Below, one piece after another: positions 1 to 64,000 of a DNA stretch of 64,000 nt. This stretch comes from Lachnospiraceae bacterium (GTDB lineage Bacteria > Bacillota > Clostridia > Lachnospirales > Lachnospiraceae). The stretch spans positions 102,119 to 166,118 of the forward strand of contig JAFZUW010000070.1 of assembly GCA_017618195.1 (NCBI GenBank), written 5' to 3'. Numbering within the stretch: the first letter of the stretch is position 1; every line of letters starts with the position of its first letter. The notes beneath the pieces were generated by a model. It was not told the DNA's origin and ran no database searches. It worked only from the letters and a program-made list of their open reading frames with translations. Position numbers and translations under genes: made by a program.

Positions 1-2
1 AA

Positions 3-230
3 CTCGGTCTCCCGGAAGCCTGGAGCTCCGATTCGATCGTCCGTTTCCGAAATGTCCGCAAATCGGTCCGGCTTGAAAAGAATCCGCAGTGTGCGGCATG
101 TCCGAATTTCGAAGAATGCGGTATGGGATGCCGCGCTTACGCATTGACCGAAACGGGATCCATTGACAGCCGGGATCCCGATCTGTGCGACATCTTTACC
201 AATAACCGGAGGAATGCTTTCCATGAGTGA
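3..230 (+). CDS. Radical SAM/SPASM enzyme, C-terminal end only
   Basis: The reading frame enters from the left edge and ends at TGA 228-230, so only the last 75 residues are visible. They contain a C-x2-C-x5-C-x3-C cluster (CAACPNFEECGMGC) of the type that ligates the auxiliary iron-sulfur cluster in SPASM domains, followed by a further Cys near the end. The frame overlaps the YcaO gene by 8 bases, so the two are almost certainly co-transcribed and translationally coupled. The radical SAM core itself lies outside the window, so substrate and chemistry cannot be read. A maturase for the nearby Nif11-type peptides is inferred from position. Confidence 0.75.
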   Translation, partial: LGLPEAWSSDSIVRFRNVRKSVRLEKNPQCAACPNFEECGMGCRAYALTETGSIDSRDPDLCDIFTNNRRNAFHE

Positions 231-2031
231 GAACAACAATCGTCCTTATAAATGCGCCGATCCGCTTTCCACCATTAACCGCGTGCGGCAGGCGCTGGAG
301 CGGTGCGGTCTTTTTACCATCGAAAAAGGCTTTTACCATCCGTCCGCCAATGTTGCCTGTTCCCGCGTGATGCTCGGCGATGAGGAACTGCTTTCCTTCG
401 GTGTCGGCACAAACGGCAAAGGGATGAATATGCGGTACGCGCTCGCAAGCGCATACGGCGAGTTCCTGGAACGGCTTCAAAACGGAATGCTTTTCCCGAA
501 CCGCCAGCTGCAGTTTTCCCCGAACGGACTGTTCCGCTTCGGACCGGACGAGATTCTATGCACGCCGGAGGAAACCGTCGCGGAGTGCGGCGACATCGTG
601 CGTGAAATCTTCAACCTTTCAACGGATGCGGATGCCCTGAATCTGTTAAAGCAGGCGTTCGGAGATAAGCGTGTGCTCTGCGCCCCATTTGCCGACATAA
701 CCGGAGGATGTGTCCGCAACGTTCCGATCAAGCTGTTTTACAACACAAGCGGCACCAACGGCATGTGCGCCGGCAATACGCCCTTGGAAGCGATCGTTCA
801 CGGCATAAGCGAGATTGCGGAGCGCTTTGCCATGCGTGAAATCTACATGGAACGCATTACTCCCCCGATTGTCCCGCCGGAATGCTTCGAAGGTACCGTC
901 ATCCATTACCGTCTCGAAGCGATGCGGCCGCTCGGCTACCGTTATGAAATCCGCGACTGCTCGCTCGGAATCGGCCTGCCGGTGATCGGGCTCCTTCTCT
1001 TCAATGAAAAGGGGGAGCACACCTTCCACCTCGGAGCAGATCCTCGTGCGCATGTCGCTCTTGAGCGCTGCCTGACCGAAATTTTCCAGGGAAGCGAGGA
1101 GGATATCGCCGAGCGTTTTACGGCCGAAACGCTTCCTTACCCGGAAACCAAAACGGAGAAGAATCTCTATTGCCGCCAGTTCAGCGACTCCACGATCCGC
1201 GGAACCGGTCTGTGGCCTTCAAGCCTGTTGAACGAGCAGCCGTCCTATCCTTTCGAAGGGCTTTTCCCCGCCGGAAACAGCGACGAGGAGGACTTTTCCC
1301 TGCTGTCGTCCCGCCTTGCGGAGCTCGGGTACCGGCTCTTTATCCGCGACTGCTCCTATCTTGATTTCCCGGCGTATTTTGTTTATATCCCGCGTATGAG
1401 CGATCTCGATTTCATTTACGACGACGGCGGCGATTTTATCCGCGCCATGCGCCTTGTCGGGATGCAGCGGACCTTCATCGGCCCGAGAAGCGCGTCTGAA
1501 AAAGATCGCCGCACCTTCGCCGAATGTCTTGACCGATATCTTCGGGAAAATGTGTCCGCTCCGGTCAATCCGGTTCAGTTCTTCCTTTTGAACAGTTCTC
1601 CGTCCATGTGCGATGCGGATCCGTATCTGATTACGGCTTTGTTCACGGGAACCGGCGGTGATCCCGGACTCGCTTCCGAGTACATGGAACAGCACCTTAA
1701 GAACAGCCCCGCAGCCGTACAGAACCGCAAGCTTTGTACCGCGCTTGCATTTTACTGGCACGAAAAGGCGCGCGGCGCCGAAGACGGCACGCTTCGCGAA
1801 CTGCTCAGCCGGATGTTCGATCAAAAAACCGTGGACATTTGCTTTGCCCACGGTCTCAATCCCGGATTATTCGATTATTTTCTGTGGCCGGAATGTTTCC
1901 GCTGCGGCCAATGTCTGCGGCGTTCCACCTGCATGTATGACCGGCTCGTTGAAATCCTTACGCCGATTCAGCAGATATACCGGGAGCACACTCCGGATCA
2001 GGAAGCGCTTCTGTCACTGCTTACTTTTTGA
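223..2031 (+). CDS. YcaO-family protein, probable RiPP backbone-modifying ATPase
   Basis: This 602-residue protein shows both YcaO nucleotide-site signatures: a GxGKG stretch at 62-67 followed by GEFLER at 79-84, and SEIAER at 196-201 after a GNTPLEA turn. YcaO enzymes use ATP to activate peptide amides, making azolines, thioamides or amidines. There is no C-terminal PxPxP tail as in azoline-forming members. Instead, a long C-terminal region ends with C-x2-C-x2-C-x5-C (558-570), giving an overall length like the E. coli YcaO subgroup. The ATG at 223 is preferred because GGAGG lies 10 bases upstream; two upstream in-frame ATGs are badly spaced. Action on the nearby Nif11 precursors is inferred from position, and a role in ribosomal protein S12 modification, as for E. 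coli YcaO, is the alternative. Confidence 0.85.
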   Translation: MSENNNRPYKCADPLSTINRVRQALERCGLFTIEKGFYHPSANVACSRVMLGDEELLSFGVGTNGKGMNMRYALASAYGEFLERLQNGMLFPNRQLQFSPNGLFRFGPDEILCTPEETVAECGDIVREIFNLSTDADALNLLKQAFGDKRVLCAPFADITGGCVRNVPIKLFYNTSGTNGMCAGNTPLEAIVHGISEIAERFAMREIYMERITPPIVPPECFEGTVIHYRLEAMRPLGYRYEIRDCSLGIGLPVIGLLLFNEKGEHTFHLGADPRAHVALERCLTEIFQGSEEDIAERFTAETLPYPETKTEKNLYCRQFSDSTIRGTGLWPSSLLNEQPSYPFEGLFPAGNSDEEDFSLLSSRLAELGYRLFIRDCSYLDFPAYFVYIPRMSDLDFIYDDGGDFIRAMRLVGMQRTFIGPRSASEKDRRTFAECLDRYLRENVSAPVNPVQFFLLNSSPSMCDADPYLITALFTGTGGDPGLASEYMEQHLKNSPAAVQNRKLCTALAFYWHEKARGAEDGTLRELLSRMFDQKTVDICFAHGLNPGLFDYFLWPECFRCGQCLRRSTCMYDRLVEILTPIQQIYREHTPDQEALLSLLTF

Positions 2032-2111
2032 TGCACCCGGAAGCGGGGCGAACCGTTCGTGAGTCACCGCTTACCGTCTGATTCATTCGGAAGTCGGGCG
2101 ATCAGTTCGCG
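2013..2111. repeat. Imperfect direct repeat at the ycaO 3' end
   Basis: Bases 2013-2061 and 2063-2111 align without gaps at an offset of exactly 50, with 37 of 49 identical. Copy one contains the YcaO stop codon TGA; copy two keeps an aligned TGA and doubles as the C-terminal coding end of the convergent methyltransferase gene. Three other genes in this window show the same arrangement. Confidence 0.7.
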
Positions 2112-2606
2112 GAACCGTAACGGGGTGTCCTTGTCCGCACGCCTGAGAAAGCCGGAACCGCGGACAAATTTCGGAAGTTCCTCATAATCGAGGATTCTTT
2201 CCGCGGTCATCATGCCGGAAGCGGAAAAACAGTGCTTCAGGCGCTCACAGCTGATCAGCATCGCCGTATTTCCGTTGTCGGACCAGATCTCCGAATAGAG
2301 CGCAAAGCATCCGCCTTCGTTAAGAAGGCCGCGAATCCTTTCGGCAAATGCATCCTCTTTGAGGATCAGCATCGGCGGAGCCGGAAAAACAGAATAGATA
2401 ACATCATATCCCCCTCCCATATCTCCATACAAACTGTCCTGCAGGAAAGAAACATTATGCCTGCAGGACAGTTTCTTTTTTGCGTCCTCGATACATTCCC
2501 GCGAAGGTTCCAACCCGACGATTTCCGACTTGTCATCATCAAATGCCGCGATTTCTTCGCCTCTTCCGCAGCCGATGAAAAGGATCCTGGCCTTTGTTTC
2601 CGTCAT
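2064..2606 (-). CDS. Small class I SAM-dependent methyltransferase
   Basis: A 180-residue protein with a glycine-rich motif I (ILFIGCGRGEEIAAF) near the N terminus and an acidic motif II (GLEPSRE), which is the class I S-adenosylmethionine fold. It is short for the family, with no obvious extra substrate domain. GGAGG sits about 8 bases before the ATG at 2606. The gene lies downstream of the two Nif11-type precursors, beyond an intrinsic terminator, and converges on the YcaO gene with 32 bases between stop codons. It may methylate the peptide product or be unrelated; the sequence does not decide. Its last codons fall in the second copy of a direct repeat derived from the ycaO end. Confidence 0.75.
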   Translation of the reverse strand: MTETKARILFIGCGRGEEIAAFDDDKSEIVGLEPSRECIEDAKKKLSCRHNVSFLQDSLYGDMGGGYDVIYSVFPAPPMLILKEDAFAERIRGLLNEGGCFALYSEIWSDNGNTAMLISCERLKHCFSASGMMTAERILDYEELPKFVRGSGFLRRADKDTPLRFRELIARLPNESDGKR

Positions 2607-2623
2607 ATGTCATCCTCCGATTT

Positions 2624-2674
2624 ATGAAACAAAGCGCCCGAGAACCGGGCGTATAAACCGGGTTCTCGGGTGCT
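2624..2674 (-). terminator. Intrinsic terminator after the Nif11 precursor genes
   Basis: AGCACCCGAGAACC pairs with GGTTCTCGGGCGCT (14 base pairs with one G-U), separated by a GC-rich loop and followed on the minus strand by TTTGTTTC. It lies between precursor B and the small methyltransferase gene and should end or attenuate the precursor transcript. Confidence 0.8.
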
Positions 2675-2712
2675 GAATGCTTCCTTTTGAGCGTGCTTCG
2701 TCCGTTCAAAAA

Positions 2713-3033
2713 CTAGCGCTGCTTGCCGAGATAGTGGCCGAGGAAGGTACCGCAGATTTCGGTACAAACCTTTGTACAGCCGGGCTTGGGTTCGGGGCAG
2801 TCACCGTTTCTTGCTCCGGAAATCTGCTCCAGCTCTTCTGCGGAAAGGTTTGCCTGCTCCGTATAGAACTTTTTGAAATCGTCAACGGATACGTCAAAGC
2901 CGTTCTCCTTCGCGATCTCAACAACCTTCTCGGCAACGCTCAACGGCGCGCCTTTGATCCCCATAACCTTCTCCTTCAGGGCATCGTCTTCCATAACCTT
3001 TTTGTAGAATGCTTCTACCTGCTGAATTGCCAT
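2713..3033 (-). CDS. Nif11-type RiPP precursor peptide B
   Basis: A 106-residue peptide. Residues 1 to about 72 match the Nif11-like leader family: an amphipathic start (MAIQQVEAFYKKVMEDD), a central GFDVSVDDF segment and the ending LSAEELEQISGA. The putative core of about 32 residues begins RNGDCPEP and carries four Cys with spacing C-x6-C-x3-C-x3-C, then the tail GTFLGHYLGKQR. The double-glycine cleavage motif of its sister is Gly-Ala here. Start at 3033 is set by AAAGGAG upstream and by alignment to precursor A. It is the last gene before the terminator. Being a modified, secreted natural product is inferred from family and neighbours; the installed chemistry is unknown. Confidence 0.88.
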   Translation of the reverse strand: MAIQQVEAFYKKVMEDDALKEKVMGIKGAPLSVAEKVVEIAKENGFDVSVDDFKKFYTEQANLSAEELEQISGARNGDCPEPKPGCTKVCTEICGTFLGHYLGKQR

Positions 3034-3069
3034 AGCCTTGTTTCTCCTTTGTTTTCTTTTTCCACAAAA

Positions 3070-3085
3070 ACGCATTTTCATGCGT
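3070..3085 (-). promoter_or_regulatory. Intercistronic hairpin ahead of precursor B
   Basis: On the minus strand ACGCAT-GAAA-ATGCGT forms a six-pair stem with a GNRA tetraloop, followed by TTTTTG. The same stem, with a GAAG loop, precedes precursor A. It could attenuate or stabilise the precursor transcript; a short terminator is also possible. Confidence 0.55.
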
Positions 3086-3112
3086 CAATGTTCTCTCTTG
3101 GCGCGCATCACA

Positions 3113-3436
3113 TCAGCGCTGTTTGCCGATATAATGTCCGAGGAAGGTACCGCAGATTTCAACACAACTCTTGGAGCAGTTCGGATCCTGATGGAGGCAC
3201 TCGCTCCAGCCTAACCCTCCGGAAACCTGTTCCATTTCTTCAGCGGACAAATCTGCCTGCTCCGTATAGTACTCTTTAAAGTCATCAACGGATACGTCAA
3301 AACCATTCTCCTTCGCGATTGCAACAACCTTCTCGGCAACGCTCAAAGGCGCGCCCTTGATACCCATAACCTTCTCCTTCAGGGCATCGTCTTCCATAAC
3401 CTTCTTGTAGAATGCTTCTACCTGCTGAACTGCCAT
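3113..3436 (-). CDS. Nif11-type RiPP precursor peptide A
   Basis: A 107-residue peptide nearly identical to precursor B across the leader, ending in a classic LSAEEMEQVSGG double-glycine site near residue 74. The core begins LGWSECLHQ, again with C-x6-C-x3-C-x3-C spacing and the conserved tail GTFLGHYIGKQR. Start at 3436 follows AAAGGAGGAACAATGTT. It sits 49 bases after the SPASM radical SAM gene and 79 bases before precursor B, so the three form one operon. Near-identity in leader, ribosome site and upstream hairpin shows a recent tandem duplication, after which only the middle of the core diverged. No dedicated protease or exporter gene is visible in the window. Confidence 0.9.
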   Translation of the reverse strand: MAVQQVEAFYKKVMEDDALKEKVMGIKGAPLSVAEKVVAIAKENGFDVSVDDFKEYYTEQADLSAEEMEQVSGGLGWSECLHQDPNCSKSCVEICGTFLGHYIGKQR

Positions 3437-3477
3437 AACATTGTTCCTCCTTTGCCTTTTCGTTTTTCTATACTGCA

Positions 3478-3493
3478 ACGCATCTTCATGCGT
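3478..3493 (-). promoter_or_regulatory. Intercistronic hairpin ahead of precursor A
   Basis: ACGCAT-GAAG-ATGCGT on the minus strand, a six-pair stem that spans the stop codon of the upstream radical SAM gene. It matches the hairpin ahead of precursor B, so the duplicated unit included this element. There is no U-run here, so termination is unlikely; a processing or stability role is inferred. Confidence 0.5.
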
Positions 3494-4865
3494 CAGGTTC
3501 TTTCGTATACTTCTTAACCAATTCGTTCAAACGGTCAGAGAAACCTCCGAAGAAATATGCGCACCGCATCGGATCGGTTCCGCACAAGTCACCGGACAGG
3601 CCGTACGCCAGCGCCCGGCACCCGCCGCAGCAGGCATCCCGGTACGGGCATTCGCGGCACTTTGCATTGACGCGGTAGATGTCTTCCAGTTTCAAAAGCG
3701 TCCAATCCGTCAATTTGGATTCGGAGAGAATCTTTTGTAAAGGGTCCTTCTTAACATTCCCCATACTGATTCCCTTCATCATGAGGAAGCCCGAAACCGG
3801 CATGCACGGAGCCGCCTCTCCCGACGCGCCGATGAAGAAATTATCATGTGCATCCTGACATGCAGTCCATTTGCCGCTGCACGGCCCGGTATTATGCATG
3901 GGCCGGATCAGAATATGCCCCTCTTGGTAAGTGTATTGCAGCATCCGCCACACACGAAAGTTGAGCGTTCCGCCCTCTGCCGCATAGCGTTCCGTCAATT
4001 TCAATCCGGCATCATAATACTCTTCAAACGTAAGCGTCTGATCAAGATACTGCTCTGCCCATCTCGGTGCTTCGCTTGCACGCATGAACCGCATGGAACT
4101 GATTCCGCGGGTTTCAAAATACTTGAGCGTGTCCCACATCCTGTCCGTGTTTCCGCGGTATACGCACATCTGTACCGACACGTCAAAACCCGCACCGACG
4201 ATGCGGTCAATCTGATCAAGCGTCTTCTGCTCGATTCCTTCGGCATTCCTAAGCCAGTCATGGGTTCCCAATCCGTCAAAGCTGACGGTGAAAAGCGGGT
4301 CAACCTTCAGTTCCTTTAAACGTTTGAGAAACGTATCGGTGACCAGCAGTCCGTTTGTTACAATTCTTCCAATCTTTATATCGCTGCGGGAAAGTTCTTC
4401 AATAATCTTATCAAGTTCGGGATGCATCAGCGGTTCGCCGCCCGTCAGGTCAACTTCATGAACGCCGCACGCCTTCAGCTCGCCGATCAGCTTCTTCGCT
4501 TCTTCCAAGGTGAAGCGGTCGGCGGTACGGTTTGCATCCTTTGCGGCAAAACAGTGCCGGCAGTTCAGATTGCAGGCCGAGGTTACCGCCCAGGTCACAG
4601 TACGGAAATAACGGTTGTCATAATAGACATAGCGCTGTGATTCCGAAACGGGAATGGGTTCCGGAGAGCCTTTCAGAATATTAAGGCTGCATAACCGTTT
4701 AATCGAATCGGTCAGCGGCATATCCGTTGAACCGTCACACGTCCCGATTAAATCGGCATCATCTTTGGACAGAACACTGAGCGAGCCGACAACCCGGTGA
4801 TACAACAGATACGGAAGTCCGCGGTAGCCGCATATCCTGTAATCCGGATTTAATGCATAAAACAA
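3486..4865 (-). CDS. Radical SAM/SPASM peptide maturase
   Basis: A 459-residue enzyme. Residues 1-80 look like a small winged-helix, PqqD-like peptide-recognition region (inferred). The radical SAM motif CNLNCRHC (C98, C102, C105) comes next, with TGGEPLMHPEL typical of the fold. A C-terminal SPASM cluster C-x2-C-x5-CC-x2-C lies at 403-416 with further Cys after it. Such enzymes form thioether or carbon-carbon links, or epimerise residues, in precursor peptides. Translation most likely begins at the rare TTG at 4865, because GGAGGG is 7 bases upstream and the next in-frame ATG is near residue 49. It is promoter-proximal to the two Nif11 precursors, which are its likely substrates. Confidence 0.88.
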   Translation of the reverse strand: MFYALNPDYRICGYRGLPYLLYHRVVGSLSVLSKDDADLIGTCDGSTDMPLTDSIKRLCSLNILKGSPEPIPVSESQRYVYYDNRYFRTVTWAVTSACNLNCRHCFAAKDANRTADRFTLEEAKKLIGELKACGVHEVDLTGGEPLMHPELDKIIEELSRSDIKIGRIVTNGLLVTDTFLKRLKELKVDPLFTVSFDGLGTHDWLRNAEGIEQKTLDQIDRIVGAGFDVSVQMCVYRGNTDRMWDTLKYFETRGISSMRFMRASEAPRWAEQYLDQTLTFEEYYDAGLKLTERYAAEGGTLNFRVWRMLQYTYQEGHILIRPMHNTGPCSGKWTACQDAHDNFFIGASGEAAPCMPVSGFLMMKGISMGNVKKDPLQKILSESKLTDWTLLKLEDIYRVNAKCRECPYRDACCGGCRALAYGLSGDLCGTDPMRCAYFFGGFSDRLNELVKKYTKEPDA

Positions 4866-4913
4866 GGCTGGTCCCTCCGTCGGTTTTAGAATTTTAAATA
4901 TCTTAATATGAAA

Positions 4914-4942
4914 ATTTTAACATTGAAAATTTCATAAGTCAA
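4914..4942 (-). promoter_or_regulatory. Promoter of the radical SAM-Nif11 operon
   Basis: On the minus strand TTGACT (4937-4942) and TAAAAT (4914-4919) are separated by 17 bases, a good sigma-A match, about 50 bases before the TTG start at 4865. Confidence 0.75.
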
Positions 4943-4972
4943 TACTGATGTTTCATATTTTTCCATGTATGA

Positions 4973-4984
4973 ATGTTTAAACAT
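4973..4984. promoter_or_regulatory. Palindrome upstream of the RiPP promoter
   Basis: ATGTTTAAACAT is a perfect 12-base palindrome about 30 bases upstream of the -35 box, inside an AT-rich tract with several TTTCATA words. The position fits an activator site. No regulator gene for it is recognised nearby, so the role is inferred. Confidence 0.4.
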
Positions 4985-5060
4985 ATGAAAAACAAGACAG
5001 TGCAAAAGACCCGCCCGCAGTTTCTTTGAGCAGTACCCGGAATTCTCGTAAAAAGGGCAT

Positions 5061-5102
5061 TAAAAAGGGTGGCGCTCGCAACATATAGTGTCTGCAAGCG
5101 CC
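5061..5102 (-). terminator. Terminator-like hairpin in the 4866-5446 gap
   Basis: GGCGCTTGCA and TGCGAGCGCC (10 pairs, one mismatch) flank a 12-base loop and are followed on the minus strand by ACCCTTTTTA. Since the upstream operon already ends at 5336-5373, this second terminator implies a short transcript made between the two. Confidence 0.55.
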
Positions 5103-5335
5103 TGTTTATCTATAATTTATATGGTTTTTCCGATTTCCGGAAGCCGGCGTCCGCTGCCTCCGACGGCCTTCTTCCCGCTGCCTTTCCGCGGACATCCCGC
5201 ATTCTTATGGAAAATGCGAAATTTTTATATATTTTCGTGCTTGCATTTTTACATAGGAATCGGCGTGAATGTTAAATTTATCAAATATCTTTCATTTCTG
5301 CATTCCGTTATTTCACTTTTTAAACTAAAAACTTG
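5103..5335 (-). other. Non-coding stretch, possible small RNA
   Basis: The gap 4866-5446 is the only long gene-free stretch. Part of this section is GC-rich on the minus strand (about 5110-5200), with repeated GGCAGCGG words and a hairpin CGCATT/AATGCG near 5198-5218. It is bounded by terminators on both sides. The only open frame seen is about 30 codons without a convincing ribosome site. It matches no riboswitch class I can recognise, and a small RNA is a guess from layout. Confidence 0.3.
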
Positions 5336-5373
5336 CAAAAAACAAAGAAGCCTTCCAATCGGAAGGCTTCTTT
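5336..5373 (-). terminator. Intrinsic terminator after the HemN-like gene
   Basis: A perfect 13-pair stem (AAAGAAGCCTTCC with its complement, four-base loop) followed on the minus strand by GTTTTTTGC. It ends the operon of the methyltransferase-U32 fusion and two radical SAM genes and separates it from the RiPP operon. Confidence 0.9.
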
Positions 5374-5446
5374 CCGCCGAAACTGATCTTTTAGAACGGC
5401 TCCTCCGGAGGATTCCGCCTTGCGGCGCAGTTCAAACCCGTCACCC

Positions 5447-6700
5447 TCACAGCGTAATCTCCTTCGGAAAAGCCTCTTTCCGCATAATGCCCCACATCTT
5501 GTCGATATAGGCAAGCGTATAGAAGTTCTCATAGTAATGATAATAGAATGCTCCCTTCAGCGTCATCACGTGGACTCCGCCGCGCTTCTTCGTAAAGCCG
5601 AACAGCTGCGCCGCCTTGAGCTCAAATCCGTACATTTTCTTAAGCGGAACACCGAAGAACCGCTCGAACGCCTCCGGATCCACCTCGGTACTGTACGCGG
5701 TCCAGAACAGATAGTATACCATGCGCTGTCTTCGCGTAAACCGAAGCGTAAGCGATGTCGGAAGCGTCTCCTGCAGGATTCTTTCGCAATATGCGTCCAC
5801 GGAAAATGTGTTGATCTTAAACCGGTCTTTCAACAGCGTCGTGGCCGAACACCCGAAGCCGAGGAAATTGTCTCTTGTCATCGACGAATACTTCGCCTGC
5901 TCTTCGCTTGAAAAAGTCCAGATCGTGCTCCGCTTATACCCCTTCCTCGCGCAGTAATCCGTAATGCTGTCAAGAAGAAGCCGTTTCTCTTTCTTGGGCA
6001 TCGCCTTTACGGGACTCTTTGTAAACGTAAAATCGATAAACGGATAGATCGCGACATGGTTCGCCCCGATACGGAACGCTTCGTCGACATCCGATTTGAG
6101 GTCTTCAAACGTCTGTCCCGGCAGGGCAAAGATGAAATCCATCGAAACCGTTTCGAAAGGCACTTGCGAAAGCGCTTCTCTGAGCTGCTCCGGATTGACT
6201 GCCGCGCGTCCGAGGATGCTCTGGTATTTGCCGAGAAATGACTGGATCCCGATGCTGATTTTCGTCACGCCGGCATCCTTCAGCTTCCGGAGCACATCCG
6301 GCTTCACATTGTCCGGATGCAGCTCTAAACCGATGCCTTCGGTAATCGTAAAATACTCGTTCATTGCCGCGATGATCTCTTCGAGGCGGTCTGCTGCCAG
6401 CGCAGGCGTTCCGCCGCCGAAATAAAGGCTCGTGACCGTCTTCTTTCCGGGGTAAGTGCTTCCGACCATATGAATCTCGCGAAGGAGCGCGTCGATATAG
6501 CGGTCGCACGTCTCACGGTCATACTTCACCTTGCAGTACGGACAGAAATTGCAGATGCTTTTGCAGAACGGAATATGTACGTAAAGTCCGAGGTTTTCAC
6601 AGTCGCCGTACGGAAGCACCTCGTCATATTCGTTTCTAAAACGGAACGGCTTAAACGATCTCGTAAGCCACATTCTTGTCAAGTTTGTAATGATGCTCAT
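5447..6700 (-). CDS. HemN/HemW-like radical SAM protein
   Basis: 417 residues with CKSICNFCPYC at 46-56, the C-x3-C-x2-C triad plus the extra Cys typical of the coproporphyrinogen dehydrogenase and HemW superfamily, then GGGTPAL and the conserved HPDNV strand. The family includes true HemN enzymes, haem chaperones and radical methylases or cyclopropanases. This member ends with a long C-terminal HemN-type winged region. It starts 8 bases after the preceding radical SAM gene with AGGAGC upstream, so they form an operon. Haem biosynthesis is not supported by neighbours; the substrate is unknown. Confidence 0.82.
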   Translation of the reverse strand: MSIITNLTRMWLTRSFKPFRFRNEYDEVLPYGDCENLGLYVHIPFCKSICNFCPYCKVKYDRETCDRYIDALLREIHMVGSTYPGKKTVTSLYFGGGTPALAADRLEEIIAAMNEYFTITEGIGLELHPDNVKPDVLRKLKDAGVTKISIGIQSFLGKYQSILGRAAVNPEQLREALSQVPFETVSMDFIFALPGQTFEDLKSDVDEAFRIGANHVAIYPFIDFTFTKSPVKAMPKKEKRLLLDSITDYCARKGYKRSTIWTFSSEEQAKYSSMTRDNFLGFGCSATTLLKDRFKINTFSVDAYCERILQETLPTSLTLRFTRRQRMVYYLFWTAYSTEVDPEAFERFFGVPLKKMYGFELKAAQLFGFTKKRGGVHVMTLKGAFYYHYYENFYTLAYIDKMWGIMRKEAFPKEITL

Positions 6701-6708
6701 AACCGCTC

Positions 6709-7611
6709 CTAAATATACTTCAGATATGTTCTGAGCATCTCGCAGATGATCTTCGGATTGCCCTTAAATAACAGCGTATATTCCGCCACAAAGAAATATC
6801 CGCATTCTTCGCAAAGCCCCGGCACGTCGATGCAGCGACCGCATACGGATATTTTGCCGTTCTCGATTACGACGCATTGGTGGCAGGGAGTCGGGAAGCG
6901 GTTTTCAATCAGATACGGAAAGGCGCTCTTCAGGTTAAATACGGGCACCTTTTCCTTCATCATCTGTTTAATGACTTCGCAGCATTCGCGCTTTTCTTCC
7001 TTCGAAAGCGCAAGCTCACGGGTATCGGGGTACGGCGTATGGAAGTTAAAGGAGACCGCGCGCACATTTGCCGTATCCCTTGCAAGACGGCACACGTCGG
7101 CGACCGCGTCCTTGTTGATCTGATTGATCGCCATATAAAAGCAGATGTTGTCCGACGTCGCGTTCTTGATGTTCTCCATGATCGTGTCGTACGTGTCGCC
7201 GCGCACCGCGTTGTGGCGTTCGCGGTCGCCGTCCAGGCTTAACAGGATCAGGTCCGCTTCCGGCAGATCTATCGGAAAAGTCCCGTTGGTTACGACGTTC
7301 ACGATCAGGAATCCCATCTGCTTCGCTTCGCGGACAAGGTCGCGGATGGTCTTCTCGCCGTCCCGCCAAAGAAATGTCTCGCCGCCGCAGAAGAACAGAA
7401 TCCTGACTCCCATATCGTAAAGCGTCTTCATCTCGCCCATAATCTGTGCGTACGGATGCATGACGGCCGTAATGTTGTTAACCGAGCAGTGTCTGCATTT
7501 TAAATTGCACCGATCCGTAACAATGACCGTGCCGAGAATCGGGTCCTTCTTCCGGAACAGGATCGTCTTGATCCCGAATCCGGCAAACCGCAAGAACGAT
7601 GTTACTTTCAT
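6709..7611 (-). CDS. Radical SAM protein with Cys-rich C terminus
   Basis: 300 residues, with CNLKCRHC (C35, C39, C42) near the N terminus and FCGGETFL as the SAM-binding GGE motif. The C terminus carries six Cys in three C-x2-C pairs (243/246, 257/260, 267/270), consistent with one or more auxiliary metal clusters. GGGGGAG precedes the ATG at 7611. It lies between the HemN-like enzyme and the methyltransferase-U32 fusion with short gaps, so all three probably serve one pathway. The arrangement looks like a conserved clostridial operon of unknown function, possibly independent of the adjacent RiPP genes. Confidence 0.82.
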   Translation of the reverse strand: MKVTSFLRFAGFGIKTILFRKKDPILGTVIVTDRCNLKCRHCSVNNITAVMHPYAQIMGEMKTLYDMGVRILFFCGGETFLWRDGEKTIRDLVREAKQMGFLIVNVVTNGTFPIDLPEADLILLSLDGDRERHNAVRGDTYDTIMENIKNATSDNICFYMAINQINKDAVADVCRLARDTANVRAVSFNFHTPYPDTRELALSKEEKRECCEVIKQMMKEKVPVFNLKSAFPYLIENRFPTPCHQCVVIENGKISVCGRCIDVPGLCEECGYFFVAEYTLLFKGNPKIICEMLRTYLKYI

Positions 7612-7633
7612 GTTTCTCCCCCTGTGACATTGA

Positions 7634-9235
7634 TCAGAATAAATCCAGCATGCTGTCCAGATATACCTCTTCGCGGATTTTCAGACGGTATTCCGGCTTC
7701 ACCATGTAGTATAAAAGCATCTCAAGGACAACCGCACTTCCGAGGCTGCGGCCCTCGATTTTAAACTCCCGGAACCCTGCCGGCAGATACGTATCCGCAA
7801 TATCCTCTGTCCCGATAAACCCGGGATTGGCCATTGCATCCGAGAAGCGGTATCCGCGCTCCGCCGTAGGCGATACGCACACATGATCCTCACAATCTTC
7901 GCCGAGGCTCTTGCGGCTTACGTTCTCATAGCAGTTCTTCCGGTCATAACAGCCGAACCAGCAGCATTCGTTACATAAAAACTCTACCTTGCGCTTCTGC
8001 TCATCACTTAATGCGTTCAGAACATTCCACGCTTTATTCAGCCGGAAATCCGGCACGACATAGCGGAACTCGTCACGGTTCAGTTCCGAAACGAACTGTC
8101 CCGGGTCCGTCAGCACCTTTGTCGTCGAAGACACGAAGCAGAATCCCGGATAATGCTTTTTGATATAATCAAGCAGCAGATCGGAATGAATCACGATGCC
8201 ATTTGCCGCCTCCGAATGCTCGAACATCGCGCAAAGTTCATTGCAGCGGCGGTCCGCCAGATGCTCCTTCGTAAGCAGAGAATTGCTGAACGTGAGGTGC
8301 GCCGGAATCCTGTATTCGTTCATAAGCGCAAGCACGTCGGATGCTTCCGCGTCCCCGAACCCGACACGCCCGCCGCCCCAGATGCAGTCTTTCGGAGCGC
8401 CGTAAATCGAGCCGATTTCGCACCAGTCATAGAAATACTCCCTATGCTCGCGGAAGATCGGCAGAAACGCCTTATAAAGATCGTAAAACTCAAATAAACC
8501 GGGCAGGTGATAATATGCCTTCATCCCCTCGGGGATGCACCGGCCACCCGGCTTTTGAAATTCCATGTACCAAAAGAGCGGGATGTCCTCATTGCCCGCG
8601 GAACCGTCATAAGCCTTCGGCTCATCGGCATGCACGAGTGTGAGCCCCGCTTCGGCCGCGGCATTCAGATAGAAAGAAAGCGGCCTGTGGTAGTGCGTTG
8701 TCGGTCCCCAGAAACGGTTTTCGGATTCGTGAGGGGTGATATAGGACGAAACAAGCTTGCCTGCCGTGCCGTCCTCACCCTTTACCCACGGACCGTTATA
8801 AAACGCAGGGTGCACGATCGAGCCGTAAAATGTTCCTCCGGGCTTCAATATCCTGCGGCATTCCGCCAAAATCCCGCCGACATTCTCCACATCCATCAGC
8901 ACCTGGTTGCAAAACACGATATCAAACGCCTCGTCCGGAAACGTCATCGGCTCCGTAATATCCATTACGGCAAATGTGACGCCCGGGTATTTCTTCTTCG
9001 CGAGTTCGATCATCGCCCGAGAGCCGTCCGCTCCGACGGCCTGCCCGCCGATCCGGTTGAAGTAATCGGTATACCGGCCGTAGCCGCATCCGAGGTCCAG
9101 AACATATTCGCCGTTAAGTTGTTTGAACCGTTCCCGAACGGCTTCCTCATTGGCATTGGCAAATGCCGAGCGTTCCTGCTCCGCGGCATACGATTCCGCC
9201 GCTTCGTTCCATTGTCCGATGACATGTTCACTCAT
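7634..9235 (-). CDS. Methyltransferase fused to a U32-like domain
   Basis: A 533-residue fusion. Residues 1 to about 230 are a class I methyltransferase (motif I VLDLGCGYGRYTDYF at 45-59; NQVLMDVE later). The rest resembles the TIM-barrel U32 family, with a Cys-rich segment (CNECCWFGCYDRKNC) and a conserved ending EMLLYYMVKPEYR. U32-like proteins such as RlhA, TrhP and UbiU bind iron-sulfur clusters and act in hydroxylation rather than proteolysis; the assignment here is by overall pattern and is tentative. It is the first gene of the operon leading to two radical SAM enzymes. GGAG lies 9-10 bases before the ATG. Confidence 0.65.
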   Translation of the reverse strand: MSEHVIGQWNEAAESYAAEQERSAFANANEEAVRERFKQLNGEYVLDLGCGYGRYTDYFNRIGGQAVGADGSRAMIELAKKKYPGVTFAVMDITEPMTFPDEAFDIVFCNQVLMDVENVGGILAECRRILKPGGTFYGSIVHPAFYNGPWVKGEDGTAGKLVSSYITPHESENRFWGPTTHYHRPLSFYLNAAAEAGLTLVHADEPKAYDGSAGNEDIPLFWYMEFQKPGGRCIPEGMKAYYHLPGLFEFYDLYKAFLPIFREHREYFYDWCEIGSIYGAPKDCIWGGGRVGFGDAEASDVLALMNEYRIPAHLTFSNSLLTKEHLADRRCNELCAMFEHSEAANGIVIHSDLLLDYIKKHYPGFCFVSSTTKVLTDPGQFVSELNRDEFRYVVPDFRLNKAWNVLNALSDEQKRKVEFLCNECCWFGCYDRKNCYENVSRKSLGEDCEDHVCVSPTAERGYRFSDAMANPGFIGTEDIADTYLPAGFREFKIEGRSLGSAVVLEMLLYYMVKPEYRLKIREEVYLDSMLDLF

Positions 9236-9293
9236 ACTTGCGTCTCCGTTTCTTACTCGTGACCGGTTTGATCCACAGCATCTTCCGGCTTCC

Positions 9294-9383
9294 GGCAGGC
9301 CTTACTGTCCGTAACGATCCCCGGTAAGCCATATTACCGGTATTGCTCCGGGGCAAACCTTATTGTCCGTACCGCTCCCGGTA
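9294..9383. repeat. Imperfect direct repeat at the APH-like gene 3' end
   Basis: Bases 9352-9383, which include the kinase stop codon, recur as 9294-9326 with about 27 of 33 positions matching and one gap. Both copies retain a TAA on the minus strand. The second copy is non-coding. Confidence 0.6.
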
Positions 9384-10277
9384 TTCCGCAGTGTACCAAT
9401 CGGGAATGATCTTGCGGAAACCGTTATAATGCTCAAAAGCCGCCTTAGCCCTTCGGACCATGCCGTCGATATCCTTCTGACCGAACGGCTCGGCCCATTT
9501 GATGGAGAACAGGGAAGCCTGCGCGACATACACCGCGTTTGCGCTCCAGAAGTCTTCCGGAATCTTATCCCCGAAATAGGCGTCGATCTGGCCGATGCAG
9601 TAAGGTACGCTGATCTCGGTCCCGAAGCTTTCGAGCTTGTAAAACTCCTCGTACGGATCCCCGATCTCCCACCGGTTGAAATCGATCACGCCGATCGATC
9701 CGTCTGCCATATAGATCAAATTGCCCGGATGATAATCCCCATGCATGTACACCGGCGGCTGCTGCCAGATCTTGTCGATATTGTCTTTCACGTAGCGGAT
9801 TGCAACCTCATCGTCCGCAATCCGCAGGTTCGAACTTTCGTACCGCCCGAGCTGCATCAGTTTCTTCTCCTGCTTGGTCTTCTGCGGAATATCCTCAGTC
9901 TCCAAAGGAATTGAGTGAATTTTTCGAAGAATCTCACCCGCCTGCCTTCCGAGCCGGTACTGTTCCTGTTCCGGCATCTTCGGAAGCATTTCCTCAAGAT
10001 CACTTCCCTCTACCCACGAAAGAAGCATGTATACGCTCTTCCCGCCGTCGCAAGTGCCGAACGAAACCGGCATTGACATGGCAAAACCGAGTTTCGAGTA
10101 CTTTTCGATTACGCGGTATTCCTTCTTCTTTTCTTCAAACTGACCGATATCCGAGACCCGAAGCAGCAGCTTCTCACCGGAGTTCGTCCGGATCCGGTAT
10201 TTGCGGTCGCTTGACCAGCCTTTGTCGACCGGCTCTATGCTTTCCCAGTTCTTACTTTCTTCGATATCCAAAAACAT
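9360..10277 (-). CDS. Aminoglycoside phosphotransferase-family kinase
   Basis: 305 residues. HGDYHPGNL near residue 180 is the Brenner catalytic loop (Asp base, Asn metal ligand), and IDFNRWEIGDP near 200 is the DFG-like metal site, as in the APH/choline kinase fold. The family phosphorylates aminoglycosides, macrolides or small metabolites; no resistance subtype can be assigned. Start at 10277 is set by GGGGAG upstream and by the end of the tautomerase gene at 10303. A true resistance role is possible but unproven. An imperfect copy of its 3' end follows downstream. Confidence 0.8.
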   Translation of the reverse strand: MFLDIEESKNWESIEPVDKGWSSDRKYRIRTNSGEKLLLRVSDIGQFEEKKKEYRVIEKYSKLGFAMSMPVSFGTCDGGKSVYMLLSWVEGSDLEEMLPKMPEQEQYRLGRQAGEILRKIHSIPLETEDIPQKTKQEKKLMQLGRYESSNLRIADDEVAIRYVKDNIDKIWQQPPVYMHGDYHPGNLIYMADGSIGVIDFNRWEIGDPYEEFYKLESFGTEISVPYCIGQIDAYFGDKIPEDFWSANAVYVAQASLFSIKWAEPFGQKDIDGMVRRAKAAFEHYNGFRKIIPDWYTAEYRERYGQ

Positions 10278-10302
10278 TTCATCTTCTCCCCATTCACGTT
10301 TT

Positions 10303-10647
10303 TCAGAAATTACCGCCGTTCCATCCCCAATCCTGCGTCGAGGAGTATTTGACGTAAACCATTTCGCCCGCAATTCCGAGCACCTCGCCGAAGATTTTCG
10401 TAATCTCGGCCGTCATATTCGAGAGCGCGCCGCTGTCGGCCGTTCCCAGGATGCTCACTTCGACAAATGCCATGGGGTTACTGTTGTCGCCCCGGAAATA
10501 CAGATGATAGTTATCCTCAAACCCCGTCATCAGCCATGTTTCGCTCTTTCCGGGAAGCAGCGCAATCGCCTGCCCGAGTCTTGCTTTCAGTTCCTTTTCC
10601 TGCGCATCCGTAATTTTGATGCTGATTTTCGAATCAATAAACGGCAT
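10303..10647 (-). CDS. MIF-like tautomerase
   Basis: A 114-residue protein of the macrophage migration inhibitory factor family, beginning Met-Pro-Phe-Ile and ending STQDWGWNGGNF, the family's typical C terminus. In this family the initiator Met is removed and Pro1 acts as the catalytic base for keto-enol tautomerisation. That requirement, together with AAGGAGG 10 bases upstream, fixes the start at 10647 rather than a longer frame. It lies between the kinase and a methyltransferase with gaps of 16-26 bases. MIF homologues are less common in Clostridia than 4-oxalocrotonate-type tautomerases. The physiological substrate is unknown. Confidence 0.87.
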   Translation of the reverse strand: MPFIDSKISIKITDAQEKELKARLGQAIALLPGKSETWLMTGFEDNYHLYFRGDNSNPMAFVEVSILGTADSGALSNMTAEITKIFGEVLGIAGEMVYVKYSSTQDWGWNGGNF

Positions 10648-10663
10648 AATGTTATCCTCCTTT

Positions 10664-11416
10664 TTATATACTTCCCGCATAGGCAACCGATTGATTGGCA
10701 ATCGTCACGTTTCCCTCTGCGGCATATTTTTCAAACACATCGGCGACTGCCTTCAGGTATTCCTCATACCGCGCGTCGCCTTCCATCAGCGAGTAAGAAC
10801 CGGACAGGCTTCTAAGGATAAATGCGTCACGGTTCAGATACAGCGGATTCGCGAACGATACGAATTCGTATCCGTTCCGGAAGAACTCCCGGATCCGCGG
10901 GTCATCCTTTACGATTCCGCCGTTAAAGCCCTTAAAGTGCGGGCAATATTCCGTATAGATTTCGCGCATGTCCCGGTTGAGCGGATCCGATTCATCGCGG
11001 ATGTTCCAGATTAAGAATACCATCCCGTCGGGCCTTAAGATACGGGCGCATTCGCTGCGGAATTTCGCAACATCGAACCAGTGGAACGCCTGCGCCGTCG
11101 TAACAAAACCGACGGAACCCGCTTCGAGCGTCGTATCAGACGCATCTCCTTTTACGGAGCGGAAGTTTGAAAGCCCGCCGAGTTCCTGTTCCGCCGTACG
11201 GCGCATGTCGTCATTCGGCTCCACGCAGAACACCGTGCTGCCGCGCTCCAAAAGCTGTGCGGCAAATTTGCCGGTGCCGGAACCGATATCGGCGATGACC
11301 GAGTCCGCGGTAACGCCGTAACAGCCGTACAGACAGTCAATCAGTTCTTTCGCGTAGCTCGGCCGCCCGGCCGCGTAGGCCTCGGCGTGGCCGTTAAAAA
11401 GTTTCGTTTCGTCCAT
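10664..11416 (-). CDS. Class I SAM-dependent methyltransferase
   Basis: 250 residues with motif I VIADIGSGTGKFAAQL, acidic motif II FCVEPNDD and a conserved TTAQAFHWFD segment, resembling small-molecule and biotin-synthesis-type methyltransferases. Start at 11416 (MDETKLF) is chosen because AAAGGAGACCT precedes it; a longer frame from 11431 lacks a ribosome site. It is the first of three closely spaced genes with the tautomerase and kinase. The substrate cannot be told. Confidence 0.8.
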   Translation of the reverse strand: MDETKLFNGHAEAYAAGRPSYAKELIDCLYGCYGVTADSVIADIGSGTGKFAAQLLERGSTVFCVEPNDDMRRTAEQELGGLSNFRSVKGDASDTTLEAGSVGFVTTAQAFHWFDVAKFRSECARILRPDGMVFLIWNIRDESDPLNRDMREIYTEYCPHFKGFNGGIVKDDPRIREFFRNGYEFVSFANPLYLNRDAFILRSLSGSYSLMEGDARYEEYLKAVADVFEKYAAEGNVTIANQSVAYAGSI

Positions 11417-11518
11417 AGGTCTCCTTTCCATGGAGGCTATGAGTTCCGGGATGATTACATGAGATTCCTCCTGTCCCCGGGATGCTTGCAGCCGATCCCC
11501 CTCGGGTCCATCGGATAA

Positions 11519-12718
11519 TCACAGAAGCTTCCCCTTCCACTCCGATTCCGGAAGCATCGGGACACCGAGATATTCACTGAATCTGCGGAACGCGTCACCG
11601 ATCGCGGCGAGCATCTCGCCGGTTACCTTGACATCCTTCTCCCACCACCAGTTTTTGAGTTTTAACGGCTCCTTTCCGTTGTTCTTCTCGGGTTCAAACC
11701 GCGCAACGAAGCGGTTCCCGTAAAGCACCGGCAGAACGTAATATCCGTACTGCCGTTTCGCGGCCGGTGTATACACCTCCCACGAGTATTTGAAATCAAA
11801 TATCTGTTCCGTGATCCCGCGGTCCCAGATCAGGTTGTCAAGCGGTGCGATGAACTGCGCCGTCACATCGGTCACCGGTTTTCCGAGAAGGTTTTCGTCC
11901 TCCTTTCGGATGTAAAGCGGCTCCTTCGTGCCGTTAACCCGAAGCTCCGCGAGTTCTCCGTCCTCAACCAGCTCACGGATGATTTCCTCGCGCGGATGGC
12001 GGTTATACAGAAAATGCCACAGCCAGGCGCCGGTGTTCTTGTTCCATACCATGCCGATGCTTCCGATTCTTCGCTTGATGTACCAGCGAAGGAACTCCTG
12101 CTCGTCGGCAAACGGATCCGCTCCGTTCAGAATCTCCGGCTTATAAAGCCTCTCACTCAGATCGTACACCCGCTGTGCCTTCTGCTTCGAGTGAATACCG
12201 ATCCGTCCGTCATGGAACAGATAATCAAGCGCCGCGCTCGAAAGTTTTCCGTGACCCCAGCCTCCCTTTTCCGCGCGGCCGCCGATGTTGATTTTATTGG
12301 CCGGAAGCGGTCCGTTCTCCCGGACATAGGCAACCGTCTCATCGAGCATGTTCAGCGCTTCCGAGGAGCCTCTGTTTGCAAGAATTCCGACCAGTGAATC
12401 GGTCGTCGCCTTGCGGACTCTGGCCATGCTCGGGTAGTCCTCCATCAAAATGATCGAGACGACTTTGTCAAAGCCGTCGACCAGAAACCGTTCCTTGTAA
12501 AGCATGTCGTAAAGCATCTGCGGACGGTAATTCTTCACCCGCGACTGCAGCACCAAGTCCGGATTCCGCCCGACCACATTGAGCGGATCATACTGGATGC
12601 ACCGCACCCGCTCCATAAAGCGCTTTGCGCCTTCGTAACCTTCGAACCGGCCGAAATCGCCGAGTCCCTGGTAAGTCACAAGGAAATCTCTTGCATTTTC
12701 CTTCGAAATCTCAATCAT
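11519..12718 (-). CDS. AlkX/YcaQ-type winged-helix DNA glycosylase
   Basis: 399 residues of the HTH_42 family. The segment RCIQYDPLNVVGRNPDL places a Gln-x-Asp motif at Q42-D44. AlkZ-type crosslink glycosylases use Gln-x-Gln, whereas E. coli YcaQ (AlkX) uses Gln-x-Asp, so AlkX-type unhooking of bulky or crosslinked alkyl-DNA lesions is the best guess. The C-terminal part has the conserved LDNLIWDR and YGYYVLPVL strands. It is preceded by a small membrane protein gene and followed by the methyltransferase operon. Confidence 0.82.
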   Translation of the reverse strand: MIEISKENARDFLVTYQGLGDFGRFEGYEGAKRFMERVRCIQYDPLNVVGRNPDLVLQSRVKNYRPQMLYDMLYKERFLVDGFDKVVSIILMEDYPSMARVRKATTDSLVGILANRGSSEALNMLDETVAYVRENGPLPANKINIGGRAEKGGWGHGKLSSAALDYLFHDGRIGIHSKQKAQRVYDLSERLYKPEILNGADPFADEQEFLRWYIKRRIGSIGMVWNKNTGAWLWHFLYNRHPREEIIRELVEDGELAELRVNGTKEPLYIRKEDENLLGKPVTDVTAQFIAPLDNLIWDRGITEQIFDFKYSWEVYTPAAKRQYGYYVLPVLYGNRFVARFEPEKNNGKEPLKLKNWWWEKDVKVTGEMLAAIGDAFRRFSEYLGVPMLPESEWKGKLL

Positions 12719-12763
12719 GTCCTGTCCCTTGGATTCTTTCGCGCACCGCTTGGAATCCCTATT

Positions 12764-13180
12764 CTAATATTCCGTCTTCACCGTATCCAGTTCAAAAATC
12801 TTTTTGAACCGTTCTTCATCCTCGGGCGTGCGGATAACCATTACTTCCGTAAACTGCCCGTTCTTCCGGTTCTTAAAGCCTGCGACCCTCTCACCGGTGC
12901 AGATGGAACTGCGGATCACGGCATACTGCGTCTCAGGGTCGTATGCAATCTTTTCACGCAGGTTTTTCTCATAATACGGAACCCTTGCGGAATCCTGACT
13001 CATCTCAATCATAAAGACAACGAGAAATGCCAGAAGGCTCACACTGCCGATGATAACCGGCACCCAAAATACCCGCCCGGTAATCAGCCACAGCACGAAC
13101 GGGACCGCCGCACCTATGAGAAGGCTTGCGCCGATCCACTTGCCGGCATAACTGTTCGTATTAATCTTCGGAATTCTCAT
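12764..13180 (-). CDS. Two-helix membrane protein, unknown function
   Basis: 138 residues with two hydrophobic segments (about 16-37 and 40-60) followed by a soluble domain rich in charged residues. No family is recognised. It starts 10 bases after the HD-domain gene with GAGGTATGATTT upstream, so it belongs to the same transcript. No catalytic motif is visible. Confidence 0.7.
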   Translation of the reverse strand: MRIPKINTNSYAGKWIGASLLIGAAVPFVLWLITGRVFWVPVIIGSVSLLAFLVVFMIEMSQDSARVPYYEKNLREKIAYDPETQYAVIRSSICTGERVAGFKNRKNGQFTEVMVIRTPEDEERFKKIFELDTVKTEY

Positions 13181-13190
13181 AAATCATACC

Positions 13191-13775
13191 TCAGGGGCGG
13201 AAATGATCCTTATCCACCGCCGTATACAGGTCCGTTCCCATCCTCCGCTCAAAATACTCCTTGAGCCCAAGGTTCGTGTTCCATTTGTCCGGGTCGTAAA
13301 ACCCATAACGTCTCTTCACATCGGACATGCGGTCGATGATGTCCATCACGCCTTCCGCCCCGGAAATCGCGTCGCAAAGCTGGATCAGACGGTCGTAATC
13401 GTCATACTCGGCTGCGGCAAGCTGATCCATGATCAACTTTGTTTCCTCGGGCGTCGTATCCTTGTTGCCCACATAACTTTCAAACACCTTGTTATTGAAC
13501 GAGTGCGTGAGGCAGATCTTCGCGGCCTCGTCGTAACCGAGCGACATCATGTAGGTATAGCCGTCGTAAACATGGCCGAGATGTCTCTTGCCGAACCGCC
13601 GTCCGATATCATGCAGCAACCCGACCACATACGCCTTCTCCGCATTCATTCCGGATCTCGCTGCAATCGCCTCCGCGCAGTGCGCAGCTGTCCGGCAGTG
13701 GTCGCCCCACGGCCCCGGATTGAGCAGCTCCGATTCCTTTACAAGCCGCTCCGCTTCTTCTCTTGTCGGATACAT
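13191..13775 (-). CDS. HD-domain hydrolase
   Basis: 194 residues with the HD metal-binding pattern: a first His in the region DHCRTAAHC, then LLHDIGRRFG, a later His in LTHSFNNK and the Asp in LIQLCDAI. HD proteins hydrolyse phosphate esters of nucleotides or small metabolites. GGGGG lies upstream of the ATG at 13775. It sits in an operon with the membrane protein downstream and a small frame upstream. The substrate is not deducible. Confidence 0.8.
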   Translation of the reverse strand: MYPTREEAERLVKESELLNPGPWGDHCRTAAHCAEAIAARSGMNAEKAYVVGLLHDIGRRFGKRHLGHVYDGYTYMMSLGYDEAAKICLTHSFNNKVFESYVGNKDTTPEETKLIMDQLAAAEYDDYDRLIQLCDAISGAEGVMDIIDRMSDVKRRYGFYDPDKWNTNLGLKEYFERRMGTDLYTAVDKDHFRP

Positions 13776-13817
13776 TTTATTTTCCCCCTGTTGTATTATT
13801 TCGCGCGGGCACTGCGG

Positions 13818-13937
13818 TCACGCCTGCGTTTTCTTTTCGTAATCGGCCAGGAATCCTCCCTGAGCCTTTGCTTTCTTCATCGCCGAAGCGAGTACGCCGT
13901 CAAAGCCGTGCTTGCGATAGCCGAGACTTACTACCAT
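13818..13937 (-). CDS. Small frame, 39 residues
   Basis: A complete frame beginning MVVSLGYRKHGFDG and ending ADYEKKTQA, with GGGAGG 7 bases before the ATG and a start 16 bases after the ceramidase-like gene. It is basic (many Lys) and has no membrane segment. It resembles no family I know. Good spacing and the ribosome site support translation; it could also be the relic of a longer gene. Confidence 0.5.
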   Translation of the reverse strand: MVVSLGYRKHGFDGVLASAMKKAKAQGGFLADYEKKTQA

Positions 13938-13953
13938 AATGTCGCCTCCCGTA

Positions 13954-15249
13954 TTACGCCTTGCTGTCCGTGATAAAGCGGATCAGCCGCGATGCTTCCT
14001 CCCGCCGGAACGGGTATACCCGCTCGATGTACACATAGTAAATCAGCATCGACCAGAACACCTCGTATCCGCCGTAATCAAATTCCTCTTCCGTCGGAAA
14101 ATACAACAGGCACCCGTTTGTGTAGCCGTTCACATAGAAAAACTCATCCTGCGTAAGCCGTTCCGCTTCAAGCGCAAAGCCGGCCATGAATTCGTACGGG
14201 CCGCCGCACATGGTAACATCGCCCAGCGACCAATACTGCATCTCCACATCCTCGTGCTGCTCGCAGATACCCTCCCCGTTGAGGCGTTCCACCCTGGCAA
14301 GCCACCCGGTGTCGGCAATCCCGCACAGCTCACGCGCTTCCTTCGCGATGCGCTGCGCTTCGTCGTTCGAAGGGACATCAGAGGAGAGTGTGATATGTCT
14401 TGCGTACATGCTCACACTGCAGTCTTGCTGCAGCTTAATGTCACCGTACACCTTCGCAACCGCTTCGGTAACCTCGCAGGCCATGTCCTTGAGGGCTGTT
14501 CTGCTTCTTATGTACCGTTCGCCCGTCGCGTCAACCGGCGTCTCCTCCGAGCAGAAATACTTCGGCGCCGTACTGCCTGCGGAGCCCTGGATCACCATTA
14601 CGGGACATCGGAAACGCTCTCCGGCAATCTCGCGAAGGTCTCCGAACCAATCCGGGGAAATCTTATTGTTATCTCTCTTAAGAACGTTTCCGTGCGCGGT
14701 CACGCGAAGGATCAGAAGCTTCGGAACAAGCCTTTCGCGTCCGTCACAATTCTCTCCTTCTTGAGACGTACTCTCCGGAACCTTGCAGACCTTGATCACT
14801 CCGATCCGGTCATCGGTCGCGTCCGAGACCGGCCGACGGTTCACACCGATCTTCGCCTCTGCATTGGACCACCCGACGGAAACCGCTGTCAGATCGGCCG
14901 CTGCCTGACGCACTGCCCCGAGGATCCTGTCGCAGACCGTACCGTAATACTCCGGCTCCCGGTCTGCATCCGGTGCGGCATGCGTGTGCGAAAAGCACAG
15001 CATGACCTTCTCTGCGGTCACGCCGAGAGTGGCGGCAATCATTTTCCGAAGCTGATCCGACAGCTCCCTCGTAAAGCCGATGCTGTCAATCGTAATCAGG
15101 CAGCACTTTTCCTCCGCTTCCCACACAGTAACCTGTGCGAGCAGCGGTTTCAGCACTCCTGCTGACTTGTTGTCAGGGCGATAAAACCCGACCAGTTCCA
15201 TCGGCCGGTCCGGCGTGATATCCGCCTGACTGTAACCTAAACGCAACAT
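13954..15249 (-). CDS. Neutral ceramidase N-terminal-domain-like protein
   Basis: 431 residues beginning LGYSQADITPDRPMELVGF, the signature start of the neutral/alkaline non-lysosomal ceramidase fold, and carrying SHTHAAPD near residue 90 as the zinc-site His pair. There is no signal peptide, and the length matches cytoplasmic bacterial members rather than full secreted ceramidases with a C-terminal domain. Such proteins probably hydrolyse amide bonds, but ceramide is unlikely as substrate in a bacterium without sphingolipids. It starts 10 bases after the Nudix gene and heads the run into the small frame and HD gene. Confidence 0.78.
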   Translation of the reverse strand: MLRLGYSQADITPDRPMELVGFYRPDNKSAGVLKPLLAQVTVWEAEEKCCLITIDSIGFTRELSDQLRKMIAATLGVTAEKVMLCFSHTHAAPDADREPEYYGTVCDRILGAVRQAAADLTAVSVGWSNAEAKIGVNRRPVSDATDDRIGVIKVCKVPESTSQEGENCDGRERLVPKLLILRVTAHGNVLKRDNNKISPDWFGDLREIAGERFRCPVMVIQGSAGSTAPKYFCSEETPVDATGERYIRSRTALKDMACEVTEAVAKVYGDIKLQQDCSVSMYARHITLSSDVPSNDEAQRIAKEARELCGIADTGWLARVERLNGEGICEQHEDVEMQYWSLGDVTMCGGPYEFMAGFALEAERLTQDEFFYVNGYTNGCLLYFPTEEEFDYGGYEVFWSMLIYYVYIERVYPFRREEASRLIRFITDSKA

Positions 15250-15259
15250 GTTCTCCCCT

Positions 15260-15733
15260 CTATATGGGGTAACTGATCTCGTCGCCCCACCGTTTGATCT
15301 CGTTGAAAAATCCTTCGACCTGCATCAGACCGTATGCCCACAGAAACGCACGGTCCTTCTCGCTGATCTCGTCAAGCGACATCCACAGCACTTCCTTTAA
15401 AGGCGGATCGTCGCCGGTCTGCTCAGGGTCGTAGCCCGTGATCGCGTCCTGATCATCGGGGATACGCACCTCGAACGAGTACTCCGCGGCGCCGTCTGAC
15501 TTGTACTGCACCGTGAGCGGCCGCACGATTGTTCCGTCCAGACCGCACTCTTCCCGAAGCTCGCGGATTGCCGCCTGCTCCGGTGTCTCGCCTTCCTCGA
15601 TGCCGCCGCCCGGTACCGTGTAGAACAGTCTCCCGAAATAGAAGACCTTCTCCATCAGGATTTTTCCGTTCCGCGTGACGATCGCGACGCTGCGGCTGCG
15701 GCGATATACATATTCTATCTCCTTGTCCATCAT
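15260..15733 (-). CDS. Nudix hydrolase
   Basis: 157 residues with a complete Nudix box: GGGIEEGETPEQAAIREL followed by REECG, that is G-x5-E-x7-RE-x2-EE-x-G. The family cleaves nucleoside diphosphates linked to another group, and the exact substrate cannot be read. A GTG at 15739 is in frame, but GGGG abuts it; the ATG at 15733 has usable spacing and is preferred. It starts 11 bases after the TIGR04076-like gene in a compact operon. Confidence 0.85.
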   Translation of the reverse strand: MMDKEIEYVYRRSRSVAIVTRNGKILMEKVFYFGRLFYTVPGGGIEEGETPEQAAIRELREECGLDGTIVRPLTVQYKSDGAAEYSFEVRIPDDQDAITGYDPEQTGDDPPLKEVLWMSLDEISEKDRAFLWAYGLMQVEGFFNEIKRWGDEISYPI

Positions 15734-15744
15734 CTGCACCCCGT

Positions 15745-16110
15745 TTATACTGTCTCGTCCGGATACTCCCAGAATCCGCCCTTGTGGAAGTTCTCATTCC
15801 CGAGCGGCTTTGCCGTCAGCCGAAACATGACGCATCCGTCCGGGCACACGATCGTCTTCGTGTATTTGCTGTCACCGCCGAGGTTCTCGAGGTCGCCGCC
15901 GCTGCGGATCGCCTCCATCAGCGGGTACAGCATCATCATGGTCTTTGAGCAGATGCCGTAGCCGTCCTTGTTCACCGGGCAGCCGTACGTGCACGTGTAC
16001 GTGTCGCCGATCTCCTCGCCGTTGCGGCAGTACCGCTCGGTGTGGTCACCGTGCAGAAAGCCGGTAACCTCAACCGTAAACTCGCATTCTTCATCGTACC
16101 ACTTTTTCAT
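15745..16110 (-). CDS. Cys-rich TIGR04076-like protein
   Basis: 121 residues with CTYGCPVNKDGYGICSK and a later CPDG, matching my recollection of the TIGR04076 family, short cysteine-rich proteins of unknown function in anaerobes. The Cys pattern could bind a metal or cluster. Start at 16110 (MKKWYDEECEF) follows GGAGAGAAAATGAT. The annotated start overlaps the end of a 21-codon frame, suggesting translational coupling with the upstream alkyltransferase-like gene. Confidence 0.65.
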   Translation of the reverse strand: MKKWYDEECEFTVEVTGFLHGDHTERYCRNGEEIGDTYTCTYGCPVNKDGYGICSKTMMMLYPLMEAIRSGGDLENLGGDSKYTKTIVCPDGCVMFRLTAKPLGNENFHKGGFWEYPDETV

Positions 16111-16111
16111 A

Positions 16112-16177
16112 TCATTTTCTCTCCTCTCCAATCGCCTTGAGCGCACCGAGTTCCTTATAAAGCTCCGATTCACTCAT
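16112..16177 (-). CDS. 21-residue frame coupling two genes
   Basis: The frame MSESELYKELGALKAIGEER plus a final Lys starts at an ATGA overlap with the stop of the YjbR-alkyltransferase gene and ends TGA two bases before the next ATG. It could be a coupling leader or the remnant of a gene. Translation is not proven. Confidence 0.3.
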   Translation of the reverse strand: MSESELYKELGALKAIGEERK

Positions 16178-16806
16178 TCTTCATTTCTCCACTGATACTT
16201 CGAAAGGTCAACGACACCGTCCTTAACTTCGATTCCTTCGGCTCTCAAAAGTTTTGCCTGCTGCCCGGCTCCGCCGAAGGCAAATTCGCCGGCAAGCTCC
16301 CCCTTTGAATTCACGACACGGAAGCACGGGATTCCCGCCGGATCCGGATTTTTGTGCAGGGCGTTGCCGACTGCACGCGCCATCTTCCGGTCGCCTGCGG
16401 CCTTAGCAACCTGTGCATAAGTCGCCACGCGGCCGTACGGAATCTTCTTAACCGCCTCGTAAATCCGTTTGGACGGACTGTCGGCAATCAGATCGTAGCT
16501 CTCCGCAATCATCAGCTTTACGTCCCGGTCCGGAATGCTTCCGTCAAGAATTACCGTGTTCCAGTGATCCTTGTTCTGATGATAGCCCGGGATTACCGAG
16601 CGGTAGATCTGCCGCCAGAAGAACGCCTTCTCCGGCACGACCTTGACGTTCAGATTGATGTACCCGTCCTTCTCATAAGTCCATAAAAACGCCTTCTTGT
16701 TGCCCTTATACCTTACCAGCTGCCAGTTCGTATCATGAAACGGTGCGTCCTGATACGTATCCGGAAAGGAAAGGCCGTAAGCAATTGCTTCTTCACGTGT
16801 TTTCAT
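16174..16806 (-). CDS. YjbR/MmcQ domain fused to an alkyltransferase-like domain
   Basis: 210 residues. The first 115 are a MmcQ/YjbR fold (small DNA-binding-like domain), and the rest is the C-terminal domain of O6-alkylguanine-DNA alkyltransferase (IPYGRVATYAQVAKAAG, then IPCFRVVNSKGELAGEF). The methyl-acceptor Cys161 is present, but the usual His of the PCHRV motif is Phe162, so the proton relay that activates the Cys is altered. It may be a weak alkyltransferase or an alkyltransferase-like lesion sensor. Start at 16806 follows GGCGGAAAATGAT; longer frames have no better site. Confidence 0.8.
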   Translation of the reverse strand: MKTREEAIAYGLSFPDTYQDAPFHDTNWQLVRYKGNKKAFLWTYEKDGYINLNVKVVPEKAFFWRQIYRSVIPGYHQNKDHWNTVILDGSIPDRDVKLMIAESYDLIADSPSKRIYEAVKKIPYGRVATYAQVAKAAGDRKMARAVGNALHKNPDPAGIPCFRVVNSKGELAGEFAFGGAGQQAKLLRAEGIEVKDGVVDLSKYQWRNEE

Positions 16807-16856
16807 ATCATTTTCCGCCGATTTCGTATTTTGACACTCTCTTCGAAAAGTCCCGG

Positions 16857-16898
16857 TCGCAAAAATCCCGGTCATCTGATTATATCAGATAACCGGGG
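16857..16898 (-). terminator. Intrinsic terminator after the AraC-family gene
   Basis: CCCGGTTATCTGA and TCAGATGACCGGG form a 13-pair stem with one mismatch and a 5-base loop, followed on the minus strand by ATTTTTGC. It ends the AraC-family gene and separates it from the alkyltransferase-like operon. Confidence 0.85.
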
Positions 16899-16923
16899 GT
16901 TACTGCTACTGTTTATCGCTATT

Positions 16924-17757
16924 TTATTCCGTTTTCTTAAGCGGAACCCATATAAAAGTCCGCACCTCGTTCGAACCGGGTTCCGGAGCAAGATAAACTT
17001 CGATGTCGTATTCGTCCACAAGTTCATATCCCTTCAGTGCCGGAAGCCACTCGGACCAGATCTTCGTATTGGTTTCCTGCAGCGTTTTGAGCGTACATGG
17101 GAACTGTGCCCAGAAGCTTGCGGGAATCACTCTCGTCTCGCACCCTTCCGGAACCTCCTCCCACGGAAAATACATATCCGCGATCCAGTAATCGAATTCC
17201 TTTCCTTCCATGTCAAGGCACAGCCCGAACGTTCCCATGATCGGGCGCTTATCACCCTGCGCCATCCATTCATCCCAGAACTTCGGAACCTCCTGATAGC
17301 TTGTGTCGGAATTAAAGCGTCTCTTTACGCCTACGATTGTAAACTGCGCCTTTTCAACAATACGATAATCCATCATTGATCCACCCTCCATAGTAATTTT
17401 GATATGCATCGGGGCAAATGAGCGGAGCAGCGCACCGGGTTCCCTGGCCTGTGACGGTGTGATTCCGTGGAACTTCTGAAAGGCCTTTGCAAAGCTGTCC
17501 GGCGAGTCGTAACCGTACTTGACGGCAACGTCGATCACCTTGATGTCCTTTCGGTTCAGTTCCTGGGCTGCCAGCGTCATTCTGCGCGCACGGATATATT
17601 CACCGACAGTCATACCGCACAGAGCCCCGAAGATGCGCTGGTAGTAAAACGGCGACAAAGCCGCCTTACCGGCGATTACCTCGATATCGAGGTTCTCTGT
17701 CAGATTTGCCTCCATGAAATCGATGGATTCCTGAAAGCCTTCAATCCAGCCCTTCAT
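16924..17757 (-). CDS. AraC-family regulator with GyrI-like effector domain
   Basis: 277 residues. Residues 1-105 carry two helix-turn-helix units of the AraC type (VIAGKAALSPFYYQRIF; DVAVKYGYDSPDSFAKAF). The rest is a GyrI/BacT-like ligand-binding domain, as in Rob, SoxS-associated and multidrug-sensing activators. It most likely senses a hydrophobic or cationic compound and activates detoxification genes. It is monocistronic, with its own terminator. No target gene can be named, although neighbouring accessory genes are candidates. Confidence 0.87.
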   Translation of the reverse strand: MKGWIEGFQESIDFMEANLTENLDIEVIAGKAALSPFYYQRIFGALCGMTVGEYIRARRMTLAAQELNRKDIKVIDVAVKYGYDSPDSFAKAFQKFHGITPSQAREPGALLRSFAPMHIKITMEGGSMMDYRIVEKAQFTIVGVKRRFNSDTSYQEVPKFWDEWMAQGDKRPIMGTFGLCLDMEGKEFDYWIADMYFPWEEVPEGCETRVIPASFWAQFPCTLKTLQETNTKIWSEWLPALKGYELVDEYDIEVYLAPEPGSNEVRTFIWVPLKKTE

Positions 17758-17862
17758 CCCGGTTGCTCCTTTCTCTTTTTGCTCTCTGCACTGTCAATAT
17801 ATCATTCTCCGGCGGATGATGCCCGACATTCCGTGCTCTCCCGGTCGGGTATGCGGGTTTCG

Positions 17863-18633
17863 TTATTTCCGCAGTTTCTTAATCCGTTTGGAGGTGTATT
17901 CTTCAATCTGCTGCCACAGCGACTTCAGCTGCCTCTTGTGCGTACACAGTTTCTCCGTACAGTTCGCGCATTTCAGATACTCGTTGGTCTTCTCGGAGAA
18001 CCGTTCGGGATGCAGGTAAAACGTGATCTCCCAACGGACCAGAAGCGCTACCGACAGTGCTAAGAGGCTCCACGTGTACGTCTTCTGCACGAAGAACAGA
18101 GGCGTGAACATCATCGCGTAGTCCCAATTATAAATTCTGCAGGCGCAGCAGCATTTGTTCTTCAAAAACCACGTCTGGAACGGGCAGAAGAACAGGATGC
18201 AGATAATGTCACAAATCGAATACGCACTGCATAAAAGGATCATGATTCCGTCATCCAGAATCCCCGCCATGTGAAGGGCTCCGAAGATGCCGTTAAATAC
18301 GACCCAGATCAGCGCAACGAGCACGGTCGCGTTATTGTCCGCGATCTCGATATCGGTGCTTCCGGATTTGATGTAATTGCGGGCAAACTGCTTCTGGCAG
18401 CCCGGACTTTCGTATTTCGACGGGAAGAACCGCATAACCATTTCCACGACGAAAACCGCCCACGTAACATAGATGATGACCGGAATCTTCTCCAGACTTT
18501 CTATGATCGATGCCTTGCTGAACAGCCGGAAACGTGTATACCCGATTATAAGCAGGATAAATAACACCGACCGGTAGACCAGGCGGATATAATGCACGGT
18601 ATTGACAACACTCAGTTTTTTCCTGTTACTCAT
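17863..18633 (-). CDS. Polytopic membrane protein with Cys-rich loops, unknown
   Basis: 256 residues with about six hydrophobic segments, an internal CCCACRIYNW patch and a soluble C terminus with CANCTEKLC. The paired Cys suggest metal binding or disulfides. No family is recognised. Its ribosome site overlaps the stop codon of the upstream broken acetyltransferase gene, so it was probably the next gene in that operon. Confidence 0.65.
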   Translation of the reverse strand: MSNRKKLSVVNTVHYIRLVYRSVLFILLIIGYTRFRLFSKASIIESLEKIPVIIYVTWAVFVVEMVMRFFPSKYESPGCQKQFARNYIKSGSTDIEIADNNATVLVALIWVVFNGIFGALHMAGILDDGIMILLCSAYSICDIICILFFCPFQTWFLKNKCCCACRIYNWDYAMMFTPLFFVQKTYTWSLLALSVALLVRWEITFYLHPERFSEKTNEYLKCANCTEKLCTHKRQLKSLWQQIEEYTSKRIKKLRK

Positions 18634-18644
18634 TGGTTTTCGTC

Positions 18645-18973
18645 CTAAAGCTCTTTTTTAAAACAAATGATCCGGTTCGCTTCCTCAAATCCCATCGCCG
18701 GATGAAATCTCAGGCTCTCCTCATTAACCGGTTCGCAGTCGCTTGCGAACTCGGCGCAGCCTTTCTCCTTTGCCCGCTTCTCGCATGCCTCAGCCGGCAC
18801 TGCGCGAAAGCAACCGGCCTGCCGTCAACATACTTGAGGAAGCATGCCGCGTCTTCATTGTCAATGATATCATGAAACTCATCCGTGAGTTCATCAACCG
18901 TATGGTCCTCTCACATCTGTACGGCGAGCTCCGCGAGAACCTTTGCGTCTTCTCTGTCTGCCTTTCTTATCAT
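18645..18973 (-). pseudogene. Broken AAC(6')-like GNAT acetyltransferase
   Basis: Reading from ATG 18973 gives MIRKADREDAKVLAELAVQM then TGA (18911-18913), where a Trp would be expected, and the frame continues EDHTVDELTDEF to about 18785. The C-terminal part is then found in another frame (KEKGCAEFASDCEPVNEES to NRIICFKKEL, stop 18645-18647). About 40 residues covering the acetyl-CoA loop are missing. The parts resemble aminoglycoside 6'-N-acetyltransferases of Clostridia. A nonsense change plus a frameshifting deletion make this a pseudogene. It follows the intact GNAT gene by 4 bases. Confidence 0.82.
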
Positions 18974-18977
18974 AATT

Positions 18978-19739
18978 CTAGTGTGTCCTTTCGTCTGAAG
19001 AAACTTCATATGCGGTATATTCATGATCAAATTCGTATCCGAGCTTCTCCGCAAGATGTACGGATCCCGTGTTCTGCGCGTCCCAGCTCGGATACAGCCC
19101 CTCGGACAGGCACCTGAGGATCAGCGCCGAGCAGGCGATCAATGCGAGATTCTTCCTTCGCTCCGGTTCGGCCGTGTCAACCTCAATTTCAATACCCTCT
19201 CTGTAGCGCGTATAGGAAGAAGCTCCGGATACGATCTGTCCGTTCTTCAGAATTACGACTCCTCTGCCGTCTTCCAGATACTTTTCCTTACCGGCAAATG
19301 AGGACACGAAATCGGCCGTTACCGGATTCTCGAGGCACCGGTCGTAAATCTCCGCGTCAATATTCCTGATCTCATAGCCGTCCGGAAGCATCTTCAGGTT
19401 TTCTTCCAGAGCGGAAACATCAAAGCGGGTATCCTTTTTGATCGCGTACCGGATCACCTTCCTCGCTTCGGGATATACTTTTTCAATCAGATCCGCCCAT
19501 GCTTTGTTCTGAGGCGTCATTATCACGAATCCCGCGGGCTTATTCCTCACAAGTTCCTCATCCGGTTCACCCGCGAAGAACCCGAAGCATCCGACAAATG
19601 CGAAAGCGGCTTTCGGGGCCTCAGGATCGGTCACATAAACCTTCCCCATCACCTTTTGCAGGCAGGACCGGATCAGCGTCTCCTGCCAGCCGTCAAATAA
19701 GCTTTCCGCTTTCGATGTGTCAATCAGTTCATAAACCAT
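18978..19739 (-). CDS. GNAT acetyltransferase (GNAT_acetyltran type)
   Basis: 253 residues. The C-terminal half has the GNAT core (GIEIEVDTAEPERRKNLALIACSA, then AQNTGSVHLAEKLGY), and the N-terminal half the accessory domain of the GNAT_acetyltran family. The enzymes transfer acetyl from acetyl-CoA to amines; the substrate is unknown. It lies upstream of a broken acetyltransferase gene in the same direction, so a pair of acetylating enzymes once stood here. Confidence 0.8.
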   Translation of the reverse strand: MVYELIDTSKAESLFDGWQETLIRSCLQKVMGKVYVTDPEAPKAAFAFVGCFGFFAGEPDEELVRNKPAGFVIMTPQNKAWADLIEKVYPEARKVIRYAIKKDTRFDVSALEENLKMLPDGYEIRNIDAEIYDRCLENPVTADFVSSFAGKEKYLEDGRGVVILKNGQIVSGASSYTRYREGIEIEVDTAEPERRKNLALIACSALILRCLSEGLYPSWDAQNTGSVHLAEKLGYEFDHEYTAYEVSSDERTH

Positions 19740-19779
19740 TACTTTATACCTTCATAAAACAAGTGCGGCATTGTCCCCG

Positions 19780-21141
19780 CTATCCGCGTACGAGCAGCGC
19801 TGCCGTCTCGACATGCACGCTTCCGGGAAACTGGTCCACGGGCTGTACGCGCTCGATGCGGTAACCTCCGGCGCACAGAACCTTCAGGTCCCGGGCAAGG
19901 GTTGCCGGATCACAGGAAACGTAAACGATGCGCTCCGGCGCCATCGTAAGCATCGTCTCAAGAAGTTTCGCGTCACAGCCTTTGCGGGGCGGGTCAACCA
20001 CGATCACGTCCGCGCGGTAACGGTCATCCTCCGCAACAAGCTTCGGGAACACGTCCTCGGCCGCACCGACGTAGAATTCGGCGTTTGCAATCCCGTTGGC
20101 TGCAGCATTCTTCTTCGCATTTTCAATTGCCTCCGGAACGATTTCGATTCCGAAAACCCGTCTTGCCGCCTTTGCAAGAAACAGTGATATCGTTCCGATC
20201 CCGCAATAAAGATCCCAGACCGTCTCGCGCCCGGTAAGTCCGGCAAATGCGAGCGCCGTGTCGTACAAAACCTTCGTCTGGACCGGGTTTACCTGATAGA
20301 ATGCCATCGGAGAAATTTCAAACGAAACGTCTCCGATTCGGTCCGTGATACAAGGATTCCCAAAGAGCGGAATGAGCCGGTCCCCGAGGATCACGTTGGT
20401 CTGCGCGCGGTTTACGTTTAAGGAAAGCCCGGTCATGCCGTGGATTTCCGAAAGATTCTTCCAAAGCAGCTCGCCGGCGGGGATCCGCTCGCCGTTTATG
20501 ACAAGGCATACCGCAATCTCACCGGTTGCAAAGCCTTTCCGCATCAATACGTGACGGACTAGTCCCTTGCCGGTCTCTTCGTCGTATGCGGAGGCACCGC
20601 TTTCCGCCATCCACGCGCGTACCGCGGTAAGAATCGCTTCATGACCGGGCCAGAGCATCAGACAACCGTCAGTCGGCACGATCCGGTGCGAACGCCCCGC
20701 GTAGAAGCCAAGCGCCGCTTTGCCGTCCGCGCCGGTTCCCACAGGGAACTGGCCTTTGTTCCGGTACGCCTTCGGCTCGTCCATGCCGATGATCGGTTCC
20801 GCTGTGACATCCGTAAATCCGCCGATTCTGCGGATGCAGTCCTGCACCTTCTTCTGCTTCAGACGGAGCTGCTCCTCATAGCTCATGTAAGAAAGCTGGC
20901 AGCCGCCGCATTTTGCCGCCTGCGGGCATTCGGGAACGACTCTTGACGGAGCTTCCTTACGGAATTCTTCGACTTTGCCGATCGCATAGGTTTTCTTGGC
21001 CTTCAGGATGCGCACGAGGCATACGTCTCCGGGAATCGCACGGTTCACAAAGACGGTTATGCCGTCCGCGTGCCCGATTCCTTCGCCGGTATCCGTAATA
21101 TCTTCGATTGTCAGCTCGATTAATTGATTCTTTTGAAACAT
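19780..21141 (-). CDS. rlmD: 23S rRNA uracil C5-methyltransferase, RlmD/RumA family
   Basis: 453 residues: an N-terminal TRAM domain (1-60), an iron-sulfur site CPQAAKCGGC near 70-80 with a later Cys, and a C-terminal methyltransferase with DLYCGIGTISLFLA and the catalytic-type VVDPPRKGCD. The ending IVYVSCDPATLARDL holds the nucleophile motif. It methylates uracil in 23S rRNA; Gram-positive members may also cover the U747 site, so the target is inferred. A terminator of the YhaM gene lies just upstream. Confidence 0.92.
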   Translation of the reverse strand: MFQKNQLIELTIEDITDTGEGIGHADGITVFVNRAIPGDVCLVRILKAKKTYAIGKVEEFRKEAPSRVVPECPQAAKCGGCQLSYMSYEEQLRLKQKKVQDCIRRIGGFTDVTAEPIIGMDEPKAYRNKGQFPVGTGADGKAALGFYAGRSHRIVPTDGCLMLWPGHEAILTAVRAWMAESGASAYDEETGKGLVRHVLMRKGFATGEIAVCLVINGERIPAGELLWKNLSEIHGMTGLSLNVNRAQTNVILGDRLIPLFGNPCITDRIGDVSFEISPMAFYQVNPVQTKVLYDTALAFAGLTGRETVWDLYCGIGTISLFLAKAARRVFGIEIVPEAIENAKKNAAANGIANAEFYVGAAEDVFPKLVAEDDRYRADVIVVDPPRKGCDAKLLETMLTMAPERIVYVSCDPATLARDLKVLCAGGYRIERVQPVDQFPGSVHVETAALLVRG

Positions 21142-21159
21142 TCCGTTAAACTCCGTCTG

Positions 21160-21195
21160 CCTTTTCGAAAAATGCCGCAGGCTTTTCCTGCGGCA
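21160..21195 (-). terminator. Intrinsic terminator after yhaM
   Basis: TGCCGCAGG and CCTGCGGCA form a perfect stem around a short A-rich loop, followed on the minus strand by TTTTTCG. It ends the two-component/HtrA/yhaM operon. Confidence 0.88.
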
Positions 21196-21218
21196 CGGTT
21201 TCGGTTTTATCTTTCTGA

Positions 21219-22160
21219 TTATTTGGATGTGGCGCGGATATTGCTCTCAAACAGTTTCTGGTATCCGAGCCAGCCGCCTGCCGCACTCTCATTGCCGGCG
21301 AAAAGCTCCTTAAGCGTCTCCATCTTGGCATCGAGGTTGTCTGCCATACTGAGTACAAGCGCCTCCGCGATGGCAGGTTTCTTCGGTGAGCCGAATTCAA
21401 GCTCCCCGTGATGCGCCAGAATGCAGTGCCTGAGCTCCGAAGCCAGCTTCTGCGGGAAGCGGTCCACTTCTTCAATCTTCTTTCCGATGTATTCCGCTCC
21501 GAGGAATATGTGTCCGAGCAGGTTTCCTTCGTCGGTGTAGTCATTTTCCGGGAAGGACGAAATCTCAAACAGCTTTCCGATATCATGGAAGATCGCCGCC
21601 GTAACAAGCAGGTCACGGTTCAGCATCGGGTAGTCCTCCGCAATCTGCGAGCAGAGCTTCGTTACGCCGAGCGTATGCTCCAAAAGACCGCCGATGAACG
21701 CGTGATGGATTGCCTTTGCCGCGGAATGGGACATGAACTTTCCGACTATGTCATTGTCGGCAAATACGACCGTTAACAGGCTGTGCAGGTGCGGTTCCTT
21801 AACGGTTTCGATCATTTTCTTCAGCTCCGCATACATTTCCTTGCGGTCGCGGCCGGAAACCGGCATATAGTCTGCCGGATCGTATTCGCCTTCGTCGGCT
21901 TTGCGGATACGCCGCACGTTCAGCTGGAGATTGTTCTGAAACGTCGTCAGCTGTCCCTCCACCTTTACATAATCCATCGCATCGACATTGCCGATGCCCG
22001 GGCCGAGATCCCATATCTTCGCCTCAAGCGTGCCCGTCTGATCCTGCAGCGTCAGCGCCATGTAATTCTTTCCGGTCTTCGTCTTAAGCGTCTGGCACTG
22101 TTTGCAGAGGTACACCTCCGTAAGCATCTCGCCGTCTCTTAACTCATTGATATAACGCAT
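21219..22160 (-). CDS. yhaM: 3'-5' exoribonuclease YhaM
   Basis: 313 residues: an OB-fold nucleic-acid-binding domain (1-110, with YMALTLQDQTGTLEAKIWD) followed by an HD domain with AIFHDIGKLFE and HHGELEFGSPK. This architecture and length are those of YhaM, a Mn-dependent 3'-5' exonuclease of Firmicutes active on RNA and single-stranded DNA. It is the last gene of the response regulator-kinase-HtrA operon, 14 bases after the HtrA-like gene, followed by a strong terminator. Confidence 0.92.
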   Translation of the reverse strand: MRYINELRDGEMLTEVYLCKQCQTLKTKTGKNYMALTLQDQTGTLEAKIWDLGPGIGNVDAMDYVKVEGQLTTFQNNLQLNVRRIRKADEGEYDPADYMPVSGRDRKEMYAELKKMIETVKEPHLHSLLTVVFADNDIVGKFMSHSAAKAIHHAFIGGLLEHTLGVTKLCSQIAEDYPMLNRDLLVTAAIFHDIGKLFEISSFPENDYTDEGNLLGHIFLGAEYIGKKIEEVDRFPQKLASELRHCILAHHGELEFGSPKKPAIAEALVLSMADNLDAKMETLKELFAGNESAAGGWLGYQKLFESNIRATSK

Positions 22161-22174
22161 TTCTTAACCTCTTC

Positions 22175-23440
22175 CTACATTACCTTCATTTTCTTCTCGT
22201 ATTTCTTTCCGTTCCGATAATAGGTTATCGTGATTTCATCCCCCCGCGAATATCCGGTGTACATAAGGAAGAATTCCTCCACGGAAGTCACCGGCGTAGT
22301 GTCGATCATCGTAATAATGTCGCCCTGACGGAACTGCTGAGATGCGGCGATTCCGCCCTCCGAGACGGAATCGATGATGATTCCGTTCTGGATGGAAATC
22401 TGCTTCAGTACACTGTCCTCGATGTCTCTGAATACGGCTCCGAATTTCGGATAATTCTTCTTGTTAACAAGAAACTGCAGAAGCTTTTCCACCTTATCAA
22501 TCGAGATCGCTTCGATGTTCACTCCGTCTTCACGGAACTTGTTGGTGATGATGCCGACCAGCTGTCCCTTTGTATTGATGAGGATTCCGCTCTCCCCGCG
22601 CCCGCCGTACATGTTGGTCTCGAGAATCTCCAGCGAAGTGTCCGTAATATATACTTTCCGGGGACGGCTCGTGATCATACCCATATCAACGGACGTATCG
22701 TGCCCGTCCGGGAATCCGACCGCTATCACAACGGACCCGATCGTCAGATCCTTGGAATCTCCGAGAGCAGCCTTCGTAACCGCTTCCTTCTCATAGTTCC
22801 GGAAATCCTTATACTCTACGGACAGGATTGCGGCATCCGCTTCGGGAGCCGTACTGCAGAGGTACGCGCGTTCCGTCCGTCCGCCGTAAAATGTCACGTA
22901 AATCTTATCGTATTCCACCGACTTCAGCTTGGAATATGACGTATAGATCAAAAACTCCGCACCGTTATCGCCGATCACCACGCCGCTCGTTTTCTCAACG
23001 CTCTGCGTAACGTCTTCAAACACCGGATCCGTTACGTTCTTTGAGAAGATAACCGTCGTCATTGACGGATCCAATGCCTTCGCGGCAGCTTTTACGCCGT
23101 TAATGATGTTCTCATAGTTTTCAAGCGCTTTCTCATCAATAACGGGGCGGTATTCTCCGCCCAGGTTTACCGCCATCGTCGGCGTCGGCCGGAGATTCAC
23201 CGGCTCGCGGTCATTTTCCGTAAAGAACCTGCGGATAATGTAATCCGAAAAGCCGTAGGAGCATCTGGCGATGATTCCGAACAGAACACCGCAGCCGATT
23301 ACCAAAAGGACCGTTCTTAAAACCCGCACGCGTTTCTGCCATTTTCTCTGGGGCACGCGCTCCTCTTTGATAAAGCCGTAATTCTCCTCTGCCTTCTTCT
23401 TATCGTTGGCGTTATTCGATTGGTTATTATTCGGGCTCAT
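22175..23440 (-). CDS. HtrA-like membrane serine protease, catalytic His missing
   Basis: 421 residues: a cytoplasmic N terminus, one membrane helix at 41-58, a trypsin-like domain about 125-300 and a PDZ domain about 310-415. Ser284 sits in GRGESGIL, where HtrA has GNSGG, and Asp202 aligns with the triad Asp. The segment where HtrA has TNxHVV reads LIYTSYSKL here, with no His. It is therefore probably a pseudoprotease or sensor that still uses PDZ binding. It lies directly downstream of the two-component genes (8-base gap) and may be part of the same envelope stress response. Confidence 0.82.
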   Translation of the reverse strand: MSPNNNQSNNANDKKKAEENYGFIKEERVPQRKWQKRVRVLRTVLLVIGCGVLFGIIARCSYGFSDYIIRRFFTENDREPVNLRPTPTMAVNLGGEYRPVIDEKALENYENIINGVKAAAKALDPSMTTVIFSKNVTDPVFEDVTQSVEKTSGVVIGDNGAEFLIYTSYSKLKSVEYDKIYVTFYGGRTERAYLCSTAPEADAAILSVEYKDFRNYEKEAVTKAALGDSKDLTIGSVVIAVGFPDGHDTSVDMGMITSRPRKVYITDTSLEILETNMYGGRGESGILINTKGQLVGIITNKFREDGVNIEAISIDKVEKLLQFLVNKKNYPKFGAVFRDIEDSVLKQISIQNGIIIDSVSEGGIAASQQFRQGDIITMIDTTPVTSVEEFFLMYTGYSRGDEITITYYRNGKKYEKKMKVM

Positions 23441-23448
23441 ATATCCTC

Positions 23449-24858
23449 CTAACTGTCCGCTCTCTGCAAACTGAAGACAAATTCCGTCCCCACACCTTCC
23501 GTGCTGATAACCTTTATGTTTTCATTGTGCGCCGCAATGATCTGCTTGGTAATGGAAAGACCGAGGCCGGTTCCCCTCTTGTCCTTGCCTCGGGAAAGGT
23601 CGGTTTTGTAGAACCGCTCCCAAATCTTTCCGATCGCATCCTTCGGAATACCGATTCCGGTATCTTTCACGGAAACGAGAACCTTGTCCCTTTTCTCCGC
23701 AACGACTACCGTTACGACGCTGTCCGGTTTGCTGAATTTGATCGCGTTGTCGATCAGGTTATGCACAACCTGCTGGATCTTACCCTTGTCCGCATAAGCG
23801 AACAGCTCGTTCTCGGGAAATACGAGACGGATCTTCATATTCTTCTGGGAACATTTTCCTTCGAAGGTGGACGACGACTGCTTCAGCATCTTGACGATAT
23901 CGAACTTCTCGTAAATCAGGCGTACACCTTTGTTTTCGAAGTTACTGAGGTCAAGCAGGTCGTTCGTCAGGTTCGACAGACGGTCCGTTTCGAACAGGAT
24001 GATGTTTAAGTATTTGCCCTGGATCTCATAAGGGATCGTGCCGTCCTTCATTGCCGCCGCGTATCCTTTGATCGAGGTAAGAGGCGAACGGAAGTCATGG
24101 CTGATGTTCGCCACAAAGTTTTTCTGGTAATCAACGAGGTTCGCGTGCTGTTCCGCAAGCATATGCGCGGATCTTGCGATGTCGCGGTATTCGTCGCGGC
24201 CGCGTACGTCGGCTTCGGCGCTGAAATCACCGTCCGTATAGGCGATGATCGTTTTATCGATGTTTATGAGGTTCCGCGTATGATATACGGCAAATGCGAA
24301 GAATACGAGCAGTAAAAGGAGCAGGCACACGCCGGAAACGAGGTTCAATCGGAGCATAAAGCTGTCCGACTCCTCCGTCACCTGCGACATCGGTTCGGCA
24401 AGAACGATATATCCTTTGATCCGGTACGATTCCTTTACCGGCTCAACGGCGCACAAAACACTTCCTCCGGTAAGCCCGTTCACCGTGACATTGTCCATAT
24501 AAAGCGAATCCAGCAGCTTCGGTACTTCGCTGTCCAGATTGATGCCGGAATCGGCAGTCTGTCCGCTCGTGGACGCAATCAGCTTTCCGTCCGCTCCGAC
24601 AACCCATACGTCGGCCTTGAGCATTTCCTTTACCGCACGCATCTGCAGCATAAAGGAATTCAGGGTGAAGCCTTCGATTGTGTATTCGTCTATGTACTCG
24701 TCGGCGATGATCTGACACTCTTTGTAGAGTCTGCTGCGGTGTTCCTGCAGGTTGTATTTACGGTTCTGCGGGCGGATGATCAGATTGATCACGAGCAGGA
24801 TCGTCGCGGCAACGATCAGATAGACAATGGCGTATTTGTGCCAAACCTTGTGTTTCAT
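23449..24858 (-). CDS. Sensor histidine kinase
   Basis: 469 residues: two membrane helices (about 10-28 and 172-192) around an extracytoplasmic sensing domain, a HAMP-like linker, a dimerisation box NISHDFRSPLTSIKG with phospho-acceptor His254, and an ATPase domain with NLIDNAIKF, DTGIGIP and GTGLGLSI. It pairs with the OmpR-type regulator 26 bases upstream. The stimulus is unknown; position beside an HtrA-like protein suggests the cell envelope. Confidence 0.93.
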   Translation of the reverse strand: MKHKVWHKYAIVYLIVAATILLVINLIIRPQNRKYNLQEHRSRLYKECQIIADEYIDEYTIEGFTLNSFMLQMRAVKEMLKADVWVVGADGKLIASTSGQTADSGINLDSEVPKLLDSLYMDNVTVNGLTGGSVLCAVEPVKESYRIKGYIVLAEPMSQVTEESDSFMLRLNLVSGVCLLLLLLVFFAFAVYHTRNLINIDKTIIAYTDGDFSAEADVRGRDEYRDIARSAHMLAEQHANLVDYQKNFVANISHDFRSPLTSIKGYAAAMKDGTIPYEIQGKYLNIILFETDRLSNLTNDLLDLSNFENKGVRLIYEKFDIVKMLKQSSSTFEGKCSQKNMKIRLVFPENELFAYADKGKIQQVVHNLIDNAIKFSKPDSVVTVVVAEKRDKVLVSVKDTGIGIPKDAIGKIWERFYKTDLSRGKDKRGTGLGLSITKQIIAAHNENIKVISTEGVGTEFVFSLQRADS

Positions 24859-24884
24859 GAAAAACTCCCTTGTTCAGGAAAATG

Positions 24885-25619
24885 TTACAACTGGTTTCTC
24901 AGTTCAAACTTATAGCCGATACCCCATACGGTTCCGAGACGCCACTCTTCATGATCGTGAAGCTTCTCACGGAGTCTCTTGATGTGCACGTCAACCGTAC
25001 GCGTATCGCCGACATACTCATAACCCCAGATGCGGTCGAGCAGCTGCTCACGCGTAAATACCTGATTCGGATGGGATGCCAGATAGAATAACAGTTCAAA
25101 TTCCTTCGGCGGCATTTCAAGCTTGTGTCCCATATACGTAACCGCGTAATTCGTCTGATTGATCACGAGGTCGGTATAAGCGACATATTCGCCCTGCTGA
25201 TCGGAAGGATGGGGAGATTCGCGGAGATTTTCCGTCGGAGGATTGTCCTGGCGCATACGGCGCAGAACCGCCTTAACGCGGGCCACGAGTTCCTTCGAAT
25301 CGAACGGCTTCATCATGTAGTCGTCGGCACCGAGCTCCAGACCGAGAACCTTGTCGAAAATCTCTCCTTTTGCGCTCAGCATGATGATCGGCGTGTCGGA
25401 TGTCTTGCGGATCTGGCGGCATACTTCGTAACCGTCAATGCCCGGAAGCATCAGATCCAGCAGCACGAGGTTCGGATCATATTCCGCAAACTGCTTAACC
25501 GCCTCTTCGCCGTCTCCGACGATGCGCGTGTCATAGCACTCTTTCGTCAGATAGAGCGCGATCAGTTCCGCGATGTTGTTGTCGTCATCCACAATCAGAA
25601 TTTTTGCTTTCTCAGCCAT
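24885..25619 (-). CDS. OmpR-family response regulator
   Basis: 244 residues: a receiver domain with the acidic pair DDD at 11-13, phospho-acceptor Asp55 in LVLLDLMLPG and Lys in MMKPF, then a winged-helix domain with VFTREQLLDRIWGYEYVGDTRTVDVHI. It is the first gene of the operon and is phosphorylated by the adjacent kinase. AGGAGG precedes the ATG. Targets are not visible. Confidence 0.94.
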   Translation of the reverse strand: MAEKAKILIVDDDNNIAELIALYLTKECYDTRIVGDGEEAVKQFAEYDPNLVLLDLMLPGIDGYEVCRQIRKTSDTPIIMLSAKGEIFDKVLGLELGADDYMMKPFDSKELVARVKAVLRRMRQDNPPTENLRESPHPSDQQGEYVAYTDLVINQTNYAVTYMGHKLEMPPKEFELLFYLASHPNQVFTREQLLDRIWGYEYVGDTRTVDVHIKRLREKLHDHEEWRLGTVWGIGYKFELRNQL

Positions 25620-25700
25620 ATATCTCCTCCTTTGCAGCGTTTTGAAACCGCCATGCCCCGCGGATGCCGCCGTTTCCGGCTTCCGCAGGGCGTAACCCCA

Positions 25701-28064
25701 TTACTCTTTGAATACGACTTCCGTTGAACCGTAATCCGGAGAAATCGTATACGATTTTACGTATTTCGTCCTGCGGCAATGATCATGCACCGCCTGACGG
25801 ACCGCTCCGGTTCCCCGCCCGTGAATGACGGTAACCTTCGCGAGATGCGCAAGAAACGCATCGTCAAGATATTTATCGAGCTCCGCAACCGCTTCGTCCA
25901 CGCGCTTCCCGACAAGGTTCAGCTCGGGGCTTATCGTCATTGCTTTCGCACCCACGCCCGAAGGCGTGTATGTTTTCTTCTTTGCTTCCTCCTGAGGCTC
26001 ATCAAGAAGAGCAAGGTCGCTGATGTTGACCTTGGTCGTCATGATGCCCATCGTTACGAAGCAGTCTCCTTTGGCGTTCGGAAGGGTATGGATCGTGCCC
26101 TTCGCGTTCATGCTGATCACCAAAACGGAATCGCCGATATGGAACTCGGAAGCGCTGTGCCCGCCCTTCTTCTGTGCCTTGCGCACTTCCTTCGGGGCGT
26201 TCTCCTCAAGCTTCTCTCTTGCCTTTCTGCGTTCCGCCTCAAGCTCTGCGATATTCGTTCCAGACGTTCCGAGCTTGTTGATCCGGCGGATCGTTTCGTC
26301 CGCAAAATCCTTTGCTTCCTGCAGGATGTCCGAGGCTTTCACTTTTGCATCCGCGATCAGCTTGTCGCGCCGCTCTTCGATTGCCTTGTTCTTCTTCTCC
26401 CATTCGCTCCGCGCCGCTGCCGCTTCCCTGCGGTCCGCACGCGCCTGCGTGAGTTCCGCCTCAAGCGTCTTTCTGGTCCGGTCGAGCTCCGAGATCATAT
26501 CTTCGAAGCTCTTGTCGCGGATTCCGATGAACGAATCGGCGTCTTTGATGATATTTTCCGAAAGTCCCAGCCGCTTCGAGATGGCAAATGCGTTGCTCTT
26601 TCCGGGGATTCCGAGAAGCAGACGGTATGTCGGACGCAGCGATTCCACATCGAATTCGCAGCTCGCGTTGATCACGCCCTCGGTCGTCATCGCATACACC
26701 TTTAACTCGGCATAGTGCGTCGTCGCCATCGTACGGATATCACGGCGGTGCAGGTAACTTAAGATAGCCATCGCAAGCGCCGCGCCCTCGGTCGGATCCG
26801 TGCCCGCTCCGAGCTCATCGAACAATACGAGCGAATCGCCCTGCACATTTTCAAGAATCCGCACCGTATTGGTCATGTGCGAGGAAAATGTGGACAGCGA
26901 CTGCTCGATGCTCTGCTCGTCTCCGATATCCGCGTAAACGTCCGGGAAGATTCCGAGCACCGTGCCTGATTTCGCGGGTACGTGAAGTCCTGCCTGTCCC
27001 ATCAATGTAAACAATCCGACCGTTTTCAGAGAAACGGTCTTACCGCCGGTATTCGGTCCGGTGATCACGACCATCGAGTATGTCTGTCCGAACGAGATAT
27101 CGATCGGAACAACTTTCTTCGGGTCGATCAAAGGGTGCCGTCCCTGAACGATCTTAACGGTACGGTCATCCGAGAAATCGGGCCTCGTCGCCTTCATGTC
27201 CTTCGCGAGACCGGCTCTTGCGAAGATGAAATCGAGCTCCGTTACGGCATTCCGGTTGTAGCGGAGTGACTCCGTATTGGGCGCAAGCATCTCGCTCAGC
27301 GCCGCAAGGACCTTTTCGATCTCCTTTGCCTCTTCAATCTCGAGTTCGCGAAGTTCGTTATTCAGTTTTACAATCTCAAGCGGCTCGATAAATGCCGTTG
27401 AGCCCGATGCGGACTGGTCATGCACCATGCCCTGCACCTGGTTTTTGTATTCGCTCTTGTACGGGAGACAATACCTTCCGTCCCGCATCGTGATGAGCGC
27501 GTCGCGGATCATTCCGGCCTGCGAAGCAGACGTCAGAATGGAGCCGAGACGTTCATGAATCTTGTCATTGGTCGCCTTGATCTTTCTGCGGACGCTCTTA
27601 AGCCCGGGGCTTGCGTCGTCGGCGATCTCTTCTTCGGATATAATGCAGCGGCTGATCTCCCGCGCTTCCGATTTCATTTCCTCAAGCAGTTCAAACCGCT
27701 CCGTCAGCGAATCCTCCGGGCTGTCCTCTCCCCTGACTCCGTAACAGCCGTAGTCCTTTGCCCTGGCAACCGCCGTCAGCAAAGACCCGATCCGCAGAAG
27801 TTCGGGAATCTGCAGGCAGCCTCCCCGGTCCAGACGGAGCAGGGAATCACCGATATCCGGAATACCGCTGAAAGAGAGGGAGCCCTTCGAATAGATCCGG
27901 CTCAGGGCGTCCGCGGTCTCCCGCTGCAGTTCTTCCGCTTCTTCTTTCGTGTCTGCAGGTACCAGCTCGCCGCATCGTCTGCGGCCGAGTTCCGACCCCG
28001 CGTGGTGCACAAGCATCTCACGGATTTTGTCGAACTCAAGGGTACCGAGTGCTCTTTCATTCAT
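25701..28064 (-). CDS. mutS2: MutS2/RqcU
   Basis: 787 residues, normal for the family. The MutS core has GPNTGGKT (near 332) and FDELGAGTDPTEGA (Walker B), a long coiled coil around 510-600, and a C-terminal Smr domain with TVIHGRGTGAVRQAVHDH. In Bacillus, MutS2 splits collided ribosomes and feeds ribosome quality control; an anti-recombination role is also described. It is 10 bases downstream of trmL. The partner RqcP is encoded later in this window. Confidence 0.95.
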   Translation of the reverse strand: MNERALGTLEFDKIREMLVHHAGSELGRRRCGELVPADTKEEAEELQRETADALSRIYSKGSLSFSGIPDIGDSLLRLDRGGCLQIPELLRIGSLLTAVARAKDYGCYGVRGEDSPEDSLTERFELLEEMKSEAREISRCIISEEEIADDASPGLKSVRRKIKATNDKIHERLGSILTSASQAGMIRDALITMRDGRYCLPYKSEYKNQVQGMVHDQSASGSTAFIEPLEIVKLNNELRELEIEEAKEIEKVLAALSEMLAPNTESLRYNRNAVTELDFIFARAGLAKDMKATRPDFSDDRTVKIVQGRHPLIDPKKVVPIDISFGQTYSMVVITGPNTGGKTVSLKTVGLFTLMGQAGLHVPAKSGTVLGIFPDVYADIGDEQSIEQSLSTFSSHMTNTVRILENVQGDSLVLFDELGAGTDPTEGAALAMAILSYLHRRDIRTMATTHYAELKVYAMTTEGVINASCEFDVESLRPTYRLLLGIPGKSNAFAISKRLGLSENIIKDADSFIGIRDKSFEDMISELDRTRKTLEAELTQARADRREAAAARSEWEKKNKAIEERRDKLIADAKVKASDILQEAKDFADETIRRINKLGTSGTNIAELEAERRKAREKLEENAPKEVRKAQKKGGHSASEFHIGDSVLVISMNAKGTIHTLPNAKGDCFVTMGIMTTKVNISDLALLDEPQEEAKKKTYTPSGVGAKAMTISPELNLVGKRVDEAVAELDKYLDDAFLAHLAKVTVIHGRGTGAVRQAVHDHCRRTKYVKSYTISPDYGSTEVVFKE

Positions 28065-28074
28065 ATTCTTTTCC

Positions 28075-28578
28075 TTATTTGTCCGAAGCCCACTTCAGCC
28101 GGTGAAGGCTTCCGTTGCGCTTCATTCCTTCAAAATCATTCTGGCGGAGTGCTTCGTAAAGCACGATTGCCGCCGCGTTACTGAGGTTTAAAGACCTCGT
28201 TTCTCCCACCATCGGAATGCGGATGCATTCCTCCTCATGCTGCGTTAAGAGTTCCTCCGGAATTCCGGCGCTCTCCTTCCCGAACATGATATAACAGTCC
28301 GGCTCAAAATCGGCCTCCGTATAGAGCTTGTGCGCCTTGGTCGTCGCATAGTACACCTTTGCGCCCGGATTCTTCGAAAGAAAATCCTCATAATCCCGGT
28401 ATACGCTCACGGAAAGGTCCTTCCAATAGTCCATTCCCGCTCTTCTTAAGTGCTTCTCGTCGAGGGAAAATCCCAAGGGCTCGATCAGATGGAGTCTTGT
28501 CCCCGTTGCGACGCACGTTCTGCCGATATTTCCGGTGTTAGCCGGAATCTCCGGCTCAAGCAATACGATATTGATCAC
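28075..28578 (-). CDS. trmL: tRNA (cytidine(34)-2'-O)-methyltransferase
   Basis: 167 residues with the SPOUT knot signatures: NTGNIGRTCVATGTRLHLIEP at the start, MFGKESAGIPEELL, and IPMVGETRSLNLSNAAAIVLYE as the knot. Length and motifs are those of TrmL, which 2'-O-methylates the wobble base of leucine tRNAs. It is 12 bases after the aminotransferase gene and 10 before mutS2. Confidence 0.93.
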   Translation of the reverse strand: MINIVLLEPEIPANTGNIGRTCVATGTRLHLIEPLGFSLDEKHLRRAGMDYWKDLSVSVYRDYEDFLSKNPGAKVYYATTKAHKLYTEADFEPDCYIMFGKESAGIPEELLTQHEEECIRIPMVGETRSLNLSNAAAIVLYEALRQNDFEGMKRNGSLHRLKWASDK

Positions 28579-28590
28579 GATAAACTCCCG

Positions 28591-29769
28591 TCAGGCGTTC
28601 GCATTTTCCTCGCGAAGCTTTGTAATAAATGCTCTGAGACGATCCAGGGCGCGCTTCAGATTCTCAAGCGAATACGCGTACGAAATACGCAGGAAGCCTT
28701 CGCCGCACTCACCGAACGCGGTTCCGGGAACGATCGCAACCTTCTGCTCCGAAAGCAGTCTCGTAGCGAAGTCCTCGCTTGTCATACCGAATTCGCGGAT
28801 GCACGGGAATACGTAAAATGCGCCGTAAGGCTCAAAACAGGGCAGCCCCATCTCGCGCAGCTCGTGTACCACGAAGCGGCGGCGCTTATCATAGGAGTCG
28901 CGCATCATCGCAACGTCCTCGTCTCCGTTCTTCATCGCTTCGATCGCCGCATACTGGCTCATCGTCGGTGCGCACATGATTGCGAACTGATGGATTTTGG
29001 TCATCTGGCGGATAATGTCCGCGGGACCGCACGCATAACCGAGTCTCCAGCCGGTCATCGCATGTCCTTTTGAAAAACCGTTGATGACGATGGTACGCTC
29101 ACGCATGCCGGGGAAGGAAGCAATCGAAACGTGCTTCCGCTCATAAGTAAGTTCGCTGTAGATTTCGTCGGAAAGAACGACGATGTCTTTCTCCACACAG
29201 ATTTCCGCGATTGCCTTAAGATCCTCCTCGGTCATGATGGCGCCGGTCGGATTGTTCGGGAACGGCAGAACGAGCATCTTCGTCTTATCGGTGACAGCCG
29301 CACGGAGTTCCTCCGCGGTCAGACGGAATTCATCCTCTTCCTTCAAACGGATGACCACCGGAACGCCCTGCGTCAGAATGACACACGGCTCATAGGAAAC
29401 GTAGCACGGCTGAGGAATGATCACTTCTTCACCGGGGCATACCATGGCACGGATCGCAAGGTCGATCGCCTCGCTTCCGCCGACCGTTACAAGCGTTTCC
29501 GTCTTCGGGTCGTAGGAAAGACCGTAACGGCGCTTTAAGAAGTTCGTAATCTCGGTACGAAGTTCCGGCAGACCCGCGTTGCCGGTATAATGCGTCTTCG
29601 ACTGCTCGAGCGAATAAATGCCCTCCTCGCGGATATGGTACGGCGTAGCGAAATCGGGCTCGCCGACACCGAGAGAAATTGCATCCTTCATCTCGTGAAC
29701 GATATCGAAAAATTTGCGAATGCCGGAGGGTTTGATTTCCACAACGGCAGGATTTAACGGGTTTCTCAC
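28591..29769 (-). CDS. PLP-dependent class I/II aminotransferase
   Basis: 392 residues of fold type I, with the PLP lysine in NGFSKGHAMTGWRLGY and the C-terminal FLRISYAYS arginine region. It overlaps its Lrp-type regulator by 4 bases (ATGA), so the two are translationally coupled. Members of this subgroup act on aromatic or branched amino acids or on N-acetyl-diaminopimelate; the exact substrate cannot be told. Confidence 0.9.
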   Translation of the reverse strand: MRNPLNPAVVEIKPSGIRKFFDIVHEMKDAISLGVGEPDFATPYHIREEGIYSLEQSKTHYTGNAGLPELRTEITNFLKRRYGLSYDPKTETLVTVGGSEAIDLAIRAMVCPGEEVIIPQPCYVSYEPCVILTQGVPVVIRLKEEDEFRLTAEELRAAVTDKTKMLVLPFPNNPTGAIMTEEDLKAIAEICVEKDIVVLSDEIYSELTYERKHVSIASFPGMRERTIVINGFSKGHAMTGWRLGYACGPADIIRQMTKIHQFAIMCAPTMSQYAAIEAMKNGDEDVAMMRDSYDKRRRFVVHELREMGLPCFEPYGAFYVFPCIREFGMTSEDFATRLLSEQKVAIVPGTAFGECGEGFLRISYAYSLENLKRALDRLRAFITKLREENANA

Positions 29770-30254
29770 GGGGTAATCAACATCCTTTCATCTTCCTGTC
29801 TCGTAACAAGCGGGATTCCGTGCTCCTTATACTTCTTCAGCACAAAATGCGTCGCGGTCGAAAGTACGGACTCCATCGGGGCAAGCTTTCCGGAAACGAA
29901 TTCCGCGATACTCTTAAGGCTGGAGCCGCGGAGCATAACGGTAAGGTCAAAGCCGCCGCTCATCAGATAAACCGCCTCTACCTCGTCAAACTGGTAGATA
30001 CGCTCGGCAATCTCATCAAAGCCCTTGCCGCGCTGGGGCGTTACCTTTACCTCGATCATTGCGGTAACCTGATGCTTCTCGGTCTTGTCCCAGTCAATCA
30101 GGGTAGGATACCCGCAGATTACGAGCTCCTCCTCCAAGCGGCGGATCTCCGCCGCCACCTTTGCCTCATCCTCGTTTAACATTACGGCGAGCTCCGCTGC
30201 CGTCAGTCTGGCGTTCTGATCCAGGGTTTCCAAAATTCTCATATCCAGATCCAT
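29766..30254 (-). CDS. Lrp/AsnC-family regulator
   Basis: 162 residues: an N-terminal helix-turn-helix (DMRILETLDQNARLTAAELA) and a C-terminal RAM ligand domain (VKVTPQRGKGFDEIAERI, VYLMSGGFDLTVML). Start at 30254 is preferred over the ATG at 30260 because GGAGG then has 7-base spacing rather than one. The coupling to the aminotransferase gene suggests it controls that gene in response to an amino acid. Confidence 0.9.
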   Translation of the reverse strand: MDLDMRILETLDQNARLTAAELAVMLNEDEAKVAAEIRRLEEELVICGYPTLIDWDKTEKHQVTAMIEVKVTPQRGKGFDEIAERIYQFDEVEAVYLMSGGFDLTVMLRGSSLKSIAEFVSGKLAPMESVLSTATHFVLKKYKEHGIPLVTRQEDERMLITP

Positions 30255-30275
30255 CTTCATTCCTCCGAAAATGTA

Positions 30276-31298
30276 TTATTGATTTACGTTCTTCTTTGTT
30301 CGAAGCGGCTCTAAGAAACGGACTTCTTCGCCGTTTCGCAGTTCCTTTGCATGCCCTTCGCACAGCCGTCCGATATCGGCCGCCTCCGCTCCGGCTTCCC
30401 AAAGGGCCTTAAGGAGTTCCTCCGCATGTTTCGTGATCATCAGGATGCAGCCGCCCGCTCCGATCAGATAAGGGTCCGTATCCAGCTCTTCGCAGATTTC
30501 AATCGTCTTCTGCGAAATCGGTATTGACGGAAGGCAGACCGACAACCCCGTGCGAAGTCTTTCCGACATTCCGAACAGCCCGGAGTACACGCCTCCGTCT
30601 CCGCACGCATATTGGTAAAGAGCTCCGTGCTCCCATGCGATCCCGCAGTATTCCGCTGCATTCAGCCCGTCCGCAAGAAGCGGTATGTCTTTGAGAAAAT
30701 GCTCCGGATACCGATTCTTTAACCGGTCCCGGTTCTCTTCGTACAATAAAACGGTTTCCTCCGCTCCCGCCGTTCCGCACATCACGATGCGGCACTCGGC
30801 GTCCGGAGGATATTCCGTAAACGTCTTTGGTTCCTGATTGTTCCGCGCCGCTTCGGAGGCTTTCGCTTCGGAACTTTCCGCGGAAGGCTCTCCGTATGCC
30901 GCCGCGTAAGCGGTTACCGAATCGGTACCGGTACGTATGATCTCAACGTCGGAAAGGGGTGTCACCGCATAAGCTTCCCTCATGAACGGGCGTATCTCCG
31001 CTTCCGGCATCCCAGCTGGCACATTCAGAAAAAGAGAAACTGCCTTCACGGTCCGGTTCCGTACCGCCAGTCCGTTAATTGCCCTGCAGATTGCCATACG
31101 GACGATTACCGGGCTTCGGCCGGTCATCGTGCCGCTTGCCGTCATGACGGAGCAGTCGTTGGCCGCTGCCATCATCACGCATTCGGAAGGCGTCATGTCA
31201 TCCCGCCTTCCAGCATAAGGGCGGGCAAGATAATCTTCGTTTCCGGTTCTCGCGACAAGCCGCTCGAATTCTGCGGTTCCGATGCTTTCCCTTGCCAT
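30276..31298 (-). CDS. PurM/HypE-like AIR synthase-related protein
   Basis: 340 residues with two-domain AIR synthase-like features: an N-terminal DMTPSECVMMAAANDC strand and a C-terminal glycine-rich GDGGVYSGLFGM, then DPYLIGAGGCILMIT. HypE, PurM, SelD and ThiL share this ATP-dependent fold. It lacks the HypE C-terminal Cys, so a HypE role is unlikely; the function is unknown. The middle (about 145-160) is a Ser/Glu/Ala-rich linker. Start at 31298 follows GGAGGACGGA. It has its own promoter and precedes the Lrp gene. Confidence 0.68.
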   Translation of the reverse strand: MARESIGTAEFERLVARTGNEDYLARPYAGRRDDMTPSECVMMAAANDCSVMTASGTMTGRSPVIVRMAICRAINGLAVRNRTVKAVSLFLNVPAGMPEAEIRPFMREAYAVTPLSDVEIIRTGTDSVTAYAAAYGEPSAESSEAKASEAARNNQEPKTFTEYPPDAECRIVMCGTAGAEETVLLYEENRDRLKNRYPEHFLKDIPLLADGLNAAEYCGIAWEHGALYQYACGDGGVYSGLFGMSERLRTGLSVCLPSIPISQKTIEICEELDTDPYLIGAGGCILMITKHAEELLKALWEAGAEAADIGRLCEGHAKELRNGEEVRFLEPLRTKKNVNQ

Positions 31299-31359
31299 TC
31301 CGTCCTCCCAAAACCGGGCATCTTTCCGATACAGAGAAACACACCCCCATATTCGCTTC

Positions 31360-31389
31360 ATTATATCACAAATCCCCGTCAAGTATCAA
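31360..31389 (-). promoter_or_regulatory. Promoter of the AIR-synthase-like operon
   Basis: On the minus strand TTGATA (31384-31389) and TATAAT (31360-31365) with an 18-base spacer. Confidence 0.7.
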
Positions 31390-31412
31390 GTTCCAGATTA
31401 TTCCGAAAAACC

Positions 31413-31441
31413 TTGACAAAGCAGGCTGCCCCCAGCATAAT
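31413..31441 (+). promoter_or_regulatory. Promoter of the 31489 gene
   Basis: TTGACA (31413-31418) and CATAAT (31436-31441) with a 17-base spacer, 47 bases before the start. It is divergent from the promoter at 31360-31389. Confidence 0.75.
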
Positions 31442-31488
31442 TGAGGTGTAGGGAAATACTTTTGAGAAGTATCGGAAAGGAGTAGTTC

Positions 31489-32070
31489 ATGAAGAAAAGA
31501 AAGAACCGCGGTGAAGCCAACATCATCGTCGTTGTACTTGTTGTAGTCGCGATTGTCGGACTTGCCGCTTTTCTTGCAATTCATTATGTGAAATCGCAAT
31601 ATGAGGAAGGCACTTATGAACGCGGCAGATATGTCAATAAGTGGGCTAAGGTACAGGTCGAGCTTCCTGATGATTTTTCAAAATACCAGGAGACCTCCAA
31701 TTCCTCGGGAATGATGCGTACGTTTCGAAACAAAGCACAGACCTGTCTTATCGGAATCTGCACGATAAAAGGTAATCTTTCCGTCCAGGATGGGTTTGAT
31801 GACATCAAAAAGGAAATCTCGACCGGAAGCGTCGGCATTTTCGGGCGCTTATATAATGCGAACATTACCTACTATGCGACGACAACCGCCACTATCGCCG
31901 GCAAAAAGTATGAATGTCTTCCCATCGAAGTGCAGATCGGTTCCACCAGAACATATTATTACTATTACGCACGCAAGATAAACCGGAACGGCATAATGCT
32001 TTTCCTTACGGGCGGAACAACGAAAGAGGAAGCGGACCACGCTCTTTCTTTGATCAGCAAGTATAAATAA
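31489..32070 (+). CDS. Membrane-anchored protein of unknown function
   Basis: 193 residues: a basic N terminus (MKKRKNRGEA), a single membrane helix at about 11-30, and an extracytoplasmic domain with Tyr-rich strands (TRTYYYYYARKI) and two Cys. It is one of the few plus-strand genes, with its own promoter, AAAGGAG ribosome site and a terminator. No family is recognised. The fold may resemble PsbP/PulG-type small exported domains, but this is only an impression. Confidence 0.72.
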   Translation: MKKRKNRGEANIIVVVLVVVAIVGLAAFLAIHYVKSQYEEGTYERGRYVNKWAKVQVELPDDFSKYQETSNSSGMMRTFRNKAQTCLIGICTIKGNLSVQDGFDDIKKEISTGSVGIFGRLYNANITYYATTTATIAGKKYECLPIEVQIGSTRTYYYYYARKINRNGIMLFLTGGTTKEEADHALSLISKYK

Positions 32071-32093
32071 TTACCGGAACCGGATAAACTAAG

Positions 32094-32126
32094 AAAGGCA
32101 GGTATCGCTCGGATACCTGCCTTTTT
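32094..32126. terminator. Bidirectional intrinsic terminator
   Basis: AAAGGCAGGTATC pairs perfectly with GATACCTGCCTTT across a 5-base loop, with a T-run on the plus side and A-run on the other. It serves the convergent plus-strand gene and the ABC exporter operon. Confidence 0.9.
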
Positions 32127-32132
32127 CATATG

Positions 32133-33287
32133 TTATGCTTTCCGGACGCCGATGAACTCCATAGCCGCGGCGATCGCGGTAACAACCGCGGCTGCAAGCG
32201 CGAGTGCCCATGCGGGCGTTCCGTTGTAGATTTCAAGATAATAGTTCGGCGGAAGGATTTTCCGCAGATACGTTACTACCGGCACCGTCTTCTTCAGATC
32301 GAGAATGATCGGACAGCACAGATAACTTGCGATTGCGACGATCGGGATTGCCGCGCAGATCGCGTTTACGGACGGCACGATCATGCGGAGCAGCTCGCAG
32401 ACGCCCGCAATGAAAATGCAGTAAAGTAACATCAGCCCGATTTCCGCGAACGGGTTGCGTCCGAGTCCGGAAATCAAAATGCAGACCAGTCCGACAATGC
32501 CCGCGAGCAGCGTCGGCAGAAGCAGCGAGCCGTAGTTGATAACGGGCCGCTTCTCATAGCTCATGACCTTGAACCGGCCTTCCGCGTTGTCCTGAAACCA
32601 GAACACGAGTCCGGCAAATCCGGCAAGCATCACGAAAAGGGCCACCGTTCCGCGGATCGGCGCGGTTAAGTAGTTCTCCGCCTTTACCTCTTCCTCGGAT
32701 ATCTCTTCGTTCGTATAAAAATCGCGATAATGAACGGCGATTACCGGTCCGCGTTCTTCCTGCTTCTCAAGATTGTCCCGGATCGTCTTCCGAAGCTCTT
32801 CTTCGTCGAACTCCAGACCGCTCCGGTTCATCAGATAGTCGGTCAGCACGTCTTCGGTCATGTTCGAAAACAGTTCCACCGTAACGTATTCGTTGACAAA
32901 TGTGGCGTAGTGGCTTGTGTCGGATACGACCATCGTGATCGAGCCCGCCCAGTTCTTCTTCAGAATCCGCTGCCCGAGGTCTTTCGGGAATATATAACCG
33001 ACTTCCGCGCGTCCCGCGATAACGTCGCTGTACAGATCATCTTCCGAATCCACACGGTAGAAAACCGCCGCATAATCCGCTTTCACCAGGCTGTCCGCAA
33101 CCTCCTCCGCATAACGGTCGCTCCCGTCCGGCACATAAATGCACGCCCGAAGCGTTCCGCTGTCCTGACGGATAATAAACCGGTACAGAATCAGAATTGC
33201 CGGAAGCAGCACGAGAATAATGACAAAGGACGGCTTCTTCATAAGGCGCTTGGTCATCAAAAGAAGCCACATGCCCATCCGTTTCAT
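32133..33287 (-). CDS. ABC-2 type permease, second of two
   Basis: 384 residues: a first membrane helix at the N terminus, a long extracytoplasmic domain of about 170 residues, then five C-terminal helices, the layout of ABC2_membrane_3 exporters. The start at 33287 is preferred because GGAGG has 8-base spacing and the ATG overlaps the stop of the first permease (ATGA). It forms a heterodimeric exporter with that permease and the ATPase upstream. The exported compound is unknown. Confidence 0.85.
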   Translation of the reverse strand: MKRMGMWLLLMTKRLMKKPSFVIILVLLPAILILYRFIIRQDSGTLRACIYVPDGSDRYAEEVADSLVKADYAAVFYRVDSEDDLYSDVIAGRAEVGYIFPKDLGQRILKKNWAGSITMVVSDTSHYATFVNEYVTVELFSNMTEDVLTDYLMNRSGLEFDEEELRKTIRDNLEKQEERGPVIAVHYRDFYTNEEISEEEVKAENYLTAPIRGTVALFVMLAGFAGLVFWFQDNAEGRFKVMSYEKRPVINYGSLLLPTLLAGIVGLVCILISGLGRNPFAEIGLMLLYCIFIAGVCELLRMIVPSVNAICAAIPIVAIASYLCCPIILDLKKTVPVVTYLRKILPPNYYLEIYNGTPAWALALAAAVVTAIAAAMEFIGVRKA

Positions 33288-34534
33288 TCCGCCCACCTCC
33301 TCTTCACACAGGAGATGGCGATCGCCGTCGCAACGATTGCCGCGCTTTCCGCAAACACCACTCCGAGAAGTCCGAAGTCAACCGCATGCGTCATTCCGTT
33401 TTTCATGACGTTCAGCATTCTCGCCGTCGGAAGATATGCGCCGATCACGCGGATCTTGGCCGGCAGGAAGGCTGCCGGAGCAAGCAGTCCGGAAGCAAAT
33501 CCCATAACCATAACGAGAATGAACAGTAAAAGGATTCCGCCGATCTGGTTGGCGGCAAAGGAGTATACAAATACGACGATCGCGGCTGCCGGAAGCAGCA
33601 CCGGAAGTCCCGCAAGGAACCAGTATCCGAGCTCGCCCGCCGTCGATAAGTCAAGCAGATTCGTAAAGCTTTCGGGATGAACCGTATACCAGGTCAGCAT
33701 CCCCGCGAAAAGAAGCGTGTAAAGAATGGCAAAAAGGCTCAATACGGCAAGATAACGGATCAAAAGAAGCTTGGCCGTTCCGATACGGTGCAGCGCAAGC
33801 TGCTTTTCAAATGCCGCCGGATCCCCCTTGAGAAGCTGTCCGCAGCTGATTCCGCCGAGCAGCAGAAGGAGCACGATTGCTGCGCAGACATAGTACTGGA
33901 TAACGGTCTGGTTGCCGGTACCGGATGCGGAATCCTTTGAATAAAAATCTTCTCTTGCCATGAAGAAGTCGAAGAACAGGTTCTGCGTATCATTCTCCAC
34001 GCGGTTAATGTCGTACTGCGTCACTTCCTCGGCCGTGGATGCCGACTGAACCGCCGTCAGAATGCTGACTTCGGTCCGTCCGAGAAGTCCGCCGGCGATT
34101 TCCGCAAGACCCGCGACCAGGCGGTTGTTAAACCCGTCCACCTTCGGCAGATACATCTGCGCCTGCGCGTCTTCCTCACCGGTGACGGCGCTTCCGACGA
34201 AATGATCCGGGAACAGGACGACGCCGGAGTATTTGCCGCTCTCAAGACCGGACATCGCATCCTCTTCCTCGGTCTCATGGAAGGTGCACATCATACTGAC
34301 GCTTGTCGACGCCTCGAGCACGTCCATTCCGAACGTTCTTAGGAAGTCGTTGTCATTCATGACAAGCGCCACGTTCAGATCCTGCTCGGCAACGTTCCGG
34401 TCGGTCGCAATGGCGCAGAAAACCACTACCGCGGAAATCAGGGCAGTCAGAAGCAATACCCCGAGAATGTACTGCGGCAGAATCTTCAGCGTTCGCTTTT
34501 CTTCCATGCGGATCAGCGTTCCGGTCAGTTTCAT
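33284..34534 (-). CDS. ABC-2 type permease, first of two
   Basis: 416 residues with the same layout: an N-terminal helix (QYILGVLLLTALISAVVVFC), a large external domain, then five or more C-terminal helices. It is translationally coupled to the second permease. The accessory lipid-anchored or membrane-anchored protein and ATPase lie just upstream in the same operon. Confidence 0.86.
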   Translation of the reverse strand: MKLTGTLIRMEEKRTLKILPQYILGVLLLTALISAVVVFCAIATDRNVAEQDLNVALVMNDNDFLRTFGMDVLEASTSVSMMCTFHETEEEDAMSGLESGKYSGVVLFPDHFVGSAVTGEEDAQAQMYLPKVDGFNNRLVAGLAEIAGGLLGRTEVSILTAVQSASTAEEVTQYDINRVENDTQNLFFDFFMAREDFYSKDSASGTGNQTVIQYYVCAAIVLLLLLGGISCGQLLKGDPAAFEKQLALHRIGTAKLLLIRYLAVLSLFAILYTLLFAGMLTWYTVHPESFTNLLDLSTAGELGYWFLAGLPVLLPAAAIVVFVYSFAANQIGGILLLFILVMVMGFASGLLAPAAFLPAKIRVIGAYLPTARMLNVMKNGMTHAVDFGLLGVVFAESAAIVATAIAISCVKRRWAE

Positions 34535-34559
34535 CGTTTTCTGTTCCTTTCGGGACCCG

Positions 34560-36137
34560 TCACATCAGGTCCGAGAGATACTGCAGGTATTTGTTCAGAT
34601 TTTCCTTAATCTCTTCGTACAGCTCGTCCCACTCTTTCACGGTCATCTTGTTGACGTCCCGGACTCTGGCGGGCTCGGAGGAGGAAAATGCGTCGTTCTT
34701 CGGGGCAACCGAGAACTTCCATGTAAGCATGAAAGTCGTTCCGCTGTACGTGTCCCAAACCTTCATATTGCGGAAATTCATCTCGTACTCGTCGTCGGGT
34801 CTGACCTGCGCCTCGGCTTCAAGTCCGCCGACCGTCGAGCCGTCCATAAACGTCTTCGCGACGACTTCGAGCTTGCCGTCCTTCGGCGCGTAATTGCTTT
34901 GAATGGTGATTCCGTACGTATCATTTCCGATCACGAGGTCGCCGTCCCACTGGGAACGAACGCCGTACGGACTCTTGGCGGAATTCTTCTCGATCTTCAC
35001 CGAAACCGCCTTGTCCGCAACGATCGTCGATAAGGTCAGGATAAAATGGTCCTGCGGATCATCGGTCCCGCTTGCTTCGTATTTAAGCGTAAGCGGCACG
35101 ACCCTTCCGAGCACGGAAAGATCGGTCGAAAACTCCGCGAAGATCAGTTCCCCGCGCCTTGTAATATAAAGGTGCGCCTCAATCGTCTCCGAGCCTTCCA
35201 CCACGTCGAAATCCGCCTTGGAAAGTCCCGTGACGGCGCGGATACGCTTGCATATCTCCTCGGCGTCAAAACGGCCGATATAGCCGTAGCAGAGGAGTCT
35301 CTCGCCGCCGACGTGGAATTTCTCCTGCACGCGGCGTCCGGAAGCGTTCTTCGCCTCTTCGAAATGAATTTTGTTTAACAGATTGTCGATCGCGGTATCG
35401 TAGCCTTCTCCGAAATACCGAAGCGGCGACTGTCCGTCGATGAACAGAGAAATAAGCCCTTCGATGCGGAAACGGTCCATTGTATTGCGGATTCCGTCCT
35501 TGGTCTCCTGCCGCTTCTCCGCTTTCACGAGATTCCAGCCGATGTTGTCATACCAGCCGTCCATCAGCTCGCGGTAGGAAAATCCGAGTCCTCCGTCTAA
35601 CAGTCTCGGGGACGTGACCGTCATATACTCGCTGTTTCCGAACAGCTTTAAAACGGTCAGCTGAAGGCTTGAGAGCGCGATTCCGAGCCTTGCCTGGAAT
35701 CCTTCGTCCTTCTTGGCCTCCACACCGACGGAGATGCCGATTCCCTTCGGAACGTCCTCGGGTTCCATGCCGAGCCGGTTCAAAAGGTTATCGGTTACGG
35801 TTCCTTCCGGCGCGTCGATCGACTGCACGGCGAGCACCGTACTGAGGGAATAATTCTTGCTTTCAAGCGTTTTGCGGATTGTTTCGAGCCTGAGCTCCTT
35901 CATCATCGGATCGCCGTCCGCAAAGCTGTCCGAAATCGCATCCTTCAATGCCGCACGGCAGAACGGTTCGGGTTTCTTCGGACGGAATACGATCACCAAT
36001 ATCACAACCGCAACAACAGCAAGAAGCCCCGCCGGAATGATCCAATGAAGCGGGGTTATCGTTTTCTTCTTCGATTGTCCTTCGTATACGGCCCGTCCGT
36101 TCTCATCAAAGGGCGGCCGCGGGACAAATTCCTGCAT
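34560..36137 (-). CDS. Exporter-associated membrane-anchored protein, unknown
   Basis: 525 residues: a short cytoplasmic N terminus with a PRPPFDENGRAVYEG motif, one membrane helix (about 33-52) and a long external domain rich in beta strands. No enzyme motif is visible. It sits between the ABC ATPase and the permeases with short gaps, so it is probably a periplasm-side partner of the exporter. Start at 36137 follows AAAGGAGCGAAG. A longer frame would overlap the ATPase gene. Confidence 0.72.
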   Translation of the reverse strand: MQEFVPRPPFDENGRAVYEGQSKKKTITPLHWIIPAGLLAVVAVVILVIVFRPKKPEPFCRAALKDAISDSFADGDPMMKELRLETIRKTLESKNYSLSTVLAVQSIDAPEGTVTDNLLNRLGMEPEDVPKGIGISVGVEAKKDEGFQARLGIALSSLQLTVLKLFGNSEYMTVTSPRLLDGGLGFSYRELMDGWYDNIGWNLVKAEKRQETKDGIRNTMDRFRIEGLISLFIDGQSPLRYFGEGYDTAIDNLLNKIHFEEAKNASGRRVQEKFHVGGERLLCYGYIGRFDAEEICKRIRAVTGLSKADFDVVEGSETIEAHLYITRRGELIFAEFSTDLSVLGRVVPLTLKYEASGTDDPQDHFILTLSTIVADKAVSVKIEKNSAKSPYGVRSQWDGDLVIGNDTYGITIQSNYAPKDGKLEVVAKTFMDGSTVGGLEAEAQVRPDDEYEMNFRNMKVWDTYSGTTFMLTWKFSVAPKNDAFSSSEPARVRDVNKMTVKEWDELYEEIKENLNKYLQYLSDLM

Positions 36138-36147
36138 CTTCGCTCCT

Positions 36148-36822
36148 TTACATGATCTTCTGAAGCAGGGCATCTCCGCGGAGGGAAGGGTCTTCCTCAC
36201 AAAGCACGCCCTGTCTCATGATCAGAATGCGGTCGCACAGATCCAATTCCTGTTCATCGTGTGTCGTGATCAGGATGATACCGTTTCGTTTCTTATACTC
36301 AGCCATGTAATTGCGGATGCTCGCCTTACAGAGAAGGTCCAACGCCGCACTCGGCTCGTCCATAATCAGCACCGGCGGATCCATCGCAACGGAACATCCG
36401 ATACTGAGTCTTTTCTTCATACCGCCGGACATATTGGAAACCTTGACATTGATGAAATCACCGATTCCGAGCATGGCAAGAACGCCCTTCTCGAGCTCGG
36501 TATCCATGTCATACGGGCTGTCGCAGTACCAAAGCCGCAGATTGTCCCGTGCCGTCAGCTCGGGAATCAGCGGATTCTCCTGCGGAACATAACCGACGAT
36601 CCGCTCCCGTTCCTTCGGTTCGCGGAACATATTATGCCCGAATGCCCGGAAATCGCCTCCGTCCGGACGCAGCGTTCCCGCAAGGATCGAGAGCAGAGTG
36701 GACTTTCCGCAGCCGTTCGCTCCCGCGATTGCCACGCATTCGCCCTGCTTTGCCGTAAAGCAGATATCCCTGAGGACTTCTTTCTTTCCGTATCGCTTTG
36801 CAATATGTTCGACTTCAATCAT
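36148..36822 (-). CDS. ABC transporter ATP-binding protein
   Basis: 224 residues with Walker A GANGCGKST, signature MSGGMKKRLSIG, Walker B VLIMDEPSAALD and the switch His in TTHDEQE. It powers the two ABC-2 permeases downstream. There is a gap of 10 bases from the small membrane peptide upstream and 10 to the next gene. Confidence 0.92.
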   Translation of the reverse strand: MIEVEHIAKRYGKKEVLRDICFTAKQGECVAIAGANGCGKSTLLSILAGTLRPDGGDFRAFGHNMFREPKERERIVGYVPQENPLIPELTARDNLRLWYCDSPYDMDTELEKGVLAMLGIGDFINVKVSNMSGGMKKRLSIGCSVAMDPPVLIMDEPSAALDLLCKASIRNYMAEYKKRNGIILITTHDEQELDLCDRILIMRQGVLCEEDPSLRGDALLQKIM

Positions 36823-36832
36823 TTGATCAATC

Positions 36833-36934
36833 CTATCTTATCCAGGCAAAGAGCGCAACGATCATGGTAAGAACAAGCAAAATCACGATAATGCGCACAA
36901 TCATAACCTGATTCTTTCTGCTGAAAAAGTTCAT
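36833..36934 (-). CDS. 33-residue single-helix membrane peptide
   Basis: Begins MNFFSRKNQVMIVRIIVI and ends FAWIR, with a hydrophobic run from about residue 10 to 31 flanked by Arg and Lys. GGAGG is 6 bases before the ATG at 36934, a promoter lies upstream, and the next gene starts 10 bases after its stop. It is therefore probably translated as the first gene of the ABC exporter operon; a role as an exporter or membrane subunit is inferred. Confidence 0.68.
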   Translation of the reverse strand: MNFFSRKNQVMIVRIIVILLVLTMIVALFAWIR

Positions 36935-37010
36935 GAAAAACCTCCGCTTCCGAAATATTAATGCCGCGGTATCAGAGCGTATTCCCCATCCTGCACCGCA
37001 CTATGGTTCT

Positions 37011-37039
37011 ATTTTAGCCGATTCGGACCGTTTATGCAA
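37011..37039 (-). promoter_or_regulatory. Promoter of the ABC exporter operon
   Basis: On the minus strand TTGCAT (37034-37039) and TAAAAT (37011-37016) with a 17-base spacer, about 75 bases before the small membrane peptide gene. Confidence 0.7.
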
Positions 37040-37049
37040 CTAAATCCTT

Positions 37050-37085
37050 GCCTCCGGGGCGTTTCGCGCAAATGCCCCGCGAGGC
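37050..37085. terminator. Hairpin after the GH13 gene
   Basis: GCCTC/GAGGC and GGGGC/GCCCC stems around an ATTTGCGCGAAAC loop, downstream of the amylase stop. There is no strong U-run, so this may be a weak terminator. Confidence 0.4.
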
Positions 37086-37092
37086 GACGTCC

Positions 37093-39222
37093 TCACCGCT
37101 CCGGCACGGTCTTTGAAAGACCTACCTCGTCATTCTGCAGGTTTTTGAAAATGACACCGCTTTCCGCGGAAAGCGTTACGGTGAACTCGCCGTTTTTCGG
37201 CATGACAATGACCGCATCCGGCCAATAACCCGCCCGGTCGGTCTTCATGATGCGCACCATCTTGTGCACGTCCGAAACGCCGCATTTCCACGCCGGCACA
37301 ACAACCTCGCGGTCTTCCGGATTGTTGTTGATAATGATGATCAATACCGAATCCGCGTCAAACCGGCTGTAGCAGAGCACGCCGGGCGCGGTCGTAAGCA
37401 TCATCAGCGAGCCGCTCCTGAGCGCCGGATAATTCTTATGGATCCGGATCATCTCACGGTGGAAGCCGAGCATCTCGCGGTCTTCCCTGCCCCACGGATA
37501 GGTGCGCCGGTTATCGGGGTCGGTCCAGCCGACCTGTCCGGCTTCGTCGCCGTAATAAACGGTCGGAGCGCCGGGCCAAGTCATCTGCATCAGCACCGCT
37601 TCCCGCATGACGGGGCGGCTCACATTTTCCCCTGCCGCTTCCGGCCCGAGTACCGCGGTCCTGCCGACGGTCCGGTTCGTTCTTGTCAAAAACCGCGAAT
37701 GGTCGTGGTTCGACAGCTCGTTCATCGCCGCATACAGCGAACCGCTTTCGAACTTGCGCATATTCCTGCGCATCGTGCCGACAAATGCGGCGTCGTTGTT
37801 CAAAAGGTCCTCACGAAACGCGTCGCTGTGCTTCTCCATACCGGTTAAAAACCAGGTTACAGGCTCCATGAACGCGTCATAGTTCATGACCGTGTCCCAT
37901 TCGTCGCCGCGAAGCCATGCTTCGGGATCTCCGTAGTGCTCCGCCAAGATGATTGCGTCGCGGTTGGCGGCCTTGACGTGCCTGCGGAATTCCTTCCAGA
38001 ACGAGTGGTTGAATTCGGAGCTGTGTCCGAGATCCGCGCCGACGTCGAGACGCCAGCCGTCGATCCCGTACGGGGCCGAGACCCATTTTCTGGCAATCCG
38101 GAGAATCTCCTCGCACAGTTCCGGCGACTTCTCGTAATTCAGCTTCGGAAGCGTCGCATGCCCCCACCAGCCTTCGTAAGTGTCGTTGTCCGGCCATGCG
38201 TCCTCGCGGAACGAGAAATAATCGCGGTACGGACTGTCTGCGGACGGATATGCTCCCGGGGCAAATCCGGGCGCGTCTTTATAAATGCCTTCGCGGTCCA
38301 GCCATTTGTTGAAAGAACCGCAGTGGTTGAATACGCCGTCAAGGATGATCTTCATCCCGCGTTTGTGAATCTCCTTTACGAAATCCGCGAAGAACGCGTT
38401 GCTCGCTTCAAGGTTCTCCGGGTCGGTCACACGCGCGATATAGCGGTATGCGTGACGGTTGTCGGTATCCCCTTCCGCAAGCACCCTCGGATCGTCGTTG
38501 ATGATGACGCCGTAGTGCGGATCCACATGGTCGTAATCCTGAATGTCGTATTTATGATTGGAAGGCGAAACAAAGATCGGGTTCAGATACAAAACTTCCA
38601 CGCCGAGATCCTGCAGGTAGTCAAGCTTCTTCAGAATGCCCTTCAGATCGCCGCCGTAGAAAAGTCCGACGTCGCTTGCCTCGGGATAACGGTTCCAGTC
38701 GGCGACGCGCCGCACGTAATCGTCAATGTAATAGTACTCGCGGTCCGTTACGGAGTTTTCGATGTCAAACCCGGCGAAGCGGTCCACGAAAATCTGATAC
38801 ATGACCGCTCCCTTTGCCCAGTCAGGCGTGCGGAAACCGGGCGTAAAGCAAAACTCCGCATCCGGTGCGGGAATTCCCGCCTCGTTCCCATCGGGCGCCT
38901 CCTCGGGCGTTTCCGCAGCTCTGAGGCCGTCTCTGTCGTATCGATACGTGCCGTACGGCGTTTCCACCAGAAAATGATAAGACACCCGTTCCGTTCCGAC
39001 AAGAAGCTCCGCCTCATGAAGCGAGAACAGGACGTGCGCGCCGACCGGTTTCATCGGAATGCGCCGTCCACGGTACACCGTAAAAGCACGAAATCCCTCT
39101 GCGTTGGGCATGCGCAGCCGGATCTTTACAAGGCTGTTGCAGTCCGGTTCGGAGGGACTTCGGAACAATTCGGTTCCGTCGCTGAAGAACGCTTCCTGCC
39201 AAGGATGTTCAGTAATACTCAT
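37093..39222 (-). CDS. GH13 alpha-amylase family enzyme
   Basis: 709 residues: an N-terminal beta domain (1-125) like those of neopullulanase and cyclomaltodextrinase, then the GH13 barrel from about 135. The catalytic set is visible: nucleophile Asp393 in GWRLDVGADL, acid/base Glu428 in ILAEHYGD and Asp507 in LSNHDHSRF. There is no signal peptide, so it acts on malto-oligosaccharides in the cytoplasm. It has its own promoter overlapping the end of hydF. Exact specificity (neopullulanase, maltogenic or cyclodextrinase) is not settled. Confidence 0.9.
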   Translation of the reverse strand: MSITEHPWQEAFFSDGTELFRSPSEPDCNSLVKIRLRMPNAEGFRAFTVYRGRRIPMKPVGAHVLFSLHEAELLVGTERVSYHFLVETPYGTYRYDRDGLRAAETPEEAPDGNEAGIPAPDAEFCFTPGFRTPDWAKGAVMYQIFVDRFAGFDIENSVTDREYYYIDDYVRRVADWNRYPEASDVGLFYGGDLKGILKKLDYLQDLGVEVLYLNPIFVSPSNHKYDIQDYDHVDPHYGVIINDDPRVLAEGDTDNRHAYRYIARVTDPENLEASNAFFADFVKEIHKRGMKIILDGVFNHCGSFNKWLDREGIYKDAPGFAPGAYPSADSPYRDYFSFREDAWPDNDTYEGWWGHATLPKLNYEKSPELCEEILRIARKWVSAPYGIDGWRLDVGADLGHSSEFNHSFWKEFRRHVKAANRDAIILAEHYGDPEAWLRGDEWDTVMNYDAFMEPVTWFLTGMEKHSDAFREDLLNNDAAFVGTMRRNMRKFESGSLYAAMNELSNHDHSRFLTRTNRTVGRTAVLGPEAAGENVSRPVMREAVLMQMTWPGAPTVYYGDEAGQVGWTDPDNRRTYPWGREDREMLGFHREMIRIHKNYPALRSGSLMMLTTAPGVLCYSRFDADSVLIIIINNNPEDREVVVPAWKCGVSDVHKMVRIMKTDRAGYWPDAVIVMPKNGEFTVTLSAESGVIFKNLQNDEVGLSKTVPER

Positions 39223-39231
39223 AGATCTCTG

Positions 39232-39251
39232 TCCGGTTTCTTACGAAACCG
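39232..39251 (-). promoter_or_regulatory. Hairpin in the GH13 leader
   Basis: CCGGTTTC-GTAA-GAAACCGG, a perfect 8-pair stem ending about 10 bases before the start codon. It would sit over the ribosome site, so it may affect translation of the amylase. Confidence 0.5.
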
Positions 39252-39293
39252 GCCCTTCCTTACTTTCCGTTTCGGGCAAAGGCCCTACGAAGC

Positions 39294-39322
39294 ATTTTAT
39301 CTGTTCTCGAAAGGATTGTCAA
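39294..39322 (-). promoter_or_regulatory. Promoter of the GH13 gene
   Basis: On the minus strand TTGACA (39317-39322) and TAAAAT (39294-39299) with a 17-base spacer. The -35 box overlaps the hydF stop codon. Confidence 0.75.
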
Positions 39323-40587
39323 ACGGAAAAGACGGAAAGACTCCTCTTAAGAATTCCGTGCATATGCGCGATTGCGACACCGTAGTTGACGATCGGAACC
39401 CCGGCTGCGGATGCAGCCTCGATGCGGCGCTGCATTTCCCGCTCCGGAAGCATGCATGCCCCGCAGTGGATTACCAGCCGATAACCGCTCAGATCGTCCG
39501 GCCAATCCGCTCCCGACACCGTTTCGATCACCGGTTCCGTGCCGGTCCGTTTCCTAAGCCACCCGGGGATTTTTACGGTTCCGATATCGCCGCACTGCCT
39601 GTGGTGCGTGCAGCCTTCCGCGATCAGAACGCGGTCGCCCGTCTTCAGCCGGTCAATTGCTTCCGCACCCTCGATCAGCGTTCCGAGATTGCCCTTATAG
39701 CGGGCGAAAAGAATCGAGAACGAAGTAAGCGGGATGTCTTCGGGAAGCGCGGCGTTAACTTTTCCGAACGCCTGCGAATCCGTAATGACGAGAGCCGGCG
39801 GATTGCGGAGCGAACCGATTGTTTCGGCGAGTTCTTCGGGCTGACATACCAAAGCGCGGCAATGCTCGTCAAGCAGTTCTCTTAATACCATCTGCTGCGG
39901 AAGGATCAGACGCCCCTTCGGGGCGGATTCGTCAATCGGAACGACAAGGACGACCGCGCTCCCTTGAGGGATCAGGTCGGTTAAGATGCGCTTCCGCTCC
40001 GCAAGACGCGGCGCAAAGGAACCGAGCAGTTCCTTTAATTCGTGAATGCCTTCGCCGGTCGCGGAGCTGGTGAAGATGACGGCGGGCTTAGGTTGCCGGG
40101 CTGCAGGGTGTTCCGGTGCTTCCGCATTGTCGGAACCGACCGAGGGTTCCTCCTCGGTTTCCTTCCTTCGCAGCGCACGGATCTCCTCTGTGGCCAGGTC
40201 TGCCTTCGTATAAGCTAAAACCGTCGGCAGGTTTCTCTTTTGAAAGATTGTAAGAAGTTCGCGGTCCGGATCCGTAAGACCGACGGAGCCGTCCACCGCC
40301 AAAACGGCGATATCCGCTTCCGCAAGAATCCGGTTCGTGCGCGCCACGCGCAGTTCTCCGAGCGCTCCCTCGTCGTCGATTCCGGGCGTATCGATCATCA
40401 GAACCGGTCCAAGAGGCAGCAGTTCCATTGCTTTACGGACCGGGTCGGTTGTCGTACCCGGAACGTCCGATACGATACTGATATCCTGTCCGGTAACCGC
40501 GTTGACGAGAGACGATTTGCCGGCGTTACGTCTTCCGAACCATGCGATATGGATTCGTTCGGCCGATACGGTTTCCTGTAAACTCAT
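39319..40587 (-). CDS. hydF: [FeFe]-hydrogenase maturation GTPase HydF
   Basis: 422 residues: an N-terminal GTPase domain (Walker A GRRNAGKSS at 18-26, DTPGIDDEGA), a dimerisation domain, and a C-terminal cluster domain with EGCTHHRQCGD and HCGACM. The family ligand motif is CxH...HCGGC; here the last part reads HCGAC, which keeps both Cys. HydF is the scaffold on which HydE and HydG assemble the H-cluster. Its region about residues 170-190 is a low-complexity acidic insert. The order is hydE, hydG, hydF along transcription. Confidence 0.93.
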   Translation of the reverse strand: MSLQETVSAERIHIAWFGRRNAGKSSLVNAVTGQDISIVSDVPGTTTDPVRKAMELLPLGPVLMIDTPGIDDEGALGELRVARTNRILAEADIAVLAVDGSVGLTDPDRELLTIFQKRNLPTVLAYTKADLATEEIRALRRKETEEEPSVGSDNAEAPEHPAARQPKPAVIFTSSATGEGIHELKELLGSFAPRLAERKRILTDLIPQGSAVVLVVPIDESAPKGRLILPQQMVLRELLDEHCRALVCQPEELAETIGSLRNPPALVITDSQAFGKVNAALPEDIPLTSFSILFARYKGNLGTLIEGAEAIDRLKTGDRVLIAEGCTHHRQCGDIGTVKIPGWLRKRTGTEPVIETVSGADWPDDLSGYRLVIHCGACMLPEREMQRRIEAASAAGVPIVNYGVAIAHMHGILKRSLSVFSV

Positions 40588-40659
40588 AGTATTCCTCCGT
40601 ATACGGAAACGGGGAGTCCTTCTTGGGGCTCTCCGTTTCCGAAATCAATAATCCGTTAA

Positions 40660-42117
40660 TCAGAACCGGAAATCTCTCCGGTTCGAGTTCCTGATATCCT
40701 CGATGTTCTGCGCTGCGATTGCGCGGACCTTCTCGTTCGGAATCTTCTTCAGTTCCTCGTCGATCATCTTGAACCCGACCTCAGCGGTTTTCGGTGAAGC
40801 ATAGTCGACCAGGTATTCCGTGAGCGTCATCAATGCGTTCGGATGACAGCAGTTAAGGATCTGTCCCTTCTTACAGAGACTCATAAAGCGGTCACCGGTA
40901 CGTCCTTCGCGGTAGCACGCGGTACAGAACGACGGAATGTGTCCGCTTTCCATCAGCCAGCATACCACCTCGTCAAGCGAACGCTGGTCGGAAACATCGA
41001 ACTGCTCCGTGTCATGCGGACGCTCTTCGGGCGTGTAGCCCGCGTAGCCGCCGACCGATGTTCTCGAGCCGCCGCTCACCTGCGAAACGCCGAGACGCAG
41101 GAGTTTGGAACGTACCTGCTCATTTTCCCTCGTCGAGATGATCATTCCGGTGTACGGAACCGCAAGGCGGATGCACGCCGTAATCTTGGCAAATGTGTCG
41201 TCGTCGATGCCGTTGTCGAATACGTCCGGATCGATGTCATCCGCGCGCTTTACACGCGGTACGCTGATCGTGTGCGGTCCTACGCCGTGTACGGCTTCAA
41301 GATGCTCCGCGTGCATGATAAGACCGGCAAATTCGTATTTGTACAATTCAAGACCGAACAGTACGCCGAGACCGACGTCGTCAATGCCGCCCTCCATCGC
41401 GCGGTCCATTGCCTCGGTATGGTAAGCGTAGTTGTGCTTCGGTCCCGCGGGATGAAGCCGCTCATAGCTTTCCTTATGGTAGGTTTCCTGAAACAGGATG
41501 TAGGTGCCGATTCCGGCCTCCTTCAGCTTACGGTAATTCTCGACCGTCGTGGCAGCGATGTTGACGTTCACGCGGCGGATGTCGCCGTTTTTGTGGTGAA
41601 CGCTGTAGATGGTCTTGATGCATTCAAGGATGTACTCGATCGGGGTGTTGACCGGGTCCTCGCCGGACTCGATCGCAAGCCTCTTATGTCCGAGATCCTG
41701 CAATGCAATTACCTCAGCACGAACCTCGTCCTGAGTCAGTTTCTTACGCGGTATGTGTTTGTTCTTAATGTGGTAAGGGCAGTACACGCAGCTGTTGATA
41801 CAATAGTTGGAGAGGTACAGCGGCGCAAAGATAACGATACGGTTTCCGTAAAACGCGAGTTTGATCTCCTCGGCGATCTCACAGATACGCTCGTTGACTT
41901 CGGGAAGGTCGCATGCTAAAAGAACCGATGCTTCACGGTGCGTGAGCCCCGCACAGGTGCATCCCTGTCCGTTCTTTTTGGGACGTGCCTTTTCTAAGAT
42001 GGATTCGATCAGCGGAAGGTCATGCTTATGCTCCTCCGCATACTGAAGAGTTGCGCGGATTTCTTCATCGTTGATGAACTCCTCCGCACGAAGAGATTTG
42101 GGATCATACTTTGCCAT
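40660..42117 (-). CDS. hydG: HydG, tyrosine lyase for [FeFe]-hydrogenase
   Basis: 485 residues of radical SAM type with CINSCVYCPYH (C-x3-C-x2-C) and the C-terminal auxiliary-cluster Cys set CTACYREG with a later Cys-rich CKKGQILNCCHP. HydG splits tyrosine to supply carbon monoxide and cyanide for the H-cluster. Start at 42117 (MAKYDPKSL) follows AGAAAGGACAATTGAAT; a longer frame from 42174 would begin in the promoter. It is followed by hydF. The hydrogenase structural gene is not in the window. Confidence 0.94.
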   Translation of the reverse strand: MAKYDPKSLRAEEFINDEEIRATLQYAEEHKHDLPLIESILEKARPKKNGQGCTCAGLTHREASVLLACDLPEVNERICEIAEEIKLAFYGNRIVIFAPLYLSNYCINSCVYCPYHIKNKHIPRKKLTQDEVRAEVIALQDLGHKRLAIESGEDPVNTPIEYILECIKTIYSVHHKNGDIRRVNVNIAATTVENYRKLKEAGIGTYILFQETYHKESYERLHPAGPKHNYAYHTEAMDRAMEGGIDDVGLGVLFGLELYKYEFAGLIMHAEHLEAVHGVGPHTISVPRVKRADDIDPDVFDNGIDDDTFAKITACIRLAVPYTGMIISTRENEQVRSKLLRLGVSQVSGGSRTSVGGYAGYTPEERPHDTEQFDVSDQRSLDEVVCWLMESGHIPSFCTACYREGRTGDRFMSLCKKGQILNCCHPNALMTLTEYLVDYASPKTAEVGFKMIDEELKKIPNEKVRAIAAQNIEDIRNSNRRDFRF

Positions 42118-42172
42118 ATTCAATTGTCCTTTCTTGCGGGTCAGAAGATACTTTCCCGTCAGATTTGTACCC

Positions 42173-42181
42173 ATTATAACA
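42173..42181 (-). promoter_or_regulatory. Extended -10 promoter of hydG
   Basis: TGTTATAAT on the minus strand, an extended -10 (TGn-TATAAT), about 55 bases before hydG. No good -35 box is seen at 17 or 18 bases. Confidence 0.55.
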
Positions 42182-42236
42182 TAACTGTCAAGCCGTTAGG
42201 CAGACGGTTTTGTTACGATTATAAGGGGGAGTCCGG

Positions 42237-42288
42237 CTGCTCCGGTAACGATTTCAGGCGGCGACAGCCTGCTCCGGTTCGGGTTCAG
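42237..42288. repeat. Imperfect direct repeat at the hydE 3' end
   Basis: CTGCTCCGGTTCGGGTTCAG (42269-42288, containing the hydE stop) recurs as 42237-42257 with 17 of 21 positions matching and one gap. Both copies keep an aligned TGA on the minus strand. Confidence 0.5.
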
Positions 42289-43340
42289 CAGTCCTTTCTG
42301 CAGTCTCCCCGCTCCATCGAGAGTTCGTAACCGATCGCAGTGATGCGGCTCTCGAGGCATTTGATGCACTGGGCGGATTCTTCGCCGGTGCAGATTTTGT
42401 TATCATACAGTTCATACTGCTTGCGGACGCTTACCGGGCTTAAGTTCGGCATCACTACGTTGGCCCCCGAAAGGATGCCGAGTTCGCGGCCCCTCGGGTG
42501 CATGGTTCCGAGTGCGGTCGTCGCAGGAAGCAGCACATTCGGAAGGATCAGCCGGATCATACTTAACAGAAAGCATGTTAATTCCACGCTGCCCGCCGGT
42601 TCCTTGGCAAACGGCGTCTCATGATGCGGGACAAATGGTCCGATCCCGCACATTTCCGGGCGGAATGTTTCGATGAACTTCAGATCTTTTGCGAGATGCT
42701 CATGCGTCTGGTAAGGAGAACCGACCATAAATCCGCAGCCGGTCTGATACCCGAGTTCCTTCAGATCACGGAGGCAGCGCATACGGTTCTTAAAGCTCAT
42801 CTCCGCCGGGTGAAGCATCGCGTAATGCTCCGGATCGGCCGTCTCATGTCTTAACAGATACCGGTCGGCGCCGGCCGCGCGGAGTTTCTCATAACTCTCG
42901 CGGCTCCGCTCTCCCAAAGAAAGCGTCACGGCACAGTCCGGATGCGCCTCCTTCAACCTGCGTACAAGCCCGCAGAGAATGTCATCGGTATCGGCCGGGA
43001 GTTCTCCTCCCTGCAGGACAAATGTACGAAACCCGAGCCGGTACCCCTCTTCCGCGCAGGAAACAATCTCGTCACTTGTCAGCCGGTACCGCTCGCACTT
43101 ACTGTTGCTGCGGCGTATTCCGCAATACAGGCAGTCGTTTTTACAGATGTTCCCGATCTCGATCAATCCGCGCACGTATACTTTGTTTCCGTATATCTTC
43201 TTACGGACATCGACCGCTGCCGCGGCGAGATATGCCGCAGTCTCCGCGTCACGCTCCCGGATCAGCTGCGCATATCCTTCAAGCGGAAGGGAGTGCTCTA
43301 TGATCAGCCGGTCCGCCAGTTTCTTCACTTCTTCATTCAT
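42285..43340 (-). CDS. hydE: [FeFe]-hydrogenase maturase HydE
   Basis: 351 residues, radical SAM with CKNDCLYCGIRR and the conserved FVLQGGELPAD. HydE helps build the dithiomethylamine-bearing cluster of the H-cluster. Start at 43340 (MNEEVKKLAD) follows GGAAAGGACATACC; upstream in-frame codons would extend into a hairpin. It is the first gene of the maturase set; a hairpin with U-run lies in its leader. Confidence 0.93.
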   Translation of the reverse strand: MNEEVKKLADRLIIEHSLPLEGYAQLIRERDAETAAYLAAAAVDVRKKIYGNKVYVRGLIEIGNICKNDCLYCGIRRSNSKCERYRLTSDEIVSCAEEGYRLGFRTFVLQGGELPADTDDILCGLVRRLKEAHPDCAVTLSLGERSRESYEKLRAAGADRYLLRHETADPEHYAMLHPAEMSFKNRMRCLRDLKELGYQTGCGFMVGSPYQTHEHLAKDLKFIETFRPEMCGIGPFVPHHETPFAKEPAGSVELTCFLLSMIRLILPNVLLPATTALGTMHPRGRELGILSGANVVMPNLSPVSVRKQYELYDNKICTGEESAQCIKCLESRITAIGYELSMERGDCRKDC

Positions 43341-43375
43341 GGTATGTCCTTTCCGGTAAGAAGTTTCCGGACGCA

Positions 43376-43409
43376 ATGAAAAACGCCGCTGTTGGGGGCA
43401 GCGGCGTTT
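43376..43409 (-). terminator. Terminator or attenuator upstream of hydE
   Basis: AAACGCCGCT pairs with AGCGGCGTTT around a 9-base loop, followed on the minus strand by a short T-run. It lies 36 bases before the hydE start and 175 bases after the lipoprotein gene, so it either ends that transcript or attenuates hydE. Confidence 0.75.
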
Positions 43410-43478
43410 CTCGGAGAAGGTATTTTTGTTACTTATGGGGTGTAGCAAAAACTATATAATGTATTGGGGTTTACAGCC

Positions 43479-43553
43479 ATTATAATATCACTGACCCCCG
43501 CTTTAGTGTGCACAAAGTTTACAAAAGCACATGCAACTTTTTGTGCAACTTGC
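43479..43553 (-). promoter_or_regulatory. Candidate regulatory region upstream of hydE
   Basis: Contains a TATAAT on the minus strand at 43479-43484 with no good -35, and an imperfect inverted repeat (GTGCACAAAG near 43518 and CTTTTTGTGCAAC near 43541-43553). It does not match the Rex consensus. Its function is inferred from position only. Confidence 0.3.
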
Positions 43554-43584
43554 ATATATAGTCTCCCAATGACCCGACAGTTGA

Positions 43585-44754
43585 CTAATTCATCATTCCG
43601 CCGATCATTCCGCCGAGACTTGCAACAAGATCCTTGAAATCACGAAGTCTGGTGATGTCGCTCGGAGCGGAGATGCTCGATACGTCTTCAGAAATGCGAA
43701 CGGAGTAGTCAATCTTAACTTCCTTGTTGTTCTCCTTCAGAACCGCATTACCCTTGATCTTATAGCCCGCATCGGTAACCTTTACGTTAAATTCAAGCTG
43801 CTGATCCTTAACCTGCTCATCGGTAATCTGCTCTGCAGTCTTACGAAGTTCGGTAACAGCCTCCGCAAGCTCGGACTTCAGAGCATCGGTATTGCCGAGT
43901 TTCTCATCTACAGCGCCTGCAAGGGCTGCGTTAAGATCCTGCGCCTTAATCTGCTCGATCAAAGCGTCAACCTGTGCCTGCTCAATGCCGATCGCACCTG
44001 CAAGGATGTTGATGTCCTCTCCGTAGTAGTCGAGGAGCTTCTTAACATATGCGTTAAGGTCGATTTTCTTAAGATCCTCCGTGTTAACAGCTTTGGTAAG
44101 CTCAGGAGTCTTCTTCTCGATATAATCCGCGGTTGCGCCGATGAACGTCTTGTAAGACTGAGCGTTCGTAAACTTAACGGTGAAATCGCCGTCCTCGCCT
44201 TTCACTTCCGCATCTTTAAGAGCTGCTCTCAGGAAATCGCCGGTACCGGAAACAGTAGTGTTAACGGTATCGAATGCTGCGGCAGTATCAAGATCATCCG
44301 GAAGCGGGATTGCGAAATATCCGAGCTTCATGTCTGCGAACATTTCGGAGATTCCCTCGCCCGCAATCATATCGGCCGCTTTCAGGATAGCGCCGAGGTT
44401 GATGTAAGCCATCTTGTCCTTAACGATCAGAATGTCATCAGCGGAAACGCTGAATTTCTGGTCCTTGGTATTTACGTCAGCGGCAATACCGAGTTTGAAA
44501 TTGCCTTTGCCGTCACATACCGCGTTGATGGTACCCTTAATGATTCCGTCCTCGCCTGCATCGGCGTCAATGGTAAGGATCACGGTACCCTTCTTGAATT
44601 CCTGCATTGCGTCTACGACATCGTAAACGGTCTCGTAGGATTTTGCGGATTTCTTCTTGCCCTTCTTCTCGTCATCGTCTTTATCGCCGCAAGCCGTAAG
44701 GCAGCTCAAACCGAGAACAAGAATCATGAGCAGTGCTATCATTCTTTTCTTCAT
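43585..44754 (-). CDS. Lipoprotein of unknown function
   Basis: 389 residues with a lipobox (LGLSCLTAC, Cys22) after a hydrophobic signal, then an acidic/Lys-rich linker. The mature domain has repeated beta-strand patterns typical of LolA/DUF-type lipoproteins of Clostridia and ends in a Gly/Met-rich tail (LGGMIGGMMN). It has its own promoter. No enzyme motif is seen; a structural or sensing role at the membrane is likely. Confidence 0.8.
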   Translation of the reverse strand: MKKRMIALLMILVLGLSCLTACGDKDDDEKKGKKKSAKSYETVYDVVDAMQEFKKGTVILTIDADAGEDGIIKGTINAVCDGKGNFKLGIAADVNTKDQKFSVSADDILIVKDKMAYINLGAILKAADMIAGEGISEMFADMKLGYFAIPLPDDLDTAAAFDTVNTTVSGTGDFLRAALKDAEVKGEDGDFTVKFTNAQSYKTFIGATADYIEKKTPELTKAVNTEDLKKIDLNAYVKKLLDYYGEDINILAGAIGIEQAQVDALIEQIKAQDLNAALAGAVDEKLGNTDALKSELAEAVTELRKTAEQITDEQVKDQQLEFNVKVTDAGYKIKGNAVLKENNKEVKIDYSVRISEDVSSISAPSDITRLRDFKDLVASLGGMIGGMMN

Positions 44755-44814
44755 AGTTTTCCATCCTTCCTTTCTTACAAGAGAAAAAACATACAGTTGT
44801 TAAACCACATTTAC

Positions 44815-44843
44815 ATTATACATCTATACGCAGGAAAATGCAA
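44815..44843 (-). promoter_or_regulatory. Promoter of the lipoprotein gene
   Basis: On the minus strand TTGCAT (44838-44843) and TATAAT (44815-44820) with a 17-base spacer, about 60 bases before the start. Confidence 0.78.
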
Positions 44844-44886
44844 GATGCTGAATGTGATTTTTCTGTGACAGTGTTTCAACGAGGGC

Positions 44887-46737
44887 TTAATCCAGCTGAA
44901 TATCGGAAATCAGCGGCTGCTCGGGAACGATTCCGAACAGTGCCTCGAACTCTTCCTTCGTGATTCTTTCTTTCTCCAAAAGAAGATTTGCGCAGGCATT
45001 CAGCACCGGAAGATTCTCTTTGATCAGGCGCTCCGCCTCTTTGTAGCAGCCGTCGATGATACGGCGTACTTCCTCATCGATCGTATTGGCCACATTCTCG
45101 CTGTAGCTTCTCGGATGCGCCAGATCACGTCCGATGAATACTTCCTCATCGTCCATGTCGTAGTTCACCGTTCCGAGGAGTTCGGAGAAACCGTACTTGG
45201 TGATCATTGCTCTCGCGGTCGAGGTAGCGGACTTGATGTCCATGCTCGCACCGGTCGTAATGTCGTCAAATACAAGGCTTTCCGCCACGCGTCCGCCGAG
45301 ATCGACGATAATCTGCTGAAGCATCTTACCCTTCGTCAGGAACATTTCATCCCGCTCCGGAAGCGGCATCGTATAACCTGCCGCACCGTTACCCGTCGGG
45401 ATAATGGATACATTATACACCGGCCCCACATCCGGCAATACGTGGAAGAGAATTGCATGACCCGCTTCGTGGAATGCCGTAATCCGGCGCTCCTTTTCGG
45501 ATACCACGCGGCTTCTCTTCTCTGTGCCGACGCCGACACGGATCAGAGACTTCTTCACATCTTCCTCGTTCAGGAAAGCCCTGTCTTCCTTGGCTGCGCT
45601 GATGGCCGCCTCGTTCATCAGGTTCTCGAGATCGGCACCGGTAAATCCGGCCGTGATCTGTGCGAGATGATCAAGGTTAACATCCTCCGAGAGAGGCTTG
45701 TTGGCCGAATGCACCTTCAGGATTTCAAGTCTTCCCTTAACGTCCGGGCGCCCGATCACAACCTTACGGTCGAAACGGCCCGGTCTTAAGATTGCGGGAT
45801 CGAGGATGTCCACACGGTTAGTTGCCGCAAGGACGATGATCCCTTCATTTATCGTGAAGCCGTCCATCTCCACCAGGAGCTGGTTCAGCGTCTGCTCACG
45901 TTCATCATGGCCGCCGCCGAGACCGGAGCCTCGTTTTCTTGCGACCGCGTCGATCTCGTCGACAAATACGATACAGGGGCAGTTCTTCTTCGCCTGATCG
46001 AACAGGTCACGCACACGGGATGCGCCGACACCGACGAACATTTCCACGAAGTCGGAACCGGAAATGGAGAAGAACGGAACGCCCGCTTCGCCGGCAACTG
46101 CCTTCGCAAGAAGCGTTTTACCGGTACCGGGAGGTCCCTCCATCAGGATTCCTTTCGGAATTCTCGCGCCTACTCTTAAATACTTCTTCGGATTCGCAAG
46201 GAAGTCGACAACTTCGCGCATCTCTTCCTTTTCCTCATGAAGTCCCGCTACTTTGCTGAAATTGATTCCCATCTGGCCGGGCATCGTAATCTCCGCACGG
46301 CTCTTTCCGAAGTTCATGAGCTGGGAATTGCCGCCTCCGAGCGCATGGGTCAGAGACAGATAAAACATTACGACGATCAGTCCGAGGATCAAAAACGGAA
46401 ATACATTGGTCCAGAACCAGTGCGGCTTGTTGATATCCGATACGCCGTACGGTATTCCCGCCGCTTCCGCTTCCGCGATGATCCGATTCACATCGGTCGT
46501 ATAAAAGCGTTTCTCCGATCCGTCCTTCAGCTGAACGTAGATGGTTCCGGACGGAACTTCCTCATTCTGAACGATTTCAATGCTGTCGATATCTCCTTTC
46601 TCGATACTTCCGATGAACGAATCATGGGTATACTCCATGTTCTTTCTCGAAAGGATCGAGGAATAGATTAGGGAGAAGATCAATACACCCAGGAGGAGCA
46701 GATAAAAAATCGCTCCGCCTCCTCTTCTTTTCTTCAA
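44887..46737 (-). CDS. ftsH: ATP-dependent zinc metalloprotease FtsH
   Basis: 616 residues: two N-terminal membrane helices around a short external domain, an AAA+ domain with GPPGTGKT and IVFVDEIDA, second region of homology around ILRPGRFDR, and the metalloprotease motif HEAGH with a later Asp-containing zinc ligand. It degrades membrane and regulatory proteins as a hexamer. It is downstream of hpt, the usual order in Firmicutes. Confidence 0.97.
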
Positions 46738-46773
46738 CGTGTTTTACCTCATGCTGCCCAGGCAGCCCTTTCT

Positions 46774-47298
46774 TCAATCATCAAAATGCAGCACACCGAT
46801 ATAAGGCAGCGCACGATACCGCTGCGCATAATCCAAACCGTAACCTACGACAAACTCGTCCGGGATCTCAAATCCCACATAATCAACGGGAACCTGAACC
46901 ACTCTGCGGTCCGGCTTGTCAAGAAGCGTACAAAGCGCAAGCGAAGCCGGCTGGCGGCTCTTTAACATCTCTAACAGGAAGGACAGCGTATGTCCGGAAT
47001 CAATAATGTCCTCGACAACCAAAACGTCCTGTTCCCGGATGCTCTCGTCCAGATCCTTCACGATCCGCACGCGTCCGCTCGACTCCATCTCGTCGCCGTA
47101 GCTGGAAACCGACATAAAATCAAGTTTTACGGGCAGGTCGATCCGCTTGGCAAGCTCCGTCGTGAAGAAGACGCTTCCCTTCAGAATGCAGATCAGCTTC
47201 AGCTCCCGTCCTGCATAATCCTGCGTAATCTGTGCCGCGATCTCGCGAATCCGCGCAGTCACTCTTTCTTCCGGTATTAAAACACTTACAGTCTCCAT
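46774..47298 (-). CDS. hpt: Hypoxanthine phosphoribosyltransferase
   Basis: 174 residues with the PRPP loop VLVVEDIIDSGHTL and the N-terminal LKGSVFF metal loop. It salvages hypoxanthine and guanine to IMP and GMP. Start at 47298 (METVSVL) follows GAAAGGAAGGTATT. It lies between tilS and ftsH as in other Firmicutes. Confidence 0.95.
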   Translation of the reverse strand: METVSVLIPEERVTARIREIAAQITQDYAGRELKLICILKGSVFFTTELAKRIDLPVKLDFMSVSSYGDEMESSGRVRIVKDLDESIREQDVLVVEDIIDSGHTLSFLLEMLKSRQPASLALCTLLDKPDRRVVQVPVDYVGFEIPDEFVVGYGLDYAQRYRALPYIGVLHFDD

Positions 47299-47324
47299 AA
47301 TACCTTCCTTTCTCGTCTGCACCG

Positions 47325-48689
47325 CTACCTGACCTCCAAAACCAGAACCCTCTCGGTCCGGTCCGTAACATAATAACGTTCGGTCCCCCGCAGTCCCGGG
47401 ATCCACAACACTTCGGAGCCGTTCGCAACCACAAGCATACGGTCCCTTTCCTCCCGCGGGATCTTCGTTCCGACGTAAAACTCACGAAGAAGTTTCGTGC
47501 CGCCCTCTTTATTCACGAAGAAAAAGTCGCCTTTTCTCCGCGTACGCAGTATCGGAACGCAATTAATCATATCATAATCAAGGCATTTTATCCACTTATT
47601 TTTTTCTACGGGACCGCCCGGAATATGTGCCCGGAGCGTTACCGAGAGAACCTTCCCGTTTCCGAGCGGATATTCGCCCGGAACAAGCGGAATTTCCTCA
47701 TCCGTTCCTTCGCTCCCGTCCTTCCTCCGGATACCTTCGTACGTCTTCACAAGAATCAGTCCGTAAGGCAGGCTGAGTTCCTTTGAAACCGGTCCGGAAA
47801 GCAGCCGGTCCGCTGCTTTCGCATGCAGTTCCGTAAAGTCCTTTTCGCGGCCGGTAAGTTCCTTCATGTACCGAAGAAGCACTTCGGTTCTTACGATTGC
47901 GGGAACTCCCGTGAGCGCTTCCGTAAGAAGCGTCCCGTCACGGAAGGCCCGCTCATATGCGCGGTCCGTTTCCGTCCCGAGCAGTTCTGAAAGCGCTTCG
48001 GCCTGCGCGGCAAATGCGGCGATGTGTTCGGCCGCACCCGCATTTATCTCTTTAAGCATCGGCATGACGCCGTTCCGGATCCGGTTCCTGCTGAAGGAAT
48101 CGTCCGCGTTGCTGGCATCGTTCCGGTACCCGTACCCGCGTGCACCGAGCTCCGTGATAATCTCTTCACGGCCGAACGGAAGAAGCGGACGGATCAGTTT
48201 TACGTCTTTTTGTTCAAACGGGCAGCTGACGGCGGGAATTCCCGCAAGCCCCCGGATCCCTGAACCGCGGATCAGCCGGAACAGAACCGTCTCCGCATTG
48301 TCGTCGCGGTGATGTGCAACGGCAACCGCACACGCTCCGGTCTCCAGCGCCGTTTCATATAATCTCCGGTAGCGGACAAGCCTTCCGGCTTCTTCGAGCC
48401 CGGTGCCCATCTCCTTTGCCGCTTTCGGAACGTCCTCATGAAATATATGACATGCTGCGCCGAGCCGCTTGCACAGCTCTTTAACGAACGTCTCGTCCCC
48501 GTCCGCCTCTTCGCCGCGGATGCCGTGGTTGACGTGCACCGCGTGAAGCGGAAACCCGTACTGCGCGGAAAGCTCAGACAAAACAAGAAGCAGACATACC
48601 GAGTCCGCTCCTCCGGAAATCCCGGCAACGATTCCGCCGCCGGAAAGCATATCCTGTTCCCGCAGGAACTTTTCCACATTTTGCTTCAT
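47325..48689 (-). CDS. tilS: tRNA(Ile)-lysidine synthetase
   Basis: 454 residues of the PP-loop family with SGGADS (25-30) and AVHVNHGIRG. It converts the wobble cytidine of isoleucine tRNA to lysidine. The start at 48689 (MKQNVEKF) puts SGGADS at the usual distance; upstream in-frame codons lack a better ribosome site. The C-terminal region is that of TilS, with a GTKLLREF segment. Confidence 0.93.
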   Translation of the reverse strand: MKQNVEKFLREQDMLSGGGIVAGISGGADSVCLLLVLSELSAQYGFPLHAVHVNHGIRGEEADGDETFVKELCKRLGAACHIFHEDVPKAAKEMGTGLEEAGRLVRYRRLYETALETGACAVAVAHHRDDNAETVLFRLIRGSGIRGLAGIPAVSCPFEQKDVKLIRPLLPFGREEIITELGARGYGYRNDASNADDSFSRNRIRNGVMPMLKEINAGAAEHIAAFAAQAEALSELLGTETDRAYERAFRDGTLLTEALTGVPAIVRTEVLLRYMKELTGREKDFTELHAKAADRLLSGPVSKELSLPYGLILVKTYEGIRRKDGSEGTDEEIPLVPGEYPLGNGKVLSVTLRAHIPGGPVEKNKWIKCLDYDMINCVPILRTRRKGDFFFVNKEGGTKLLREFYVGTKIPREERDRMLVVANGSEVLWIPGLRGTERYYVTDRTERVLVLEVR

Positions 48690-48770
48690 TGCCGTTCCGT
48701 GTACCGCAGGCATGGGGAACGCCGGTAGCGTGCCTGCGCGTTACCGACGGGACCGGCCGTACCGGCCCGA

Positions 48771-49130
48771 TTATTTACCGCCTCCCGGAGTCGGCAGCTC
48801 ATCGCCCTTCGGCGGAAGCTCCGTTACCGGTTTGAAAATGATCTCGTCCGGATATACCAGCCCGAGAACGTCTCTGGCTATTTCTTCAATGTAACTCTTC
48901 GTTTCAATATAAGCACGGTAATCCGCGATTTCCGCGGTCCGTTTGTGTTCCTCTTCAATCAAACGCTCCAGCCGCGCCTTTTCGGCCTTTTTCTTCGAAA
49001 GCGTTTCATCCGCCTTCTTATACGAATAATGCAATGCCGTAGCCGCTATGACCAGTGCGGCAAATGCAACGGCAAATATCACCAGGCGCTTCCGGAGGTT
49101 TCCGACCGATACAAGTCTTCCTCTGCTCAC
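48771..49130 (-). CDS. divIC: DivIC/FtsB-family septum protein
   Basis: 119 residues with one membrane helix (about 15-35), a coiled coil (about 35-72) and the short DVLGLVYPDEIIF strand typical of DivIC. It helps assemble the divisome with FtsL and DivIB. It lies between rqcP and tilS, as in many Clostridia, but without yabP, yabQ or spoIIE in between. Confidence 0.9.
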   Translation of the reverse strand: MSRGRLVSVGNLRKRLVIFAVAFAALVIAATALHYSYKKADETLSKKKAEKARLERLIEEEHKRTAEIADYRAYIETKSYIEEIARDVLGLVYPDEIIFKPVTELPPKGDELPTPGGGK

Positions 49131-49169
49131 AGAATCCTCTCCTTTGAAGCCGCAAAGCGGCTTTCCGCG

Positions 49170-49409
49170 TTATACGTACCGGAACATGTCCTTTGCTTCT
49201 TCCTTCTTGGTCGTTTCAACAATCTCGGTAACCTCCACCTTTACCTGGCGGTTGCCGAATCCGATCTCGATTACGTCCCCCACTTTAACCTCGACCGAGG
49301 CCTTCGCCGGCTTCCCGTTCACGCTTACACGTCCCGCATCGCATGCCTCATTGGCAACGGTACGCCGCTTGATCAGGCGGGAAACCTTTAAATATTTGTC
49401 TAATCTCAT
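49170..49409 (-). CDS. rqcP: RqcP/YabO S4-domain protein
   Basis: 79 residues beginning MRLDKYLKVSRLIKRRTVAN, the S4 RNA-binding start, with GRVSVNGKPAK. RqcP (YabO) binds stalled large subunits in ribosome quality control with RqcH. Start at 49409 follows GGGAGG. Its partner MutS2 is encoded near 26 kb. Confidence 0.93.
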   Translation of the reverse strand: MRLDKYLKVSRLIKRRTVANEACDAGRVSVNGKPAKASVEVKVGDVIEIGFGNRQVKVEVTEIVETTKKEEAKDMFRYV

Positions 49410-49497
49410 AATTCCTCCCGATGCCGGCACGGAGCCGCGCACCCGTCTTCCGTTCCGCGCAGGACGGGAATATGCACCCGCATATTCCCCGCGCATG

Positions 49498-49533
49498 AAA
49501 AAAAGCTGCCCGGCGCAAGCCGAACAGCCTTTA
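49498..49533 (-). terminator. Intrinsic terminator after hup
   Basis: AAAGGCTGTTCGGC and GCCGGGCAGCTTT pair imperfectly around a short loop, with TTTTTTT following on the minus strand. It ends the hup transcript. Confidence 0.85.
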
Positions 49534-49547
49534 TTGCAATCCTCGGA

Positions 49548-49823
49548 TTACTTATTGACAGCTGCCTTAAGGCCTTTGCCTGCCTTGAACTTAGGCTGCT
49601 TGGAAGCTGCAATCTTAATGGTCTTGCCGTTAAGCGGGTTGCGGCCGCTTCTTGCAGGTCTTGCGGAAACCTCGAAGGTACCGAAGCCGACAAGTGCAAC
49701 GTTACCACCAGCTGCAAGCTCATCAACAACAACGTTCTGGAAAGCATCAACCATCTTCTTTGCTGCGTCCTTTGTTACGCCTGCCTTAGCAGCGATAGCA
49801 GCAACCAATTCTGACTTATTCAT
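49548..49823 (-). CDS. hup: HU-family DNA-binding protein
   Basis: 91 residues, full-length for HU: AELVAAIAAKAGVTKDAA-like N terminus and the DNA-binding arm GRNPLNGKTIKIAASKQPKF. It compacts and bends chromosomal DNA. It has a strong AGGAGG site, its own promoter and terminator; the encoding is typical of high expression. Confidence 0.96.
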   Translation of the reverse strand: MNKSELVAAIAAKAGVTKDAAKKMVDAFQNVVVDELAAGGNVALVGFGTFEVSARPARSGRNPLNGKTIKIAASKQPKFKAGKGLKAAVNK

Positions 49824-49871
49824 AACTCATGTCCTCCTAACAGTATTGTCTGGTGTAGAACCCCTACGAAA

Positions 49872-49890
49872 GGTGCTTTAAATAAGCACT
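49872..49890 (-). promoter_or_regulatory. Small hairpin in the hup leader
   Basis: GTGCTT-ATTTA-AAGCAC on the minus strand between promoter and start, a six-pair stem. A stability or translational role is inferred. Confidence 0.4.
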
Positions 49891-49902
49891 TCCGCTAATA
49901 TT

Positions 49903-49931
49903 GTTATAAACGGAAACAAAAGGCTTGTCAA
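49903..49931 (-). promoter_or_regulatory. Promoter of hup
   Basis: On the minus strand TTGACA (49926-49931) and TATAAC (49903-49908) with a 17-base spacer. The rest of the gap 49932-50082 shows no gene. Confidence 0.78.
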
Positions 49932-50082
49932 GTAAAAATAGCGATTTCGGGCATTTTCCAACCACAAGATATAGAAAAATCACACATTTTTCATCTTTTT
50001 GGCTCCACGCCTTAATTTTTTGCGGGAAAATGACGGAAAATCCTATATTTCCGCTGTCTCGGAAGGCCCGCCGCGCCTATGC

Positions 50083-50859
50083 TCAGCTGCGTTCGATCTT
50101 CTTCTTTTGGAACTTCGCAAGGAAACGGATCACGAACTTTCTCGGAAGAAGGCGCGTGAAGAACAGCGACGCCCGAATAGATCCGTTCGGAACGATCAGC
50201 GTCTTGCCCTTTTCCATCTTCTTTACGGCATATTCCACGCATTCTTTCGCGGTAATGCCCTTATCCCACTGCGAGCCGCCCGCGACCTCGGTAAACTCGG
50301 TGTAAACCGGTCCCGGGCAGAGCGCGCCGACATAAACCTTGCTGCCCTGATCCTTAAGCTCAGCCGCAAGTCCCTGCGTGAAGCTTGCGACATACGCCTT
50401 CGTTGCGTAATACGTATTGAGATACGGTCCGGCCGGAAGAAGTCCCGCGCTCGAAGCGACATTCAATACCGCTCCGTTTCCGATCTCAACCAGTCTCGGC
50501 AGAAACTTCTTTGTAAGAATGTGAACCGCGCGGATGTTGAGGTCGATCATATTGAGCTCGTCCGAAAGCGCAAGCTCCGTCTCCGCGCCGAGCAGCCCGT
50601 AGCCCGCGCAGTTGATCAGTACGTCTACCTTCTGATCCTTCGCGATCTCGGCGATGCGGTTTACCTCGTCCTCCTTCGAAAGGTCCGCGGGAAGCACCTC
50701 ACACGGAGTTCCGAGCTCCGCGGCAAGCGCATGCAGACGGTCCGACCGTCTCGCAACCAGTATCAGGCTGCATCCTTTCGCGGCAAATGCCTTCGCGAAT
50801 TCCGTTCCGATCCCGGAACTGGCTCCGGTGATCAATACCATTTTATTACTGAAATCCAT
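50083..50859 (-). CDS. Short-chain dehydrogenase/reductase
   Basis: 258 residues with TGASSGIG at the nucleotide loop, NCAGYGLLG and the catalytic YYATKAY. The family reduces or oxidises alcohols and ketones with NAD(P). The subgroup resembles the DltE/YqjQ type of unknown substrate. It follows the E2-like gene with a 60-base gap. Confidence 0.88.
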   Translation of the reverse strand: MDFSNKMVLITGASSGIGTEFAKAFAAKGCSLILVARRSDRLHALAAELGTPCEVLPADLSKEDEVNRIAEIAKDQKVDVLINCAGYGLLGAETELALSDELNMIDLNIRAVHILTKKFLPRLVEIGNGAVLNVASSAGLLPAGPYLNTYYATKAYVASFTQGLAAELKDQGSKVYVGALCPGPVYTEFTEVAGGSQWDKGITAKECVEYAVKKMEKGKTLIVPNGSIRASLFFTRLLPRKFVIRFLAKFQKKKIERS

Positions 50860-50919
50860 TACTTATCCTTTCTTAACCCCTTCAATCCGATCAAATCCGG
50901 TCAGTCCGGCCGGATTCCA

Positions 50920-51846
50920 TCAGCCCTTCTTTACACGGTCAATCACGTCAAATTCAATCTTTTCGGGCGGGTTCATCAAGTCTTCCGGATGCGTCAGATA
51001 ATAGCGGATCCGGCGGAATGCAAGCGCATACAGGTAACCGTCCGTGGCGCGTTCGTCCACGACAAACTGCAGCTTGATGCGCACGCCGCGCTTCTTCTCG
51101 CCCTTCTCGTTCAGCTCGAAATACGTTTCCTTGCGTCCGATCGCACCGAAGATCGAAACCGTACCGAATTCATAAATGTGATGGAATACCGCGTCCATTC
51201 CGATCGATCCCATATTCGTAATGAAAAAGCTCGAATGGAACGGGCTCACCTTGTGCAGGCTCTTCGGCATGATGCCGTGCTTGTCGGTCTTGCGGAGAAA
51301 CCACATCGCAAGCTTCAGCATCCAGGCGGGAAGCGATCCCATGATAAATTCCGCCTTATCGAACTTCGTCTTGTTCTGATCCTCGGCCACGCTGCTGACC
51401 GTCGTATCAATCTGGTTCGTCTCTTCATCAATCCTGCGAACCACGTCTGAAAGCGTATCCTCAAGCTGGAACCGCGGCATGATCATGCTCCGCTCGCTGT
51501 CCCTGCGCATGCCCTTCATGACAACCATGGAACCCTTGATCTCATTACGGGAATACACCTTGCTGTTAACCACGAAACGGTTCAGCTCGGGCACCTCCGC
51601 AAACGTTCTCACGATAGCGGCAAATACGACGTGATAAAGCGTCAGATCCGGAAACTCTCCCTTCCGCTTTTCACGGATAAACGCCTCAAGATCAGTAATA
51701 TCGATCTTGTCCTCAAACAACACCCACGCATCGTACCGGTGCGGCATGAAATAAGGCTCCATGCGCGTCATCGGATCAAGGTTGCGTACTAAGAAACCGT
51801 CATACCGGTCTCCCCATCTTCTCTTTCTTCCCTCATGCGGAACCAT
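50920..51846 (-). CDS. E2-like acyltransferase-fold protein, catalytic His replaced
   Basis: 308 residues related to the catalytic domain of 2-oxoacid dehydrogenase E2 and chloramphenicol acetyltransferases (SSFFITNMGSIGMDAVFHH and TVSIFGAIGRKE). The active-site motif HRxxDG reads DERATDG near residue 275, so the His is replaced by Glu. No lipoyl domain is present. It may be an inactive or altered acyltransferase. Start at 51846 follows AGGAGG. Confidence 0.75.
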   Translation of the reverse strand: MVPHEGRKRRWGDRYDGFLVRNLDPMTRMEPYFMPHRYDAWVLFEDKIDITDLEAFIREKRKGEFPDLTLYHVVFAAIVRTFAEVPELNRFVVNSKVYSRNEIKGSMVVMKGMRRDSERSMIMPRFQLEDTLSDVVRRIDEETNQIDTTVSSVAEDQNKTKFDKAEFIMGSLPAWMLKLAMWFLRKTDKHGIMPKSLHKVSPFHSSFFITNMGSIGMDAVFHHIYEFGTVSIFGAIGRKETYFELNEKGEKKRGVRIKLQFVVDERATDGYLYALAFRRIRYYLTHPEDLMNPPEKIEFDVIDRVKKG

Positions 51847-51980
51847 CCCCTGTTCCTCCTTCAGAATAATACAAAGAACCATAGTTTATCATATCAAAAC
51901 GGAAGGGATGTTGCAATCTTTTTCTCAATTCCGGTTTATCTTCGCCCTGTGAATTCCGTCTGTATTTTTTGTGTTTTTGT

Positions 51981-52009
51981 TTGACTATTTGCAGCGGGCA
52001 CGATAGAAT
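51981..52009 (+). promoter_or_regulatory. Promoter of the 52041 lipoprotein gene
   Basis: TTGACT (51981-51986) and TAGAAT (52004-52009) with a 17-base spacer, 31 bases before the start. Confidence 0.75.
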
Positions 52010-52040
52010 TGCTATTAGAGAACGGTATCGGGAGGGATTT

Positions 52041-52979
52041 ATGGTGAAACGCGTAATCACATTTTTGAGCTTCGTGCTTTTTGCTGCGGCTTTTCTGTGC
52101 GCCTGCCGGTACGGTTCCGAGGATACCGAGATCACATTTTCCGGTGATAAGGTAACGGTCAAAGGCGCCGAAGCGAAAAGCGTGATCGTCACGGATTCCT
52201 CCGTTACCATAACCCGCTCCGGAACGTATCAGCTTTCCGGCACGGGCAAGATGCAGGTGATCGTCGATACGGAAGGCGGCAAAGCCGTTTATCTGAATCT
52301 GAACGGCGTAAACCTTACCTGCGACAGCTCTTCGCCGGTCTGGATCAAAAACGCGCCGCTTGTATGCATTAACCTGAAAGCCGAATCACAGAACACGATC
52401 ACGGACCGCCATCTTTACACGCCTCCCGAAGAGGATGCCGAAGAGCAATCCGGTGAGCAGACGGCGGAAGACATTCCGAGCGCCGCGATCTATTCGCGCG
52501 CGCCGCTTCTTATCGACGGCGAGGGAAAGCTTACCGTCAATGCGCAGTCGTATAACGGCATCAGCACAAGCGATACGTTTACAATGAAAAGCGGCAATCT
52601 TTCGATTACCGCCGAACATCATGGTATAAAAGGCCGCGACTATGTCGTGATTTCAGGGGGGACCCTGAACGTCAAATGCGAAGGAGACGGCATTAAATCG
52701 ACCAACACCGAGAAAGCAAGCCTCGGATATGTCAACATCACCGGCGGCATGATCATCCTCAATGCCGATGACGAAGGCATCTATGCGCCCAGCTCCGTTT
52801 CCGCCTCCGGCGCAACAATCATGATCAAATCCAAAAAGACATCCTTCCTGACGCTCGGAAAGCTGTATCTGTCCGGCTGCAGCATCGATATCAATACCGA
52901 CAAGCCGCCGTTCTCCGCAGCGCAATCCGACATCCGGAACAATCTCATTACCGTCAACGGTCAGCCTTACACGCCGTAA
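52041..52979 (+). CDS. Lipoprotein with a DUF4353-like beta-helix domain
   Basis: 312 residues with a signal and lipobox (FAAAFLCAC, Cys21). The mature part consists of repeated short strands (INLKAES, GIKGRDYVVISGGTLNV, DDEGIYAPSSVS) resembling the carbohydrate-binding beta-helix family exemplified by Cthe_2159, which binds acidic or cellulosic polysaccharides. Start at 52041 follows GGGAGGG. Surface polysaccharide binding is likely. Its 3' end is imperfectly repeated downstream. Confidence 0.82.
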   Translation: MVKRVITFLSFVLFAAAFLCACRYGSEDTEITFSGDKVTVKGAEAKSVIVTDSSVTITRSGTYQLSGTGKMQVIVDTEGGKAVYLNLNGVNLTCDSSSPVWIKNAPLVCINLKAESQNTITDRHLYTPPEEDAEEQSGEQTAEDIPSAAIYSRAPLLIDGEGKLTVNAQSYNGISTSDTFTMKSGNLSITAEHHGIKGRDYVVISGGTLNVKCEGDGIKSTNTEKASLGYVNITGGMIILNADDEGIYAPSSVSASGATIMIKSKKTSFLTLGKLYLSGCSIDINTDKPPFSAAQSDIRNNLITVNGQPYTP

Positions 52980-53031
52980 GGCATTCTTTCGTGTGCCGTC
53001 AATGCTCGGCCTTACACGACGTAAGGTATCC
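52951..53031. repeat. Imperfect direct repeat at the 3' end of the 52041 gene
   Basis: Bases 52951-52986 and 52996-53031 align without gaps at an offset of 45, with 30 of 36 identical. The first copy holds the stop TAA; the second keeps the aligned TAA and supplies the C-terminal codons of the convergent gene. Confidence 0.75.
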
Positions 53032-55077
53032 GTCTACGGGCACGATTCCGAACAGACTCTCCCAACGCATCGTTTCCCCGGACGCTTTCACGCTCGGGAA
53101 AACTTCGCGGATCACCGCGCATAGGAACTGCGCCTTCGCTCTTAAATGTGCCCCCTGAAAATGATACGGCGAAGCAATATACATATACTCAAACGTTCTT
53201 GCACGGTCTTCGAGCACGTTCGATTTTGCGTACGCGTCGATGAACCAGGCGTCCGTTACGTCGTATAACGTCGTTCCGGAATAATCCGAGATCATTTCTC
53301 CTTTGCCGTCCAGATAAGAATCCGCAAAAGGATACTGCGGCGAATTCAGTTCTTCGCGCCAGTAGCGGGCGAAATCCACGCCGTTTTGCTCCTCGTATTC
53401 GCCGATCCGTACTTCCATCGCATGCATCAGCTCATGGGCAAAATTCTGCTCCAGTGCGGATGCGTATTTTACGCTGAACGCGATCTCAATCGTCTTGTCC
53501 GACGTATTGGTAAGCCCCGCCGGAACGGAAATCACATCCTTCGAAACCGCCCGGAACGAATCGCAAAGATAAATGTCAAGCCCGCCCTTCGTCTGTCCGG
53601 CAAGATCCGTAAAGAAGCCGGAAGGATACGCTCCCATATACTGCTCGAGAAGATCCAGAAAATCGCAGATCATGGTCTCATTCTCGCTCGCCTTCATCTC
53701 ATAGGAATACATCCGGCAGTGATCAAGCGCGAACTGCTCGTAATAAACGTGTACGCCGGGATAATTTGCCTCAATCCGCCCTGCCGTTTCCGCGGCGCGC
53801 GGATATTTTTCTTTCGGGGTGTAAATCTGATAGGACGCATCGGCCTTCGCGGGCTCCCCGCCCGCATCCAGCAGGAATATTTCGGAACTGAAATCGTCCC
53901 GGTATGCGGCGATCAGCAGATATCCTTCCTTACCGAATCCGATCGTATCAAACATCGAATAATCCGAGCGGAATATCGACGTATCGAGACGCCCGGTCTC
54001 GCCGCCGTTTTCAAGACTCAGCACGCGGAAATGGTCCTCGTACTGATCGTTACCCTTAATCTCAAAGTATCTGCTCAGGATCCGGTCTTCCGCGCAGAGC
54101 GAAACGAATTCGTCCGCATACTGCTTCTTAAACGTACGGATCCGGTTCGTCTCATTAAGCTTCGACACCTGAAACTGCTTTTCGCTGTCATACTCGATGC
54201 AGCCGTCGTTCAGGTTTCCGAGATGCAGAAGCCCGCCCTCGGTCGTAACCCTGCCGTTAGCGCGGTTTACGGAATAAAGGCTCATCTCGCCGCCCTTTGT
54301 CTGTATCTTAAACCAGAGATAATTTCCTTTTTCGTAAACAAGATCGTTTAAAACATACGGCTCCGTTCCGATCCGGAAGCTCTCATCCATGGTCCGATCG
54401 GTTCCGAACGCATATCCGCGGATATAGCCGTCCGGCGTATGAACCCATGCTTTTCCGTCCGAAGTCGTACCGAGAACGACCGCTTCGGAACCGTATTCCC
54501 ATGCTTCGCTCATTCCGCCCGCATAAGGCTTCTTACGGTACATTACACCCGTATTTTCGAAAATCTCAAACAGCGTTCCGTCCGGTCCGAGACTGTAGCG
54601 TACGTCACCGGGCGCGGTCTTACCGTAGATCCTGCGCTCGGGCGCAAGAAGCGGGAACAGGCAGTACGTGCCGGTCACGTCAAGTCCGTAGCCGTCCCTG
54701 ATGTCGGAATAGACCATCAATACGTAGCCGTCTCGGTAATCGCCCTGACGGAGCGCGTAATCCTTCCCGAGCGAGCAGACGTCGAGCCGGTACAGGTTCT
54801 CCTTATACTCTTCGGGATAAACGTCCGAGATCACCCGCGTTAAGATCGGGTCGGGCGTCGGGTCCGGCGTCGGGGTCGGCGTAGGCGTCGGAGTCGGCGT
54901 CGCGGTGGGCGTCGGCGCCTGCGTTACGGGAACCGCCGTAGGCACAGGCGTTACCGTAAGAACCGCCGTCGGGCTTAAAATGTCCTTCTGTTTGCCGGGT
55001 TCCTTACCTTTCCGTCCGCAGGCGGCAAGCAGCAGAACCATCCCGAGTATGATAATTGTCTTTCGCATATTCTTCAT
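52999..55077 (-). CDS. Lipoprotein with a Pro-Thr linker and HExxH motif
   Basis: 692 residues with a lipobox (GMVLLLAAC), then a linker of repeated Pro-Thr and Pro-Asp units (about 51-77), a large domain, and FAHELMHAMEVR with the HExxH zinc motif of metallopeptidases near residue 560. The other residues needed are uncertain. It is probably a surface metalloprotease-like protein. Start at 55077 follows AAGGATTTTCGGA. Its last codons lie within the direct repeat of the convergent gene. Confidence 0.7.
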   Translation of the reverse strand: MKNMRKTIIILGMVLLLAACGRKGKEPGKQKDILSPTAVLTVTPVPTAVPVTQAPTPTATPTPTPTPTPTPDPTPDPILTRVISDVYPEEYKENLYRLDVCSLGKDYALRQGDYRDGYVLMVYSDIRDGYGLDVTGTYCLFPLLAPERRIYGKTAPGDVRYSLGPDGTLFEIFENTGVMYRKKPYAGGMSEAWEYGSEAVVLGTTSDGKAWVHTPDGYIRGYAFGTDRTMDESFRIGTEPYVLNDLVYEKGNYLWFKIQTKGGEMSLYSVNRANGRVTTEGGLLHLGNLNDGCIEYDSEKQFQVSKLNETNRIRTFKKQYADEFVSLCAEDRILSRYFEIKGNDQYEDHFRVLSLENGGETGRLDTSIFRSDYSMFDTIGFGKEGYLLIAAYRDDFSSEIFLLDAGGEPAKADASYQIYTPKEKYPRAAETAGRIEANYPGVHVYYEQFALDHCRMYSYEMKASENETMICDFLDLLEQYMGAYPSGFFTDLAGQTKGGLDIYLCDSFRAVSKDVISVPAGLTNTSDKTIEIAFSVKYASALEQNFAHELMHAMEVRIGEYEEQNGVDFARYWREELNSPQYPFADSYLDGKGEMISDYSGTTLYDVTDAWFIDAYAKSNVLEDRARTFEYMYIASPYHFQGAHLRAKAQFLCAVIREVFPSVKASGETMRWESLFGIVPVDGYLTSCKAEH

Positions 55078-55114
55078 TCCGAAAATCCTTTTTGATCCCT
55101 TCCGTCCGGCCGTG

Positions 55115-55145
55115 CCGAACAAAAAAGCCGCGCTGAGGGCGCGGC
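55115..55145 (-). terminator. Intrinsic terminator after the HAD gene
   Basis: GCCGCGC and GCGCGGC stem with a 5-base loop followed by TTTTTTG on the minus strand. It ends the three-gene radical SAM operon. Confidence 0.9.
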
Positions 55146-55164
55146 CGATAACCCGTAGCAGGCT

Positions 55165-55635
55165 TCACAGATCACAGACGATCTGCGCCACATGGGTTCC
55201 TTTGATTCCTTTTCCGATAGCATCCAAAACAAGGGAATAAGTGTCTTCGACAAGTTCGCATTCCGCAGGGTCAACGCCCAATGCATCCGCAATCTCGAGT
55301 ATCTTCAGCGTCTTTTCGCTGTCCTTACGGACCGTCAGTATTTCCCGGAACAGATCCGGACACCACTTGGCGATGATATGTTCTTTCGACAGATCCTCCT
55401 CTTTCGTCTGCGAAGTCGAAAGAACATACAGCTCCGCGCCCCTGCAGCGGAGTTCCCTTGCGTAACGGATCACCGGCATGACCGGCTTACAGAAATGATA
55501 CGAGTCCTCCCGGTACGTCCGGCAGAATTCTAACCATTGTTCGTCCGTCATACCCGCCTGCAATACTCCGTTCACCGGATAGTAAGGCGCGCTCAGCGTT
55601 CCGTCAATATCGAAAAAAGCGAGTTTTGTGCTCAT
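55165..55635 (-). CDS. HAD-superfamily hydrolase
   Basis: 156 residues with the nucleophile motif FFDIDGTL, a Ser/Thr motif VLSTSQTKE, a Lys in VRKDSEK and a late acidic VEDTYSLV, typical of the HAD fold. It starts by a 4-base overlap (ATGA) with the stop of the radical SAM gene. The role may be to remove a phosphate from the system's product; the substrate is unknown. Confidence 0.82.
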   Translation of the reverse strand: MSTKLAFFDIDGTLSAPYYPVNGVLQAGMTDEQWLEFCRTYREDSYHFCKPVMPVIRYARELRCRGAELYVLSTSQTKEEDLSKEHIIAKWCPDLFREILTVRKDSEKTLKILEIADALGVDPAECELVEDTYSLVLDAIGKGIKGTHVAQIVCDL

Positions 55636-56264
55636 GTTTCGGTCCCCTCACGAATAATATAGGAGAATAATTCGATTTTGTCAAATTCGCCGATCTCCCG
55701 GATGCGCTCGGCACTCCGTGTGCAATCGTCCGGCGTATTGAAATCCGGGATCAGCGGAATGCGCACGCGGACCTTTCCGGCAAGCCCGCTTTCCGCAAGC
55801 AGTCTGAGGTTATTATATGCCCTCTCGCCGGATATTCCGGTATACGCGAGGTATGTTTCCGGATCGGTTTCCTTAATATCCGCAATGTAATAATCGACAT
55901 ACGGCATAATAAGCCTCAGGTTCTCCTCGGGCACGTTCAGACTGGTCTCCAAAATCAGTTTCCATTCCTTCGGCATGATTTCGGCGAAATCCCGGATAAA
56001 CGCAGCGTGCAGAAGCGGTTCGCCGCCTCCGAACACGATGCCTCCGCCGGTTGCCTGAAAATACAGGTCATCGATCCGGACCATCTCCAGAAGTTCCTCC
56101 GGAGTCACGTTCCGCACAAGGTCGTTCCTGGTAAGGATTGGTTTGTTGATACAGTACCGGCAGGACAGGGGACACCCCATCGAGGCAACAAGCGTTGTCA
56201 CGCCTTCTCCGTCCGTCTCCATCCGAAGACGGTCATAATTGATTAACGGAAGTAGATTACTCAT
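55632..56264 (-). CDS. PFL-activase-like radical SAM protein
   Basis: 210 residues with CPLSCRYC (C-x3-C-x2-C), GGGEPLL and VRVRIPLIPDFN, resembling glycyl-radical-activating enzymes but without an auxiliary ferredoxin domain. It overlaps the upstream Cys-rich gene by 8 bases and the downstream HAD gene by 4, so all are translationally coupled. No glycyl radical enzyme gene is nearby, so activating the Cys-rich neighbour is a possibility. Confidence 0.82.
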   Translation of the reverse strand: MSNLLPLINYDRLRMETDGEGVTTLVASMGCPLSCRYCINKPILTRNDLVRNVTPEELLEMVRIDDLYFQATGGGIVFGGGEPLLHAAFIRDFAEIMPKEWKLILETSLNVPEENLRLIMPYVDYYIADIKETDPETYLAYTGISGERAYNNLRLLAESGLAGKVRVRIPLIPDFNTPDDCTRSAERIREIGEFDKIELFSYIIREGTET

Positions 56265-56706
56265 CTGCTAAAGTCTCTTCACAATAGGTTTCTTCCTCAG
56301 CCTTGTCTTCATTATACTGCAGCTCATCATAACCCTGATAACTGACGTCGCCCTCAAGCGGCTCTATCAGCTCACCCATAACCGGAGGCTGCATCAGACC
56401 GTCAACCTGCTGATGGTACATCGGATTCATAATCGAATCCACCCAGTCGATAACGTCTCCCGGAGTGCAAGCCGTAGTCGTAACAATCATTCCGGCAGCA
56501 AGACCCGCCACCGCCACATGCTTCCCGATCTTTCTGCGAAGGGACAGCTCTCTTTCGAGTTCCCGAAGTTCCGCCTCGCATTTCGGACAGGTGCCTTTGC
56601 ATTCGCCCTTGTGCTTACATTCCTCAACAACATACTGGATATCGTTCTCCTCGGCGATCTTCTTGCGGATCTGCTTCAGGATCTTACATTTTTCTTTTCC
56701 TTTCAT
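56257..56706 (-). CDS. Cys-rich membrane protein in the radical SAM operon
   Basis: 149 residues: an N-terminal Cys cluster (ECKHKGECKGTCPKC), a helical stretch, a hydrophobic segment (about 68-85) ending in a Cys, and a flexible acidic C terminus rich in Pro, Met and Glu. The cluster resembles a zinc- or iron-binding site. Start at 56706 follows AAGGAGG. It is the first gene of the coupled operon with the radical SAM and HAD genes; being their substrate or partner is inferred. Confidence 0.72.
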   Translation of the reverse strand: MKGKEKCKILKQIRKKIAEENDIQYVVEECKHKGECKGTCPKCEAELRELERELSLRRKIGKHVAVAGLAAGMIVTTTACTPGDVIDWVDSIMNPMYHQQVDGLMQPPVMGELIEPLEGDVSYQGYDELQYNEDKAEEETYCEETLADE

Positions 56707-56765
56707 AAAACGGCCTCCTTTTCCACACATTGGATAACTCTTGAATGCGTGAAGCGGCGGAACGG

Positions 56766-56802
56766 TCACAAAATATCTGCCGGGACCGCTGCCCCGGCAG
56801 AT
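56766..56802 (-). terminator. Intrinsic terminator after the 56822 gene
   Basis: ATCTGCCGGG and CCCGGCAGAT form a 10-pair stem with ATTTTGTG following on the minus strand. Confidence 0.82.
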
Positions 56803-56821
56803 TATCCGTTTCGTTTCGGTA

Positions 56822-57523
56822 TCATTTGGCTTTACGGGTGGCCGCGCGGAACACGATCCAGTCCCGGAAAGAGTACGTCTCCATCTTATAAATGCAGGGC
56901 GGTTCGCGGTATTCGCCGAGGTGTCTTGCGCGCTCCAGTTCCTTATCCGTGATAAAACCGTCCTTTTCAATCTTATCCTTCAGGCGGCGCAGCTCGGAAA
57001 TTCTGCCGTGCAGATCGCCGATACAGTCAAAATAAAACTCCCGTTCGCCTTTGTAACTCCGGATATAATTCTGCTCCACCAATACGTCATGCGGGTTGGA
57101 GCGTTCCTTGATCAGATACGAAGTCAGGTTATTGAGGGTCCGAAGTCCGAAGAAAGCAGCACCCGCGACGCAGATCGCGCAGAGGAAGAAGAAACTCACC
57201 ACTCCGCCGACACCCATCTTCAATGCTAAGAAAGCAAATACGATCGAGCCCGCTCCGGACGCAACAAAACATACGGCATTGCCGACCACGGCCAGAAAAT
57301 CCCTGTTTCTGCGCTCATCGATCGCCACAATGTCCTTCTCAAAAACTTCCGCAAAGGTGGACAGTTTCGTGATCCCCTGCTCAACGGCTTCCAGCTGGTA
57401 TCCGTATCTTGCGGTCTCAAATCCGCCGTCTTTCTCAGCCGGCTTCAGTTTCGCTCCTGTTCTTTCCCGGTTGTATTCCGCGAGTTCCCGGTCCAGTTCG
57501 TCAAGATAAGCTTCGTTCTCCAT
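56822..57523 (-). CDS. Two-helix membrane protein, paralog 1
   Basis: 233 residues: an acidic N terminus with ELDRELAEYN, two membrane helices (about 85-130), then a coiled charged domain with RISELRRLKDKIEKDG. The same layout occurs in the upstream gene (57565). No family is known. The start at 57523 follows GGAAAGGATGCAGAA. Function unknown; the pair may form a membrane complex. Confidence 0.72.
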   Translation of the reverse strand: MENEAYLDELDRELAEYNRERTGAKLKPAEKDGGFETARYGYQLEAVEQGITKLSTFAEVFEKDIVAIDERRNRDFLAVVGNAVCFVASGAGSIVFAFLALKMGVGGVVSFFFLCAICVAGAAFFGLRTLNNLTSYLIKERSNPHDVLVEQNYIRSYKGEREFYFDCIGDLHGRISELRRLKDKIEKDGFITDKELERARHLGEYREPPCIYKMETYSFRDWIVFRAATRKAK

Positions 57524-57564
57524 TTCTGCATCCTTTCCGAATCGAATCGTATTACACACTGGTT

Positions 57565-58308
57565 CTATTTCTTAAAGATGTATTCCGCCCATTCTCCGAG
57601 ATTAAATTTTTCATTCACATAGATTGACGGATGGTTGTTGATGTGAACAACCGACAGCATCTTCTCGAGTTCCTCTTCCGTCAGCAGTCCGTTCTTATGT
57701 ATAGTCTTCTCCCACCGGTCCAGCTCATCCATTCTGCCTTTGATCTCACCCATACGGTGATGCGCGTGCAGTTGCTGCTTAAGATACGTATTGGCTTTCT
57801 TTTCTTCGACAAATGCGGACGCCGGATCCGCAATGCACATGATCTGATGGTTGGCCGTCCGCCTAAGCATGACCAGTATCTGGCGAACGGTGAAACCGCA
57901 CAGGATCACGAGCAGAACAAACCACGGAACAATGATCTGCGGCGCCTTCAGCAGGAACAGGATCCCAAACAATATGAAAAGAAATCCCGCCGTGCAGAGC
58001 CACTCGGAAACAATCGTCTTTCCTTCCCGCTCGCGCACCTTATCCACCGCTTCGTAATCCGCCCGCTCCGAATCAAGCATCTTCTGAAGCTTGTCCCGGA
58101 CGGTTTCCAGCTTCGAGAGCTGAATCTGCTGCATCTCCGTAGTCTCCGGATCCTCATCGGTCGGATCCTCATCAAACGGATTCCAGATTCTCGGACCGTC
58201 GTCTTCATCGAGCACCGGTTTTCTCGGCTTCTCCCGCTCTTCTTCATCAAGCCGGAATTGCTCCAGCTGACGGTCCAGTTCTTCCATATCCAAATCGTTG
58301 GTAATCAT
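57565..58308 (-). CDS. Two-helix membrane protein, paralog 2
   Basis: 247 residues with the same order as its neighbour: an acidic N terminus with ELDRQLEQFR, two helices (about 105-150), then a charged domain with GRMDELDRWEKTIHKNGLLT. The shared words (ELDR, helix pair, GRxxEL, KxGxxT) show a tandem duplication that has diverged. A divergent promoter region lies upstream; it faces proS. Function unknown. Confidence 0.72.
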   Translation of the reverse strand: MITNDLDMEELDRQLEQFRLDEEEREKPRKPVLDEDDGPRIWNPFDEDPTDEDPETTEMQQIQLSKLETVRDKLQKMLDSERADYEAVDKVREREGKTIVSEWLCTAGFLFILFGILFLLKAPQIIVPWFVLLVILCGFTVRQILVMLRRTANHQIMCIADPASAFVEEKKANTYLKQQLHAHHRMGEIKGRMDELDRWEKTIHKNGLLTEEELEKMLSVVHINNHPSIYVNEKFNLGEWAEYIFKK

Positions 58309-58459
58309 ATCGTCCCGGCGACAGCCTTCTCCCCTTTCCGAAAATCCTTATTATAGTTATTTTACAAAACTCTCCCCCACATTACAAGAACATTTTGGCA
58401 TTTGCCGCGCCGGGAAAAATCTCTTTTCCGGCGGTTTCCCGGCGGTTCTGCTATTTTCC

Positions 58460-58488
58460 TTGACTTTTGTGCGGAAAAACAGTAGGAT
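58460..58488 (+). promoter_or_regulatory. Promoter of proS
   Basis: TTGACT (58460-58465) and TAGGAT (58483-58488) with a 17-base spacer, about 60 bases before the start. The short leader rules out a T-box. Confidence 0.78.
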
Positions 58489-58548
58489 TCTCCTTATGAA
58501 GGGATCCGCCGAAAGGATTCCGATCGCTACATCAGGAGGACATATCGT

Positions 58549-59979
58549 ATGGCAGAGAATTTTGTTGAGTCCATTACCAATATGGAAGACGATTTCGCCC
58601 AGTGGTATACGGACATCGTAAAAAAAGCGGAACTTGTGGATTATTCCGGCATCAAGGGATGTATGGTAATCCGTCCGGCAGGCTACGCAATTTGGGAAAA
58701 TATTCAGAAAGAGCTTGACCGCCGCTTCAAGGAAACCGGCGTGGAGAACTGCTATCTTCCGATGTTTATCCCGGAAAGCCTCCTGAATAAAGAGAAAGAC
58801 CACGTGGAAGGCTTTGCTCCGGAAGTCGCATGGGTAACCATGGGCGGCGGCGAGACGCTTCAGGAGCGCATGTGCGTACGTCCCACTTCCGAGACGCTTT
58901 TCTGCGATTTCTATTCGCACATCGTACACTCCTACCGCGATCTTCCGAAAGTATATAACCAGTGGTGCTCGGTAGTACGCTGGGAGAAGACGACGAGACC
59001 GTTCCTCCGCTCCATGGAATTTTTGTGGCAGGAAGGACATACGATTCATGCTACCGCCGAAGAGGCACAGGCAAGAACCGAGCAGATGCTGAATCTGTAC
59101 GCGGACTTCTGTGAAGAGGTTCTCGCAATCCCGATGGTAAGAGGCCGCAAGACCGATAAGGAGAAATTTGCCGGTGCGGAAGCAACCTATACGATTGAAG
59201 CACTGATGCACGACGGCAAGGCGCTGCAGTCCGGCACGAGCCACAACTTCGGTGACGGCTTCGCAAGAGCATTCGGTATCCAGTATACCGACAAGGAGAA
59301 TAAGCTCGTATATCCTCACCAGACCAGCTGGGGTATGACGACCCGTCTGATCGGCGCCATCATCATGGTACACGGTGACAACTCCGGTCTTGTTCTTCCT
59401 CCGCTTGTTGCACCGGTACAGGCTGTGATCATCCCGATCCAGCAGAAGAAGGAAGGCGTTCTCGATGCCGCTTACGCGCTCCGTGACCGTCTGAAGACTT
59501 CGACCCGCATCAAAGTGGACGATTCCGAGAAGTCTCCGGGCTTCAAGTTCGCCGAGCAGGAGATGCGCGGCATTCCGGTTCGTATTGAAATCGGGCCGAA
59601 GGATCTCGCCAACAATCAGGCCGTACTCGTACGCCGCGATACCCGCGAGAAGCTTATCGTTTCGCTTGACGAGATTGAAGAGAAGCTTGCGGAACTCCTT
59701 AAAACGATCCAGTCCGACATGCTCGAGCGTGCACGCGCACACCGCGACGCTCACACCTATGAGGCACGTACGATGGAAGAACTCAAGGATATCGCCGACA
59801 ACAAGCCCGGCTTCATCAAAGCCATGTGGTGCGGCGACCGTGCATGTGAAGACGCCATCAAGGAACAGGCCGGCGTTACATCCCGCTGCATGCCTTTCAA
59901 GCAGGAGACGCTTTCCGATACCTGCGTATGCTGCGGCAAGAAGGCCAAGTCACTCGTTTACTGGGGCAAGGCTTACTAA
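58549..59979 (+). CDS. proS: Prolyl-tRNA synthetase, type 3
   Basis: 476 residues, the short ProS form also found in archaea. It has the class II motifs with RPTSET and the C-terminal zinc-binding domain ([21 protein letters not shown]). It charges tRNA(Pro). AGGAGG precedes the ATG; its own promoter and terminator make it monocistronic, and it is oriented opposite to its neighbours. Confidence 0.96.
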
Positions 59980-60038
59980 AATCCTTACGAATTCAAACGG
60001 ACGGTTATCAGACCGGCCGAAAACGAATAAAAAAAATT

Positions 60039-60087
60039 ACCGGAGACCGGTTCGGAAATGCTTCCGTACCGTCTCCGGTTTTTTATG
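60039..60087 (+). terminator. Intrinsic terminator after proS
   Basis: ACCGGAGAC pairs with GTCTCCGGT in a long interrupted hairpin, followed by TTTTTT. Confidence 0.9.
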
Positions 60088-60144
60088 TCTGAAAATGTGT
60101 GATTTCTTCGGAATTCCGGGATTTCTTTTCGAAAACCTTTTCCT

Positions 60145-60777
60145 TTAGAATCCGAGGTTCTCGTTAACAAGGATCACATGCACGCGGTCCTTGTGCCGCT
60201 CGAAGCGGGTGATCAGGAACTGACAGCAGATCGTATCGATCGACTTACAGTCCATGCAGCGCCCGACCTTATTGCAGGGCGTATTGAGTCCGAACCGCTG
60301 TGCGTTGATTGTTGCTGCTTCATTGCGGGCGCGCTTGATCGCGGCGTCAACATCCTTCGCGACCTTGTTCATGCCGACAATAAGGATCAGTTTCTTCGGC
60401 CCGTACGCATAAGCGGATACGCGGTTTGAGTTGCCGTCGATGTTTACAAGGATGCCGTCCTCGGTAATGGCATTGGTGCTTCCCAAGAATACATCCGCAT
60501 CGTAGGCGAACATTTCCGCGGCACGCTTATCGGCAGCCTTCTCGCGGTTGCAGTATTCATAATCCGGTCCGCTCACGGCTTCAGTGAGACCGATCTCCGC
60601 GATGGACATCGATCCGCCGTTTGTAATCTTGCTTCCCTTCGGAATCAGCGAAAGAGCCTTCTCCAAAGCCTCTTCCTTCGTCTGAACGTAGTAACCGGTC
60701 ATGTTTCTTGAGGCAAGTCCTTTGATGATCTGCTCCGCAAGCAGATCGTTTCTGCGGTTTCGATTCGTCTCTTTCAT
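60145..60777 (-). CDS. LUD-domain protein (LutC/YkgG-like)
   Basis: 210 residues of the DUF162/LUD fold (ITNGGSMSIAEIGL, VFLGSTNAITEDG) with a Cys-rich region (CNKVGRCMDCKSID). In lactate utilisation, LutC works with LutA and LutB, but none is present here. The Cys set suggests metal or cluster binding. Start at 60777 follows AGAGAGGTGCAGAG. Confidence 0.86.
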   Translation of the reverse strand: MKETNRNRRNDLLAEQIIKGLASRNMTGYYVQTKEEALEKALSLIPKGSKITNGGSMSIAEIGLTEAVSGPDYEYCNREKAADKRAAEMFAYDADVFLGSTNAITEDGILVNIDGNSNRVSAYAYGPKKLILIVGMNKVAKDVDAAIKRARNEAATINAQRFGLNTPCNKVGRCMDCKSIDTICCQFLITRFERHKDRVHVILVNENLGF

Positions 60778-60790
60778 CTCTGCACCTCTC

Positions 60791-61555
60791 TTATGCAAGC
60801 ACTGCGGAAAGATATGCGTATCCTTCCTCCGCTGCCTTCTCTACATACTCTGCGCCTTCCGTGACCGTGAACCGGTCGCCGTCAACGGAAACCTTGATGC
60901 TAACCGGATATACGTATCCATGCTCAAAGGTAACCTCCGCCGCCTTCTTTGCTCCGAGTCTCTTCGGAGATACCAGAATACGTCCGGTTTTATCATAGCC
61001 GTCCCAGACATCGCACGCCCGGGCCTCCCCAATCAGCGCGTCCGCAATCCGGTCCGGCGGAAGGAAACTGGAATCCAGGATCAGATTGTAGTTATTGAAA
61101 TCAAAATAGTGAATTCCGTACAGTTCCTCATAACGCTTGTCCTCGTTCGCGGCCCGCGCGGCAAGCTGCGCTGCGGCGTCGGCCTCATCCTTATAGGTCT
61201 CCACCTCACCGCGGCTCGCGTCAGCATATACTCTTCGCGCTGCCTCGCCGAGGTCAACCGAAAGGAATACCTTAAAGGATTTCGCCACAAAATGCCACGC
61301 CAGGCGCGAGTCGAAAAGAATTGCCTTATCGGGATTCTCACGGCTGATCGCAGCCGTCTTATCATCAATCATATGGTCATACTGCGGATCCTTCGACATC
61401 AGTTCATTCATTTCAAGAACCGAGATTCCGAGATCGTCGGCGATGGAACGGATTACCTTTCCGGTGGAGAATATCTCCAGTCCGTATTTGGCTTCCAGAA
61501 TCTTGCTGACGGTCGACTTTCCGCTTCCGAGATTTCCGGTCAGTGTAATATGCAT
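60791..61555 (-). CDS. Cytidylate kinase-like P-loop protein
   Basis: 254 residues with Walker A GNLGSGKST (7-15) and the RLAWHFV and YADASRG segments of the cytidylate kinase-like family. It may phosphorylate a nucleoside or another small molecule; the usual CMP kinase is shorter. The C-terminal 60 residues form an extra beta domain (VKVSVDGDRFTV). It has its own promoter and a palindromic leader. Confidence 0.82.
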   Translation of the reverse strand: MHITLTGNLGSGKSTVSKILEAKYGLEIFSTGKVIRSIADDLGISVLEMNELMSKDPQYDHMIDDKTAAISRENPDKAILFDSRLAWHFVAKSFKVFLSVDLGEAARRVYADASRGEVETYKDEADAAAQLAARAANEDKRYEELYGIHYFDFNNYNLILDSSFLPPDRIADALIGEARACDVWDGYDKTGRILVSPKRLGAKKAAEVTFEHGYVYPVSIKVSVDGDRFTVTEGAEYVEKAAEEGYAYLSAVLA

Positions 61556-61576
61556 ATTGCCCCTCCGAAAGACACA

Positions 61577-61598
61577 CGCCGGGAAGACTTCCCGGCGG
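61577..61598. promoter_or_regulatory. Palindrome in the leader of the kinase gene
   Basis: CGCCGGGAAG-A-CTTCCCGGCG, a near-perfect palindrome between promoter and ribosome site. It could be an operator or a stable hairpin; no U-run follows. Confidence 0.55.
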
Positions 61599-61614
61599 GG
61601 TCGTATTTGTCTAG

Positions 61615-61643
61615 ATTATAACAACGAAGGGGCTCTCTTGCAA
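61615..61643 (-). promoter_or_regulatory. Promoter of the cytidylate-kinase-like gene
   Basis: On the minus strand TTGCAA (61638-61643) and TATAAT (61615-61620) with a 17-base spacer. Confidence 0.8.
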
Positions 61644-61657
61644 GATGCAGCGCGGGG

Positions 61658-62326
61658 TTATTTTCTCTTCTCGTAATCCGCGTTTACGGCTTCCGCCCAG
61701 TCTTCGCAGACCTTTCCTTTTCTGCGCATGGACTGTACGGCTCCGGCAACGCTTTCAAAGAGCGTGTGCGTTCCGACGCTGTCCGCGCAGTAGTTGACGG
61801 AATTCTGTCTGGCAAATCCGAAGCTCTCGCCGGTCTTGACCGCATCGATGTTCGCACCGAGGAACAGGAACTCCCAGCCGTTCTTCTGCTGCTCTTTTAC
61901 CATCTTCTTAACGGTATCTGCTTTGTACTCCCGGCTCGCATTCTCAAGTCCGTCGGTCGTTACCACGAAGATTACGTGCTCCGGAACGTCCTCCGGGCGG
62001 ATGTAGCGGTGAATGTCGCGGATGTGGTTGATTGTTCCGCCGAGCGCGTCGAGAAGCGCCGTGCAGCCGCCGACCGCGTACTCGCGTTCCGTCATGACCG
62101 GTACATCGTTCAGATCGATACGGTCATGAAGCGTGCTCGCCGTCGAATCGAACAGAACCGTGGTCACGAACGCTTTGCCGTCCTCTTTCTTCTGCTTCTC
62201 GATCATGCCGTTGAAGCCTCCGATCGTATCGCTTACAAGTCCCGACATCGAACCGCTCCGGTCAAGGATAAATACCATCTCGGTGATTCCGTTGTTTGCT
62301 CTTTCGATATTCTTATTGTTCTTCAT
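61658..62326 (-). CDS. VWA-domain protein
   Basis: 222 residues with a MIDAS motif DRSGS (22-26) and a later TDG in VFVVTTDGLENAS, a von Willebrand A fold without signal or membrane segment. Similar proteins (for example TerY-type) act in intracellular complexes. Start at 62326 follows AGGAGG. It lies next to the macro-domain gene, separated by a terminator. Confidence 0.86.
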   Translation of the reverse strand: MKNNKNIERANNGITEMVFILDRSGSMSGLVSDTIGGFNGMIEKQKKEDGKAFVTTVLFDSTASTLHDRIDLNDVPVMTEREYAVGGCTALLDALGGTINHIRDIHRYIRPEDVPEHVIFVVTTDGLENASREYKADTVKKMVKEQQKNGWEFLFLGANIDAVKTGESFGFARQNSVNYCADSVGTHTLFESVAGAVQSMRRKGKVCEDWAEAVNADYEKRK

Positions 62327-62393
62327 ATTTGTTTCCTCCTGATTATCCGTCCGGTCCGTGCCGGACTTTTTCTTTACACCTGCATCATAAAAG

Positions 62394-62443
62394 AAAAATA
62401 CCGCCGAATGGTCGCTTTGCAGGCGACATTTGACGGTATTTTT
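62394..62443 (-). terminator. Intrinsic terminator after the macro-domain gene
   Basis: AAAAATACCG and CGGTATTTTT bracket a second inner stem (AATGTCGCC with GGTCGCTTTG-type pairing), with TTTTTCTTTT on the minus strand. A shorter perfect hairpin (GCCTGCAG-TG-CTGCAGGC) lies just upstream at 62469-62486. Confidence 0.85.
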
Positions 62444-62522
62444 ATAATCAGTCGGATTGGTTCCGAAGCCTGCAGTGCTGCAGGCGGGCGGAAGTATGCA
62501 TGGTACGACCCTCTCCGGCGTG

Positions 62523-63776
62523 TTACGCACCTAAAAGCGGCTGGTCGTAACGGAACAGTTCTTCGTTGATCTTTAAGATGTCGTATTCCTTCTGTTCGAT
62601 GAAAAACCGGATGATCACATCGAAGAGCGAGCTCTGTGAAAGCGCGTAGCCTGCCTTTTTGAGCATCTCTTCCGCTTCGGCGGGCGGAAGCCTTAATGCT
62701 ACGGCAAATGCGATTGCCGTCGGCTTGCTCGGCCGGTACAGCACATCGCTTCTTATCTTTGAGAACAGTTTTCGGTCGATATTGGCGCGGTGATAGCATT
62801 CCGAATCGGTCATTCCGCTTTCATCGATCTTTCGAAGAAGCATCTGCGAGAAGCTTTCATCCAGCATTCCGCGGAAATCCGGGCGCGCACCCATCGGTTT
62901 GGACGCCGCGGCCTGCATTGCCTGGCAGGCATTTGCCATCGCAGCACCGGCAAATGCCTCACGTTTCCCTGAAACTATATCTGAGGCTGCGGGTTCACCG
63001 GTACATGCCTCGCGGTCCTCCGAAACCTCGTCGAAAACTGCGGGTTCGCTGTCTTCGGCCACCTCACACGCAAGGTCTTCGTCAGGAAGTTCCTCCGAAA
63101 AAGCTGCTTCCCGTTCCTTCGCAGCCTCCTGCACGGCCCCGTCCGAAACCGGCATTGCCGATTCGCAGGACATCTTACGTCTTTTAAAAAGTCCGGTAAG
63201 GCCCTTACGGGCTTCCTTCGGTGCTTCGTCTTTTACGGAGTAAACGCCGTACTCCGCCGGTTTCTGCAAATGCGAGCGGATATACTCGTTCAACTCGGGA
63301 TTGCCGCTTGTTTCCGCCCCTTCGTAGTATACGAGCAGAACGGTCATATCATGCGTCTTTAAAAAGTCGCGGACCGCGGAAACGGCGATCTTAGCTGCCT
63401 CATCCTTCGGATATCCGTACACGCCGGTCGAGATGGCGGGAAATGCGACGCTTTCGCATTGATTCGCCGCGGCAAGTTCGAGACTCTTTACATAACAGCT
63501 CCGGAGAAGCTCCGGTTCGCCGCGCTTTCCTCCCTGATACACCGGACCAACCGTGTGGATCACGTATTTACAGGGCAGACGGTATCCGCCGGTAATCTTC
63601 GCTTCCCCGGTTTCACAGCCGTGAAGCGTCCGGCACTCCTTAAGAAGCTCCGGTCCGGCAGCCCTGTGGATCGCGCCGTCCACGCCGCCCCCTCCGAGAA
63701 GCGAGTTATTCGCGGCATTGACGATCGCGTCCGCCTTAATCTTCGTAATATCTCCTTTTACAAACAGTAACGGCAT
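62523..63776 (-). CDS. Macro domain fused to a helix-turn-helix-like domain
   Basis: 417 residues. Residues 1-165 are a macro domain ([29 protein letters not shown]) that binds or removes ADP-ribose. A linker (about 190-290) is acidic and of low complexity. The C-terminal 115 residues ([40 protein letters not shown]) look like an XRE-type helix-turn-helix fold. It is transcribed just before the VWA gene. Start at 63776 follows GGAGGAAGAAT. A regulatory role in an ADP-ribose signalling or defence pathway is an inference. Confidence 0.8.
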
Positions 63777-63893
63777 ATTCTTCCTCCCATGCGCCCTTTC
63801 AGGGTCCGGTTCCATCATATCACATTTTCCGCGAAAGAAACATACCCCCGAACAAAAGCAGGGTATCCAAAGTTTCTTAGGGTCTACCTTTTT

Positions 63894-63945
63894 TGGGGTC
63901 TTTCCGTGGGGTCTGTTAGTGGGGTCTCTCCGTGGGGTCTGTAAA
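63894..63945. repeat. Four tandem 13-base repeats
   Basis: TGGGGTCT followed by TTCCG, GTTAG, CTCCG and GTAAA at 63894, 63907, 63920 and 63933. Units 1/3 and 2/4 are similar, so the array is also two 26-base units. It lies upstream of the macro-domain gene and may be a regulator-binding iteron; too short for a CRISPR array. Confidence 0.72.
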
Positions 63946-63961
63946 ATTGAGAAAAATACTA

Positions 63962-63991
63962 AAGGGAAGGGCTTGTTATTGTCCTTCCCTT
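63962..63991 (-). terminator. Hairpin near the right edge
   Basis: AAGGGAAGG and CCTTCCCTT form a 9-pair stem with a 12-base loop; ATTTTTC follows a few bases later on the minus strand. It may end a gene lying beyond the window. Confidence 0.5.
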
Positions 63992-64000
63992 CCTCTTAGA

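Follow-up and report, generated by a model that had tools for sequence, protein, structure and literature searches.

Our analysis indicates that a gut Lachnospiraceae bacterium carries a peptide-modification gene island at the start of the 64-kb stretch of DNA analyzed here (the window). The island is almost certainly a RiPP locus and, on our best reading, represents a RiPP family that is new and related to the (itf-like) pathways combining a radical SAM (rSAM) enzyme with YcaO, while having multiple SPASM enzymes; its chemistry is predicted from sequence. Domain matches supported the original prediction, in which SPASM and YcaO enzymes accompany Nif11-type precursors in a RiPP locus, and all the parts it had named (the end of a SPASM gene, YcaO, a methyltransferase, two Nif11 precursors, and a SPASM gene) were found where it had placed them:

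1–230, forward strand: 3′ end of the SPASM4 radical SAM/SPASM gene (TIGR04085, 28.1 bits, cut-off 27); the whole gene (L003:14521–15849, 442 codons) begins upstream of the window
223–2031, forward strand: YcaO, 602 aa (Pfam YcaO, 160 bits, cut-off 25.7)
2064–2606, reverse strand: SAM methyltransferase, 180 aa (Methyltransf_25, 29.9 bits, cut-off 27; a weak match)
2713–3033, reverse strand: Nif11 precursor A, 106 aa; predicted core 2716–2811, after ..EQISGA
3113–3436, reverse strand: Nif11 precursor B, 107 aa; predicted core 3116–3214, after ..EQVSGG
3486–4865, reverse strand: SPASM5 radical SAM/SPASM enzyme, 459 aa, TTG start (Radical_SAM 83.9 bits, SPASM 32.0 bits)

The scores exceed curated cut-offs and the set recurs in other bacteria; thus, the combination of parts is beyond chance. 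The 3′ end of SPASM4 (to position 230) overlaps the start of YcaO (223). The window edge cuts the cluster: the upstream assembly sequence adds complete SPASM1–3, the remainder of SPASM4, and a degenerate YcaO. Of the two SPASM enzymes first described, one lies within the window and the other reaches into it with its end; the cluster contains five SPASM genes in total, the rest being upstream of the edge. YcaO was borne out as a part, to which the second, degenerate YcaO is added. The island was probably acquired horizontally; our search for a clean empty site yielded none. The HemW-like, rSAM, and methyltransferase genes at 5447–9235 were rejected as cluster members: part of the last gene was present in 13 of the 22 genomes of the genus (this one included), and the first two genes with part of the third were present in a congener (L149) without the island genes.

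Precursors A and B matched TIGR03798 with 58 and 60 bits (cut-off 32.3), and the Nif11 leader matched PF07862 with 47 bits (cut-off 23.8); the leaders end in Gly-Ala and Gly-Gly, respectively. Most of the C-terminal core is common to both peptides. Five records (L027–L030 and L033) each contained a Nif11 precursor with nearly the same core, and the order of their three SPASM genes ahead of YcaO is likewise the same. The precursors of these relatives (44–55 bits with TIGR03798, cut-off 32.3) end in C-x3-C-x3-C-G-x-F-L-G-x-[YW]-x-G-[KR]-Q. The four-Cys core proposed earlier, C-x6-C-x3-C-x3-C, was present in A and B, but this spacing is peculiar to the window genome: the core has three Cys in L030, four in the window, and five in the other relatives. 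Invariant in all seven aligned precursors was C-x3-C-x-E-x-C-G-x-F-L-G-x3-G-x-Q, including three Cys.

Comparison of the window with its relatives showed higher conservation in the core than in the leader, with identities of 13–15/20 and 23–29/74, respectively. Over the last 21 codons, L027 and L029 differed with dN of 0 and dS of about 1.1. For precursors A and B, dN/dS was about 0.24 overall, 0.11 in the leader, about 0.54 in the whole predicted core, and about 0.20 in the last 21 codons; only this part of the core is tight.

The five relatives were found with YcaO as a query; the presence of YcaO in them is thus by construction, while that of the SPASM genes and the core is not. Because four of these relatives are closely related to one another (YcaO 85–89% identical), about three lineages are represented, including that of the window. 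Their three SPASM genes are orthologous to SPASM2, SPASM3, and SPASM1/4, and four of the five have an additional YcaO whose ATP site is complete. Homologous loci lacking the YcaO and second SPASM genes had been named as speaking against the original prediction; the five same-core records, all with three SPASM genes, answer this in part, YcaO itself having been the query. We consider it very likely that the window locus and the five relatives belong to the same family.

The core was found in 5 of 77 named YcaO loci, and these five ranked first by E-value (2e-123 to 1e-108). Among the 77 loci, many of which were cut off by contig ends, rSAM was encoded in 28, a Nif11 gene in 11, and both in 8, as judged by profiles of our own. 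Full-length matches to the precursor profile were found in the window genome only, among 391 genomes of the class and 397 of the family (a search that did not cover the relatives' own family); the other matches (2/391 and 3/397, respectively) were weak, 31–36 bits, and mainly covered the Nif11 leader. The core was absent from the frames inspected at five of the eight weak precursor-profile loci. BLAST with the window precursors revealed no Nif11 gene in the YcaO-positive genomes G062 and G131 (of four in the family search) or G663, G426, G638, G425, and G587 (of seven in the class search); on the contigs of G663 and G426 (L082 and L087), none was found by profile either.

Because the end of the core is conserved between distant bacteria, the data suggest a defined function rather than that of a drifting bacteriocin. 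In most antibiotic RiPPs, the leader is more conserved than the core; here, the pattern is reversed over the 20-residue core end, which speaks for a peptide of fixed function (as a redox carrier, metal binder, or signal) and not an antibiotic. Ribosomal electron-carrier precursors matured by rSAM enzymes have also been proposed (PMC3023750, in excerpt). Such a product seems improbable all the same: the NHLM-like exporters of the relatives suggest secretion, and the patchy occurrence of the locus (one of the 22 genus genomes has the window YcaO; in the relatives' family, 4 of 300 genomes are positive) is typical of accessory products.

Ten Cys residues, three of the radical cluster and seven auxiliary, were invariant in 15 of 15 aligned SPASM sequences, which fits a radical cluster plus two auxiliary ones. 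Only SPASM2 had a SPASM domain under threshold (15.8 bits, Pfam cut-off 21.5). The SPASM tree consisted of three groups (supports 97/95, 99/97, and 99/98), each with five relatives and one window member, except for group c with two, SPASM1 and SPASM4, beside the relatives' third SPASM. Grouping of SPASM5 with the relatives' upstream SPASM was weak (83/63) in this tree, which gave long-branch warnings; in three relatives, a 35% identical homologue of SPASM5 was located directly 5′ of the exporter genes. None of the SPASM proteins reached an equivalog cut-off among the matches listed (best 25 each). Their PDB matches include SkfB (6efn) and 5wgg, which we take to be CteB. The N-terminal domain of the SPASM enzymes gave no recognition-domain match by Pfam or PDB profile; from its length (roughly 85–100 residues) and position, it is putatively the leader-recognition domain.

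The window YcaO retains K10, E80, E83, R84, N185, E189, E197, E200, R201, and E286, which align with K9, E75, E78, R79, N187, E191, E199, E202, R203, and E290 of E. coli YcaO, presumably its ATP-binding site. The C-terminal end contains C-x2-C-x2-C-x5-C (CFRCGQCLRRSTC); among 87 related YcaO ORFs of at least 540 aa, 73 had a loose pattern of this four-Cys type, including the one from the itf-like locus L053. In a midpoint-rooted tree with E. coli YcaO on a long branch, the window YcaO fell into a 19-row clade (97/96) with L053 and Bacteroidota YcaOs, with E. coli YcaO outside. The YcaOs of the Nif11/rSAM loci L012 and L024 were on the E. coli side; thus, gene setting is no predictor of the YcaO branch. 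Kinship of YcaO distinguishes amidine from thioamide formation only weakly.

These data bear on the suggestion that YcaO makes a backbone thioamide while the SPASM enzymes form cross-links, which we regard as less likely than not. The best PDB match of the window YcaO was E. coli YcaO (E 3e-32; next MJ1094, E 1e-7), reported in the consulted part of PMC13063428 to introduce a thioamide into uL16 in the presence of Na2S, Mg, and ATP, with no TfuA encoded; the position of the L012 and L024 YcaOs on its side of the tree also agrees with thioamidation. Against it stand the clade shared with L053, the four-Cys end absent from E. coli YcaO, and the score with the uL16-thioamidating YcaO model NF040716 (152.6 bits, cut-off 700).

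The three invariant core Cys could also be substrates for thiazoline formation by YcaO, as in linear azol(in)e peptides. This is very improbable: neither an E1-like/RRE partner nor an azoline dehydrogenase was found among the 17 sequences of 16 neighboring genes scanned around YcaO, and a related YcaO pair in Robinsoniella adjoins Nif11-like precursors with Cys-free cores. TfuA, which adjoins YcaO in thioamitides, was likewise not found among these genes. A lanthipeptide was rejected; no Lan enzyme was seen among the scanned proteins.

The L030 YcaO carries a fused homologue of the window methyltransferase (BLAST, 30% over 159 aa, 9e-16), which ties the methyltransferase to the pathway; the Pfam score of the fused part was 23.7 bits, under the cut-off of 27. 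The original prediction had seen no exporter. Indeed, no full-length NHLM-type match was found anywhere in the window genome: none exceeded the TIGR03796 cut-off (best 359.7 of 853.3 bits), and none of the matches listed started before profile position 119 of 710; NHLM-like exporter genes were, however, present in all five relatives. The only candidate exporter seen nearby was an MFS gene, which lies between SPASM1 and the MutS-like genes.

As the exporter is missing and the second YcaO is degenerate (267 aa, ATP-site residues lost), the locus is possibly non-working in this genome. We consider it unlikely that the relatives' cluster survives here as a decaying remnant with little or no product. 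The reading frames of the five SPASM genes, YcaO, and both precursors are uninterrupted and the Cys and ATP-site residues to be expected are retained, the precursor pair has the low overall dN/dS given above, and the window locus contains an additional group-c SPASM and an additional precursor compared to the relatives.

As a whole, the island is probably best explained as a RiPP pathway with SPASM cross-links at Cys, YcaO backbone editing, and methylation. The Nif11 leader would be bound by the N-terminal domain of the SPASM enzymes, placed as the recognition domain of CteB. The SPASM enzymes would work successively on C-x3-C-x3-C, yielding Cys-derived thioethers of the ranthi- or sactipeptide kind; cross-linking through Cys has about an even chance. 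YcaO with ATP would activate one backbone amide, probably within the conserved GxYxG[KR]Q tail. Its product may tentatively be an amidine, which is a little likelier than a thioamide; some other product is about as conceivable, and the thioamide comes marginally behind. The methyltransferase would add a methyl group, and in the relatives an NHLM-type peptidase/ABC exporter would cleave after GG and export the product. More speculatively, these loci may form a RiPP class characterized by three to five paralogous SPASM enzymes, each acting at one position, which together with a YcaO pair (here, a catalytic and a pseudo-YcaO) convert one conserved core (C-x3-C-x3-C-G-x-F-L-G-x-Y-x-G-K-Q) into a fixed-function molecule that is nearly invariant and bears several radical cross-links and a backbone amidine or thioamide. 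With several related SPASM enzymes and YcaO near one short peptide, the system is compact and testable; a single precursor makes it possible to ask how paralogous radical enzymes divide labor and whether the four-Cys YcaO branch makes amidines or thioamides.

Among known systems, the itf cluster of Bacteroides thetaiotaomicron (ItfA/B/D) is similar in having YcaO beside a SPASM/twitch rSAM (PMC11002830, PMC10352776, both in part). ItfB, by its description in the consulted part of PMC11002830, is a YcaO reportedly fused to an Fe-S-type domain; this YcaO makes an amidine and is a precedent for our reading; the window YcaO has a Cys-rich C-terminal end, and the four-Cys motif of the itf-like L053 YcaO resembles it. 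The C39-type exporter of itf is matched in the relatives but not in the window genome. The cores end in GKQR or G[KR]Q, without the Ile-Thr-Phe end and Trp-x-Ile described for itf, and the precursors have a Nif11 leader and a Cys-rich core; compared with the itf genes described, three to five SPASM genes, a second YcaO, and a methyltransferase are added.

Loci L012 and L073 of Robinsoniella peoriensis likewise encode Nif11-like precursors (one of four scanned over the TIGR03798 cut-off), two YcaO, one SPASM/twitch-type rSAM, a methyltransferase, and an NHLM exporter; however, their cores are Cys-free and Ala/Gly-rich, the rSAM is different, and their YcaO is 28–30% identical to ours and on the opposite side of the tree. 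E. coli YcaO, as far as described in PMC13063428, shares architecture and ATP site with the window YcaO, and TfuA adjoins neither; it differs in lacking the C-terminal four-Cys motif and an adjoining precursor gene and in targeting a folded ribosomal protein. Nif11-leader RiPPs (TIGR03798) have the same leader family and GG/GA end, and the relatives their NHLM-type exporter; prochlorosins use LanM (PMC10783134, in part), whereas SPASM enzymes and YcaO are the predicted maturases here, and the conserved core end also sets our family apart. Ranthi- and sactipeptide maturases (CteB, SkfB) share the SPASM domains, the two auxiliary-cluster Cys sets, and Cys-bearing cores; the present family differs from these systems in having several SPASM genes per precursor together with YcaO.

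All the genes of the original prediction, a Nif11-type RiPP locus with two SPASM radical SAM enzymes, a YcaO protein and a methyltransferase, were present in the window (C31:102119-166118; host genome of 2.75 Mb in 82 contigs), as found by a Pfam/NCBIfam profile scan. The cluster runs on beyond the window edge into the upstream assembly sequence (L003, whose coordinates are those of the window plus 15,619). The genes of the region, in plus-strand order, are as follows:

L003:7826-9031, minus strand, MFS transporter
L003:9437-10810, minus strand, SPASM1
L003:10920-11720, minus strand, 267-aa protein without Pfam or NCBIfam match
L003:11876-13150, plus strand, SPASM2
L003:13143-14534, plus strand, SPASM3
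L003:14521-15849, plus strand, SPASM4 (end at window 230)
window 223-2031, plus strand, YcaO
window 2064-2606, minus strand, methyltransferase
window 2713-3033, minus strand, Nif11 precursor A
window 3113-3436, minus strand, Nif11 precursor B
window 3486-4865, minus strand, SPASM5

A and B were the only Nif11 genes of the host genome, and the window YcaO its only YcaO (genome search, E 0.001).

Relatives were sought in one scan of genome contigs with the YcaO alignment A1, the best 80 matches of which fell in 77 loci; host-genome records were possibly left out. The five best E-values among the listed matches belonged to Candidatus Limiplasma pullicola (L027), an uncultured member of Eubacteriales (L028), Candidatus Pullichristensenella excrementigallinarum (L029), Clostridia bacterium INTA.AUR.031 (L030), and Candidatus Fimadaptatus faecigallinarum (L033), with YcaO proteins 34–40% identical to that of the window. 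A precursor with a CGxFLG core was encoded in these five loci only (0 of the 72 other loci of the best 80 matches). In each of the five, YcaO was preceded by three SPASM genes ordered a-b-c, an arrangement that matches SPASM2-SPASM3-SPASM4-YcaO in the window; the presence of YcaO itself is by construction, since it was the query. Four of the five are closely related to one another (85–89% identity between their YcaOs), and the evidence therefore amounts to approximately three lineages: those four, L030, and the window. Among 300 sampled genomes of the L033 family, four were positive, all already among the known relatives.

Exporter genes were found in the relatives: ABC1 of L027 scored 904.5 against a cut-off of 853.3 (NHLM peptidase-exporter model) and HlyD of L030 scored 249 against 156, while ABC2 in the L033 genome was slightly below its cut-off (675 vs. 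709). ABC genes of a similar kind were present in L028, L029, and L033; the 158-aa gene preceding ABC1 in the L033 genome had no family match.

Ten core residues were invariant in the alignment of seven precursors (A5): C86, C90, E92, C94, G95, F97, L98, G99, G103, and Q105. The number of core cysteines differs across the relatives (three in L030, four in the window, five in the others), and thus C-x6-C-x3-C-x3-C, originally proposed as the core pattern, is not the conserved one. Identity between the window and the relatives was 23–29 of 74 positions in the leader and 13–15 of 20 in the core end (Fisher p about 0.0006 for 15/20 vs. 23/74, the comparisons being mutually non-independent). The last 21 codons of L027 and L029 had dN of 0 and dS of about 1.1. 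Between window A and B, dN/dS was about 0.54 for the whole predicted core vs. 0.11 for the leader, i.e., the cores were more divergent, and only their last 21 codons were tight (about 0.20). A leader less conserved than the core end is unusual for antibiotic RiPPs.

The window YcaO retained all residues aligned with the ATP site of E. coli YcaO. Its C-terminal end is C-x2-C-x2-C-x5-C, a motif also found in the L030 YcaO, before its methyltransferase part, and absent from E. coli YcaO; a loose version of the pattern was shared by 73 of the 87 related YcaO ORFs. A 42-member YcaO tree (midpoint root, long branches) placed the proteins of the window and its relatives together in one clade of 10 rows (100/99), nested in a 19-row clade (97/96) with L053 and Bacteroidota YcaOs, some of them rSAM-linked. 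E. coli YcaO was outside the latter, in the half also holding the likewise Nif11/rSAM-linked YcaOs of L012 and L024. The itf-like locus L053 (L053:4565-10867, Bacilli MAG) encoded YcaO, a 57-aa precursor ending in PWTITF, rSAM, and a peptidase-type ABC exporter (469 bits, below the NHLM cut-off); if the MAG label is correct, the itf type would extend outside Bacteroidota.

By its sequence, the 267-aa protein is a degenerate second YcaO: it was 27% identical over 220 aa to the second YcaO of L027 (E 8e-7; 4e-5 against a larger sequence set), and it lacks the Glu/Arg residues at the ATP-site positions of the alignment as well as both protein ends. The second YcaOs of L027, L028, L029 (where it reaches the contig end), and L033 retained the ATP-site-aligned residues; none was seen in the 10.9-kb contig of L030.

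In the tree of 28 SPASM proteins, SPASM2 fell in group a (97/95), SPASM3 in group b (99/97), and SPASM4 and SPASM1 in group c (99/98), the last two not as sisters. Homologues of SPASM5 (35% identity) were located directly upstream of exporter genes in three genomes (G703, G699, and G700); their grouping in the tree was weak (83/63). Each of the 15 SPASM proteins in alignment A3 retained ten cysteines, a set of three for the radical cluster and a second set of seven closer to the C-terminus. No SPASM protein exceeded an equivalog cut-off among the best 25 families for each; PDB matches included SkfB, PqqE, and 5wgg (CteB). CteB has a leader-binding domain, and the N-terminal 85–100 residues of the SPASM proteins, not recognised by any profile (Pfam, PDB), occupy its position and may represent a recognition domain.

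ItfB of Bacteroides thetaiotaomicron is described as a YcaO that carries a fused Fe-S-type domain and forms a backbone amidine with ammonium, with a neighboring rSAM making a Trp-Ile link (PMC11002830); Bacteroidales rSAM+YcaO clusters are treated similarly (PMC10352776), and E. coli YcaO is reported to thioamidate uL16 without TfuA (PMC13063428). On these precedents, the window YcaO would be slightly more likely to form an amidine than a thioamide. The SPASM enzymes may form Cys-derived thioethers, because core cysteines are fixed. The methyltransferase is linked to the pathway by the fusion of a homologue with YcaO in L030 (Pfam score of this part below the cut-off).

The left neighbor of the cluster is a MutS-like gene pair (L003:4656-7798), encoding two adjoining MutS-domain proteins of 539 and 508 aa, both also matching the KamC reactivase model and kept together in three congeners (L148, L149, and L150). 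There, the pair and the gene that matches window 7634-9235 in its C-terminal part are 1.2 to 2.3 kb apart, and no island gene separates them; the MFS gene had no match in these three. In L148 and L150, the gene order was consistent with insertion, without a match there for the two genes of window 5447-7611; in L149, these two were present and the MutS pair was on the opposite side of the block. L148 contained one further SPASM-like gene (25% to SPASM4) beyond the pair. Of the 22 genomes of the genus, one had the window YcaO (one of 13 when only those with a completeness of 90% or more are counted). Given this rarity and the three congeners without island genes beside the MutS pair, the cluster was likely acquired, with no clean empty site among the three; G+C differed little (55% and 51% in two cluster parts vs. 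53–54% in the flanks). Window 7634-9235 (minus strand) encodes a 533-aa protein, a methyltransferase (about 1–232) with a domain (about 236–533) that is mostly an ORF of its own elsewhere in the genus; 13 of the 22 genomes, the host's included, had matches.

Several other loci were observed. The genome of L029 encoded an additional Nif11 precursor (L124:3689-4033; 46 bits, Cys-rich core) adjoining a lone SPASM gene (L124:2049-3572). Downstream of the L028 cluster, beginning near position 14000, a short repeat (VWGR/SSPRVWGR in translation) occurs many times beside apparent CRISPR-associated genes; judged by eye, the region is probably a CRISPR array. Six Bacteroidota loci (L039, L044, L045, L048, L049, and L055) shared the block rSAM-rSAM-YcaO-rSAM without a Nif11 gene. 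Clostridia MAG RGIG9018 (L102) contained two YcaO and three rSAM genes, exporter pieces, and two Nif11 precursors above the cut-off (53 and 45 bits), which is another YcaO/SPASM/Nif11 combination.

With purpose-built profiles, rSAM was detected in 28 of the 77 loci and Nif11 in 11, the two occurring together in 8. Within Lachnospiraceae, the family of the host, the Robinsoniella genome G179 encoded Nif11-like genes, two YcaOs, one rSAM, a methyltransferase, and an NHLM exporter; its cores are Cys-free. In this Robinsoniella peoriensis locus (L012), the Nif11-like precursors (L012:12747-14520), with their Ala/Gly-rich, Cys-free cores, adjoin the two YcaOs, and Cys cyclodehydration of these cores is therefore impossible. 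Another genome of the family (G536, locus L024) encoded a pair of Nif11-like genes scoring 22.8 and 18.3 bits (both below the cut-off of 32.3), three SPASM-type genes, YcaO, ABC exporters, and, as judged by eye, a B12-type radical SAM. Thus, Nif11+rSAM+YcaO is a recurring theme, of which the family of the window is one well-defined branch. Among the open-access papers listed, titles and abstract openings contained nothing on this core or gene set. The window precursor is not of the itf type, and the cluster differs from those of linear azol(in)e peptides and thioamitides in having no azoline partner and no TfuA partner, respectively, among the 16 neighboring genes scanned; the pathway resembles those of rSAM+YcaO RiPPs, here combined with a Nif11 leader.
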